Shown here piece after piece: positions 1-64,000 of a DNA stretch of 64,000 nucleotides. The first letter of the stretch is position 1; every line of letters begins with the position of its first letter. Source of the DNA: Lycocorax pyrrhopterus obiensis (lineage: Eukaryota; Chordata; Aves; Passeriformes; Paradisaeidae); assembly GCA_014706295.1 (NCBI GenBank), contig JACSVZ010000004.1, positions 92,134,048 to 92,198,047 of the forward strand, in the 5' to 3' direction. The notes beneath the pieces were generated by a model. The model was not told the origin of the DNA, searched no databases, and worked only from the letters and a program-made list of their open reading frames with translations. The position numbers and the translations under genes are program-made.

Positions 1-137
1 GTTTTACTCGCTTGGCTTGCTTGATCGCAGCGCACGTCTTACAGCATGGATCACCTGGGAGATACTGTCTATGGTTAGATCTACCCTCGTCCCCAGCACA
101 GTAAGTATATGCACACACTAGGGCAAGCCCAGCACAA

Positions 138-500
138 AGCTAATGAAGGGACTGGAGCATCTCTCACATGAGGAAAGGCTAAGGGAGCTGGGATCGTCCA
201 GATTCACGATGAAAAGGGTCAGGGGGATCTTATCAATTTGTATAGCTACCTGATGGGAGGGAAGGAAATCAGAAAGGAAAAGGAAATCAGGCTCTTCTCA
301 TTGATACCTGCTGGCAGCACAAGAAGCAGTAGCAACAAATGAAAACACATTTATGAAAATGCATGTTCTGTCTGAGCAGAAGAAATGTTTTTTTTTACTC
401 TGAGGATGGTCAAACAGGAAAAAGTACAGTCTTGGGCTCTCTGTTTGGTTCAATACAAATCTGTAAATGCTGATATGTTTGGAGATGGCTGAACGGGATG
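138..500 (+). mobile_element. CR1 LINE fragment, 3' part
   Basis: The sequence follows the familiar CR1 3' region in sense orientation: a block reading 'actggagcatctctc..atgagg', then 'aaggctaagggagctggg', then 'ggggatctta', then a degraded block where CR1 has the 'ttctgtctga' and 'ttttttactctgagg' segments. It carries many substitutions and indels, so it is an old, dead, 5'-truncated copy. The left edge is approximate, and the right edge fades out after about 430-500. Recognition is by family familiarity, not alignment. Confidence 0.75.
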
Positions 501-3500
501 TGTTGACTAAGATGCACCAATAGCCAATATCTTCACGACCAGGAGGCTAGTTTGTCAGAATATCAGAGCCCTAAGGTGGGTTTATATAGCAAAGATTTGG
601 CTATCAGCATCTCAAATATCACAAGAAAGATCCCATCATCAAATGCTTTTTTTTTGTGTGTGTGGTAAGCTTGCCTACAGTATCTGTCCAGATGGAACAG
701 AAATCTCAATTTTGAGATCTCTCTTCATGATTTGAAGGCTCAATCTTCAAGATTTCTTTGATGCCCCACAGAAAGTTTGTGTAGCTTGTGAGACTGGATA
801 ATGAAAAGCAGCTGCCCAGGGAAGTTAGCTTCATGGGTTTTTAAAAACAGAACAACTTCATAGAGGTTATATTATGGATGATGTCTAAGCATCTAGGTAC
901 CTAAGGCAGACACAGACTGAGAATCTGAGTCTATATTCAGTGATGGATTATGACCTACAAAGATTTAGAGGTCATAATATTTGGAAGTGTCAGAATTTGC
1001 CAAAATGATTTTTATTTTTTTTTTTTAATATAAAGCAATTTCAGCTATTTACAAAGGTCTGGACCAGCAATTTTAATCAGGCAGCTGGCCTTTGGCGTGA
1101 TTTTGGGTATTAGCCCTTAGAGTGCATTAAAGCTGCATTTTAGATGGAGATTTTCTACGTTTTTTTTAAGTTTTGTATCTCAGCATGCCACCTCTTTAAT
1201 ATTGCAGTGCTTAAAATTTAAAACTCCAATATAATTCCTTGCTGGTGTTTCCAAGTCAGCAAATTAGCAACACAACATGTTATATAGGGAATAACTCAGC
1301 AACAGAATCAAAGCCCCTCAACATTCTCCTTTTTTTAGATTTATTCTGGCTTACTCTGCCGGATGTGAACCAAATGACACATCATAAACCTCAGAGACTC
1401 TTTTGTAGCTTCTGCTCAGACTGGAGAATTCCATCTGCTTTATTAAGGATCATTAACAACCAGGAAAGCATTCCAGACAATTTCTGTAAAACCTAAAAGA
1501 CAAAATTATTATATTATTATAATTAGTTGGTTTTTTCTCATTCAGCCAGAACAGCTTTAATCAGCAACTGGCAGAGGAAAACTCCATGGGACCCAAAGGC
1601 AGAGGGGCTCATTAAATTATATGGGGAGGATTCTGCACGTTCAACTCATGGTGAAGGGTATATACTGCTATAACAGTGAATTGTCTTTGGGACCAGCATA
1701 TAAATTGTTTCACATTGCATCTAAAAGAAAAAAGCTTATCCTGTGAGGGGAAAAGTTAAAAGGAGACTGTGAAAATTATGTCTGAAAAACTAGTAAACAT
1801 ACCCACAGAGAATTCAGAATCTATATTATAATAAACACTTACATCTCTAGGACCTGAACGTAGAAAGATTGTATTTACCTGTTCTGAATAATGTCTCTGC
1901 TTCCTCTCAACTGACATTCTCAAATGAGCTCCATACCACCTTCAAAAAGCACACACTTAGGTCTTCACGTAGAAGTTGCATACACTTTTTCAAAGTTAAT
2001 ATAATTCACATGGTGTAATATTATTACCTGAACACAGTGTTTTCAACACTTTATCATCACAAAGCTGGAAGAGTTAATCTTTCAAAATCTAACGCAGTAT
2101 TTATACTTCCTTCTATCAAAAAGGACTTCAGCATATGGGAATCACTCCTATAGAATATATTAAGCAACTCAATCTCAATGAAAATGAGTTGCATGGCCAA
2201 GATCCTCCTTTATAATACCAGTAGGCAATTAAATCTCTGAATATGCAAGATGATTCAGGAGGAAGCAAGGATACAGGATATTATACTGTTTAGCACACCA
2301 AATATTTTATGTTAGACAAATTATCAATTTACAATTTTATTTCTTTGCCAAGCAAGCATGCAATTTTCTCCATGCTATCTTGTAAATAGAAGGTATCTCA
2401 ATATTTTAAAAATATTTGAATCAATAGTATTTCCGACTAAAAAGGGCAGATAAATCAGCGTACCAGTTCAATGACAGTCAACTGGTAAAACATACAATTT
2501 CAGTATGACTTCCTTATTATTTATTAACTTTAAAAAGGCTGCAATTCAGTAAATCTCAGTGTTTTTATTGCCCAAGTAATTATATCCAAATCTGTGCAAT
2601 AAGACATCTGATAAAAGTTAAAGAACTTACCTTCCTCATCCTCAAGAGCTTCCAAGAACAGATTTGTAAGAACAGCTGGTGAAGGGATCATAAACATATT
2701 ACAATGCTTACATTTCTCTTTTGGTTATATTGATAGATGCTGATTTCTTTTTCAATCATAACGAGTTCATAAGAAAGATTTCCAGAGATTAAACCTTCAG
2801 GTTTCTAGGAAGAGCGCAATAACACTGGTGAATGCATTTTTGCTTTTGTTAGCATGAATGGTGAATAATCCATAACAGTTCTGGGGTTTTTCTTGTTGTT
2901 TATAGTTACCTAAGCATTTTTATCTGAACGAAAACCCAAACACAAACAATCCACCAACTTAGAATGCTGTTACATTGTCCTAGTGTTCTCTAACAGTAAC
3001 ACATGCAATCACTTGTTTACATTTCTATACCTATATCTGAAGAGTTGGCAGGTTTTCCATATATGCTGTCTGTTGTTATGAAATATAAAAAATGAAATAA
3101 GACAACTGGCTTATAGGAAAGCTAAAATTTCTTGAAAGTTTTACTAAATGAATTTCAGAATTCTGAATTTCAAAATTCACAAGTTTCAAAAGAATACAAT
3201 AAATACAATTGCCAGATAATTAATTTAGATTTATATTTCCCATTTTCCTATGCAAATTTCATAGAAATTTGGAAAATGTTCAAATGGAGACTACCTTCAA
3301 ATTTAGTCCTGTTTATAATGAAATCAATGCCAGGTTTACATGATAAGCTATGACTACAAATAGTGGGAAGACAGTAGGGAGTCTGAAACACAAAGTAAGT
3401 AAACCTTTAGGGCAGACAGCTAAAAATTAAGTAGGAAAATGGAAGTTCTTCATATAAGATTTAGAATCAAGGTATTCAAGGAGAGCTGTAACAGAAATAA

Positions 3501-3525
3501 AACGACTGAACTTCACAGAATTAAC
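501..3525. other. AT-rich stretch without a recognised gene
   Basis: No coding exon, RNA gene or familiar repeat is seen. There are short homopolymer T runs near 1010-1026 and an (ATT)-rich patch near 1506-1525. The open frames at 1239-1496 and 3132-3353 have no domain, no family resemblance and ordinary AT-rich composition, and are treated as chance frames. Confidence 0.6.
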
Positions 3526-4152
3526 TGTCTTGGGGTGACTTTGTGATGTGTATCCCCTATCACTGCTCTATGCCCAGAAATCAATCCTGTGCCTTTCTGT
3601 GCCTTTAAACTGAGCCCGAGACGGGGGAGAGAGAAAAAACCAAATGAACTTTTCAGAACAGTTTTTCAAGGACACAGATGCACACTCCTCTGCGTTCCAC
3701 TGCAGCAGCGAGAAGCACGGAGGAAGCACCCTTCTTGCTTTTCAGCCAGCTTTTGGCTCCTTTTCTCTGGAGGGAGACGGAGAGTTGAACTTTGTTTTCC
3801 TGAGACTCCGGCTTTTCCCTTCTTCTCTTCTGGACTGTTTCAACAACATCAGAACACATCAGGAGAATTTTCCACCAAGGCCCTGGAGGTGGGCCCATGA
3901 CCAGCTCTGAGGAGAAAAGAGAGACCGCACCTACAGAAAGGACTCTGAAATCTTCCCAGGTTTCTCTCCACAGTGAGAGGTTTGATTATTCAGTATCATT
4001 ACTCTTTTCCTGTGTATTTGTTAAATAAATAGTTTTTTATCTCTTTCACTTTCCTCCAAGGATTTTTTTTTCCTGAACCTGGTGTGGGAGGGGTGGTTGT
4101 AACCTGCCTTTTATTAGAGGACATTTTCCTTCAAATTTGTCCAAACCGCACA
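3526..4152 (+). mobile_element. Solo LTR, family A (copy 1)
   Basis: This 627-bp block begins TGTCTTGGGGTGACTTTGTG and ends near GCACA. The inverse complement of 40711-41307 is a clearly homologous copy with the same start, the same polyadenylation hexamer context (AATAAA at 4024-4029) and the same GGGGTGGTTGTAACCTGCC block close to the 3' end. The TG...CA ends, length, AATAAA position and absence of internal viral sequence fit a solo LTR left by recombination between two LTRs. A TTAAC lies directly upstream (3521-3525) and again at 4156-4160, 3 bp beyond the proposed end, so a 5-bp target duplication is possible but not clean. Small open frames inside it are not genes. Confidence 0.7.
4024..4029 (+). 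terminator. Polyadenylation hexamer of family A LTR
   Basis: AATAAA lies inside the solo LTR about 125 bp before its 3' end, and the same hexamer is conserved in the minus-strand copy (40838-40843). This is where the R region of the LTR would end. Confidence 0.55.
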
Positions 4153-7100
4153 CTGTTAACTCACATATTTCTACTAAGTGGATTGATTCCATTCTCTCAA
4201 AGAAGCTGTCTTTGCTTAAGCAGACAAGGGGTTCTTGTAAAAAAGCAATCAAGAGAGCCAAGAGACTAGAAGACATGCTTGACAGTTTTCCATCTCTAGT
4301 TCCTGAGACAAGGGATAACAACTGGTAGAGTTCTTCAGAGGTGATTATTTTTTATCAACATACCTCCTTTCCTTTGGTTAGCAAATCACATGCAGTCCAC
4401 TTAAACTAGGCTTGATTGTCTTTGATTGTATCCATTATTCATGGGTGTTCACTAAAACATTAGTTCAGAGATGGCTTGTGGGCTTTGGGTTTTTGCTGCT
4501 AGTCAGATGCAGTATGCATCCAGTCAACATGCGATGGTTTCTGCTCTACAAACTATTGTGTTATGAAAATCACATAATGCCACCTTCCCAGAGTGTCACG
4601 GTGATGAAAGTTATTTGTACTAAAACGTGTTTGAATTTCAGATTCACTATCCTTCCTAACCCAGAGAAATAAAGATAAATGAAAAATGAGTATTGTTGAT
4701 CTTAGAACGTAAAAAAGTACAGTTTCTGAACAAGTGAGTAAATAATTTTGTTTTTAAGAAACCCATACAGAACTTTAAAATCTCTCATTTGCTGTTTTCC
4801 AGGCTTGTGACTGATGTCAGTTTTAACTTTGCATTATCTATTCCTATTTAAACCATTAGGGATGTCCTATACAGACTTGTGTGTGTCTCTATCACATGCA
4901 TTTATTAAACTAAAATAATCCTCAGGGAGTATCAAAGTCGCTTAAGCGATTGTTGCATGTTGTTACCTGGAGGTGTTCATTCTTAGCCAAAGTTTAGAAA
5001 TTTTTCAAAGATCAAGAAATAATCCATCAAGCCACAAAACCGGACATAAATTCCAAACTGGAATTAGGACAGGTAAAAAAATATTAATAATTATTTAAGA
5101 ATGAATAAGCTGATTTATTTCCAAAATAGTATATAACAGGTGACCAGAACACTAGCACAACACTATAATAAATTAAGGTAACAGATAAGTCTTATTTAAG
5201 TTCAAAAGAAATCATTTATCGTGGATTTATCACACAGATTTTTCACTTATTTTTTTATTCTTTTAACAAAATAACTATTTTATTAGCTAGAAGCAGAACA
5301 TATCCACTGCATTTTTAAAAAATATTGCTAAGATAAACAGTAAATGATCAAAAGAAAGGCAGATAAAACGTATCTAGTTTGTTCTTTGTTTCAGTAACTA
5401 CACGTTCAACAAAACATATTGATAAAAATCAATTATGATTCCCTAACGATTCATGAAAAAAAGTCTAATTTTGGTTAATTAATTGTTTAGTCTGAATTAA
5501 TTCTACTACTGTTGAAAGAAGACTGATAATCACAGCTGCTTTAGATAGAATTGCATGAAAGGTAGTGGCTTCATTTTCATGAGAGCACTTAATAATCATG
5601 CAAAAAAGCCCCAAACAAGGATCTTAAAAAGCCAGTGCATTCTCATAAACTCTAAAATTGAAAGCATTTGAAAACCCTTTGGTTAACTTCAGAGTAATAA
5701 ATATATTAAGAAAATCATTAACGTTGTCCTTTGAAGGACCATAATGATTAGTCCGTAAGACAGCTGTAAATGCAATTTTTAGCGCAGCATTTCACCAATA
5801 AATGAATATTATTTGTATTCTGCATTCATTTCATACACACCAAGACACATTGTGCATTATTCTTATGAATATTCATGCTCCTCAGAGACAATTCAAGTGA
5901 CAGTTGAATCTGAAGATTTCCATGAAGTTACTACATAAAATACGGCAAACATATCCTGGAGCCATGAATGCTGGTGTGCCATGACCAGATGCACTGTTTC
6001 CATTGCAGGGACAAGGGGGTTTGGGGTGCCTTGTCTTCAGGCACTTGCTGATTCTATCAGAAGCCCACCTGTGTCTCAGCTGAAGCACGTTAGACCCCTG
6101 AGGCTCAAAGTCATCTGACATTCCTAGTACAAAACTTGTATTTCCCGAAAGTCTTTCAGTTAGCTTTGCTCAGGACAGTCCTTCTGCAGGGACACCTTCT
6201 TAATTCTCTACCACACTACTGGTCACTGCAGCCCACAACTCCTTATGGGGCAGCCAGGATGCCCAAGGTATCACTGTTTTTAGTGGGGATGCTTCTGCTG
6301 CCCCACTCCTACTTTTAGACCTTCGGCACTCAAGGTGCTCCTGGTCTCTCAGAGCAATGGCCCTGTCCCTTCGCACAGGACAGCAAGTCACAAACAAGGT
6401 AAAACCAGAACAAGACCAAGTAACTCACAGCTGATATTTTTTTCAGTCTCCATTACAATAGAGTGTCTTAACAGTGGCTTCAAAGCTAGTGTGGGGTATA
6501 ATGGATTAAAAATAATGTGGGGTTTTTTTGTTTTCGAAGGAAAAAAACCATTCAAAGATCCAGTGGTCCATATAATTAGCTTTATGGTCCTGGTTTTAAC
6601 GATACAGGGAACAGTGTAGAATAATACTAAGACCGACAACACTGAGATGGATTTTTGTGATGTGGACAGCCACAGTCTACATTTGCTTGATACATAACTG
6701 ATAACGTCACTCCTTTAGAAAGTCAAATATAAAGTGAATAAGCCTGTTGGGCAATGTCAGCTTTTGCTTTTCAGTCATGTTAAGGAGTGTATGGAGATCA
6801 GCTCTTCATTAATTAACTAGACTGAAATGTTTACTATGGAAAAACTGAATATACTTTAAAGAAATTTTTTAGTCACATTGAATGTAAAGAAAATTAGCAG
6901 CAGACACTGAATAGTATAAAGCATAAAACAATTCTAAGAAACAATATTGATCAAAATTATTAAAAACTCACATATCGATTCAATTGAATGCCTGTTGGAC
7001 GTCCACAATATTGAGGAAGGAAAAAAGCTACAAGAAAGTTGTTCAGCACACATGCAAACTTTATGAAGTCCTAATCTAAAACTATAATTGCCATTCAAAT

Positions 7101-7169
7101 AAGAATTTTTTCAAGAGGAAATAGGAACTTATACAGTTCACAATAAACAAGCTGCCTTGAATCAAATGC
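4153..7169. other. AT-rich stretch, no gene recognised
   Basis: Mostly AT-rich unique-looking sequence. The part from about 5900 to 6420 is somewhat richer in GC and carries overlapping short frames on both strands (5882-6121 minus, 6136-6318 plus, 6200-6397 minus). None shows a recognisable domain, so no gene is called. Confidence 0.55.
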
Positions 7170-7830
7170 TCACCATTTGACCATATCCACTCGGGTTTTG
7201 AATATCTCCAAGGTGTGTTTCCATTTTTGCCCATGCCCTTTGTCATGCCAGTGGGCACACCTGTTGTATAATGTATTTAAAACCCTGTTGGTATGCACTA
7301 GCCAAACTCTCACTCAAAACCAGGTTCCACACCAGGATCCAATTATTAATTAAGACCACGTCAACATATAGTACTCATTAACCTCCTACAAGCAGCTGTG
7401 GCTGCAGGGCGGGCACAAGCCCTATAAATCAAGCCCTGGGAGGAGTCAAAGGTGGAGTTGGTTGTTCCTGGTCGTTGAGGGTTGTGGTTGCTCAACTCAG
7501 CTCTGCCCTGAGAAACTGTAATCCAAGAATCAGAAGACTGTGAGCTCCGGCACACACCCTGAGAATGGGCTGGTTTCTGCTTCATCCCCTTCTATCAGGT
7601 ACTTACACACATCTGTGAGATACCCTGACTCCTCTTCAACAAGTCCCAGCTTTCATACTTTCCTCACAGAGCAGATACTTCAGTCCTTCCATCACCTTTG
7701 TGGCTCTGTGCTGGACACACATTATGAAGTCTGTATGTTCCTTGTACCACAGAGCACAGAACTGGACACAGCACTCCAGATGTGAAGGGGAGGGCTGTCT
7801 GTGCATGTACAATTTCAGGTTTTTCACATA
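7170..7830 (-). mobile_element. Old antisense CR1 split by an LTR insertion
   Basis: The left part (about 7170-7261) reads as antisense CR1 3' sequence: 'gggttttgaatatctccaa' and 'cccatgccctttgtcatgcc' followed by 'agtgggcacacc'. The right part (7553-7830) resumes exactly where CR1 should continue: 'gggctggtttctgcttcatcc', 'aggtacttacacac', 'actggacacagcactccag'. The two halves flank the family B LTR and share the 6-bp CACACC at the junctions, so the LTR jumped into a CR1 that was already there. Both halves are truncated and diverged. Confidence 0.75.
7262..7554 (+). mobile_element. Solo LTR, family B (copy 1)
   Basis: A TGTTGTATAATG...CCGGCA(CA) block is repeated at 13030-13294 and 39282-39587. 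A TATA-type box (TATAAAT, 7423-7429) sits in the same place as in copy 3. The target duplication is CACACC (7256-7261 and 7553-7558). To make it adjacent, the LTR must end at 7552, two bases short of the ...GGCACA end of the other copies, which is easily explained by loss of one CA in a CA run. A 6-bp duplication is typical of class II (beta/alpha-like, ERVK-type) retroviruses. No internal viral sequence is attached. Confidence 0.8.
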
Positions 7831-10800
7831 ACAGTAGGAACAGTGTCACCATTAAAGTAGCATATCAGCATGCTTTGTCCATGCTGTGTATGCACCAGTT
7901 TGTACAATTAGAACTGACATTACTTTTTCACTACAAAATACATTTTGATTAAATTTTTTGTCAATCTGTTAATGCCAATGTGTTATAACATGGCTCATAT
8001 AGAGTGAACCCTCTTAAAATAGTACAAGACACTGTTACACAATAGTGCTTTGCATTCCTAATATATTACATACCCACTGATTTCACTGGCACCTTCATCA
8101 GTTCCACTAATTAGCTGGCTTCTATATATATTGACTCTTTTAATTGACTTTAGCAGAATTCTACAAACTCGTTTGGTGTCTTAATAGACCATATATTTAA
8201 TAGCTCAGTAATTTATTCAACCTGTAAGGCATTTCTCTTTGACATTTTTGCCCATTATGTGCTCCATATAACAAATTCTCCTTGTAACAAACACTTATCA
8301 AACGACAAAGGCATTGTGGCAGTCTGATCCAAGTATTAAGGATTTATGTCAACAACATTAACTTTTATAATCCTTGCTGGCATGGTATTTACACATTGTG
8401 TAGATTAATGGTTCTCACTTCTACATCTGTAGATCTCTGAAGTTCCTTCACTATTAACTTTATTTCCCTTTGGCTTTAACTAATTGAAGATAACTGCTCT
8501 ATATAACTGTTCATGGCATCAAGCTGTGAAAACTCCCCCAGCCAAAAAAGGGGATGGTCTTTGTTTCTCCAGGATTTTTTATGATTTAACTGAATGATGC
8601 AATTGGTAGATATGAACTAAACTCACAACTTCATGAAAGTACATTACAAATTTGAAATGTACAGTCACAACAAGACACACAAAAAGCAGTACTTTCTTGA
8701 ATTTACTGCAATACTTAACTGCCAGAGCATCTACCAGTGATGACATCTCATTGCTAAAGATACGACAAGAAGACAAAGACCATTACAGAGGTGAATGAAA
8801 GAATTTTAGAGGCAAAATGTTTTGTTTAACTCCCCACAAGGTTCCTTTCTTCAATACCAAGGATTAAGCAAGGTAGGAGAAAGCACATTTTTTCCCAACA
8901 CAAGCATGTTGTACTATCCAATTCCATCTAATATTAGTTCCTTATGTCCTCTATCAAAGTTATCCATATCAAATCAAAGAAAAATTACTATACTCCTACT
9001 TATTAACATAGCAAAGCAGAATTATGAAAGATCAACTTTCTTTCATTTGCCACAGCCTAAAAGAATACACATGTACTTTTGTCACAGTTATCTTGAAGAA
9101 TTATCTTTTTTTTTACCATTGCAACCTGACTGCTGGGTTACAGCTTCATGATTCATTAATGACTTGTAATTGCAATAAAATGAGTCTCTGTGATCTCCCA
9201 AGTAGGTCAAGTTGTGTTTATTATCATCATCAATATCAGAAGCTATGCCCTATATTTTAGTACTGCCTTATTTTATTGCTCTAGTGTTATACCTTGTTGG
9301 AAGGCCCTTTTTCATATTAAGGAACATGTAAACACAAGGAGTACCATACTGCCTTACAACAACTGTCCTTCTGGCACAACAGTCCTCCCCTGCCAGGGCC
9401 AATAGGGGATATCACTCGGGGAGAAACTTGCCAGTACCTAAGGTCTATTCCTGTCTTATCCCTCTCAACAGTCATTTTTAGATTCCTTACAAAACATTTT
9501 GATACCTGGCTATTCTATATTTCTGGATGGAAAAATTTTGTTCACACACTGGATTTTGAACAGAGCATCTTAACACTCTCTCTCCCTTCTCTCTCACTTT
9601 TTCCATATTCCTCCTTCAACCTGTTTTGAATCCTTTCCAATTTTTTTTCAAAATCTTTCCAACTTTAGACTTGAGAACTGGATGAAATAACAGTTGCAGT
9701 GATAAAAATGCATATCACTTATTTCTTCCTGGTGTTCTCCTGTTCTCCTAAAGCTCCTGTGCACTCTAGAAACATAGAGAGATTCCTTATTCATCTAGTA
9801 CTCTATTGCTACCTCTCAGCTATCCCTTTGCAATGAAATGACATGTCAGCCTTCCTGCATTGGTGGCCAAGTCTATACTGCTTCTGGAACATTCATCTAT
9901 GGTCTCCTGTAGCTCAGGGGAATGCAGACTAAGCTGGAATTGATATGTGAGGTGTACATATTTATAGCATATTTATATGTTATTCTCTCTAAAGGCTTTT
10001 TAAATTTATTTATACTCAGTAATTTTCTTCATCTTTGAAGTTGAATTGGTTAAAAGCAATTGTCTTTTACAAGCTAAACTGTCATGTTATTGTTCCAGAA
10101 TCTGCTCATCCTGATTTCTGCTCTGCAGCACACTACCATGAGACAGCATAAAGTTATCTTGTCTTCAAGGCACAGACATCTTCGCATTTGTTCCATTGAA
10201 TTTTCAGTTTTCTATAAAAGACAGGTATTTCCTAGAACACTGCCCAGTTCAAAGAATGGATCTATTACCTGATAACTCTTGGACTTACTGGTAATCAGTC
10301 GTTTTGTTAACAAAGGTTGAGGAGATGTGTACTGTTTTCTTAAACAAGCTGTTTTAAAAGTAGGAAAATGTGATAAAATGGATGAAAGGAATGCAGAATC
10401 TCTAGATAAACTTAGTTATGATTGGATATTTTATTATTTTATTGTGCAATATTTCATTTCCTCCACCCATTTTCTACCACTTCCCAGCTGCCCTTTTCAC
10501 TTTGCCAAAGAACCTTTCTGCATTCCACTTAGCACTAGTGACTTGTACTTGACAGTTCTCTACACAGTATCCCCTTTATTGCTGTTCCCATTGCCAGGAA
10601 GGCAACAGAGCAGAATATGCTCACAGGTGTTCAAAGTTCTGAAAAAAACAGATGCAGCATATTTTGCAAGGGTTTAGGGTAGTAGTGCAAGAGCCTCTAT
10701 TGGTATCTCCAGCTGCAGAAATTCTTCCCCCAGCACCTTACCATTGTCATGTAGAATTGTTCTGAAATAACCTTGTCAGGTGAAATAAACAGGACTGTTA

Positions 10801-13023
10801 CTCTCCTTTCTTAACATTTTTCTTTGTGGTCGTAGGTGTGAGAAATATTGGAAAGTAAGCAGAATATGAAGAAGAGATGGTCAAACTCCAGGTGCCAAAG
10901 GGCACTCTTCCTTTTCACAGTCCTTCAATGTCTCCCCCAGCGACAGAGTGGATAGAGGATGGCAGAGGCAATGGCAGGATAAATTGCATTTGCTGGGTGG
11001 GTGAGACGTGTCACTGCACTTTCCCTTCTGTGACCAGGTGGGCATGCTATGGCTTGAATTTTAGCTTTGACACCAGACATTCTTCCTTTCTGCTGTTAAA
11101 TTGTGGTATCATGCACTTTACTATTAGTACTGTGAAGCTCACTGCATGCATAATGTTCTGGTTTGTTCTAGTGGAGAAAGGGGTAGGACTGAATCACTGG
11201 AAAGACTATTCATGGTAAATTTGCCCTTAGTGTCCCATAAAGGACATGAGCAGCAACTGCAGGCTGCTTACTCTGACAAAGTTTTAATCCACCTGCCTTC
11301 ATGGTTTACAAAGAAGTATATATCCCTAACCCCTAGATTTTTGGTTAACAGAAGCAAGGAAATATTTTCTTGCTTATGATATCTATTACATATTCCTCAC
11401 TTTCCTGAGGATAGTAAGACCTGACATAGCACCTCTGCAAATAGGAGCAATATAAATCAATATTTGGTAGTCTTACAGCACTATTAGTGCTGTATATACT
11501 GCTTATCCCAGGCAATACTTCTTTCATCAATCAACTGCTCTTCCTTTCTTATCCCTTACATGTTCTTTACTGCATGCCTGTATGATGCAGTGAAGGTTTC
11601 CCCTCTCAGGTGGAGATAATTACACTGAGATATGAAACATGTAATAATGTGCAGCAAGAGAAGCTCAAGTATCGAGGACGTAATTTCTGTCTAAACTGAT
11701 CCTTAGTTACATTTAGATTATATAGATAGTAGAAAAATGTTAAATGACAGGTTGAACTTAAGCAGCATATACTTAAATCTGGTTTCTTTTTTTCTTCACA
11801 GTATCATAAGCCATAACAAATAAGGTACACATGGATCAGAAAAGGGGCCAGACGTAAGGTTGCCTCCACAGGCCCCAAAACTCTACCCCTCACACAGAAC
11901 AGGTATTTCAGATATTGAAATACCACACAGTCTATCTGGTAGAAGATCTCCCATTAGTCTCATATTCACTGCAGGCACCAACTGCAATCCTTGTGGAAGT
12001 GATGAGAAAGATGCTATAACTATTTAGTTTGTCTTCAGTTGTTTGTGCAGGGTGAGACTTAAAATATTTCTGCTTATTAACAGAATTGAAATTAAAGAAA
12101 TTGTTCATCTTTCAACATAGCTGTTATTTTATTTTAATTGTTTTTTTGGGCTAAGATTGGGTTATTACAGAGAGTTTTTAATTCTGTCTTCAGAAAAAAA
12201 TCCTTTTAAATTCTCACAGCAACAATTACTGTAATTTTGATGTCTGCACTACCTTTTTCAATAGCAGCTGATTCCTTCTTCTTTACAGAAGTGATGAAAA
12301 GAAGCGTCATGCACGCCGTCATAATAAGTCCACAGAGATATCTTCCTGCACACACTTCTTCATAAACTTTTGCCTTCATTATTCTATTGAAGATTTAATA
12401 CTAATGGATTTGAAATGACAGTGGACAGTGGACATTCCTAACATTCGTAAGACTAATATTACATTCACATTGAATAGAAAACATTTATACATTTTTATCC
12501 ATTTTGCTCACATTTGCAATATTATTGTATGTAATGTGCAAGCAATATTAGTACATAATATCTATTTGTTATGAAAATAGTAAAAAGCTCTTGAAACAGT
12601 GCTAGAAGTGTAGCATGTCCTTGTTTCTGCACGATGAGAATATATTTTTGAGAGTGTAACACACTATTGGTTTTGAAAGTATTCATGTTGTACTGTCAGG
12701 GAAGATTACTGTCCAGAACTGAGCAGCTGTGTGATTTATTCTCTGCTGACACAGCATAATATTTGGCTATTAAAGAAAGACAGAGATTCTGCCGATGGAG
12801 CATTAACTTTGCTTTAAATATGTTTTGGCATTCCTTTTTCTTCTTCAAGCTTGTTTTTCTTGGAAAAAACAGAAACAGAGCTGAACACCCTTAGACTTTT
12901 CTCACTCAGAAGAAACACTATAATAAAAAGAAAAGAATATTAGTAATTCAATCAAGGCCTGATTTAAAATAAATAAATTGGTTTGATCATTTTAGACAAA
13001 AATATATTCCAGTTTATATGGTA
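7831..13023. other. AT-rich stretch, no gene recognised
   Basis: About 5 kb of AT-rich sequence without an identifiable exon, RNA gene or mobile element. Open frames such as 8822-9151, 10327-10677 and 10877-11218 are low-complexity translations of AT-rich DNA with no domain signature, and are not called as genes. Confidence 0.55.
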
Positions 13024-13029
13024 TGTCAT
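13024..13029. repeat. Target-site duplication of family B copy 2
   Basis: TGTCAT directly left of the LTR is repeated directly right of it at 13295-13300. Its 6-bp length is the class II retrovirus signature. Confidence 0.8.
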
Positions 13030-13294
13030 TGTTGTATAATGTATTTAAACCCTGTTGGTATGCACTAGCCAAACTTTCACTCAAGACCAGGATCCACACC
13101 TGGATCCGATTATTGGCTCATTAACCTCCTACAAACAGCTGTGGCTGCAGGGCGGGCACTACCCCTATGAATCAAGCCCTGGGAGGAGCCGAAAAAGGAG
13201 GTGGTTGTTCCTGGTTGCTGTGTGCTGTGTGTTGCTGGAGCTCTGCACTGAGAAATTATAATCCAAGAATCAGAAGACTGCGAGCTCTGGCACA
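13030..13294 (+). mobile_element. Solo LTR, family B (copy 2)
   Basis: Same start (TGTTGTATAATG) and same GGCACA end as the other two family B copies. It is flanked by a perfect 6-bp duplication TGTCAT (13024-13029 and 13295-13300). At 265 bp it is the shortest copy: it lacks part of the 'ccaggatcc' segment that is expanded in copy 3, and its TATA-type box is changed to TATGAAT (13166-13172). The end points are precise because TG/CA termini and target duplication agree. Confidence 0.87.
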
Positions 13295-16210
13295 TGTCAT
13301 GAAAGTTATTGTAGTGTATTATCATGCAAAGATAGTTCATCTCTTTTATCAAATGAAATTAGCACCTTTTCTGGCAATGAAGTTCAGAATTAAAATATTT
13401 TAATGTATTCACTATGTGGCTTGAAATCATTCATAGAATCTAAATTACTTTAAAAGCTCCCAAATATGAATAACCAGGTTTTTTTCCATTAGGCTGGTTT
13501 TACATTTTTCTTTAAAGATAGGAACAAAAAATGAATCATCCAGCAATGTATCACCCATGTTATATTACAGCCACATTACTGGAAAATATAATTTATAAGA
13601 AGCTGTAGTACTTCTAATTAAAATAAATTTTAATTTAAAAGGTCATATAGCATACCTAATACCTTTTCAAAACAATCTAGACTACTTATTTAAATGGAAT
13701 TTTTCTCTTCAAAACTGTGAGAAGAGATTTGAGATTAAACTCAAGAGAATTATTTTCAATACAATTTCTGAATTTCCACACTTGGTAAATGTTCTCTACA
13801 GGTGGATGCAGGGTTTCCTAAAACAGTTTTTAGGAGCCAGAGAGAATATGGAACACTGAAGAGCTGCAGAAAGAATTAATGGATTTTTGGGAAAAGTAGG
13901 GTGAAAATCTTCACGATCTCAGTTAAATCTAATGCAATTAAAAAGCTGTCAGCAGAATGGAAAATGAATAAATGAGGTATTTTCTCAAAGTGCCACAGTA
14001 AGTCAAAAGAAGAGTCACTAGAGCTCCATAACCCTCCACCTAAATCTAGGTGCTTAACTTTTAACAAAGTTTGATTTTTATTCTTAAAGATATCTTCCTT
14101 CTTTGCACTAAAACCAACTTGAAGAAATAATAGGAGATCCATGTTTAAATTACTGAGACTCTCTTTCTCAGGTAAATAAAGCATGTTATTTGGAAAGTAA
14201 ATATTTACTAAAAGCTTTCACCATGCAGTCACACCTAAAATGACATAGCTCTTTGAGTTTCATTTTCTACCTACAAAAAAACCATAACTGTCACCATAAA
14301 ATTCAAGCAGTTTGCAGAAGAAATACCTTTACACCTCGTTCAGCCATAACCTGAATATTATAAGCTGGTGACTGCTGATAAGCTGTAATGGTATCCAGAG
14401 TACTCTGAGTTCACTTTATTGCTCTGCATATGTTAGTATTCAAGTGCAAATCCATCTACTATTTTAAACCTCTGATTCATCCTTTCTATCAGTTTTCAAG
14501 AAAACAAATTAAAACAAAAACCCCATGATTATTTCTAGTTTATGTTGCTTATGCAAACATGAAATGAGAAGTCATGGAAAATTTTTTTACCATCTATTCA
14601 GCAAGGTCTTATGTTTTAAGAATTTAGATAGCCTGGACAACTATCCAGAATCTGAAGTGCTCATTATACCTGATCTTCAGGGGTTTTCATCACTATTGAA
14701 AGTTTTTCTGTATTTTTGGTCTTTGAAACTTGTATGATTAGTCATGTTTCACTACATATTGTATTTTCATGAATACTTCATAAAGTCTTTGAGCAGGAAA
14801 CAAGTTATTCTTTGTCATAAAATTTTATAACATTTGTCTCAGCTATTCTACAGCAACAGAACCGTATAAAAACTTCAACTGTCAATACTCCTGTCAACAC
14901 TCTAGGCTCTTTAATCCCAGAACAGTGTAAGTGCATCTGTTTTACGTTGTCACTTGCCCTTCAAATTCCTGTTGCTGTCCAACAAGCCCTCCTAGCTCTC
15001 CAAATAATCAATATGCATCACTTCCAGTGACCCCTCCCTTTCAGCTACCATGCAGTGGGACCATACAGCATCCCCACAGATGTCACTACTCCAACATGAC
15101 CACCAGAAAGACACAAATCCCAGCATAAGGGTAAAGCCATGATTCCAAGTGCTCTGCTCCTCTCAGAGTCCAGGAAGTCATGACAGGGACCAGATACAGA
15201 CTTTACCCAGGCATCAATATCAAAAAGCTTTGGCCTTGAAACATGCATATTATCGGACAAATCCATGAAATTAAAAACCCAAAACTTAGAGTTCAGCATC
15301 TCTGCTTTAGGAATCTCTAACCCCTGTGGGAATGGATGCTATGAAAATAATTTTTCTGGGGTGTTGTGCGTTAACCTGAGCTGGTAGCCCAGCCCCACAC
15401 ATCTGCTCTCTCCTCACCATAGTGGGATGGGGGAGTGAATCAGAAAGGCAAATGTGGCAAAACTCATGGGTCAAGATAAAGACAATGCAATAAGTGAAGC
15501 CAAAGCTGTGTGTGCATGCAAAGCAAAGCGAGGAATTCATATGCTGCTTTCCCATGGGCAGGCAGGTGTTCAGCCAAGCCCAGGAAAGCAGGACTCTATC
15601 ACGTGGTGGTGACTCAGAAAACAAATGCCATTGCTCTAACTTCCCCCACCTTCCTCCCTCTTGCCTATGGGATACCCCTTTTATGCTGAAGTTGCTATAA
15701 CAGGCACACTATAGTGACAGAAAAATAGTGTCTCAAACCTGTTTTAGCAAAGCACTTGGAACTATGCTTGACATTACTAAAGATACATGTAAGAACCTTA
15801 CAGGTACAGCTACACATAAAAAAGTATGAAGTTCAACTCTGGCAAATATTTTTTCAACCTCTATATATCTGTTTGATATTTTTCATTATCTGTACAGTTC
15901 AATATCTACACCGTCAGTGGTGCTATACTGCAACAGAAACAAATCAAAGGCTGTTTTATCAGTAAGCATAATACAAGACATATGTCTGATTATGCAGTGC
16001 AAGATGCTCTGGTTTGCATCTAAATAACACACCTTTTCCTAAATTTTTCTCTGAAAATGAGGCAGTTGAAACCATCAAACCATCTTTTGCTTTGTACTTT
16101 TAGTAATTTTCCTTTGGCAAGCTTAGATTGAATTTCAGGACACTATTCCTCAACCAAGAGTACATTTTTCATGCTTCATTTTAGCAGAGAAAAAAATTTA
16201 AGATCCCACA

Positions 16211-16255
16211 GCCAACCAACTAACCAACCAACCAACCAACCAATCAACCAATCAA
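16211..16255 (+). repeat. (CCAA)n tetranucleotide repeat
   Basis: About eleven units of CCAA with a few TCAA or CTAA interruptions, read directly from the sequence. Confidence 0.9.
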
Positions 16256-19233
16256 AAAGTGGGAAAAGATGGTGAGAAAAGATATTTTAAAAATTATATC
16301 TTGATTATTTTCTGTATCTTATTTTCTGTACTCCTTTTAAGGGGGCTAATCTCTGTTTTCTTAGTTAACCTGATAAGTAGGAAGATACTGTTACCTGTTC
16401 AATTTTACATGCTTATCCTTTAAGCTTATAGCAAAACCATGGGCTTACTATCTTTCAGAAGAATAAGTTAAGAGTAGCATTGCACACAAAATGAGATGCA
16501 GTTCAAATTCAACAAATCACTTGTTCAAAGGCTCCAGGATTGCACTGCATTGTGTTGAAATGTCTTTATGCATATGCATTTTACTCTGATCCTGGCAAAT
16601 AAAATTTGTATGCGAATGTTATCAAATAACAAAACTGGAATTTTACGGTTCATATTTTTTGAAAATTTCATTAGGATCTCATCTATGTAATCCTTGTTAA
16701 TCCTTTGCTTATAAAATTTTTAATTTTATCATTATTTCAGCTGTAAATATTAATCAAATTTTAATTAGTGAAGGTTTTGAAGGACAGTGACAAGTAAAAC
16801 ATAATGTGTGTATAAAAAGAAACCCAAAAATCTGCCAATTGCAAAGTCATCTGTCTTATATCTGACACTATTTCTATTATTATCCAGACTGTGTCTAATA
16901 CCTCTGTTCTTGGCTATATCAAGAAATATGATTCCTGTCTCTGTTTGTGCTCCATTCTCATTTTCCTCTGAAAAGACATAAATAAAGCATCAGTTCAGCA
17001 AATCTGGTGTTCTTTTATCCTTTCTATCCCTTTTCAGCTACAATTTCAGTGGAGCAATTTTCATTTTATCTTCAGTCTCCTGTAAATATATTTGCAGAAC
17101 AATTTACTATTAGCTGAAAAGCACTCTGCAATTCAATGATAAATGTATTTTTGTGTCCTTGATTCTTCTTTTAGTATTTTTCTGAGCGGTTTCATGTCTA
17201 CTTAGCAGACAGCTTGTAGTTTGAAAATCTTACATTAATATTTTATTCTGAGGTCGAAAAGCTCTGCTACCCTGGATTCAAGATTTGAACCTAACTCTTT
17301 CAATTGATAACTCTCAAGGGAAAGAACAGCAGTGTTACTGTTAAATAGAAAAAAATAATATATAATTTTTAAATTTTTTAAATATCACCTATTTGTATGC
17401 GTGTTCATGTAGCCGTTATCATCTCAGTACTTATCTGCTTCCCAAGTATTTAAACGGAGTAACATATCTAGCTGAATTTCTCTTCTTGTCTCTCTTCTGA
17501 AGGAGACACAGCTGGATGGCCATGTCAGGAAGTTACAAAGGGAAAATTAGGAAAAGAAATAAATGTTGGTTTTATTATAGGACATGTTAAAATTTAAGTG
17601 ATGGTTTTCTGCTGCATCAGTGGCCATCAATTCTTGGCGAAAATGAAAGCTCTCAGTTCATGAGCCTCCCAGGACTGGCTGACCTCTCCAGCTGTGCCAA
17701 CAAATAGAGCTGATGGAAAGAGAAGTGATCTCTGAAGTTGTGAGGGACTGGTCCATGAAGAACTCAATCTTTAACTGCATTTTACAGACATACACTTTTC
17801 CTTCTTTGTTACATTCTTTCCATTTTTGGAAGCAGTGCTATTTTTTGATCTGGCAATTCAAGAATAGCTCTGAAGTATCATCCTATGTAGTCCAGGAATT
17901 CATATTTCAATGCGAAAAAAAAAGGCAATAAAAAAACCCAACCAAAACTCAAACCCAACATCAAAATCCAACCCCAAAACATAACAAACACCAAACATGC
18001 CAAAGATACCACTGTGTCAACTTTTTAATGGATCCAATGTACCAGTTAAAGACATCTTAGGAAAGACTCCTTGTGCTATAAACTTTGAATGTGGAGTTTT
18101 GAGAAGTTAAAAATTACATCAGAAATATCTGCAATACAAAAAGTAGTCTCTGTTTATCATGTTAAACTTTCCTCAGATGCCACAGTCACAACAATTTTAA
18201 CAGTTTTTGCCAAAAGGTTTGGAGTATTTAAGTTTCATTCTCTGCGTGTAAATTGGATTGGTCAAATGCAGGACGAACTAATTCACTAATATTATACATA
18301 AGAAATATCCTACTATTATATGCTAGCTCATAGTAGTTGTTATTTATGACTAGTTATTTATTCATGAAAATATTCATAAATCCTTAAAGCATTATAAAAT
18401 TAAGCATAAATAAGGGTGTGTCAAAAATATGCTCTAGCTATGTTTTGTTTTTCCTTCACTTCTTTTTATGATTCTTTATTTTTTAAAAAGCTTCAGTCAT
18501 CTAACTAAAGAAACAATATACTATTTGATTTATGAGACATATCACGCTCACTGAGTAGTCAATATAAATAGTTACTAAAGAATACATAGCTGGAAAATTT
18601 TTGAGAAGGCATTCATTTTGTCTGTCTGAATAATGAATACATCAGCCAGAAAGAGAGGCTAGTTTTGCATAAACTTTATAAACAGGAACAAAAAAAAGCA
18701 GACTTAAATACAGCCAAGAACTGGTTTCCAAGGAATTATTTAACCAGGAGCACTAAGGATACTTGAAGGATTGCAGCATATGGTAATTCAGTGGTGTTCC
18801 CCTCAGTATTACCTTTGTCTGTTCAAACACTATCAAAACTCTTAAGCATGTATATATGCACAAATATGTATGGATATATAAATTCAGGATACATTCATGG
18901 AATACATATATCCTCAGCTTTTATTAGCTATTTTCATTTCATTTGTAATTTTTCTTTTTGCCTCTTCACATCTTCAGAGAATTTCTACCTAAGAGCCTAC
19001 AAAGCTCTGGTTACAAACTACTGTTCATGCAGAACTGCAATAATAAATTTCTTGAACATATGTGAGCATATTTTTACACCTCTATATTACAGACAGTGTA
19101 AATTAGCAGTAAGGGCAGGCAGAATGCCATAAATTATTGATGATGATGATGAGAAGGAGCTGAGGTTCTTGTAAACTAAGCTGAATTACCTTCACTGTTT
19201 CTGTTTGTCTTCTGACGGGCATTAGAACGAAAA

Positions 19234-19277
19234 ACACATAGCAGAGCATGGTTCTACACATAGCAGAGCATGGTTTG
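19234..19277 (+). repeat. 22-bp tandem duplication
   Basis: A unit beginning 'acacatagcagagcatggtt' occurs twice head to tail (19234-19255 and 19256-19277) with almost no difference between copies, so the duplication is recent. Confidence 0.85.
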
Positions 19278-21304
19278 TATTATTTCATCTGTATGCCTCC
19301 CACACAGCCAGTTTCAAGAGCTGTTGCATACAGTAAGGAATATGTTCCGTTCTCTGGCCCCGCCATTAATTTTTCTTCCACTGTTCTTGGTTATTATTCC
19401 TTATTTCTATGAATGCTTCTAAAGTAGCCTTTTCCTATGAAAACTGTTAAAGAAACTATAAAAAAACCAAACTACTGCAACCTATGTAAAAAGCCAAACT
19501 TGTCTATTCAAAGGCAATCTAAATTTCTGATTTCTTTGAAAGGTTTTCTTCAATTACTTTGAATTATTATCACTGCTCCAATTATTCTAGGAATATATAT
19601 ATTTCTAGAAATACAACTAAATAATATTAACGATTTTTAAAGTCCTTTGGGAGGCCTTTTTTTTTCATTAACTTCTACTTAGATTTGCCTATTATTTCAA
19701 CTTAAATAATGATATATCAGCAGCTCACCACTCTACTGCATCGAATTTGCCGTTTCCTGTTTTATTTTCCTCATCCCTTCAGTAAATTCTGAAATGTGGT
19801 ATTTCAAACCCCTGATGAATTTCCAATTCAGTGTCCCTGTCATTCTAATATTAATCTCATACAGTGCTTATCTTTGAAAACATGAAAAAAAGATGAAAGG
19901 GAAAAAGACATTAGAATTCTTTTTAATATATTATGCTATGCCATACCAGCATAAGGCTTACAGTTTTACTGCTGTCCTTAGTGATGAAACAGAATCATGT
20001 CTTCGACTCTCCTTGTTTCCACAGTTATCTGCCTTAGGGATTTTGTTCAATCTTATTTTTAAAAACGTTAAGCTTTCACTAATGATTTTTCAATTTCTAA
20101 CCTGTTTCTGTCAGCTGCAACCACAAATCAGCTCTTAAAGGGTTCCTAGTTAAGACCTGCCAAACGTCGGGCTCGTATTGGTTTGCTGTTATGTGACCTC
20201 AATTCAGCAAAACACAAAGGTAATTACCAAAATCCTGCATACGCACAGACATCTTGACTGATTGAGACTACATTCACGTCTGCAATCAGAGACTGACACA
20301 AATCCAGCATGAAATTAGGTGTATTTGCAGAAATCTGCTAGAAAGAGCACTCCTTTTTCAAAGGAAAATGAAAATTTCAAGAATTCCAGTCTCCTTTTTA
20401 TTTCTTTGGGAAAATTTTCACAGCAAAGGTACAAACCTTGCACATTGCTGTGTAAAACTTTATGGTAGGATTAGAGTTTGCAACTGTTTATTCTGTTATA
20501 GATACTCTGTTCTTGACACACACAGGGAATTTTTTTACTTGAATCAGTACAGAAAATTATACATTTGGCTTTTTCTGCATCAATGGAATGCAAAATTTTC
20601 AGAAATTCGCAAAGCCTCATATCTTTGGGCAATTTATGGCAAGTAAAAGCAGCCAGTATGCAGAAATTGCTTTCCACCCATGTGTTGGTGTTGTTTAATG
20701 AATATGTGATGAGGCTTCAATCCTTGTTGCTTTTATTATTCATGGTGTGGTAGTACTGTGCAACTTCTACCAGAAAAACGGCCCCCCTATACCAAGAGTA
20801 TATTCTAGAGCCATGGTGCACTTATGTCCCTTAAAGAGCCAAAAAAAGAAAACACAGATATCCACCACCTTGAGTTTGTAGACTGGAAAGCACTGACCTC
20901 TGCAGGCAGTTTGCACCTCCAAAGGAGGATCAATTGCCTCTGGCATTACCACTGAGTTTGCAGGTGAGAAAAGATTCCTGATGCTATATGATTAAGCTTA
21001 CTTCAGTCACACAGATTCTCTACTGAGCCAGTTAAAACAAATGATAAACAAACAATTCAAAACTACATTAGTTTTCAGTCTGGAATTACGGTTGCTGCCT
21101 TCAATGGAATACTCATGTCACTCCACATGTGGGTTTTACCATCTCTTCCACATTTTACGTACAAAATTTTGTGATTAATTAGATTTCAATTCTTTGTGGC
21201 ATTAGCGTAGGATTAGGAAAGATCTTGAAGAAAAAAATACATTTTGAATTTGTTCATCGAAGGAATTTGTCTCAATGTGGATACACAATCTAGGAATACA
21301 AAAT

Positions 21305-21955
21305 CACGGAATCATAGAATGGTTGAGATTGGAAAGGGCCTCTAGAGGTCAGCTTGTCTAACCCTCCTGCTTGAGCAGGGCCACCTACAGCCAGTTCTAC
21401 AGGACCATGACCAGATGGCTTTTGAATATCTTCCAAGAAGGGAGACTGAACAACCTCTCCGGGCAACCTGTGCCAGTGCTAGATCACCCTCACAGTAACA
21501 AAATGCCTCCTGATGTTCTGATGACACCTGTGTTTCAACTTGTGCCCATTACTGGCAGTCTTTTCAGGAGGCACCACTGAAAACAGGCTGGCTCCATCCC
21601 CTCAGCCATTGATATGCATTAAAGAGATCCCCCTGAGCCTTCTCTTCTCCAGGCTGAACAGTCCCAGCTCTCCCACCCTTTCCTCATGGGACAGTTGCTC
21701 ACATCCTTTCATCACCCTTGCAGCCCTTCAATGGACTCTCTCCAGTACGTTTCTCTCTCATACTGGGGAGCCTGTAACTGGACACAGCACTCCAGGTGTG
21801 GCCTCAACAGTGCTGAATAAAGGAGAAAGATCACTTCTTGTGATCTGGTCACTATGCGTTGTCTAAGGCAGCCCAGGATACCCTTAGCCTTCCTTGTGGC
21901 AAGGGCACACTGCTGGCTCCACCAGGACTCACGAGTCTGGAACTCACCTTTTTTT
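21305..21955 (-). mobile_element. CR1 LINE, antisense, long 3' fragment
   Basis: This is the best-preserved CR1 in the window, in reverse orientation. It starts with the typical 3' terminus read backwards ('ggaatcatagaatggttgag'), then 'gattggaaagggcctctaga', 'aacctctccgggcaacctgt', 'gatccccctgagccttctct', 'ggacacagcactccaggtgtg' and 'gcagcccaggatacc'. It ends near 'gactcacgagtctggaa', giving about 650 bp of the 3' end of open reading frame 2 plus the 3' UTR. The frames at 21540-21866 and 21712-21963 are shadows of it. It is 5'-truncated and not mobile. Confidence 0.92.
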
Positions 21956-24690
21956 CCCCCCATACTTTAAAATAGGTCTTTGTTTTTAAATAATTTTTTA
22001 GGCCGATGTAATATATTTCAGTATATTAGCTTTAAATTACATTCGACTTCTTAAAAAGTTAAAAATTATATGGTATGATTTCTGACTAAACAAATGCTAA
22101 GGAGAGAAATGGAGAAAGGAATTACTTTAAAGAAAGTCAGAAAGACCTGTAACATCATGTGACCTAATTTGTGACATGGTCTAATCTAATAAAGTGACTG
22201 AATAAAAAGAAATTTAGCATATAGTGCTCTCGTCATGTTCAGCCTCCGGGCTGTCTTCTAGTATATGTTTTTTCATTAGATTAGGGATTCTATTCACTCA
22301 GACGCAGCACTAGAGGAAATTCATTTTCATTAATAGATTTTGTGGCAAAGCTATGCAAACTTTTCTATGCCAGACTTCAATTTCTTTTTCCTTTTTCACT
22401 TTTCAGCAAGCCAAAGTCCACTATTAAAATCAACAAGGGTGTATTTTCTCTCAGTGCAGTGAATATTGACCAGTTATGTTCACAATGGCCACATATGATT
22501 CTCCTATTGGGGAAAAAAAAGTGGTCTCCTCATCTGAAAACATGGTTTTGTCTTTTGATCTTCAGCATCAGATTGTCTCTTGACAGTTTCTTAACTTCAC
22601 CTATACTGCAAATTTAAGGGCGTTTCTATAGCACATAGCACCAAACCAGGGCAAGGTGTCAGATCAAACAAAGCAGCTGAAGATTAAGCCAAACAGCACC
22701 AATAAAATATGTATTTCCCTTTGATGCTAATAACAATACTTACATATATAGCAACACTAGATATGAGAGTGATAAGTTTTGCATGTCAGGTTCTGAATTA
22801 TGGCACCTGCACAACTAATGGTTTTCTTATTTTCAATGTAAAGATGGGTCCACCTATGCTGTCAGTCATGGGCAGTAATTGGTTGCTACACAATTCTATA
22901 CATGTTCAAGTAATACCCTAAAATCAATCCTATCCAGCCCCAAAGATTTGGGTTTTTTGAAATTATCAGTAATTGATCTGTTACAACTTACACATTTACC
23001 ATTAGGGCCTCTCATGTTATCCTGTTCTTGTACTTCCACGGGCACGCTGTCCTCAGACTTTCCCTTTTGTAGTCTCTAGTTATCCTTACGCAGCCTTGAA
23101 GAGGTGAATTGCTGCAGACATAATTAATCTTTGATTAGCCTACCATTGCTCAAGGGTCAGTGAATAGTTCACTTCATAGACACAATGGACTGTTAGGAGA
23201 TACAGTTATTCACAATACTTGGGTAGGCATGATGAGCTACAGAAATATGACTGGTATTTTACTAAAATTGCCTTCCAATGGAAGCAAGCTGCCATGGTTT
23301 GAACTCACAATTCAGAAAAAAATGACAAGCTGCTTGCCAGTGGCTGAGCACAACTAACCCATCCTGCGAAACAGATTACAGGAAGATTCATCACTAGCAC
23401 GTCTCCATGCTGGCTTTGAATACAGACGAATCTAGTGCAGGCACATCTACTATCGAAATAATGTCATCATATCCTACACTTTTCTTCTTAAGCAACCTTG
23501 AGTCAGAAACAGTCCTCTGAATATCTTCCACACATTTCAGGCTCTTTAGATGTACTAAGAATCAATATCTCATCAGCAGGTATCTTTAGTTGTCTCATAA
23601 TAAGTGCATTTGAGTTGTTCAATATTGCTCCACCAATTGTTCTTCATGAATGCATTGTACAAGCTGCATTTTTGACCTAAAATTTTTAGTTGAATTTCTT
23701 TTACATATATGAATATTTAACTTTCACTGGATATCTATTTTCCTCACAATGTTAATGGTGAACTATTCAACAAGGTGCATTTTCTCACTATTTCTTGGGC
23801 ATTCATCATAGACTTGATGTTTACTTGAATATTCAATACACTGGAATATTCTGGATCTTATTTAGTAGTTGGTAAAAAAAGTTAGGCTCATTGTACAAGG
23901 TGTTCAGCCCCGACAAAAGGTTTACTTCCATGTGTACACTTCCATAGCACATGACGATGTGTCAATGACACATAAGGAGACAAAGCACTTAACATCATAA
24001 TGGGGACAGTTGTTTAGCTTCCACCCATATGCTCCACTATCCAGTCTAAACTGATCTTTTGGTGATTAAGAAGGGAATAATCACCATTGTATCACAGTCA
24101 ATGTCAGACCACAGTTCCAGGGTTGTCCTCTCATGTTATTGCACAAAATAAAAATCCATTAGGTGATTGCAGTGATCCTGACCAGAAAACCATTGTATAA
24201 GGCTGATTTAGTGATCCACACAGAGTAAATCTCTAGCACCTTCATGTTGTGATGAGCTGCACAAATCCCATGGCTGCATGACAACCTCAGCTGTCTCCTT
24301 ATAACAGATGACCCTGGGGGAAACTCCCACTTGGTACCAGCAATTATGCCACCTCCATAGTCTTGAGTTTATCTAAAAGTGCAGCAGGAAGTTCTCCTGT
24401 GAACATCTTTTATGAATAGCTGTTTTTTTTCTAAGAAAATTATATAATAGCTCAAATGACCAAAAGGGAGGAACCTCCCCCCAAGGGCAAGGTCTGCAGT
24501 ATGACATGGGAAAATCACCTGGGCTCTGTCTGATGCTGCACAAACACAGATGCCCAGCATCTAAAGTGGCATAAGATTGACTTGCTTTTTGTATTCCTCT
24601 TCTTACTCTGTCTCAGTAAAGCAGTTAACTTATTAGCTTTGATTATTGGGCCTTTGTTACTGACAATCATTAGAAACCCTGCACAAGCAT

Positions 24691-24738
24691 GCTCTCTCTC
24701 TCTCTCTGTCTCTCTCTGTCTCTCTCTCTCTTTCTCCC
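24691..24738 (+). repeat. (CT)n dinucleotide repeat
   Basis: About 48 bp of CT units with two GT interruptions, followed by a pyrimidine-rich tail. Read directly. Confidence 0.92.
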
Positions 24739-25865
24739 TTCCTCCCTCACCTCCACCCCAGTACAGAACAGTGACATGATGTCGAATCAGTGCAAATCAC
24801 ATAGGCACTAAAATTAGTAGGCAACATTTGTTTGTTTCATTAAGTTCTTGTACTAAGGCAGCACAAATACTATATTGAAGGGCCACAATATTTTTCAAGT
24901 ACTCAGAATGAGTGAATTTTGAGTACCTTTCCCTCTTCTCTCTGCTCCTGAAAAACATTTCCAAGATGCAGGTTTCTTAGCATTATGTGTAGCATGTAGG
25001 TGCATTATGCAAGGATCTGTCTAAAGGTTAGTGGAAGAATACACTTACAACCCAGCATCCAGGCTCTGCAAAGTTCTATGTATGGCACTCCTTAGTTTAA
25101 CATAGAAAGTTTTTTCCATGGGATAATTAGACTGCTGATGTTACTCAGTTCGAAGTAGCACTTAAATAATTGTGGTGACATCTGCTAAGTGCATCTTGAG
25201 ACAGTCCTTTATAATTAATTACTCATTTTCATGAATCATGCATCCACCCAAAGTGTACCTGTTACCAGCAAGATGGTGGTAATGGAAATTTAATATAATT
25301 TTTCAATTTTTTTAGTGCATTGCAGGGTTGAAATTTTAGTCCATCTTTGGTGGACATAAATGTGAGTTATTTCCTTTATACACCCTGACAGCCTTGATTC
25401 CCTGGGCTGTATCTATAACTGTTAAATCACTGAATGTTCCGACACTGGCAATAGGCTCAAGTTGACAGAGATGCACAGGCTGCAAAGCTGTAGCCCTTCT
25501 CTTCTGAGCAAAGGATGTCTTCTGTGCTAAATTACTACTGAGTATATGGGACAAAGGACAAGACTTATGGTACAGTCTGCCTGTGTGCTTCTAACATGGT
25601 TTCAAATATCATATTACTTTCATAGTACAATGTGCATATTTTTTTGCCTATTTATGTTTGTTTGGTTTCTTATTTTTAATAAGAATTCCTGCTAATCCAT
25701 GGATGTATAAAACTTGTTTTATAATGAATATAATGTTTGTTTAATCATGCTATAAGGACATTTTTTTCAGATAGAGGAATGTTTTGCTAACAATTATTAT
25801 GAGTACACTATAACTGAGCAATAGTATTCTATATATACAAGGTTATCATATATAAACAAGGTCCA

Positions 25866-25887
25866 TACATATATATATATATATATC
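25866..25887. repeat. (AT)n dinucleotide repeat
   Basis: An uninterrupted run of about ten AT units, set in other AT-rich sequence. Confidence 0.9.
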
Positions 25888-26429
25888 TTCAAAAAGCACT
25901 ATTAGAAGTTTCTGCCTAAAGGGTATCAATAGGAGAAATGCCTACTGTGGCTGACTGACTAATGGCTGTTTGGTGAGGGGACATGGCTCTTTTTAATTGT
26001 TGAGTGGTATGTAGGTCTCCCATATCTCTTTCTTATCCTCCAGTCTAATTTTTTTTTTTTCTAAATGTAGCCTTCCAGAGCTGCCATCTTTTTACTTTTT
26101 GTCTTGTTGGATGCAAGTGGGCTAACCAGAAAAAGTACTGTTCTGGGGTTTCTACTCCAGAATCTTTAGTTACTGAGAAGGAATCTGAAAGACTATTTTG
26201 CTTTCTTTATTTATAGACAGAGTGATTTCTGAACTGCAAATGTCATAGTATTTCAGGCTGACAAAGGCCAAGAAGCTATATTACAAATATAAAATAAAAA
26301 ACTTTAAAGCAGTTGCAGTTCTTGCAATGTAACTATAAATAAATATCTGTGCCATCAGTGGTATCTTATTTTGGTCTTCCTCTATCTAATGGGAGAATAC
26401 AGAGCAAAACAGGCAGGTATTTCTTTGAA

Positions 26430-26700
26430 GTTTGTAGCAATGTGACAGGGGGCAATGGACACAAGCTGCAACAAGGGAAATTTTGACTAGACCTGTTTCC
26501 ACTTTCCACCCACAGTGTGGTTAAGCACTGTCACAGATGGTCCAGAAGTCTTGTGGGATTTCCAGCTTTGGGGAAAACCAAAGCTTAGCAGGATGAGGCC
26601 CCGACCAACCTGGTCTAACTGACCCCTCTTCAAGCAGGAGGTTTTACTAGATGATATCCAGAGGTCCCTTACAAACTAAATTATACAATGATTTTGTGAA
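26430..26700 (+). mobile_element. CR1 LINE fragment, 3' end
   Basis: A sense-strand CR1 remnant. 'gtgacagggggcaatggacacaagctg' corresponds to the tract just downstream of the CR1 coding region. 'ggaggttttactagatgatatccagaggtccctt' is the usual 3' end block, and it closes with 'acaatgattttgtga', a decayed form of the terminal repeat. It is internally deleted and strongly diverged. Confidence 0.8.
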
Positions 26701-29700
26701 CTACTCCCTGTCCTTTTTCTTCACCATGAATAAGTTTGGGCTGTGATTCAGTCAGCTTTCCTAAAAGCTGACAAGTCTGGAAAACACATGAATGTTATGA
26801 CAAGTCTTAAAATATGTTATAGCTTTGTAAGGGCCTTGCCTTGGTACTACTTAATGTGGTAAAGTTGTCAGTAGTTTAAAAGTACAGTAGAAGTTATTTC
26901 CATTATTTTAAATAACATATCTTAAAGACCTCACTATAAATACTCTTTTACTCTATAACAATGAATTATATTTGTATAGATCTAGTGCAGATTCTCTGCT
27001 TCTGAAATTCTATTTTAAGTGAAATCTAACAGTGTGGAAATGTCACTCATTTTGGGGGTACATTGCAGAATGCAGAAGATTTAATGCCATGCCTAGACAA
27101 CTTATAATTGAACTGTACAGAAATTTAACTTGGTGGCATGAAAAGGAATAGTAGCCATATTTTGCATTTCCCCTTCCTATAATACAATTTACGTTAATTC
27201 TCTTACTGTCTTGCAAATATCATCAGTAGCTAACACAAGCTTATCATCAAATCATCAGCAACCTAATTTATACACATATTTTTCAGATGTACATGAATGC
27301 AAGTTTCATGGTGAATAAAATTTTAGTTATCTGGGGAGGTTGCACTGCCCACTGCTGTGCAAATTAAGTCACTGAAGCATTTTCCAGGCTCTTGTGCAAA
27401 AGTACTCAGTGCTTCAAATATTTATATTTTCTTCTTTTTTAATTAATTAATTACAGCTGCTTTTTGTATGATTTGCATTAGGTTTCCTTACTTGTTTCTT
27501 TTTTCAAATAGTGCACGACTAAACTGCAGAACTCATTCACAGGATCTCACCAAAAGTATATATGCTGATAAGGAGATGGGACACTCATAGAAGATGGGAT
27601 TCAGTCACATCTCTGAAGGCTGACGGGCAAGAGAAACCTTTGGATTGCAAATTCACTAAAACACAACTTATTCAAAGACAGGAAATTTAATTGGGTTCTA
27701 GATATCACATAGTTCTTATACTCTTTCCCAAAATATCTGCTGCTGACTGGATCTGAGGTAGGATATCAAGTATTTTGCATGGACATTTGACCTACATGTG
27801 CAGATCAAAGGCTGTAGCTAAAGAATACAGCTAGAGAATGCAGCCAGAGAAAGCCTGAACCACGGGAGTTTTACTTCAGTGATGCAGATCCATACTCTAA
27901 ATTTGTAGCCCCTGGATCCAATAAAACCAGTTATTTCTCTCAATTTTCCTTATAATAAAAATGTATATTTCCATGAACAGTGGAACTAGTGATGTTTGAT
28001 TTCCTTTGAAGTTGTACCTCCTGGTTAACCTTGAACTTAGAAAAAATATTGGCCATTGTTGTGGCATTATAACACATCAGATCATTGATGTCTATCTGCT
28101 CTTCAGTTATGGCAGTAGTATGGTTTCTTTTCTTTATTCCATTGTTAATTTGTTCCTTTTCATTATCATTATGCTGTGGCAGCGCTTTTAATGTCCCCTG
28201 CCCTTGCTTCCTGTAATAATCTGTAGCAACTGCTCAGTGACACATTTCTAGCATTTTTTCTTCCCTTTGACTGTTCACAACCACTACCTGGATATGATGA
28301 CCTAAGAAATTTCAAACATTCCGAAACTATTCTACCCAAATAAAACAGAGATTGTGATTAGACAAAATAATTCAATATTAAATGATAGCCATTTAAAACA
28401 GATTTGTATGTTCCATTTCATCAACTCAAATTATGCTTTTAAATGATTCTCAACATTTGGTAATTATGCATTTTTGACTAAATCAAACTAATATACATAA
28501 GCAATACTGGCAGTGAGTCTGTCACCATTTGTTTTCAGAATTAGCACACCACTGAGACAAATATAGGAGTACCCTAAATTTCAGCTATATGTTTGCTCTC
28601 ATCAAAGACTCAGAAATGTTTAATTCTATTTTATGAAATGCTGAACACCATACGAGAAAAGGAAGGCAAAAATAATTAGTCCTATTTTCAATGTGCTCCC
28701 AGGCAGATTTGGCTCACAGATTTTGGTTCTGCAGGGATGTGATTTCTGAAGTTTTTTCCTTCCTGAACCAAGATGATTCCATCAATTTATGAGAAGTTAT
28801 ACTTTATAAATGTAACTTATTTTACTCTTATATTGAAACCCAAATAGATAAGATTGCCAGACAGTTAAATGTCTTGCTGAAATTAATGCTTTTGGTAGAA
28901 TTATTATTTGTTTATTCTGTCAGCCGTATTGGTGAATAAATGCTCAGCTAGTTTTGTACATTCTTGACATGGACGTATATATTTGCATAGTTACACTAGC
29001 AAGGTCAGCAGGCACTAAATGTATAAAAGACAAGAAAATATTATGAACAAAATCCTCTTTCAGTGATAATCTCCTTCAGTGCTAAGTACATGACCTTTAA
29101 TAGCCAATTTTCCTCAGTTATACTATGTCTTTGCTTATTTTATTTTATTCTTCATGGTCCCCTGCTGGTCCAAATGAGAGCTTCACAGATAATTGAATCA
29201 TGACAACACTGCATTTTAGGTGCTTCCGATAGTAAAGTGGAGTCATGAAAACAACAGCAGAAAATTTTCTTATTTTAGCCTGGGTCCATCTAGCTCTGTG
29301 TGAGGAAGAACTTAGATCTCAAAGTACGAACAACAATTTTGCTCAGAAGGATTATTTTAGCACCTTTTGAGAGGCTGCAGTGCAGTTGTTATACTACTAA
29401 TCATTCAAGACCCATGGATCCCACCTAATGAATCAATTTGTGGCAGACTCATAGTGAGGCTCAGCTGGCAGCAATGTGTCCTCTCACCTCTCAGCTGCTC
29501 TCCTCTCACTGGAGAAGAAAACAGAGACACAACTCCTTCCCGTGTGCTCTTACCTGCTGAGGTACAACCTTGTGTGGGACTTTAGCTAGCACAGTCAGGA
29601 CTCATGCTCACCCCTTTCCTGTGATCCCTGGAGGAAGGAGATTTCAGAGGAAAAAGGGCACTGGCTGCCTCAGTAACCGGCAGCTATCCTTTCCCAGCCA

Positions 29701-31640
29701 AACTCCTTTCTCTTCCAGCTTGGCATTGATAGTACCACCTTTATTCCCTGAATTTCCTCTTTCATTTCCATTGCCACACAATGAAACAATCATTCTTCAG
29801 ACCAAATTGTAAAAAGTTTGCATCCGAGGCTGTTAGATGAGTGGTGTGAATAGGCCGTGAGGCAAACAGCAGTTTCACACTCCAGAAATGAGTGAAGACC
29901 TCTCCACCCCAGATCTTTCCTGCATGGCTTTACTGCTGCCATCCTGAAAGCAGCAGAACAGGTCAAGGCAGAGGATTCACTGAGCACTTCAAGGAAGCTG
30001 AAAGGAAGAGACAAGGTCAAGCCTTCATTTCCCCGGGCCGTTTATTTCCTTTGCTATTATTGGGCTTTTGCAGCCCTCCATCATCTTATCTTTGCAGTAC
30101 TCAAGAACACACACAAAGATATAAATTAATCTATTAAAAATGTATATAAACCTGGAAAAAATTGTTATATTGAGTGATCATTGGAAAAATGGCAGCAATA
30201 TACACTGCATTGTACCATAGATGCTTACATTGAAGTAATTGTCTCTATGGACTCAATGCAACTTCGATTATGTTTTTCACTCTTAGTCTATCGTTTCAGA
30301 TACATTTTCATATGTAACCTCTGAGACTCATAACAAGAGGTGCTGAAAAAAAAATTAACAAATTGTGCGATTTTTAATTGATATTCTGGGATTTTAAACA
30401 ATTTTGTATTAAATTCGTTGTTGGGTGGTGATCACAGTCCACCAGAGAAGAGAAATTTCATAAGGTTTAAGAATCAAATTTTTTTTCAAGTCTGAAGTTA
30501 AATGGGACCACGTGTAACCTTGTTTTATGAATTAAATAATTCCAGAGTATGCAACTACATTTAACTATCATTGCAGTCACTGACATATTTGGGAACTATT
30601 TATTTCAGTAGGAAATAAAATGTGCTTTGGCATAGTTTAGCTGGTCAGGCCAGCAAGCTTGTGAAAAGCTGATGAAAACTACTGTGATCTTGAAAAAGGA
30701 AAGTCAGGTAAGTAATTCCTTGCAATTCATTCTGCCCTGAATTAATTATGTGGCTAAGGAGAAGCTCTCTCTGACTGTCTCATTCCTCATCATGAACTTG
30801 GTACCAAATGCAGCAGGTGAAGCCTACTGTGGTTTCTGACCTGTCCCCCACACATTTTTGAAATATAAGATGTTCTTCTGCTCAAAGAAGAAATTTAGAT
30901 GAATGCTTTTCTTAGTACAACCTTGTTATGCAACCTGATTTGTTGTTTAGGATTTCTTATTCAGACTTCACTTTTTCTCATTCCTACCCCTTCACAAAAC
31001 AGTGACGCGTCTGATTAATCCTTGCTTCAGCTGAGATGCTGTAGTCATTTTGCCTATGCTTCTCGCCAAGATGAAAAAGAGGACTTCAATAAGTAATGAG
31101 ACACAAAGTTATCTATTTATCTCTAAAAACTGTCACCAAAAATAAGCAATATTGGCAGGTATACAATATGGCATTTAAGTATTACAGATGCATGGAAGAA
31201 AATCAGACTTGCTTCTAAAATGATGATCAAACCACCTATCAAACTTTCTTTTATAGAACATGAGAATGCCAGTCTTGCAGTGTGATCTAAAATTTCATTT
31301 AATCCCCTTCAGTTGTTGTATTTGTCTTATTATATTGCAACAATTAAGAAAAATAAGATACATAAAAAACTTCAAAGGAAACTTATTGCTAATCCATAAA
31401 AGCATTTAATAAAAAATTCATGCTACCAATCTGAATTTAATGTGGCAGCTTGACATGCAACAGTGATGTGAGCAGAAGTCTAAGGTAGGCAGAGAGTGGG
31501 ATGGCAATGACAGTGGTCTGCAGGCAAGGAAAGGAAGGAGCAAAGCACACAGACTAGTGTGGGAGAAGTGAGGAAGCAGGAATAACAGGAAAAGAAACAT
31601 CTGGTCTCAGATTTAGAGACAGAAAGATTACAAATCCCTC
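26701..31640. other. AT-rich stretch left of the provirus
   Basis: No exon or known repeat is recognised. The segment 29360-30060 is less AT-rich and has overlapping short frames on both strands without domain content. Confidence 0.55.
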
Positions 31641-31645
31641 ATTAG
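31641..31645. repeat. Target-site duplication of the provirus (left copy)
   Basis: ATTAG is found here and again at 37321-37325, immediately outside the two LTRs. A 5-bp duplication is usual for ERVL-like and some other retroviruses. It shows that both ends belong to one insertion that has not been rearranged since. Confidence 0.9.
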
Positions 31646-31761
31646 TGTAAGGGACGGCCCGAAGACCCTTCCCCGAAGACCCTTCACCTGCTTCACGATC
31701 ATCTACAGAAAGCAAGACGCTGAGCCTGGGCCTGGCCGAGGTGGAAAGCTAGCCAAACACA

Positions 31762-31896
31762 GCTGTGCTGGTCCTGCTGTTATCACAACAAGAACAGCAC
31801 GGGACATGCCGGAATTGGTACACATGCCTGAGTGCGGTTTGCGGTGAGCTATGCCGGTCCTGCTGTTACCACAACAAGAACAGCACGGGATATGCT
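31762..31896 (+). repeat. U3 direct repeat pair (about 49 bp each)
   Basis: The block containing 'ggtcctgctgttatcacaac' (31762-31810) recurs at 31848-31896 with only a few changes, separated by 37 bp. Duplicated U3 segments are a common form of retroviral enhancer. The same pair is present in the 3' LTR. Confidence 0.85.
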
Positions 31897-32016
31897 GTCT
31901 GTTACCTGTTCTGTACCATTAACTTGAGACAATGGGCCTTGATCCCCCACTTCTTGGCTAGCTGCCCCTCGCTTCAAACACCTGTTGGCCAGTTGCCCCT
32001 CGCTTTCAAAAAAGAC

Positions 32017-32023
32017 TATTAAA
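32017..32023 (+). promoter_or_regulatory. Candidate TATA box of the 5' LTR
   Basis: TATTAAA lies downstream of the duplicated U3 blocks and about 165 bp before the polyadenylation hexamer, a normal order for U3-R. The transcription start would be about 25-30 bp further right. Confidence is moderate because the box is not a perfect TATAAA. Confidence 0.5.
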
Positions 32024-32185
32024 GGACTCTCTGAGAAGACCCCAGTTGAGATCTCCCCACGGAAGACGACGGATCAAGAGGACTCCGTCTGGCCGTTGGT
32101 AGCTATAACCCCCCTTTTCTCTCCCTCTATCCTTTGTTTCCTTACATCTCTCTCCCTCTATCGCAATTACACCGCGTTGGTACGC

Positions 32186-32191
32186 AATAAA
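32186..32191 (+). terminator. Polyadenylation hexamer in 5' LTR
   Basis: AATAAA, followed after a short distance by a T- and GT-rich stretch (ending in 'ccgttggtgttgctttt'), a normal cleavage context. The same signal is at 37203-37208 in the 3' LTR, where it would end the viral transcript. Confidence 0.75.
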
Positions 32192-32309
32192 ATACACTGT
32201 GCTGATTGAAATTTACACTTCTCCCCGTTGGTGTTGCTTTTGCACTCTGAGATTCGGGTAACGAACCATCACGACCCCCGCTCGTCTCGAGCGGATCGTG
32301 ACATTAAAT

Positions 32310-32327
32310 TGGCGTAGTCGGCAGGAT
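32310..32327 (+). other. Primer binding site for tRNA-Ser
   Basis: TGGCGTAGTCGGCAGGAT begins six bases after the 5' LTR. Its complement ends in CGACTACGCCA, which matches the 3' end of the vertebrate serine tRNA (AGA/UGA-type) acceptor and T-arm plus CCA. Reverse transcription of this lineage would therefore be primed by serine tRNA, as in the ERV-S group. The match was judged from knowledge of the tRNA, not from a search. Confidence 0.85.
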
Positions 32328-32771
32328 TCTTATTGAGACAGAAGGGGTAGCGGGGCTCTGTGCAATCTGTAACAGGGGAAGGACGTTTCACTCCAGCCGC
32401 ACCTAGCCCGACACCCGAAAGGGTGAGCGGTGTCTAGAAAGCAAGGGGGGTGACTCGAATTTCCCGCAAATTGTACATTCCCAAAAGAATGCACCCCACA
32501 CTCAATTGAGGGCTCTGTCTTCAGAAATCCACAAAAGTATCTCTTAGTGCAAAAGGGGGAGTGTTTGTGTTTTTACTAAAGAAGGTGTGTAGGAGTTTTT
32601 GGTCTGCTTGGTGTAGCGAAGGGGCAACTATTAGAAACTAAAAGTGTACCTCCCAGGCAGATTTTGGCCTCTTCACCCACTCAGGGAAGTGAAGGGAGAC
32701 ACAGCTAAGATCGGTGTGTGTTGAGTAACTAAGTTATTACCTCCCTGTAGTGGTTTTTGTCCCTTCATAAA
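32328..32771 (+). other. Viral leader, untranslated
   Basis: The region between primer site and gag, where packaging signals and the splice donor are expected. GGGTGAGC (GT at 32423-32424) is the best-looking donor candidate for a spliced env message. No packaging structure can be asserted from reading alone. Confidence 0.5.
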
Positions 32772-33221
32772 ATGAATGAAAACCTCAGTGCAAAACACAA
32801 ATCTGCACTTTATGCTCTATTAGCAAAACACAGCGCCAGACCCTCTCCTGGAGGGGAAGAATGGGCACAAAACAACTGGTTCAATTTAGAGAGTGTAACT
32901 GATAGAATATGCTCTTTGCAACATGAAGCAAGATTTAAACCCGGCCGCAATAAATCCATAACCTGCTCCGTCTTAGGAGCCTGTCTTGCGGCTGCTACAG
33001 ATCATCGCCGTAAGCGGTGTACTGAAGAAAAAGCAATAATAGATTCCCTTCAAAACCTAGTAGAAATTCTACAAAAACAATTAGATGAAAAAACAAATGA
33101 AATTAATTTGCTGCAAGCTGCCTTGAGAGACGAATATCTTAAGAACTCAAGGAATGCTGATTTGGCAAGAGAAACGGAGGAAAAAGAACCCTCCACATTA
33201 ACCAAATTTACCCCCAAATAG
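32772..33221 (+). pseudogene. gag, N-terminal part (broken)
   Basis: The first ATG of the viral region is at 32772; an upstream TTG at 32757 is not needed. The frame runs about 149 codons. Residues around 90-125 are rich in charged and leucine or isoleucine residues in heptad-like spacing, consistent with the coiled coil often found at the start of ERV Gag proteins. The frame ends at TAG 33219-33221. The adjacent reading frame becomes free of stops from 33161 and carries the rest of gag, so a single-base shift between about 33161 and 33218 separates the two parts. In an intact virus this protein would form the inner shell; here it is truncated. Assignment rests on position and composition. 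Confidence 0.7.
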
Positions 33222-34972
33222 AATTAATCCTGGCAAAAAACTGTGCAGAAAATTGTTGTCCTCACATAAGACCCTTAACTAAAACTGAATACTTTTATGC
33301 CAATGATGAGGACTCTGAACCGCACATTACCACTAAACAAACTCCATTTACTGCTACTGAATTGGCCAAATTGAAAAAAGAGTATGGACGTCTCCCCCAT
33401 GAATCTGAAACGGAATATGTTTTCCGAGTGTCCCTTACTGGGGGAGACCAATTTCAGCTAACTGAGCAAGAAGCCAGTGGATACTGGGGACATGGAGTGT
33501 TCTTAACAACCGGTGACAAGCTTTCTGCGTGGTCCCTAACTCAGCGTGCTGCTTATTGGGCTGGGGGACTCAACCCTCTAGAAAGGGGAGACCCCTTAGC
33601 TATAGTCACTGCTCCTGACCAGCTCTTAGAGAGCGTCCACAAAGCTGCTTGCTTGCAAATGATACATGAAAGAAAATTAATTCCTAACTGTGAGTCTCCA
33701 ATGCAATTACCTGTAAAACCAGAAATGATAACCCCTTTAATTCGGGGACTCCCAGAATCTCTCAAACCTACAGCAATTGTTCTTCAAAAAACTATAGCAG
33801 CTATAAGTCCAGTAGATAGGCTGGACAGATTCCTTGGAAACCCCAGCGACCAAACTGGATCTACTGATCCCGGGTTTAAAGCAGTTTCTAACCGGCATTG
33901 CCCGAGACCCACCCTACCGAATCCACCCGTTCAACCTAGTGCACCCCTCCTCCCTCAGAACCTGGGCAGTGAACCGAACCAACTTCTCCCTCAACATTCG
34001 AGCAATGAACCAAAACAATTTCTTCCCCAGAATCCGGGCAGTGAGCCAAACCAACTTCTCCCTCAGAATTCAGGCAAGGTAGCTGAATTAACAACATCGA
34101 TTCAAGAAAAGGCTCACCCAATCATGACATGCATCCCACCTGATACCCTAACCTCTTTAGGTCAAGTTAAAATACCTGAATCCAGGAAAGATCCCCAACA
34201 TGCTTTAGGATTGTTAGTGTTTTGGAGAAAACACATCCCAGATTTTTCCATGGTTGCCAGACCTCTTTATAACTTGATGAGAAAACGGGTAAAATGGGAA
34301 TGGACTGCTTCTCAGGAAAAAGCATTGCAATTGTTGATTTTTGAAGCAACAGCTCACCAAGCCCTGGGCCCTATTCATCCTACAGACCCTTTCCAGGTGG
34401 AATGGGGATTTGCCTTCTCGGGGTTGTCAGTACACATATGGCAGTGGGGTCCTGAGGGTCCTACGAGGCCTGTTGATTTTTATTCCCGTGGCTTCAAAGA
34501 TGCTGAAAAAAGATACACTACCTGGGAAAAAGGATTGTTTGTGGTTAGCTCAGCTCTCATAGAAGTGGAGAAGATTGCACGACAACAACCAATTGTTTGG
34601 AGAGGCCCTTTTAAAGTTGTTGAAACAGTTTCTGCTGGGACTCCCCCACCTGACGGGCTGGCCCAGAGGGCCTCAGTAAGAAAGTGGTATGCTCAGATTG
34701 AACATTATTGTAATGTTTTCTCAATCACTGAAGGTGCTGTGAAAAATCTGGCAGTACAAAGAACTGAAGGCTTGGGTAACAGCCAAGACAAACCTGCCTC
34801 AGTCATTAAAGTAGCTGTTTGGAGTGTTTTCCAACGTGAGACACAGAATGCTTCTCTTGTTTTTATCTACACCTATTCCTATGCTGTGTTTACTAGATAT
34901 GCATGGGTAGCCTTTGATGCCCTTGGGAGAGAGCATCGGACACACACACGCTGGACAATTCCATCATTTTAA
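33161..34972 (+). pseudogene. gag capsid region fused in frame to pol C-terminal remnant
   Basis: An open frame of 603 codons without stops (33161 to the TAA at 34970-34972). It has no ATG at its left edge and needs the gag frame before it. Up to about 33890 it is capsid-like. Then comes a proline/glutamine-rich linker made of four 12-residue repeats (33947-34078). From about 34130 it switches to reverse transcriptase: 'LGLLVFWRKHIPDF' followed by 'RPLYNLM' and 'WEWT' is the thumb/connection segment that follows the polymerase core. 'GFKDAEKRYTTWEKG' belongs to the start of RNase H. Near 34867 an RNase H 'YTDS'-type motif reads YTYS, so a catalytic aspartate is lost. Nucleocapsid, protease, the polymerase fingers and palm and integrase are missing. 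The deletion kept the frame, making a capsid-pol chimera that cannot be enzymatic. Confidence 0.8.
33947..34078 (+). repeat. 36-bp coding minisatellite in gag
   Basis: Three full units (33947-33982, 33983-34018, 34019-34054) and a partial fourth (34055-34078), each coding for 12 residues with a LLPQ...EPNQ pattern. The units differ at several bases, so they predate this insertion. The linker lies between capsid-like sequence and the pol remnant. Confidence 0.9.
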
Positions 34973-35002
34973 TCTTCTGCCTCTTGGCGGCAGGCTCTGT
35001 TG

Positions 35003-35018
35003 TGTTTGCTTTTCACAG
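35003..35018 (+). promoter_or_regulatory. Candidate env splice acceptor
   Basis: A pyrimidine-rich run ends TTTGCTTTTCACAG, with the AG at 35017-35018, 35 bp before the proposed env start. This is a good match to an acceptor consensus and is in the right place for a singly spliced env message. Confidence 0.5.
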
Positions 35019-35052
35019 AAGAACTCCGAGGGACATGAAGACCACATGAACC

Positions 35053-36410
35053 ATGATGAAACTGGTGATACTTTTTGCATCCTACCACAGCACCATGGCC
35101 AAAAACCAGCTGAGTGGCCGTGGTCTGACCGTAGTCACATACCATAGTATAAGTACTCCCCCTGTGTTGAATGACAAGAATAATGTTTTCCCTCCCTTTA
35201 TAATAACAAAAGGTAATGATGTTACAATATGATGCAGATTAATTGCTGAATCTTTTACTGAATCTATACACAGCTATAGCATTGGACCTGACGGCCGTGT
35301 TTTGTTTTGTGTAATTCAAATCAAGATTATTGGCTAAATTTAACTGCTGTACAATTTTCTCATAAAGTTATGTGTGGTAAAAACAATACAAAATACTGGG
35401 GGGAACTCGAAATTTATGTAGTGACACCTACTACCCAACCACCGGTTATGCTAAGCCCAAGAATTTTTAAAATCAGACCATATATAATCAGGAAAACAGG
35501 CCAACAACAAATCTGGTATGGTCTCTCAAACAAGTCAAATTGCTGATGCAAAACCATGTCTCAGAAATTCAGTCAGCTTGTTCACCCTTCCTGCAAACTT
35601 CTTTCAAAGGGTGGACAACCTGGTTACAGAAGTGAAACTCTTTTGAGAAATGAATCCAAAGAGACATAACCGGTGTTGTGGGAGCAAGATTGGGAATTTT
35701 GAATAGCATTGATTCAGAAGTGCTGATGAACAAATTGCCTGCCACAACTAAAGATCTAACCAAATTACAACAACCACTGCAGTCGTCATTATTGGCTCTG
35801 GGAGCCCAGCAGTGGCTGTTATCAAACATATTACCAAATTGGGAAAAGGTAAATGTTAATGGTCACAAATTGATAATTGCCACTGATTTTGAAAGAGAAT
35901 TCCAATCGTGGTGGAACCTAGTGAATTTTACCTATAACCCTGCCACAAACACAGTTACAGCCTTTGTGCTAACCATATGCAATGCTTCAGTGCATTCAAT
36001 ATTCCCTGTCATTGCACTAGGGCTGAATCATGATGGAGCTATTCTCTATCCTTTTGAGCATAGGGAATGGGCCCATCAAATTGGTGAAAAATGGCAAAAT
36101 GTTAATTTGGAAACTTGTATTGTCCGAACAACAAAGATTCATCTGTGAAAGCATTGCAATAAGAGCCCAAGATATTTGTTTAGACACCGATCAAAATATT
36201 TGTCATTTTGAAACCCATCCAAACAAAAATCCTGAAACAGTGCTTGTGTACATAAGTAATAGATGTGTATGCTTAAGAATTGCTTGTGATAGTGTATTTA
36301 TAGAAAATTTAGTAGTAAATACAAAAAATCATTCAAATTTTTGTGTTTGTAATTTTACTAAAATCACAAGATGTAATTTCTCTTATTCAGCCCAGTTAAC
36401 CTTACTTTAG
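35053..36410 (+). pseudogene. env remnant (broken in several frames)
   Basis: Paired ATGs at 35053 and 35056 open a frame whose first residues are hydrophobic, as in a signal peptide. An in-frame TGA interrupts it at 35230-35232. The surface-subunit remnant then continues in another frame (35307-35546) with N-glycosylation triplets such as NLT and NNT. From 35654 a third frame carries a glycine/alanine-rich start and then 'LGILNSIDSEVL', which looks like the fusion-peptide end of a transmembrane subunit. It appears shortened near 35872. After another shift near 36115-36145 the last frame (to 36410) is cysteine-rich with CVC and CNFT motifs. No membrane anchor is visible after it. An intact protein would bind and fuse with the cell membrane; this copy cannot. 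Other class III ERVs often lack env altogether. Confidence 0.72.
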
Positions 36411-36660
36411 TAAAGCAATTGTTGCTTAAGCAAATAAGAAATCAGATATGTATTTTAAGAAATTGATTGTGTGCCTTAATCAAACCAACTGTGTAACCGA
36501 AATAATTAATTTTCTTTTGCACCCTTTTCTTTTTTTTTTTCTTTCCTTCCTTTTCTCCCCTTCCTTATTTTCCGGGTTCCGCTACCAATGCCGGCGAGTC
36601 CCGAAGACTTCAACAGAAGAAGCTGAGTGTTCCTGATGACGATCGTGAATCAAGGGGTGG
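36411..36660 (+). other. Region between env remnant and 3' LTR, with polypurine tract
   Basis: It starts AT-rich, then has a long pyrimidine run (about 36516-36570), then a GC-richer tail. The last bases before the LTR (AAGGGGTGG, 36652-36660) are the polypurine tract that would prime plus-strand DNA synthesis, although interrupted by one T. Confidence 0.7.
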
Positions 36661-37320
36661 TGTAAGGGACGGCCCGAAGACCCTTCCCCGAAGACCCTTC
36701 ACCTGCTTCACGATCATCTACAGAAAGCGAGACGCTGAGCCTGGGCCTGGCCGAGGTGGAAAGCTAGCCAAACACAGCTGTGCTGGTCCTGCTGTTATCA
36801 CAACAAGAACAGCACGGGACATGCCGGAATTGGTACACATGCCTGAGTGCGGTTTACGGTGAGCTATGCCGGTCCTGCTGTTACCACAACAAGAACAGCA
36901 CGGGATATGCTGTCTGTTACCTGTTCTGTACCATTAACTTGAGACAATGGGCCTTGATCCCCCACTTCTTGGCTAGCTGCCCCTCGCTTCAAACACCTGT
37001 TGGCCAGTTGCCCCTCGCTTTCAAAAAAGACTATTAAAGGACTCTCTGAGAAGACCCCAGTTGAGATCTCCCCACGGAAGACGACGGATCAAGAGGACTC
37101 CGTCTGGCCGTTGGTAGCTATAACCCCCCTTTTCTCTCCCTCTATCCTTTGTTTCCTTACATCTCTCTCCCTCTCTATCGCAATTACACCGCGTTGGTAC
37201 GCAATAAAATACACTGTGCTGATTGAAATTTACACTTCTCCCCGTTGGTGTTTCTTTTGCACTCTGAGATTCGGGTAACGAACCATCACGACCCCCGCTC
37301 GTCTCGAGCGGATCGTGACA
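36661..37320 (+). repeat. 3' LTR of the provirus (660 bp)
   Basis: Same ends as the 5' LTR (TGTAAGGG...GATCGTGACA). It is longer by one CT in a pyrimidine run and differs at only three other bases when the copies are read side by side. TATTAAA is at 37032-37038 and AATAAA at 37203-37208. It is followed immediately by the right copy of the ATTAG duplication. Confidence 0.96.
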
Positions 37321-37325
37321 ATTAG
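37321..37325. repeat. Target-site duplication of the provirus (right copy)
   Basis: ATTAG matches 31641-31645 exactly. Confidence 0.9.
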
Positions 37326-39281
37326 GAACAAAGCATTCTTTTTAACAAGCACTTTTCCTATTTCTTTCTACATATTTTCTGCTTTTGTGTATTTCTTTTG
37401 CTTAAAATAAGTGTTCATAGCTATTTCTTGTGTACTTTATTTTTAGAGAACTAGCAGCAGATAGGACTCCCCTTACACCCATATTTCTGAGTTGCTGCTG
37501 CAGGTTTGACTGTTCAGCTGTGAATTCTACGGTTTGAAAATTTTCTGCTTTAACACTGCTCTTTTAAAGAAAATCCCATTACTGAAAACAGAGATGCTTG
37601 CAAAAATTAGCCAAGGGCATTAAATGAAAGGAGTTGCTGTTTAATATTTTTCTATAAATAGCATAGCGTTTCTCTTCTCAAGAGACCAGCTGCTGTAGCT
37701 GTTTAAGAAATACACACCTATTAAACAAAAAGCTGAATAAATAAATACAAAAAATACAAAAATGTAAATATATATAGGTGTGTATATATATATTTGAAAT
37801 ATATTCAATTTATTCACTGAATTTGAAATACATAATATATTTCAAGATTATATCTCAAATATATTTTAAATATGTATGTATATATATATGTGTATAATAT
37901 ATTCAAAATATATAAATTTCAAATTTGGTGTTTAAAAGATTGGACCGACATTACCACAAAAGAGCTTTTAACTTGTCACAGGAACTGGACTTGTTAGAGA
38001 GAAGGAGTCCCCAGAGCACCTATTCAGAATCATTCTTCTAGGGCTACTTGGAGTCAGGGTAGTTTCAGACTAGATACTTGCTCTACAGTTGGTCTTCCAG
38101 GAGAGACTGCTGCTCAACATTAGCTGCAATGGATGAATCCAAAAATACAAATATTTTTACGCCACTAGTAGTGCACTGGCATTTTAGGAAGTAGGCTGAC
38201 TTCAGCTGTTAGACAGACATATCAATGACTGTGCTTGAAATGGCAAAGTTGCAATGTCAGTTATATGAGCGACTCCCACAGGATTTCCTCAGCACTTTCC
38301 CTACTTGCAGAACACATTATCACTGATAGTGAGGTGGCGTAAGGAATAAAACAGGTAGCCTACGAGCACCATTTGTTGTGTTTCATAACTAGTAGTTAGC
38401 TGCCTATGTAACAGTAAATTGTTTATTTCACTGGAACATCCAGGACTACTTATCACTCAAATGCAGGGGCAGTTGTACCCTAGGCAGCAGTGGGGTCCAA
38501 TCCCACAGGAACTTCCTAACCCTCAAAAAAAACCTTTCTGACTTTTGCTTTTCTTCCTTGCTATGCATGGATGGCCCATGTCAGCACTGAGCCCAGCACT
38601 GCAAGACAAGATGTTCACACTGACAGAACTAGATTGCACTGCCTAGTGGGAATCCCCACCCGCAAAAGATGTCTGGACTCAAAGCTTCAGTGATATTCAC
38701 CTCAGTGTGATTAGAATTCTATCAATTTTTCAATTGAAATCCCTGTTTTAGAGCTTTTAAAGCCTGCTTCTGCATTTCTTAGCATGACTATGTGAGGTGA
38801 AATATCTGAGCTCACACTTTCTCCTGCTAAACCAGTATTGCATGTATGTACAATAATTACATGTAGCAGAAATTTCTGAAAGTAGATTCTATCCTGCCAT
38901 CTATAGCTTCCTCAGAAGCCTATAGCTGTTAAAGGATGGATCAGAGGAGTTGTGGAAAGGTATGTAAAAATCTCTGAATATACCAGATTCAGCTCCAGCA
39001 AAATCCATGTTGCACAGCCACGTGGCACTCCTCCTGAGCAGGAGGTTAAAGAGAAACAGACTGATGCGAACCCTTCCTCAAAGCCAGGAAAAACCATACA
39101 CATTTAGAGAAGAATTATTTCCTGGCTTTGAGAAAGCCAGGAAAGGGCCCAACATATTTGCAGCTGAACTTCAGAGCTGTAATGTATACCACATCAGAAA
39201 ATATTCCAGGTCTCTGTGTTTCTATACAAGTCAGTAGAGACCCATCTACCAGACCCTGGCAGATTTTTGGTCCAGGTCACA
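37326..39281. other. AT-rich stretch right of the provirus
   Basis: It includes an extremely AT-rich block (about 37740-37930) made of interleaved ATAT, TTTGAAAT and AAATATATTC segments, with many short self-complementary stretches. No exon or transposon was recognised in the rest. Confidence 0.6.
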
Positions 39282-39587
39282 TGTTGTATAATGTATTTAA
39301 ACCCTGTTGGTATGCACTAGCCAAACTCTCACTCAAGACCAGGATCCACACACCAGGATCCAGTTAGACCAGGATCCACACATCAGGATCCAATTATTGG
39401 CACATTAACCTCCCACAAACAGCTGTGGCTGCAGGGCGGGCATTAGCCCTATAAATCAAGCCCTGGGAGGAGCCAAAGGTCAAGAGCTGCTGAGCTGCTT
39501 GTTCCTGGTTGCTGTGTGCTGCACGTGCTGGAGCTCTGCGCTGAGAAATTATAATCCAAGGATCAGAAGACTGTGAGCTCCGGCACA
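39282..39587 (+). mobile_element. Solo LTR, family B (copy 3)
   Basis: A 306-bp copy with the same TGTTGTATAATG start and GGCACA end, and TATAAAT at 39450-39456. It is flanked by a perfect 6-bp duplication GTCACA (39276-39281 and 39588-39593). Its extra length comes from a 30-bp internal tandem duplication of the 'agaccaggatccacaca' segment (39336-39365 and 39366-39395). Confidence 0.9.
39336..39395 (+). repeat. 30-bp tandem duplication inside family B copy 3
   Basis: Two adjacent units starting AGACCAGGATCCACACA, differing at only two positions. Copies 1 and 2 have a single unit, so the duplication is specific to this copy or its close relatives. Confidence 0.88.
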
Positions 39588-39593
39588 GTCACA

Positions 39594-40710
39594 TAACAGA
39601 TCTTCAAAAGAATTCATGATTGTTTGAAAGAAGTGTGCCTCTGCCATCCACCCTACAAATTTCAAGGCTAAACTTTTAATTGTTGCTTGCTAACAGCTTC
39701 AGTGCCAGAGAATGGTACTTGGCACATTTAATTTGCTAGTATGGATATAGCCAGAGGGTCTATGAAGAGCATTGTCAGAAGCACAGCGGATTTGAGACAT
39801 CATCTGAACTACTGTGATTCTTTGGGCTCATAGAGATTGTGATACAGACTGCCAGTAATTATACATAAGAAAATGTGAAATATGGCTTGAAAGCATTCTA
39901 CTAATTTATTTCAAAATTTATATTTATTGATTATAAACCAGAGAAACACAACTCTAAAGTAAAACAAAGTAGAAGTCCAATAATTCTGCAGAGAACTTTA
40001 TAGCATTCTAAGTACATATCCCATATATCATACTCATATTTTTAAAGATAAGATTTTACTTGTACTTTAGCCAATGAATTATTCTCATACAAACATAAAA
40101 ACAATAACAAAATAATAACATAATAACACAGTAATAACAAAAGCAGCAATAGGCTTACTAATACTTACCACTTTAATTTTTTACTAAAGGAAAATAAGGT
40201 CATTAATGAGCTCAGAACATAGTCCCTCTGGAGTAAAATAAAGTGGCTTAATATTTCTGGAGCTGCTTAAAGCATAGAGCTACTCTATTTTCCCCAAATT
40301 AAAGTATTTTCGTTTCATTGTGCTGAAGAAATAATCCCTCAAGTATTTATAATGCATAGTTATATAACAATTGGTAATTTTGTTTAATAGTGCGTAGAAA
40401 ACAAGGATAATGGATTTTTGAAAAGTATGCTTAGGCGGCTTCAAGGACCTGAGGAGGCAGTATATAGCCAAAGCATTTGAATGGCTGCTTAAAATTAGCT
40501 TCCTGGTTTACACAACATGTAATATGTAAAGACCTGGTCCACTGATCTTATCTCTCCATTTTAAAAGTTTGCTATCCGTGTTGGTAGCTTAACTGTTTGT
40601 ACATTACAGTCCTTTTTCATTAACAAGCACCTCAAAAAAACTCACTAACTGTGATGGTGGAGAAAAAAATCACAGAAAGGGCAGAACCAGAAGACAGAAT
40701 CTTGAAATGG
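39594..40710. other. AT-rich stretch, no gene recognised
   Basis: Nothing coding is visible. It contains an A-rich low-complexity patch of AAC/AAT units (about 40095-40145). Confidence 0.6.
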
Positions 40711-41307
40711 TGTCCTGGTTTGAGACAATTTTGGAGGAAAATACCGTCTGAGAGAAGGCAGGTTACAACCACCCCTCCCCCACCACAGGTTCGGGGAAAA
40801 AAAATTTCCTCGGAGGAAAGTGAAGAAAAACCCTCTGTTTATTTAACAAACACACAGGAACAGAATTATGCTAAATAATAAAACCTCTCGCTGTGGAGAG
40901 AACCTGGTAAAAGTCCTTCAGTAGGTGTGGTTGTTCTCTCTCCAGGCTGTGGCATGGGCCTCCTGGAGCTGGTGATCCGGACCAGAGCAGAGCAGTCCAA
41001 GGGAAGTTCTTGCCCCAGCTAGTGAGCTGGCTAAACAGCAAAGAAGTTTAACTCTGTCTCTCTCCTGAGAAAAAGCCGAAAAACTCGGAAAAAAAAAAAA
41101 GGAAGGGTGCTTCCTGCGTTCTTGCTGCTGTAGAAGCACACAGAGAAGTAGCAGTGACCTTGGAGGACAAAACTGCTTTGAAAAGTTCACCTGGCTTTTT
41201 TTTTTCTTCCTCTCACACCCAGTTTTAAAGACACAGAAAGGCACAGGAATCATGTCTGGGCATAGAGCAGTGATAGGGGATACACATCATAAAGTCACCC
41301 CAAGACA
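40711..41307 (-). mobile_element. Solo LTR, family A (copy 2)
   Basis: The reverse complement of this 597-bp block starts TGTCTTGGGGTGACTTTATG and ends CAAACCAGGACA, matching the plus-strand copy at 3526-4152 throughout, with moderate divergence. Its polyadenylation hexamer is at 40838-40843 on the minus strand. No convincing target duplication flanks it. The frame 40918-41253 on the minus strand is a shadow of the LTR and corresponds to the frame at 3589-3900 in copy 1. Confidence 0.78.
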
Positions 41308-44300
41308 GCTGGCATGGAAGAAAAAGCAACGAAAATGTGGAAGTAATTTAGAATTCAAATACAGGACTGGGAATGCAGGTGAAATAAGGCCTGAAAAAAC
41401 CCCAACCATTAATTTCTTCATGAAGGTGAGAGGAGTCACAGAAAGCAATTGCATAAATATATTTTCATAAATAAATTGCTATCATGGAGACATTTAACTA
41501 CCTTCAATTAAGTCAGGAAGAACAAGTTATCAGATAATGCCACAGAAGTTTGCAGATCATTGCATTCCTAAGAAGAATAAAGCTTCTGAAAGATCCTTCT
41601 TTAATTTCTCAAAGCAAGAAAAAGTAAGAATATAAAATATTTCAATCAGATTTTTGTGTTATTGAGTTAAACATCGAGCTTTGATGAATCTTTAGGCTCT
41701 GCATGGGATCAGATTTTAATGGGCCTCAATAGCCCAAGAGTGAAAGAATGGCAGTAGAATAGGTTGATGTAAGGCACTAAACCGTAGTGGATTAGAAGCC
41801 AGAGCAGTTCACTCAGCCCAGATTGCATGTTCTGGCAAGGTAAAAGGGAGGATTGCACTGAAGAACAGAAAATCAGGCTCCCACACAGCCATTTACTCCA
41901 GTGAGTGCACATAATACTAACATCTTAGCCTTTTTGGCAAGAGACAAGTACCAGAGTAGATGTGGAATAAACCACCATTTCAGTGTCCTGCCTTTAACTG
42001 GAACTGCTGTTTGAACTAGAATGCCAAAGAAGCAAAGCTAAGTTTTTTGCAGAGAGAAAGCAGCACAGCCCAGAACAGCCACAGGCTGCATAAAGATGGC
42101 AGCAGCAATCAAGGATGGTTTTGATCACCAGGAATGATTTTAGATGCATCAACATCAATAGCACTTCTTCACAGAATTTGTTCGGGAAACTTTCAAGGTT
42201 GGATCTATCTCACCTAATTTTAGGCTTATACTTGCTAGATCACTGAGATGGTTCCCCCAAGTTACCCAGGCAGTGCTGGAGAAACACTTAATCCTAAAAA
42301 CATAATTCATTTGACTCCTTCTAAATAACTGTTCTATGAAAATATGAACTCCACCTTAGAAATTAATTTCTTCCCATCTTTGCCTCAGCTGCAAAAGTCC
42401 ATATGAATCACTCAGATGTAGCTTAGGTAAGTTGTACAACATTAGTTAAATGTATTCTAAGTCAGGAATCACAAGCACTTAAGAAGACAGAAACAAAAGA
42501 CATATATAAAGAAAACAAAAATGCACTGAATAAAAAGAATTCAAATGAAAGAAATTTAAAGCCTAAAATATATAAAGATAATACCATGACAAAGAAGAAA
42601 TCAGAATCTTAAGCTCTCTGTGAAAATGCATTGCCCAAGAAGAATTGTCCAATTTGTGCTGCAATTTTTGCATAGGTTTATTTATACTGAAGAAATAGTT
42701 ATACCCTGCTTCTGGATTATTATTCCCATTATTACATTAGTTTGCTTCAGAAACCTGAAACAAGAAAGCCAGTCTGCACTGTTGATATCTAGACTAGACA
42801 AGGATTCTAGCTTTGACAATGACAGGAAAGAAATCACAAGTAATTGTTAAGAACTTAAATATCTCGCCAAAGAGAACGGTTTTAAGTACATTGTTTGTGC
42901 CTGTATCAGCAAGTAGGAATCAGATTCATAAGGAACATCTTGGTGCTTAGGACCCTACACTCACCCTATAATCCTCCCAAAGTGCTCTTATGTGAAAGCG
43001 TTGTAACTGCTACACAGATTTTGAAGGAAAATATAAGTTCAGGCCAGCTGCTATAGACTACATCTGCTGGATCATTCATCTTGCATGCTCTTTATATAAT
43101 ATTGAGGATGAAAGGTGCTGTCATACATCTAGCAGTGATCAGGCATTTGTGTTGATAATACGTAGATGGTAGTACACATATACTCTGCAGGTATCAAAAG
43201 AAAAGTGAAGGCTTCCATCTTTCATGAACGATATCTTCATGATTGAAAGGTGATCTTGAATTACTAAGGCTATTTTCTGCTACCTGCTACAGAACAACTT
43301 AACTCTGAGCTTCTAAGCAAACAGCTGAGGCTGTCATCCCTGCCGGGCACCAGCAGGAAACCGAGTGAGTGCGCAGTGTGCTGGTGAAGACTGAGAGCAA
43401 AGAAAGGTGTGAGCAGCTGCCTGCGACTAACAAGAGCAGCTTGATTTTGTTAATAACAACTTAATGATTAAAGGAGATTCTAAAAAATTCTGGTTGTGAT
43501 CTGTGTTTCCACCTAGTTCAATCACTTGCCAGAGAAGGAAGCTTAAAATGGTCCGTCCAGCCTACTTTTAGCTATCTCAGAGTGACTCTCTAGAATCTCT
43601 GCAAACACCAGATGTATCAACCAAACACCAAATGTATCAACTTCTAAAGAGTTTCATGCCTCTGGTACTTACGTGTCTTTTCTCCTTTGACTACCAAAAT
43701 GGCTTGGATAGGCCTGGAATAAATACCAAGCTTTTAGAAGGTTCAGGATGAAACAGGATGAAACCTTGCCAAAATAACACGTTATGTCAAAATAATATGT
43801 AAAACCCTTTCAGAGACGTTGCTTTTCCTGCAGCAAAGACGTGTTCATCACACATATAAGAATTATATCTGAAAATGACTTCTTAGGGAGTTACTTATCT
43901 TAGAAGATTTGGCACTTCCCTGCACACTGATAAAGAACAAAGGAAGAGTTTTTTAAAGGCAAATCCCATTGTGAAACAGTTAATGCTCTAAAATTGAAAA
44001 TCCTGAGCACCCCAAACTTTTTAGCTGTACATAATCCTCAACGAATGAACCAATTTAGAGAATAACATTTCCGTTACATTTTAAAAGAAATGACTACATC
44101 TCTGGATTTTAAAATTCTTTTGACTAATAAGAGATACCATGCAACCATGAACATAGTCCAAATCATCAAGTGAAACATTCACATCAGCTTATACTCACTC
44201 ACCTTTGAATACTGAACATGCTTTGAACCTTCCAACTTTATACATTGACGTGAAAATTTGCATCTCTTAGTAGTTCCAGTGGAATGTAACATTAAAAGGT

Positions 44301-47299
44301 GCCATGAAATTGGATAGCTTGACAACCTGTAAATCATGAACTATAACCTTCACTCTGTTTCTTCTCTTTTTGGTCTAATAATACACTTTTGAACGAAACA
44401 GCACCTGCATTTTACTACTCACTGGTTATAATCTGATATTTTAACTTTGTGCTAATTTTTTTCCAGGACAAAAACAGTAAGAGATTAGAGCAAGCTGGTG
44501 GACAGAGAAGGTAGAGAACAGCTAAATATTTTGAAGGGACGAATTGTGAGATAGTGCTTGTGTTTTTCTTTCAATCCTATCAAGCTTGCTGTCAAATTGA
44601 GTCTTACTGTTTTAAACTATGTCATCCTATTTACTGTGTCAACTCTGGCAGAGAGGAGCTAAATTCAATGATAGATGGGTCTGTTGCAGTTCTAGGAATA
44701 GTTATAGAAAGCATTCAACTTTAAAAATAAGCATACAAAAAATGCGAAAGTACTCTCAGATGGGTGCAGTTTTTTCAATGTATTTAAGAATTCTTCCATT
44801 CCAAATATTCAAACAGAACATCTCAAAACTATTTATAACTTTTTGTGTCCCAAGTATCAGAAAAAGAATTAATTTATAGTCTCAGATTTCTTAAAGTCTT
44901 CATGCTTCTCAGTCTGTTGTTTGTGATTTCCATTACTTGTTCTCCCCAAAGGTCACCTGGTTGCTGGTCGCTTTCTTGGAAATACAAATAGTCTGGTCAC
45001 AGAGTTACAATAACTATATCTCATCTTTCTTTCCTAATTCATTCTGTTTTCCTCTTCTTGGCATATTCTCTGGGCAGTTCATGCTTCCTCATGCATCAAC
45101 ATTATAAAACTAAAAAAATGCAGGTTTTTCACAGCACTAATCTCACTTTTTGGTTTGTTTGGGGTTTTTTTCCTTATCTTAAACCTTGTAGTATTCTGAA
45201 CATTACTTTAGCCTTCCCAGTTCTGAGTGTGAGTAAAAATCTCTTGATGGCACCTATCCCAGCATGAGTAAAGGCTTCCTGTTGCTGAGACACTGAGGTT
45301 AAAATGAATTTAAAATGATGGTGGTTTATGATTACTCTTTTTAGGCTATTTTGGTGATTCAGTTATTGTTTCTCTATTTCTGTTTTTCTAAGATGATTTT
45401 CTCAACATGAAAATGTTTCTTTAGATGAAACACTGAAACATATGAGCTTGTTATCTTTTTTTAAAAAAACTAATACTGTACTTGAAACACTCCTTATATA
45501 AAATTTTATATTAATTTCAGATCATTTTATTCTTCTTATCTATTCAAATATTCGGTTACAATAAGCTTTAGAGTTTTAAAAGGTACACATACTACTTAAT
45601 TTGGTAAGAAATTATTTCATTAGCTTTCTGAGGTATTTTACATAGGGAGGAGCTGATGCCTCTAAGATTAATAATTTCACCTTTGCCTTAAACATGTTAG
45701 AGCTAATTTTGTAGATAGTTTCTGCTGATCCAGCCCCCAGTGTATCAGCACAGATGCCTGAAAAGGTTAGTGCCTGCAATCACTTCAGTTTGATACCTGA
45801 TTCATATAGAGTGTTTATGTTATGTGTGTTGCAATAGAAGTAGCAACATAAAGAAAATGGAGAACCCTTGGATTGTAGGTTTGTTCTCCAGCAGGTAAAA
45901 AAAGACCTGCAAAAAGCCCCAAACATGTTACTTACTGGTGGGCAGTTATCTTTGTTTGCTTCAGGGTTGGATTACAGATCAGGAATATAAAGGCTGCTTT
46001 TTCTGTTCCCACTTCAGGTGTATAAAACTGCCATAAACCCAGCTGAATTTATGTTGAAGGATTATCTGGGAATAATCTGCACAAGATTCTTTGTGACTCT
46101 TATAGATCATGTGAACAAGGAGATAAGGATAGCACCTATTTAAATTTAGTGGGTAATATGAGATAATCTGAGTTTTCCAGTCAAAGTATCATTTTAATGT
46201 CTATTAAAAGGCTTGGATACACTTCACAACTTTTTTTATCCCTCTGTTTAACCTTAGGGGAATTGCCATGTGTGTGATTTCCAAAAATCCATAAGCCTTT
46301 CATTACTAATGGACTTCTCATCCTAAGTCAATTAAGTGCTTACTGAAAGTTCTGCCAAGAGTTTTCCTCCCAAGTCTGTCTGCCTTTTCTTTAAGTTTCA
46401 AGAGCAGCATTTTCCCATATGATGTTTTTTAAAACATGTCTATGTATAGGGTTGGGATCTCCTAGACACTACCTTAATACAAATAACTAAAATAAAATCT
46501 TAATATCCACATAGATTACAGTTATTTGTGGAGCATGTCTGTTCTTAGAGCTGAATAAAAGTTTGCAACTTTGTTCCTAAAAGTATAGGAAGAGTTTAAT
46601 TTTATCTTTTGTAAACAAAGGTATTCATTCCCTTACAGTACACATTGTCCCAATAGGGCTTTAAAAATTAAAATGATGAAACATTTTTGTAAAATTTATT
46701 AAATACCAGCACACTCTTCAAAATTGACATGCAAAAATTTCCAGTGAATATTCAGCACAAAAGTGGCCAATGGCTTCTCTATTAACATCTTCCATCCCTC
46801 ATGTATGTTCTCACTCACTAGAGACCTCATTTGTTAAACGCTACCTGTCCTTAAAAAAATAGTAAGAGCATGTCTAATGCAGTTTGAACAAGCTACACAT
46901 CCAAACAGCTACTTGAATTTTTTATCTGTTTTTGCTGAAATATTTCACCTGTCTTACATCACCAGTTGCACATAAAAAAAAATTAATTCCAGTCAAGATA
47001 TATCAAAGAATTAAAAGTTCTGAAACGGAAATATTACAGAATAAAACCATGGACAGGAAACCCTTATAAATTAAAAACATTCATTAGCACTGTGATATGT
47101 ATGGTGTTTTCTGCCCCTTTGTGTTAGATATCACAACAATATGTTTTAAATATTGTCTCAGAATCACACTTGTTATCACAGAATACATGTAGCTTTGAAG
47201 GAAGACTATCCTTAGGCAGAGACTTCAGGTGAATTTCCTCACGTAACAGAGGAAAAATACCCAGATTCATTCTATTTATCTGAAATAGGTGCCCAGCCT
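41308..47299. other. Six kb of AT-rich sequence, no gene recognised
   Basis: It holds a 20-bp tandem duplication (43602-43641) and A-rich patches (about 42480-42610). No exon, RNA gene or familiar transposon is seen. Short frames such as 44619-44879 have no domain content. Confidence 0.55.
43602..43641 (+). repeat. 20-bp tandem duplication
   Basis: CAAACACCAGATGTATCAAC is followed directly by a copy differing at one base. Confidence 0.88.
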
Positions 47300-47490
47300 T
47301 GGCTTGTGTGGGCATAATTGCAGAAGGCTGTCCCACCTGGAGGCATGTTGTGGATTCCCTGGAAGTGTTCAAGGCCCAGGTGTGAGCCTTGGGAAACCTG
47401 ATGTGGTGGGTGGATGCCCCATGGCAGATGGTTGGAACTACATGATCTCTAAGAGCCCCTCAAACCCAAGCCATTCATATCCAGTGAGGA
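47300..47490 (+). mobile_element. CR1 LINE fragment, 3' end
   Basis: Sense-strand CR1: 'ggattccctggaagtgttca', 'aggcccaggt', 'cccatggcagatggttggaa' and 'ctacatgatctctaagagcc' are the usual 3' UTR blocks in order. It ends near 'ccattcatat', a decayed terminal repeat. Confidence 0.85.
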
Positions 47491-47684
47491 CCCAGACCCT
47501 CCTGCCCAAAAGATGGAAACTATTCCCATGGAGCAATGGACCTCAAGAACAGTTCTCATGCATGGGAGTCCCAAATTATGTAAGAGAGTGTCTCAGTTTG
47601 AGACAAACCCCGACAGAGGGGAAGGGAGCAGAATGACAGCTCTTTGAGTTTTGAGGCTTCCTGGGAAGAAAAGAAAATGGAGCT

Positions 47685-48062
47685 TTTGATTCTTGCAGAG
47701 AACAGGTCCTATGAGGAGCAGCTGAGGGAAATGGGGTGGTTTACCCTGGAGAAAAGGAGGCTCAGAGAGTTTGCTCTCTCCAACTACCCCAAAGGAGGTT
47801 GTAGCAACATGGGTTCAGTCTCTTTTCCCAGGAAACAATTGATAAGAAGTCCTCAAGATGTGTCTTTCACAGAAAGGACTCTCAAGCACTGGATGCCCAG
47901 GCAAGTGGTTGAGTCTTCATCCCTGGAGGTATTTCAAAGGCATGTGGATCTGGCATTTAGGGAAGTGGTTTAATGGTGGACCTGGCAGTGTTAGGTTTAC
48001 AGTTGAATTCAATGATACGAAAGTTCTTTTCCAACCTCAGTGATTCTGTTTCTATTCTATGA
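47685..48062 (+). mobile_element. CR1 LINE fragment, 3' end (second copy)
   Basis: A second CR1 3' end in the same orientation, about 200 bp further on: 'ctatgaggagcagctgaggg', 'tttaccctggagaaaaggag', 'cttcatccctggaggtattt', 'gttcttttccaacctcagtg', then 'attctgtttctattctatga'. The frame 47644-47973 is a shadow of its decayed coding end. The copy belongs to a different, older subfamily than the one at 47300-47490. Confidence 0.88.
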
Positions 48063-50291
48063 CCTCACATGCTGCATTGCAGTAAATGGGTTTTCTTTGA
48101 TGAATGTTACCAACACCAGGCAGGACTCCTGCTGAAGTTTTTCCTCAGATCTATGCACCTGCAGAACATATTTCATTATTCAGCATAGGGGATAGCCTTA
48201 ATATATTAGAAACTTAGCAAAAATGTGCAAAGCAAATCTATCGTACATACCCAGTGTGTGATTTGTGAACTCTCACAACCTGGTCAATTCAAAACAAATG
48301 TTTACTAGAACATGCAGATGCACTTTTCCACAGCAAGAGGTCTTTCCATGCCAGGCTGCATCACTTGATACCAGCAGCAGTGGGAGTGGTTCTGTTAAAA
48401 AAAAAAAAAAAAAAATTAGCAACTGTGTTTGTTTTGCTTTCTTCTCTCAGTGTGAAAGAAACATGTTTCACTCTTCTTTATCACAGTGTTCTAAAAATTG
48501 GTTAATTTAGGTTTAAAGAGAAACAACAAGCCTGTGGGACAAGATCAGATCTAGAAAACTGTTCCTCAAAGTTTGAAGTTTAGGAAAGTGAAGGGCAAGT
48601 GAGATACGTGCTTTGGGACTTTCTTGCAGTTACTGCTTTCTGCAATGAAAAATCGATTTTCAGCAGACCTTTCTGAAACACACTACAAATTTTGAAAATG
48701 TAAGGAAATCCATGGATTTTACTTCTTTTATTTAATTTTCAAATCCCCAGAATTTATTTAAATATTTTGATTTTGATTGACTTATGGCATATCCCTGCAC
48801 TTTGAGGGATCAAAATACAAAGGGGTTGGATGATTTTGTGCACACTGGGGAACCTGTGCACAGAAGGTCAGATATTACAGATGTTCCTTATTTGAATCTC
48901 TGTGTACCAGAGAGGAAAAGCAAACTACCTGCAAATCTTTTCAAACACACACAAATATTTATACTGGAGAGCAGACTGAAAGAAGAGAAAAACAGAAATG
49001 GCTTTTAGCGAGGTGACCACAAGATTTTAACAATTCTAAATCCATCAAATGAGATAGACTTAAAAAGACTGCAGTATACAGATAGAGAGGCCTAAAATTC
49101 TTGTCACTAATGGATACTGTGCTTATCATTAAGCATCTCCACCTGTAATAACACCGAGAAAAATGCTATTATGCTGCCAAAAAGATGAAGTACTATCAGC
49201 AGCAGTAGAAGCAGAGGTAATATCCCACGTAAAAAGGGAAAAAAAAAGAAAACACAACTTCCCTGGTGTTTTCTACTTCCTATCTCCCCTACAAAAATGA
49301 CTGTTTTTGAACAAGTATTCTGCCACGGCTACAGACTGCAAGGCTCAGAGATTGCACATACATTCTCTTTTTTAGTGCCAGTTTTACCCATAGCTAAAAT
49401 TATAGTTATGGTTCCACCTGCATATGTCAAGGTGCCATGCATTCACTAAGGACAAAGAGGACAAAGCCCTTGGGAGGGGCTGCAATTCTCTTTGTCAACT
49501 ACCCTGGCCAGGCCATGGGAGCTAGATGGGATAGTATGTCCACAGAAAATACCTGCTTAAATCACAGAAGCAATCTTGCTTGGGGTGATTACTCCACTGT
49601 GCTAGCCAATGTGACAGCAGCTCATGGTGTTTTTTGATATCCAGATTGTTTTAATTCTACATAGTTTAGTGGCCTACTTGTAAATTTCTGAAAGACACAT
49701 CATTTTAGTTTATTCAAATTAATACACTACGTCAGCAGAGGCGGAATGAGGAAAATGGAATAATGACAACTGGTTGTTACATTTTAAATCTAAATTGTAA
49801 TTCCCACTGAACTGTGATAATGTCACCAAATGAACACAGAAGCCCAAAAGTATTTTTCAAAAATAACACTGGAATTTCAAAAGAGGAGCCATCTGTTCAT
49901 ACTTTTTTAACCATGAAAGCCTATTTCAAGATAAGTAGAAGAGAAATTATAAGAAGTGTTAATATTAAATTCATTACCTGTAACATTATACCCACACCCT
50001 GTTCCCAAACATAGCTCCTGGAAGGTTTTTTATGACCAATATTAACACTTACTCAAAAGTCTAAAGTCTTGCACCTGGGAAAGCATAACCCAGGAGTGCA
50101 GCACAGGCTGGGGCCTACCTGGCTGTGGAGCAGCCCTGTGGAAAGGTATGAATGCTGAAAAAGCTTCAGCAGAGAATTTCTTCAGCTCTCTGCAGCATTT
50201 TTGTGAGAGTTCTGTCTTTCCCATGCAAGTAACTCAAAACAATGTTACAGTTTTGTAAACTTCTTGCAGCTGCGGATTGTTTGGGTAGAAT
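48063..50291. other. AT-rich stretch, no gene recognised
   Basis: It contains a 19-base A run (48397-48415). That run is not next to a recognisable processed gene copy. No exon or transposon is called. Confidence 0.55.
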
Positions 50292-50509
50292 TGTTATGGT
50301 TCTAACTAGAAAAACATTCAGAGATGGGTGTCTTAGAACTTGACCAATCCTCTTAAGGGGGGGGGTGGCAAAAAACCAATTACCTTATGTCATTTAACAC
50401 ACTTTTGTGAACTAACATATAAAAGCCTTCTGAGAATTCATTAAAGCGCTTCCATTTATCCGTGAGCCTGGACTTTGTGTCGTTTCTCTACTCATCTGCG
50501 GTGAGAACA
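50292..50509 (+). mobile_element. Short LTR-like segment
   Basis: A block with TG...CA ends holds TATAAAAG (50418-50425), then ATTAAA (50440-50445) about 20 bp later, then a T/GT-rich tract. This compact order resembles short class II LTRs of birds. A run of nine G lies at 50356-50364. No target duplication is found, and the right end abuts a CR1 directly, so the boundaries are uncertain. It could instead be the tail of another repeat. Confidence 0.4.
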
Positions 50510-50510
50510 G

Positions 50511-50838
50511 CGACAGAAAGGGACCTGGGGGTCCTGGGGATGACAAGCTCAGTGTAAGTGAGTGGTGCTGCTGTGGCACAGAGAGCCAGCGGGGCGCTGG
50601 GCTGCATCAACAAGGGCATCACCACAGAGACACAGAAGTCATTGTCCCACTCAGCCCTTGTCAGGCCACACCTGGAACACGGTGTATAGGTTCACACTAA
50701 GCAAAAAGATGTGGACCAGTTGGAAAGGGTCCAGAAAAGGGGCAAAAAGGTGATCTGAGGACTGTAATTTTGTCAAGGAAGGTTAAACTAGATGATCCTC
50801 AAGGTCCCTTCCAAGCTGGTATTCTATGATTCTGTGAA
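50511..50838 (+). mobile_element. CR1 LINE fragment with internal deletion
   Basis: Sense-strand CR1 coding end: 'agaaagggacctgggggtcc', 'ggcgctgggctgcatcaaca', 'tcaggccacacctggaacac', 'gaccagttggaaagggtcca'. It jumps near 50760 straight to the 3' terminus ('ggttaaactagatgatcctc', 'aaggtcccttccaagctgg', 'tattctatgattctgtgaa'), so the middle of the 3' region is deleted. Confidence 0.92.
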
Positions 50839-53800
50839 AAGAGTAATAGCACAAATAAGACACAAGCCTTCACAACTCCAAACCTAATTTGCAGATTCAG
50901 ACATACTATCAATGGCGCACACAAAACTGGGCTTGCAAATTAGATACTCCTTTTGAAAATTTGGCCCACTTCAAAATCTATTCATAGTGTTCTAGCTTGA
51001 TGAATTTTAGTAGAATGGTCTAGTATTATTTGTTTCGAATATACAAGGAAAATATCAGTTTCCCCCAAAAAACTTTTTGATAAAAAGAGAGTAGCAGCTG
51101 GTAACTGGCTTCAGATTTTAGTTTTTACTTCTTAGTGATCTCACTGAGGCGGAAGATGGATCCTTTAACAAATGAGAACAGCTTCAAATACAAAGAAGTG
51201 GGTTAGGGAAACAAAACTTGACAATTTTAGTTGTAGCTTGCTTTAAAGTTCTTAGATTTAAGTGACCCTGAAATACAAGCAGGGAGAAAACTCATGAATC
51301 AGGTTACCATATGTTGGAACTATGGCTGAACTTCCATTCTATGACACAGTGGAGAAATACGCTTGACCACGATAGATGCCTTTACATTAGAGGAAAAGTT
51401 CGGGCCGCGGGTTTGGGTTTTGTTCTGTTTTGTTTTAACAAAAGCATCTGACCTTTCTATATTTCTAGAAGACAGTCTTTGTGTCTTTGTGGATACACTG
51501 AGGCTCCTGTTATGTTATAAATAGCACACTTTTGAGAACAAGTTTTTCTTAGCTTAAAACGAAACAAAATTTTTTCTGAGCACATCAAATCACTTGGCAT
51601 ATGTTGATATCAATTCTTTCAGGTAAAATATTTATCTAGTAGGTTAATTATGAAAGCACTAATTATTCTATACTTCTGCAAGGCAAACTGTTTCTGTCTG
51701 GAAAAGCTTTATAATTCTGACCTAGTGAGGCATTTCTGTCAGGGACTAAAAATTAACATACAAATTCACTGAACCACTACCAAACTTTGATGTTTAAATT
51801 CTTTCTCCTATGAAATGGGATGATCTTTTATTTCATGAGTAATCTTTGATGTTGGCAGTTACACAAATAAATTAGGAAAATCCCAGTGACAGGAATAGTG
51901 TTGATGAATTACCGTATTGCACAAATAGTTTCTTAAAAGCGCAGATGATGGACTCACTACAAATAAATTTATGGTTCATGCAAATTCTTGCTAAATTAAC
52001 CTGGACAGGTAGGTCGCCTAATCAGTACCTTATAGCTACTGCACAGATACATGGAGAAGTAGATTTACAGACATGGTTTTTTTAGGAAGAGACTTACCAT
52101 TTCTTTGAAGTGATGATCTCTGTTTCATTCAGTGTGGTATCATATTTTTGAACTTGTATACAACAAAATACAGGTTGCAGAAAATACAGAGCAGAATAGC
52201 AAGATTTTTCAGCATCTTTTTCTGTTTTGTGGTTAAAAGTCATAGCCCAACACCTTGACTTTGCCTCAAGCATTTTTAGTAAATTGTCTAATATTTATAA
52301 GCCTTAAGTAACAGAATCAATTAATCTCATGCTTCCTATGAAACACGGCAAAACTGGAGATGGCCTATGGTCAAATGCTATACTGGTGAGAGGACAGAAA
52401 ACAGACCCCTCTGCTCCAGAATTTTCTTCCTAATCAAGGGGAGAGCACAGTTTTGGCTTCTAGGTCATCATTAAGTTTCAGAAAAGCTTATAGGTTTAGT
52501 AATCAAAGGTCTTTGCACTGAGATGATATTAAGCATGAACTGTTCTCACTCATGAACTCCCCACACTGGGTCTTGTGGATCTTCCTTCCTACCACAAAGG
52601 CAAGCAATAAGCGAATTTTAGGATCTTTTCACTTTCTCAGGAGAGAGCTGGAAGGAAAAAAAATACACCTACATTAGAGTTTTAGTCTGGATTTACTTTT
52701 GAAGTGCATCTCCTGACTTACCATGCTTGGGTTGGCACTGTGGAGTGAGCTCTCAGTGCTTAAACTGCCCTTGGGTATTCTTCCAGGATAATGATGATGT
52801 GTTGTCTGGAAATAAATTGAAAGGCTGGAGTATTCAGCTCAGGAGGCCAGACAAAAATTACTCTCCTTGAAACATGCATTGTGTAGGCATAAGGTCCTCA
52901 CACCTCTTCTCTCTTTCTGCATCATATTTTTGAACCATACTAATTGCATTATTGCTTGGGTAGTCATAGCTGATAAATTCAAGGAGTGATGGAATATTAG
53001 GGAATATTTTGGCTTGGCTGTTTGGTTTTTATTTTCAGCATTTCAAGTCTTTCATTTCCTGGGACATACCCAAATAATTTGTTTCAAGTTTTGATTTCTG
53101 AGGAATTTACAAGCGATACTGGCTTTGGAGATTCTCTGTTATATCTGCTGCCCTAGCAGCTCAGTCCCCTTACTAGGTAATTTTTAACATTGATTTTTTT
53201 CATAGATGTGGTCTACAGCACAAGTCAAGGGGTAGCACACATAGGAGGGATGTGAAAGTTTCTTAATCAACTGCTATACACACCCAAAATAAATACATTC
53301 TTCCTTCAGTTTTGAACGAATCATATGACTTTACCTGCTGATTCATCCTATTTAACACTATTTTTAAACAGCCTCAGCTAATGCCTCTTCTCTTTACACA
53401 ACCTATTATTGATTTTTCCCATTGTCCCACAAATGTAAAATCTCAGGCACTGCCTCAGACCAGATTAATTTCTGTACTAGTAAATGGAGTAAGTGTCTTG
53501 ACCGAATTCTGTTAATTATGTCCTGAAGTTAGTTTTATTTCCCAATATTCCTAGTTTGTTTGTCCCAAAACACTCCTCTAATAAAAACTAAGCCTAATTA
53601 TATGAGGGAAAATAGAGGAAACAGAGACAATAAGCTGTTTGCCCACTGACACTTAAGAAGTCAATGACACTTTTCTAAGTGAGATTTCTTGGTTATTCTT
53701 CAGCTTTCCTTGCATTGCACTGTTATTTCCTCAACTCTCCCTTACACATCAGACAAAAATTCCCACTCAAATTTGATACTGTTTCATTACTCTGTATTAA

Positions 53801-56800
53801 TACCTGGATTGTAGCCTCCTTTCTTGCTCTTTGTGGGAGCCTAGATCTGAACTTCACTTTGGCACTTTGAAATGCGGTTGGAGTCTCTGGATCTTCCTGA
53901 ACTATTCAGTAACCCAGATTGTTTCTCGAGTTCTATACTTTATACTAAAATATAATATTAAAATACCCTACACTAAAAATAATATTAAAATAGTTAATTT
54001 TTAAGTTCAGATTCCTTTTTCTTGATGCTGCTTTTCTCTGGTCATAATTAACAGTGGTATCTTCAGGGCCAAAAATATATTTGAGCTTTTGAAAAACACT
54101 TTCTACATTCATCACAAAAATAATGCAGGTACACGTATCACTGCATTCTTTTTAAATATTGCAATAGAAAACTAAAGCAGTTCCTTAATTTATAGAACCT
54201 AAAATAGAACAGTTCACTTTCAAAGGAGAAAAACCAAAAATAAATAGAATGAAGAATGCTAGAAGCAAGTAAACAAACAAACAAAAGTCCTGTCAACACT
54301 TTTGCAGAAATACTTTTTCTGCTTACTATACAAATAGCAACCCATACAATCCTCTTTCATTCTTCAGTAGATAAATTCTAAGTAAAAATGAACCCTATTT
54401 ATATTAATTATCTTTTGCCAAAATGATCCTCTTGCACAAAAAATTAAAAATGTATTTTGCAATATAACCTTGGTGAGTGGAGAATTCTTCAGCTCTCTGA
54501 TTTGTTTACAGTGTATAGCCTATCCATATACATATAACTGGATTGAATTTCAGATCCACCTAAAACCATAAATTCCAATCGGTATCAAAAATAGAAGGAG
54601 GCTAACAATTGGTAAGAAGCCACAAAAGTTAATGATGATTACAAGAAAAATTAGAAGAATTCAAAGTCATGACTGATCAACTAAAGTATGTATAAAACAT
54701 GACATAATAGTTACATGCAGATTATTTTAACTAAGTGATTGTCCCTGCTTAATAAAAACTAGATTTGAGCATATGGAGAAGAGGCTGTTGACCTGATCAG
54801 AATAGTAACAGCAGTTTTACACAAAGTATGGCATTTACAGCTGGACTTGCAGCTCAGTGAAGCTCATTGCAAACTCCTCTGGACACAGATGTTAATATGA
54901 ATTTTGAGCAAACAGCTCACCTTTGACAGAAAGAGCAGCAACTGAATCAGTGGCTAGTTTTTTATATTGTCTTTCAGTACATTAAAACAAAACTGTTAAG
55001 AAAATCTGAAGAAAATGAATAGAACAAGTCTCTTATTGAATATGCCAGTTCATAAAGGAAATCACAGAAAGGTGTGTGTATGGGGAAACAAGTATCAGGA
55101 TTATAGACACGCTTCTTAGTATTAATCAAATTTAGAACTTCTGCTGTGATATGCACTTAAAATTGTATCTAATCCCTACCCCTACTACATAAATCCTACC
55201 TGGGATTTAGAAAACTCACATAATTTTACATTCCTCATACAGGGTATCTGTAGCATATTAGATACAGGTCTTGCACTTGAACTGGTAAAAGTCTGAGAAC
55301 ATAAACTCATTTAAAATACTCTAAATCTGAGCGGACCTTTTCTTCCTGATAGTATATCAAAGTTATTTCTACTTTACATAGTTTTGGTTGAATAACTACC
55401 TTCATTGAGGTACTAAGGTCATTTGAGACATGCTGGGCCTACAGTATTTTTAATGCATCTAAACCAGATGCATCTTGTTTGCATGCAATTTATTTTGGTA
55501 GCTCCACACATGCATCCCCAATTACCACTAGTACAAGACATTTTAGTGTCTTCAATTGCCATTTAGCTTTTTTGGTCTTTACCTCACTTTAGAGAAAAAG
55601 CCTGTTCTCCATAATCAGAGCCTCCTCTTCACCTGCCAAATCAGGACTGAACTGGGTCATCCATGTGTGCCCGTCTGAATGTGGGTGTGAGACAGAGTGA
55701 ACCACCTAGAAACTTCTTCAGAAATCCTGATCCAGCAGGGTTTTATTTCCTCTTCCCTTCCCCCTTTTTATATTTTATCCCCTCCATAGAGCTACAGGGT
55801 TTCATTCCTCATCCCTTTGAGCTTTCATGTCTACTCCATAAATTCAGAGCTACTCTAGGGAAGAAGCAGAAGACTGCTCCTTGGCCAAGGACACTTAAAA
55901 TGGGTTCTTCAGATCACTCCTTCTCATCAACAAAACAAACTTACCACAGCTCATTCTTGGCTTTCTCTCCCTCTCAAATTTTCAGCAAGTCCTCTCAGCA
56001 AGGTTTGCCCACATTGTCTTCATACTCCACCACTTTCTTGCATTACCCACAAGCAATTTGTTTTGGCTTAACAGAACACTCATCATATGCAGAGCCATGA
56101 ATTTATCAGTAGTCTAATTAGTGTCCTGGCAGCCTAATACAACAAAGACATATATTAATCCAGTTACAACGATACTAACACATGTATCCCAAATTATCCA
56201 ATTATTGCTAATCCCCATTAATTTTATTCTTTCAGTTGTATGCTGACTTTCTGCAGTCAAACTCTGTCTTATGTTATGCTTACCCTCCTCATGACCTCCA
56301 GGATACTAAAGTTGCCACTGTGAGCCTCACTCCAGAAGATGAAGGGTTTGCACTGAGTCACCAGTGACCCGAGCTCTTTGCTGGGAAGTTTGCTCTTGCT
56401 GTTCTCTCTGCTCTTGGATCTTCTTAGGGTTATTTCATACAGGTCTATTTGATTGCCCTGCCTCTTCCAATTCCCCTCAGGTTAGTTACACAATGACCAC
56501 TCACTTTTTCATTGCTACACTCCCTGAGACCATACATACAACTGCAGTCAGTGCTAAACTAATGCAAAACCTACTGCAGTGGGCCAACAGCCTCCTATGA
56601 CATTTTCCTGTTACACACCCACAGTTGCCCAAGACATCAGTAAAAAGTCCTGAAGTCAGTTGTTAAGTTTATTAGAAGGCCTGTGGTCAAGGGTGTATAA
56701 AAAACACTGGTTGTTTTGTTTAGGTTCACTTAATACTTGCATTTCATTCCTCTGTAAAGAGAGGAAACTAGCTTAATCAGCACTCTGTCCAATCTATGAC

Positions 56801-57261
56801 TATGACTGAATATGTAGAAATAAAATAAGGTTAAAATAACTTGGTAGCTAAATGTCTTTGAAAAAAGTAATTTGGTATGAATACTTGGCATATTTTTTCC
56901 TATATCTTACAATACACAAGTATGACTGTAAACCTTAGGAGATTAAAAGCTACAGAAAAACTGGTTTAAACCAGTATTTTGTTGTGCCAGTACACACAGC
57001 AAACTTTTGTACTGTTATAGAAAGATGAGAGAAAAGGGATATTACCACTGCAGTGAACATTTCCTTTTATTTCCTATTCTATTTTGCATGGGGACTATTA
57101 AGTATAGACTCTCCTAGCATTTTCCAGGTAATAAAACCAGCAATAAAATTCTTACTTTCTTCTAATTGTCCACATTTTTTTTTCCTTAGCAAAGAATGTA
57201 GAATGTCTGTCTCAAATGAAACCCTTTGAAAATGAGATATAAACTGATTCAAAATAGTATA
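50839..57261. other. AT-rich stretch, no gene recognised
   Basis: More than 6 kb without a recognised feature. The frame at 55663-56100 (145 codons) is the longest, but it has no family resemblance and biased low-complexity content (Ser/Phe/Pro), so it is not called. Confidence 0.55.
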
Positions 57262-57385
57262 GGGATGGGATGGGATGGGATGGGATGGGATGGGATGGGA
57301 TGGGATGGGATGGGATGGGATAGGATAGGATAGGATAGGATAGGATAGGATAGGATAGGATAGGATAGGATAGGATAGGATAGGA
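57262..57385 (+). repeat. Compound pentanucleotide repeat (GGGAT)n(AGGAT)n
   Basis: About twelve units of GGGAT (to 57320) run without a break into about thirteen units of AGGAT. The first half has GGG tracts separated by two bases, a canonical G-quadruplex pattern. The frame at 57079-57408 on the minus strand is a translation of this repeat and is not a gene. Confidence 0.95.
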
Positions 57386-59039
57386 ATGCAGCTACTTGAA
57401 CAATTCAAGAACTGTATTGTTCCCTTGCTTCTGCTACTGAATTACTCACAAATGAAGCAACATATCCATAAAAATCATGTCCATCTGTAATGAAATTATT
57501 AATACAAAAGGTTATGGAATTTTTAACAGAAGTTGGCCGTGAATTATGTACTCATAAGTTCCTATCTGATTTATTTATTTGTGACACAAACCACATAACA
57601 TTGCCTTGGTTCATTGATTATAACTTACCAGTGCTTTGACCTACAATCAAGTTTACTTTCTTTGTGAAACATATTTTCTTTCTTTATTAAATGAGTCTTG
57701 GTTACTTGCATATATTTATTTGATAAGAGAGATTTTGGTCAAGTACTGTTGAAGAACAAATAAAGAATCTACGCAAACAAAGTATGTGATATGATAAATA
57801 GGTCACAATGAGGCTTATACATTGGTTACCAAGTGCAATGAGCAGAAACCAGTGTGAAACAGAAAGCTGAAAAGACCATCACATCCTATCTCAGTGAGAC
57901 AAGCACTTCCCAAGGAGGAGTGATTTCTGTATTCTAGTGTCTCTTCCCAGAGCTGGCAACTAGTTCGGTGCCAAGCAATTTCTGGATAAAACTGAGTAAT
58001 GACAGTAGGTTTCCAGAACTTATCTCTTCCCCCTCTCACAAGCTGAATACTTATTTGTGCTTTCTTTGGCACACTGCTTTCTGCAAAGAACCAGCACACA
58101 CAAAATACTCAAGTTTGCAGAACATCAGCTCCTCCATTTGGTAATACAAGGCAGATTTCAAGGACAGGCAAGAACGAGTACTTTATCAGCAGCTGTAAGA
58201 AGCAGCACTAAAATCCTGCTTGGTTCCACAGTGCCATTTAGCCAATTGCTTGCCACTAGCTCCTTGCTACTTTTCCTTGGCTGGTGATAAGCACTGGAAG
58301 TCAAATGTTTTCAGTGTTATCAAAACTGTCTGATTTTGAACAATACATACTGATCAGTTCAATGCTCCTCTATAAACACCCACTGGGAATACATCTTTTA
58401 GATGCCCAGTCACTCAGTTACCCATTTTTTATCATCTTTTGTAATAACTTGCTCAGGGCAGCAGTGACTAATTGCTCCCTTGAGTAGCCTGGGATGCTGA
58501 ACTCCTGATTGATGCAGTCAATACTCACTCCTGTGACAGTGACAGCCAAAATAGTACTGGCTTGCCCTGGCCAATCCGTAACTTCGGCAGCAGGGTGCCC
58601 TGGTAACGTGTACCTACGCCTCAATAAGGGGTGGGGAAAGACAGTTCAGCAATCTTCTTAACAGTCTCTCCCACATGCTGCTCAAGCCGCCTGCCCCAAA
58701 GGATGCGACGCTTATTTCAATCACCCTTTCTCAGTGAACAGTTGTTCAAGGAAAGCTTCTGTTTGTTTCTTTGAAATACAGCAGTCTCTTCCTTTCTTTT
58801 AATGTTACAGACAATCTTACGGTCTCTTTCCATATGTACAGTTACAGTTTTTTATCGTACTCAATGAACTGATGAAATTTCTGGGACAACTTACAGGGTA
58901 TTCGATGCACATTATAGTTTTGGGAGAGCAAGGGAATGTTGGTCTTTTGAAGAAAAAGAACATATCTGTGAAATTTTAGTGATTTACCAGTGTATATTTT
59001 AAGAAGACTCAAACATTACTGCCCTCTGATAGGCTGTCC
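57386..59039. other. Mixed stretch, no gene recognised
   Basis: AT-rich on the left. From about 58470 to 58740 it is less AT-rich and looks repeat-like. It may belong to the same interspersed element as the block to its right, but the boundary cannot be set by reading. Confidence 0.45.
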
Positions 59040-60150
59040 AGTTGTTGCGTTCTGTAATTTGCCCCTTACTCCTGAGTTTGATACAATAAAAGTGGCAAAT
59101 GGAGAGTAGATTGAGATAGGGATCTAAGGCTGATTGTCAGCATACTAGTGTCTTCCTTACTCCTCCTAAATTGGAAAATACTGGTGGCTAAATGGCAGCA
59201 TCCTCATCAAGATAGGCAGCAGTTTCCTTGGGACATCTGGCATTTTTACGACGCCTAACCTATGATTTCCAAGTCAAAAACTTCTTACTTGTTGTAGTGG
59301 CCTGACTCTGTCTGGATTCCAGGCACCCACTAAAGCTGCTCTCTCGCTCCCCTTTGCATCTGGACAGGGGAGAGAAAATTTAACAGAGTTCATAGGTTGA
59401 GATAAGGAACAGGAGAGATCACTCACCAAATACTGTCAACAGGCAAAACAGATGCAAATTAGAGAAATTACATTAATTACTAACAAAATCAGAGCAGGAT
59501 AATGAGAAGTAAAATAAGATCTTATAAACACCTTCCCTCCACCCATCCCTTCTTCCCAGCTCTACCTCCTCCCCTCCATGCAGTGCAGGGAAACAGGAAT
59601 GGGGGTTATGGTCAGTTTATCATCTGTTGTTTCTTCTCTCTCCACAGGTCTGCAGGTCCCTGCCAGAACCCTGCTCCAGCACAGGCCTCCCACAGGGTCA
59701 CAGCCTCCTCTCAGGCATCCACCTCCTCTGGCATGGGTCTCTTCCACGGCCTGCAGGTGGATCTCTGCATCCCTGTGGTCCTCCATGGGTGGCAGGGGCA
59801 CAGCTGCACCATGGGCTGCAGGGGAATCTGGGCTCTGGTGCCTGGAACACCTCCTCCCCTCCTTATGCACTGACCTTGGTGTCTGCAGAGCTGTTCCTCT
59901 CACATGTTCTCAGCCCGCTCTTCTCTGGCTGCAATTACAGCTGTGCAATAGCTTTTTTTTTATTCTTCTTAAATGTGTTATCACAGAGGTGTTACCATCA
60001 TTTCTGATTGGGCCAGCCTTGGCCAGTGGCATGTCCATCCTGGAGCTGTCTGGCATTGGCTCTGCTGGACATGGAGGAAGCTTCTGGCAGCGGCTCACAG
60101 AAGCCACCCTTGTAGCCCCCCCACTACCAAAGCTTGGCCATGGAAACCCA
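59040..60150 (+). mobile_element. Probable avian interspersed repeat (LTR-retrotransposon type)
   Basis: The segments 'aggcagcagtttccttgggacatc', 'gttgagataaggaacaggagagatcactc' and 'gtgctcctgtcactgacc'-like blocks, and the GC-rich 'ctgcaggtggatctctgc' series, resemble a repeat that recurs widely in bird genomes. An AATAAA sits at its left end (about 59085). The 241-codon frame 59578-60303 and its overlapping frames on both strands come from this block, have no conserved domain and are not called as a gene. Family assignment is from general familiarity and needs a repeat-library comparison. Confidence 0.45.
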
Positions 60151-62408
60151 ATAGACTTTAAAAAGTATGCTTTGCTTCCCCATATCTTTGATCTCTTCTC
60201 ACAACACAAAATTAAATTCCAGAGCATTTATTTTGGTAGTAAAGTATTAGGCATAATGAAGTTCATAGAACAATTAAGTTTTACAAAAGGGCCTCCTTCC
60301 TGATTAATACAGGAAGTATTAGCATCTAAAAAAAAAATGGCATCTGCAAATTTTGGAGTTTGTGTTAAGACAAAAATTGACTTCAATAGCTTTTTGAAGG
60401 TTTTTGTATAGACAGAACTATGTTTCTAACATCTGCATACCTACATTTCCAGGAAAAGCAAATTACATTCTTTCATCCAGTTCTCTGGAAAAAGTCCTTA
60501 TCCTTGACATCTTAGTAAAATAAATTATTTATTGATTTAGTGCTAATAGTCTTCTGTTTCCATTCTCTAAGCCAAGTATTACCTCTGTAGGTGTGCGTGT
60601 GCTTGTATATACAAATGCAAGCATATGTATGAAAACAGAAGGAAATAAAGACAGGTCTGTAATATGATACCTTCCACATTCAGCAGTTTGCATCTGTTTT
60701 CATGAATGCTGATTTCATTCAAATCTTTTGCACAATTTGCAATTTTCCTGTTGTGAGCCAAGTCAGATCTGAATGAAACTTCTTCGCAATTATCTAATGT
60801 AACATCCCAAAATAATAAGTTTGACTTAAAATCATCTTATTGAAATCATTCTGTAGTGTCTTGAACTGCTGTCTCTTTGCATGATGACTTTCTTGGTATT
60901 TTGTAGATTTTTATGAAATTTTCAAATAATTGCCTTATTCCAAATTACAGAATTTAATGTAATCCAGAAAAACAAAAATTGGCATCACTAAAATAGCTAC
61001 TTGACAGCTAGCTTCCATTTGCTTTATTTCAGAAATGGCAAAAGCAAAACCTTTTGCAGTAAAACTGAAAACATACAAAAAAGAAGGGAAAAATGCATAT
61101 AAGCTTTCATCTAGTAACAAACTGGATGAGACATCAACTCCTAAAGAAGTTCATGGGTTTCTTAAGCTATTAAACCTGATCATCCCTTGAAATAAAGCAT
61201 TAGATGAGGTTATCACAAATTGGCTTAGCTCAACTTAAGTACAAAATAATTAATTTTTTTCCTAATCCTCTCCCAAATTATATGTACCCACTTACGTTCA
61301 GTACAGCAATACCATAGGAAAATGTAATTCAGTGAAGGGCACTTGTTAATTCCAAAAAGAAATTAACATTAATAGTTCACGGGCTGTCTGATTCTATCCA
61401 GTTTCTGGTGAATTCCAGAAATCATTTATGTAATTTTCAGTGTTAAGATAGGCTGCTCAGGAAGTCATATATCGTGTACAAAGCTTAATTATATCAACTG
61501 ACAAGGATTTTTAAGTTTAAAAAGTACAGCTTGTAGGTAAAGAGAAATATTCTAGAAAGTAAGTTATTTTCCCATATATATTCCCATTATATACATATAA
61601 TAATGGGAATAATTATTATATATAATAATAGGTAAATTATCATACAGCTATGCCATTTATTTTATATTTACACTAACTTGCATCTCCACTTTTTAATTCC
61701 CACTTATGTACCATATTTATGAAGAAGAACCATGAGAAGCAATGTTGGATTTGGTAACAAGTTTGTAGTCACAGCAAAACTATTATCCATACTAGCAATT
61801 ACCCATCAGGATTGCTGCTGTTATTTGCTGGTTCCTGGCAACTCCCATGGAGCCAGGAGCAGTCCACCTCCAAAGAGAGCACAGCTCATCTATGTGGCTT
61901 TGCTTTCTTTGACTGTCTTTAGTCTGAAGCAGACTCATACCTCCCACAGTGTCTGCATGCATGTACGTTTGGATGCTCATGTGAGGCAGTGGCCCAGCCT
62001 CATCTCTTCCAACATTTCACACTCCGGTGTGTTGTCATGCACTTTTCTACAGGCATGGAGTGAGATAAATGGCTTTTTATGCACAGGATGGATTGGGGCA
62101 GATTGGCTTGAGTACAAACTCCAACTCTTCAGGAGAATGGCATTGACTCCTTGCTGCATGTCAAACTCCAGACCTCTGTGCCTGGTAAAGAAAACAACTC
62201 AGGCACAGGTGGAGGACTCCGAGCAGCCCTGGAGCGCAAATGAAATCCCATAATCCCACAGAGCAAACTGCCCTCTTGTACACCCCTCCCCATCTTCTCC
62301 AAGGCTCTGCTACATGTGAAGATCAAACAGTAGACAGGGATGATGTCAGGTATTTTTTGACCAGGGAAACCTGGGAAGAGAGGAATTCATTCTAGGGAAA
62401 AATATAGC
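60151..62408. other. AT-rich stretch, no gene recognised
   Basis: It includes an 11-bp perfect inverted repeat with a 9-bp loop (61580-61590 / 61600-61610) within a TA-rich patch. The 173-codon frame 61732-62253 overlaps several minus-strand frames and has no recognisable domain. Confidence 0.5.
61580..61610. repeat. Short perfect hairpin-forming inverted repeat
   Basis: ATTCCCATTAT at 61580-61590 is the exact reverse complement of ATAATGGGAAT at 61600-61610. Confidence 0.85.
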
Positions 62409-62570
62409 AGTGACAAGCAATATTTTGTATGGAGTTGGCCAGGCATTTTATAAAGTCACTTTTAGAGTTGGGTTTTGTTTCCCCTGCTAAAGCAGTATGA
62501 GTAAAGCAGGAAAGAAACATACACCATCCTTTTCTTGGAGGTAAATCCATACAAAATATTGCTTGTCACT
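62409..62570. repeat. Perfect 25-bp inverted repeat with 112-bp spacer
   Basis: The 25 bases at 62409-62433 (starting AGTGACAAGC, ending TTGTATGGA) are the exact reverse complement of 62546-62570. Pairing stops abruptly at both ends of the arms. The spacer (62434-62545) shows no open frame or known repeat. Confidence 0.93.
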
Positions 62571-63009
62571 TGTGCATGATAAAGAGGCTTCAAAAAGAAA
62601 CAGAGATGTCTTTTCAAATTACATTTAGGTAAGAAAACAGAAAGGTATGTGCATAAAGCATTTATTTTAAATCAACTGATAGGAAAACTTAAAAGCTTTC
62701 CCTTCTCTCCCCTAAGAGTAGAAATATATGCCTACTAATAAAGTAGTATGTTAAGGACCAGGACGAACTTCTTTGCTTCAGGATCAGCTTCAACATTGCT
62801 ACCACTGGACTGCAAGAAGCTCTCCCAAAACGCATAGTCAGGGTCACACACCATGGTTAGGAACTTGGATGGGAGCTAAAGATGCACGGAAGAGTAAAAC
62901 CTCATGGTAATGTCTAGGATTGGGGACTTTTCCTGGCCAGGTGTTACACAATGCCAAGGGTACAAAAAATACTCGAGGGATGTCAAACTACTCTTGGTTT
63001 TGATTCATA
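62571..63009. other. Transition to the CpG island, no feature recognised
   Basis: AT-rich sequence without an exon or known repeat. Composition changes sharply just after 63010. Confidence 0.55.
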
Positions 63010-63342
63010 GATCAGCGAGCCAGGGCCATGTGCTTTACTGCGCGCTGGGGGCCGTGCGCGGCTGTCGCTTATGACCCAACACGAGGCGCAAGTGCCCGCT
63101 ACAAGCGCGGACAAGGCGAGGGGGGCTACTTTCGGAGTGGCAACAAACACCCTGTCTCCCACAGGCCGCCACGTCGCCCACTGTCCCTCAGCAGCTCCCT
63201 GCCCCTCCGGAGGGGCGCGGGAGGCCGGAGCCCCCGCCCGCCTTTGCCCCGCGGGGCGGCGCGGGCGGGCCGAGCGGAGCCGTGCGGTGTCGGGGAGGAG
63301 CGCGGCAGCGCTCGCAGGAGCACCCAGAGCTCGGCTGTCGGG

Positions 63343-63411
63343 ATGCGGCCGCAGAGGGGAGGGGAGCGGGAGCGGCGGCACCTTCCCCCGGCGAAGAGCC
63401 AAGTTAAATAG
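63343..63411 (+). other. Possible short upstream open frame
   Basis: An ATG at 63343 opens a 22-codon frame that closes at TAG 63409-63411, upstream of the candidate main start. If transcription begins to its left on the plus strand, it would act as an upstream frame. Confidence 0.25.
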
Positions 63412-63648
63412 CCAGCGCCACGCCACCGCCTTCCTCTCCCCTCCCGGCTCCGAGCCCTCGGCGAACACCCCCGTCCCACCCTGCCCCGCCCGGGCCGCGG
63501 GCGGCGGAGCGCAGCGCGGAGTCAGTCTGCCCCGCGGAGCCGGGACGCCGGCACCGCCGGGAGAGGCGGGCGCTTGGGAGTCGGTGCCGGAGGCGCCGCG
63601 TCCCGCCGAGCCGCCCGTGTGAGGACTACGCCAGCTGCATGGGAGGAG

Positions 63649-64000
63649 ATGAGCGTGGCGGGGAAGCAGCCTCCTCCAGCACCGCTCGAGCGGCCCGGCA
63701 GCCTCCTCGTCCCCACCTGGGCAAGTACCGCTCTCGCCTCGGCCCGTCCCGGTGCCAACTCCCGCGGCGGGGCGGGGGCGGGGAGGGTCCCGCCGGCGGC
63801 GCTGCCCGGAGGGCGGGAGGGAGGCGCCTGCTTGCGGGACCGGGAGCGGAGCGGGGCGGTGCGGTGCGGGCTCGGGCTGCCGGCGGGGCTCTCGCAGCGA
63901 CGCGGCGGCAGCTGCCGGGGCTCCCCGGGCGGGACGGCCCATCCCGCCTCCCTCCCGCGGCCGGGCGGCGCCGGGGCCCGAGCGCGGCCGGGCGGGACGT
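63649..64000 (+). CDS. Candidate 5' coding exon, open at window edge
   Basis: I do not recognise this protein. The ATG at 63649 has a G at position -3 and opens a frame with no stop up to the right edge (117 codons). Its first residues read MSVAGKQPPPAPLERPG. The neighbouring ATG at 63639, in another frame, has a weaker context. A GCAAGT at 63720-63725 could be a rare GC-type splice donor ending a short exon, and beyond it the translation looks random (Gly/Ala/Arg-rich). Absence of stops in such GC-rich DNA is weak evidence, so this is a hypothesis only. Confidence 0.25.
   Translation, partial: MSVAGKQPPPAPLERPGSLLVPTWASTALASARPGANSRGGAGAGRVPPAALPGGREGGACLRDRERSGAVRCGLGLPAGLSQRRGGSCRGSPGGTAHPASLPRPGGAGARARPGGT

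What the first reader, a model, noticed from the sequence alone, without database searches (positions are those of the whole stretch)
31646..37320. A young provirus with a dead interior: evidence for copying in trans
The two LTRs differ by only three substitutions and one 2-bp indel over about 658 bp, and the 5-bp target duplication is perfect, so the insertion is recent. If the lineage's neutral rate were near 2 per billion sites per year, about one million years would follow; the rate is an assumption. Yet the interior lacks the polymerase core, protease, nucleocapsid and recognisable integrase, and has several frameshifts and stops in gag and env. So much damage is unlikely to have built up after insertion, while the LTRs changed so little. 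The simplest reading is that the master copy was already defective and was packaged and reverse-transcribed by proteins from a related intact virus.
Basis: partly seen in the sequence, partly recalled or inferred. Interest (0 to 1): 0.75.

Follow-up and report, generated by a model that had tools for sequence, protein, structure and literature searches.

The report
Defective songbird provirus copied in trans
A young retroviral insertion in a songbird genome was already missing most of its enzyme genes when it landed, so it was most likely carried in by proteins from an intact relative; this is a known kind of genomic parasite, with one odd detail, that its five big gag-pol deletions all keep the reading frame.

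Summary
Two LTRs (31646-32303 and 36661-37320) differ by 3 substitutions and one CT unit, with a perfect 5-bp duplication (ATTAG). At the published zebra finch rate this gives about 1.1 My (0.2-3.3). Protein matches place it in songbirds, in a class III (ERVL-like) family that has an env; the nearest gags are Aphelocoma and Malurus.

Comparison with relatives corrects the anatomy. Gag has one frame change and no stop. Five deletions remove a gag part, protease, RT core, part of RNase H and nearly all integrase, yet all five junctions stay in frame, leaving a 603-codon gag-pol remnant that ends at pol's own stop. Env is broken: 3 stops, 3-4 frame changes, a 50-residue in-frame loss.

About 2.7 kb is lost where about 10-30 bp is expected since insertion, and env stops are in excess (P=0.002). 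Damage therefore mostly precedes insertion, and mobilisation in trans is the best reading. Swallow, and zebra finch/sparrow, relatives include defective families whose copies share breakpoints, but 0 of 150 proteins share this copy's junctions. Its own genome could not be searched, so the deciding test stays open. Ordinary in kind.

The parts
31641..31645 (+). 5' copy of target-site duplication, ATTAG
31646..32303 (+). 5' LTR, TG...CA, with TATTAAA at 32017 and AATAAA at 32186
32310..32325 (+). primer-binding site beginning TGG, looks complementary to the 3' end of tRNA-Ser (tRNA sequence recalled)
   Evidence: sequence; tRNA match recalled, not tested
32772..33195 (+). gag N-terminal part (frame 3), intact start, 68-76% identical to four relatives
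33188..33200 (+). the single frame change in gag
33161..34972 (+). 603-codon open frame: rest of gag fused in frame to pol remnants, ending at pol's own stop
33878..33890 (+). deletion junction 1 inside gag, about 103 residues missing against P0032
34043..34085 (+). deletion junction 2, gag proline-rich repeats joined to an RT scrap (protease and RT N-terminal part missing)
34120..34130 (+). deletion junction 3, RT palm missing (about 124 residues against P0038)
34124..34816 (+). RT connection/RNase-H-like remnant, 83% identical to P0037, PF17919
34817..34826 (+). deletion junction 4 inside RNase H (55 residues missing)
34885..34900 (+). deletion junction 5, RNase H joined to the last 25 residues of integrase (about 341 residues missing)
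35046..36433 (+). env remnant: stops at 35230, 35633, 35651; frame changes near 35315, 35515, 36120, 36398 (the last with a loss of about 21 residues)
35876..35882 (+). in-frame loss of 50 residues in the env transmembrane part
   Evidence: P0001, P0002
36652..36660 (+). short purine-rich tract abutting the 3' LTR (AAGGGGTGG)
36661..37320 (+). 3' LTR
37321..37325 (+). 3' copy of target-site duplication, ATTAG

Best explanation
This is a recent germline insertion of an already defective class III (ERVL-like) songbird retrovirus. The master copy had lost protease, RT core, most of RNase H and integrase, and a working env. It kept the cis parts that matter: promoter-bearing LTRs, primer-binding site, purine tract and LTR ends. 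Its RNA was packaged, reverse-transcribed and integrated by proteins of a related intact virus in the same cell. Shown: anatomy, lesions, young LTR pair, integrase-type insertion, existence of relatives with complete pol, and of deleted relatives with shared breakpoints in other songbirds. Inferred: that the lesions were in the RNA template, and that the helper was present in this species.
For: LTR pair 3 substitutions apart with a perfect 5-bp duplication, about 1.1 My (0.23-3.3) at 2.0e-9. A second clock agrees: a frame of 603 codons with no stop or frameshift has about 1% chance after 10 My of neutral decay. Seven deletions (five in gag-pol, two in env, the last of them weaker) totalling about 2.7 kb against 10-29 bp expected. 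Three env stops, P=0.0017 post-insertion. Relatives with protease, RT, RNase H and integrase domains exist (P0063; without protease P0039). Deleted families with shared breakpoints exist in the same virus family: 6 of the 9 Hirundo proteins listed share one junction and lie on six contigs of different length; seven entries from Taeniopygia (4), Junco, Zonotrichia and one Logan contig share another.
Against: No protein among 150 shares any of this copy's junctions. Its gag frame change is not shared: of the 5 proteins found with the gag N-terminal part only P0146 spans the site, and it keeps the frame, as do P0032, P0042 and P0026. So it may be a low-copy or single lineage. The host genome could not be searched. 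Relatives were compared as proteins only, so junctions carry a few bases of uncertainty.
Confidence: 0.82

Rival explanations
1. Dead on arrival in one step: an intact virus was packaged, and reverse transcriptase made the deletions while copying the RNA that integrated. No defective master and no help in trans needed.
For: Template switching readily makes internal deletions (recalled); no shared junctions were found in 150 proteins.
Against: Seven deletions plus three stops and three further frame changes in env are too many for one round of copying; adjacent junctions may be one event, which would lower the number. Lesions are unequal: env has three stops, the gag-pol remnant none.
Confidence: 0.1
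2. The insertion is old and decayed in place; the LTRs look young because gene conversion made them alike.
For: LTR identity alone cannot exclude conversion.
Against: The 603-codon frame is open through 1.8 kb; the chance of no stop and no frameshift is 10% at 5 My and 1% at 10 My. The 5-bp duplication is perfect. CpG o/e is 0.73-0.75 in the LTRs against 0.13-0.17 in the flanks, as in young DNA.
Confidence: 0.04
3. Chimera or assembly artefact joining pieces of several proviruses.
For: Repeats are hard to assemble; raw reads are not available here.
Against: Both flanks share ATTAG, the order gag-pol-env is kept, the gag-pol frame is open across five junctions, and the window holds no N.
Confidence: 0.03
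4. LINE (CR1) machinery copied a retroviral transcript, as with processed HERV-W copies.
For: Needs no retroviral enzyme.
Against: Both LTRs are complete (658 and 660 bp, the same ends) with TG...CA and a 5-bp duplication, which is integrase work; processed copies lack U3 at the 5' end and U5 at the 3' end (recalled).
Confidence: 0.01

Closest known systems
Songbird ERVL families such as TguERVL2_I / TguERVL2_I_Ucy (PMC6523648, passages read)
   Same: 5-bp duplication class, gag and pol ORFs in one reading frame, recently active in songbirds
   Different: The published consensus has protease, RT, RNase H and integrase domains, and its authors do not claim an intact env; this copy has lost those enzymes and carries an env remnant. 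Sequence membership not tested (no consensus at hand).
Deleted gag-pol family of the barn swallow (P0026, P0031, P0034, P0066, P0074, P0105)
   Same: Same virus family; protease and RT N-terminal part deleted, long in-frame fusion; six contigs; in 4 of 6 RNase H is joined to the end of integrase
   Different: Different breakpoints: keeps RT from GYKHS on (YIDD in 5 of 6, YTDD in P0074) and more of the integrase end
Deleted family of zebra finch, junco and white-throated sparrow (P0027, P0043, P0061, P0075, P0101, P0108, and Logan P0045)
   Same: Gag joined in frame to the RT connection part
   Different: Different gag and RT breakpoints
Mammalian non-autonomous ERVs (IAP deletion types, ETn with MusD, VL30; recalled)
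   Same: Defective LTR element with good cis parts moved by a relative's proteins
   Different: Different virus classes and hosts; there copy families and helpers are known from experiment (recalled)

Membership tests
Non-autonomous LTR retroelement mobilised in trans | Complete LTRs, primer-binding site, target duplication | tested here: met
   (that the primer site fits tRNA-Ser is recalled)
Non-autonomous LTR retroelement mobilised in trans | Lacks enzymes needed for its own copying | tested here: met
   no RVT_1, protease or rve in six open frames; no YIDD or DTGA in any + frame; integrase match limited to the last 25 residues
Non-autonomous LTR retroelement mobilised in trans | Other copies share the same breakpoints | tested here: inconclusive
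   0 of 150 related proteins; host genome not searchable
Non-autonomous LTR retroelement mobilised in trans | Intact helper of the same family in the same host | tested here: inconclusive
   pol with protease, RT, RNase H and integrase domains in a Logan contig (P0063); RT, RNase H and integrase core in Hirundo (P0039); host species unknown
Class III (ERVL/spuma-like) endogenous retrovirus | 5-bp target duplication | tested here: met
   ATTAG both sides
Class III (ERVL/spuma-like) endogenous retrovirus | Pol closest to foamy/ERVL pol | tested here: met
   12 solved sequences matched; the best five are named Pr125Pol (three), Peptidase A9/RT/RNase H and Protease/RT/RNase H, read as foamy virus from recall; the other seven, weaker, include RT/RNase H p80, Gag-Pol and Ty3 entries
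Class III (ERVL/spuma-like) endogenous retrovirus | Mammalian ERVL lack env (recalled) | tested here: not met
   env remnant 35046-36433 with homologues in bird data; so class III-like, not ERVL in the strict mammalian sense
TguERVL2 | Sequence identity to the published consensus | not testable with these tools
   consensus not held

The most novel reading that the evidence does not exclude
The defective lineage was under selection to keep one open gag-pol remnant while it lost its enzymes and env. Five of five gag-pol deletion junctions are in frame (chance 0.004, or 0.037 if they were three events) and no stop lies in 603 codons, while env in the same copy has three stops. A long frame may protect the RNA from nonsense-mediated decay, or its truncated Gag fusion may still join helper particles and help, or interfere with, the helper. 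Swallow and finch relatives also appear as in-frame fusions, though a protein databank favours such cases.
Probability: 0.2. Interest if true: 0.6.

Novelty: new member of a known kind. Interest (0 to 1): 0.35.

Why it matters
It is a dated case of a retroviral parasite of a retrovirus in songbirds. Relatives in swallow, zebra finch and sparrows show that such deleted lineages arise repeatedly in one virus family with different breakpoints. If the in-frame pattern holds up in whole genomes, it would make a testable rule about which defective proviruses can still spread.

Tried and rejected
Search of the host genome for the LTR: the same request was sent 14 times and never answered. IMG/VR scan with the gag-pol remnant: nothing. 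PHROGs: one weak match to env (E 0.0017, unknown function), not used. Rfam (gathering scores) and tRNA scans of the window: none. PDB with the gag core or with env relative P0001: none. Ten host open frames scanned with Pfam: one weak match (E 0.065), no convincing gene.

Considered and dropped: 'lack of nucleocapsid' as damage (0 of 150 relatives have a CCHC knuckle); frame changes as proof of age mismatch (not in excess); shared descent of the env frame change near 36120 with P0001, since the closer P0003 and P0004 keep the frame; CpG loss in env as a sign of a germline master, since no DNA of relatives was at hand.

Limits: relatives are proteins only; the word-based search scored 7,993 candidates and listed 120 of 219, so 'of 150' counts what the three searches listed. 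Species of the window unknown. I chose 40 relatives of 150 by hand for the tree; P0112 was dropped as short, so 39 stood beside the window. P0108 was added to the shared-junction set by eye, as the pattern search missed it (one residue differs). The stop at 35230 rests on one relative at 44% identity; with only the other two stops P is 0.018. Of the seven losses, the one near 36398 coincides with a frame change and is the weakest. One search printed the right-hand duplication one base too late (TTAGG); one search shows ATTAG at 37321-37325.

Full report
What is there. The LTRs lie at 31646-32303 and 36661-37320 and differ by three substitutions and one CT unit; ATTAG flanks both ends. The 5' LTR is followed by a primer-binding site beginning TGG at 32310, and the 3' LTR is preceded by AAGGGGTGG. 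That the site fits a tRNA-Ser is recalled. The window has no N.

Host and family. Env and gag-pol matches are birds in every listed row that bears a species name: one of 25 for env (Cyanistes), and for gag-pol Hirundo, Taeniopygia, Lonchura, Aphelocoma and many others (120 of 219 rows listed). In a tree of 40 gag cores the window falls in a well-supported set of 32 rows made up of songbird proteins, one unnamed Logan row and the window; it is nearest by path to Aphelocoma and Malurus, but its place within the set is unresolved. The RT remnant's best solved relatives are entries named Pr125Pol and protease/RT/RNase H, which I recall as foamy virus. With the 5-bp duplication this makes it class III, ERVL-like, though with an env.

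Anatomy against relatives. Protein-to-DNA matches give gag in frame 3 to about 33190, then frame 2: one frame change, no stop. From 33161 to 34972 one frame stays open across five deletion junctions: inside gag; gag to a scrap of RT; RT scrap to RT connection; inside RNase H; RNase H to the last 25 residues of integrase, ending at pol's own stop. Missing coding sequence, with two env losses, sums to about 892 residues, 2.7 kb; the gag-to-RT gap is counted only from the protease side, so this is a lower bound. Env (35046-36433) shows stops at 35230, 35633 and 35651, three frame changes plus a fourth that coincides with a loss of about 21 residues, and a 50-residue loss in frame. A stop at 35047 in the leader was not counted, because the env start is unclear.

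When did the damage occur? The zebra finch rate is 2.0e-9 per bp per year (PMC12047795, passages); the LTR pair gives 1.14 My, 95% interval 0.23-3.3. A study of bird repeats gives, on the chicken branch, 2.61% of bases deleted per 4.21% substituted in CR1 (PMC3342960, passages); scaled to this copy about 10 bp, at most about 29 bp, should be lost. That study speaks of small events, so large deletions may be undercounted, but hardly a hundredfold (my judgement). Env stops: three against 0.18 expected, P=0.0017; with two stops P=0.018. Frame changes are not in excess when the LTR's own indel is the yardstick. So the deletions and stops, not the frame changes, carry the argument.

Is the youth real? 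Gene conversion could fake LTR identity, but the 603-codon frame is a second clock: the chance of no stop and no frameshift is 63% at 1 My, 10% at 5 My and 1% at 10 My, taking 0.1 indels per substitution, 85% of them out of frame (assumptions).

Was help in trans needed? With no RT core, protease or integrase core, the RNA could not serve itself. A single faulty reverse transcription of an intact genome is the main way round, and the number and spread of lesions speak against it. The cis parts are all present.

Do such families exist? Yes, in this virus family. Of the nine Hirundo proteins listed, six (P0026, P0031, P0034, P0066, P0074, P0105) share the same gag-to-RT junction; they lie on contigs of six different lengths, and four of them share a second junction. 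The other three (P0039, P0059, P0080) do not show it; P0039 is a pol with its RT domain. Seven proteins from Taeniopygia (4), Junco, Zonotrichia and one Logan contig share another junction. In the gag tree three of the four Taeniopygia members (P0061 was not in the tree) and the Junco/Zonotrichia/Logan members fall in different clades, so the deleted part may have been recombined onto new gags, or the families are old. None of the 150 proteins has any of the window's junctions. A protein databank sees only open frames of suitable length, and the host genome was out of reach, so this does not decide copy number here.

The in-frame pattern. All five gag-pol junctions are in frame: chance 0.004, or 0.037 if adjacent junctions arose together as three events. 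Small lesions are spread unevenly, but weakly so: one frame change in gag-pol against four in env gives P 0.077, against three P 0.16. This hints that an open gag-pol remnant mattered while the lineage spread. It is one copy, so I hold it at 0.2.

Literature. Trans complementation of defective ERVs is established: PMC5029938 (passages) states that it needs no functional genes, only an intact LTR and borrowed proteins. Songbird ERVL activity is known (PMC6523648, passages). The rows listed by searches (15 of 26; 3 of 3; 15 of 81; 10 of 10; 12 of 55; 2 of 2) show, by title and abstract start, no paper on shared-breakpoint deleted ERVL families in swallow or finches. I read only passages of the papers named here and of PMC8310711, PMC5006616 and PMC8700633, so this is not a claim that none exists.

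Verdict. Observation right, mechanism probably right, details corrected, deciding test open. A new member of a known kind.

Noticed in passing
window 13030-13294, 39282-39587, 7262-7554: Three LTR-like repeats (TGTTG...GGCACA, 265-306 bp, about 80% alike). Two have perfect 6-bp duplications (TGTCAT; GTCACA), as in solo LTRs of the 6-bp class; the third has none that is clear.
   Followed up: partly
window 3525-4147 and 40717-41308: Inverted pair of a repeat, 72% identical over 650 columns.
   Followed up: no
window 63000-64000: GC rises to 0.68-0.86, a likely CpG island at a promoter.
   Followed up: no
P0043/P0027/P0061/P0075 against P0101/P0108/P0045: The same gag-to-RT deletion junction occurs with gags of two different tree clades in Taeniopygia and in Junco/Zonotrichia/Logan, as if the deleted segment had recombined onto new gags or the family were old (P0061 not in the tree).
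   Followed up: partly
window 36117-36127 and P0001: P0001 from another source ends env with the same out-of-frame tail as the window, though closer relatives keep the frame; a slippage hot spot is likely.
   Followed up: partly
window 35203-35410 and P0010: The env surface part of this lineage looks somewhat like an immunoglobulin V domain by eye (two spaced cysteines); Pfam gave no match for P0010.
   Followed up: no
window 31646-37320: CpG o/e is 0.73-0.75 in the LTRs, 0.45 in gag, 0.23 in pol remnant and env, 0.13-0.17 in the flanks.
   Followed up: partly
P0011 and P0021: Two env proteins from separate sources share another env deletion junction (NSIDSE joined to IAL).
   Followed up: no
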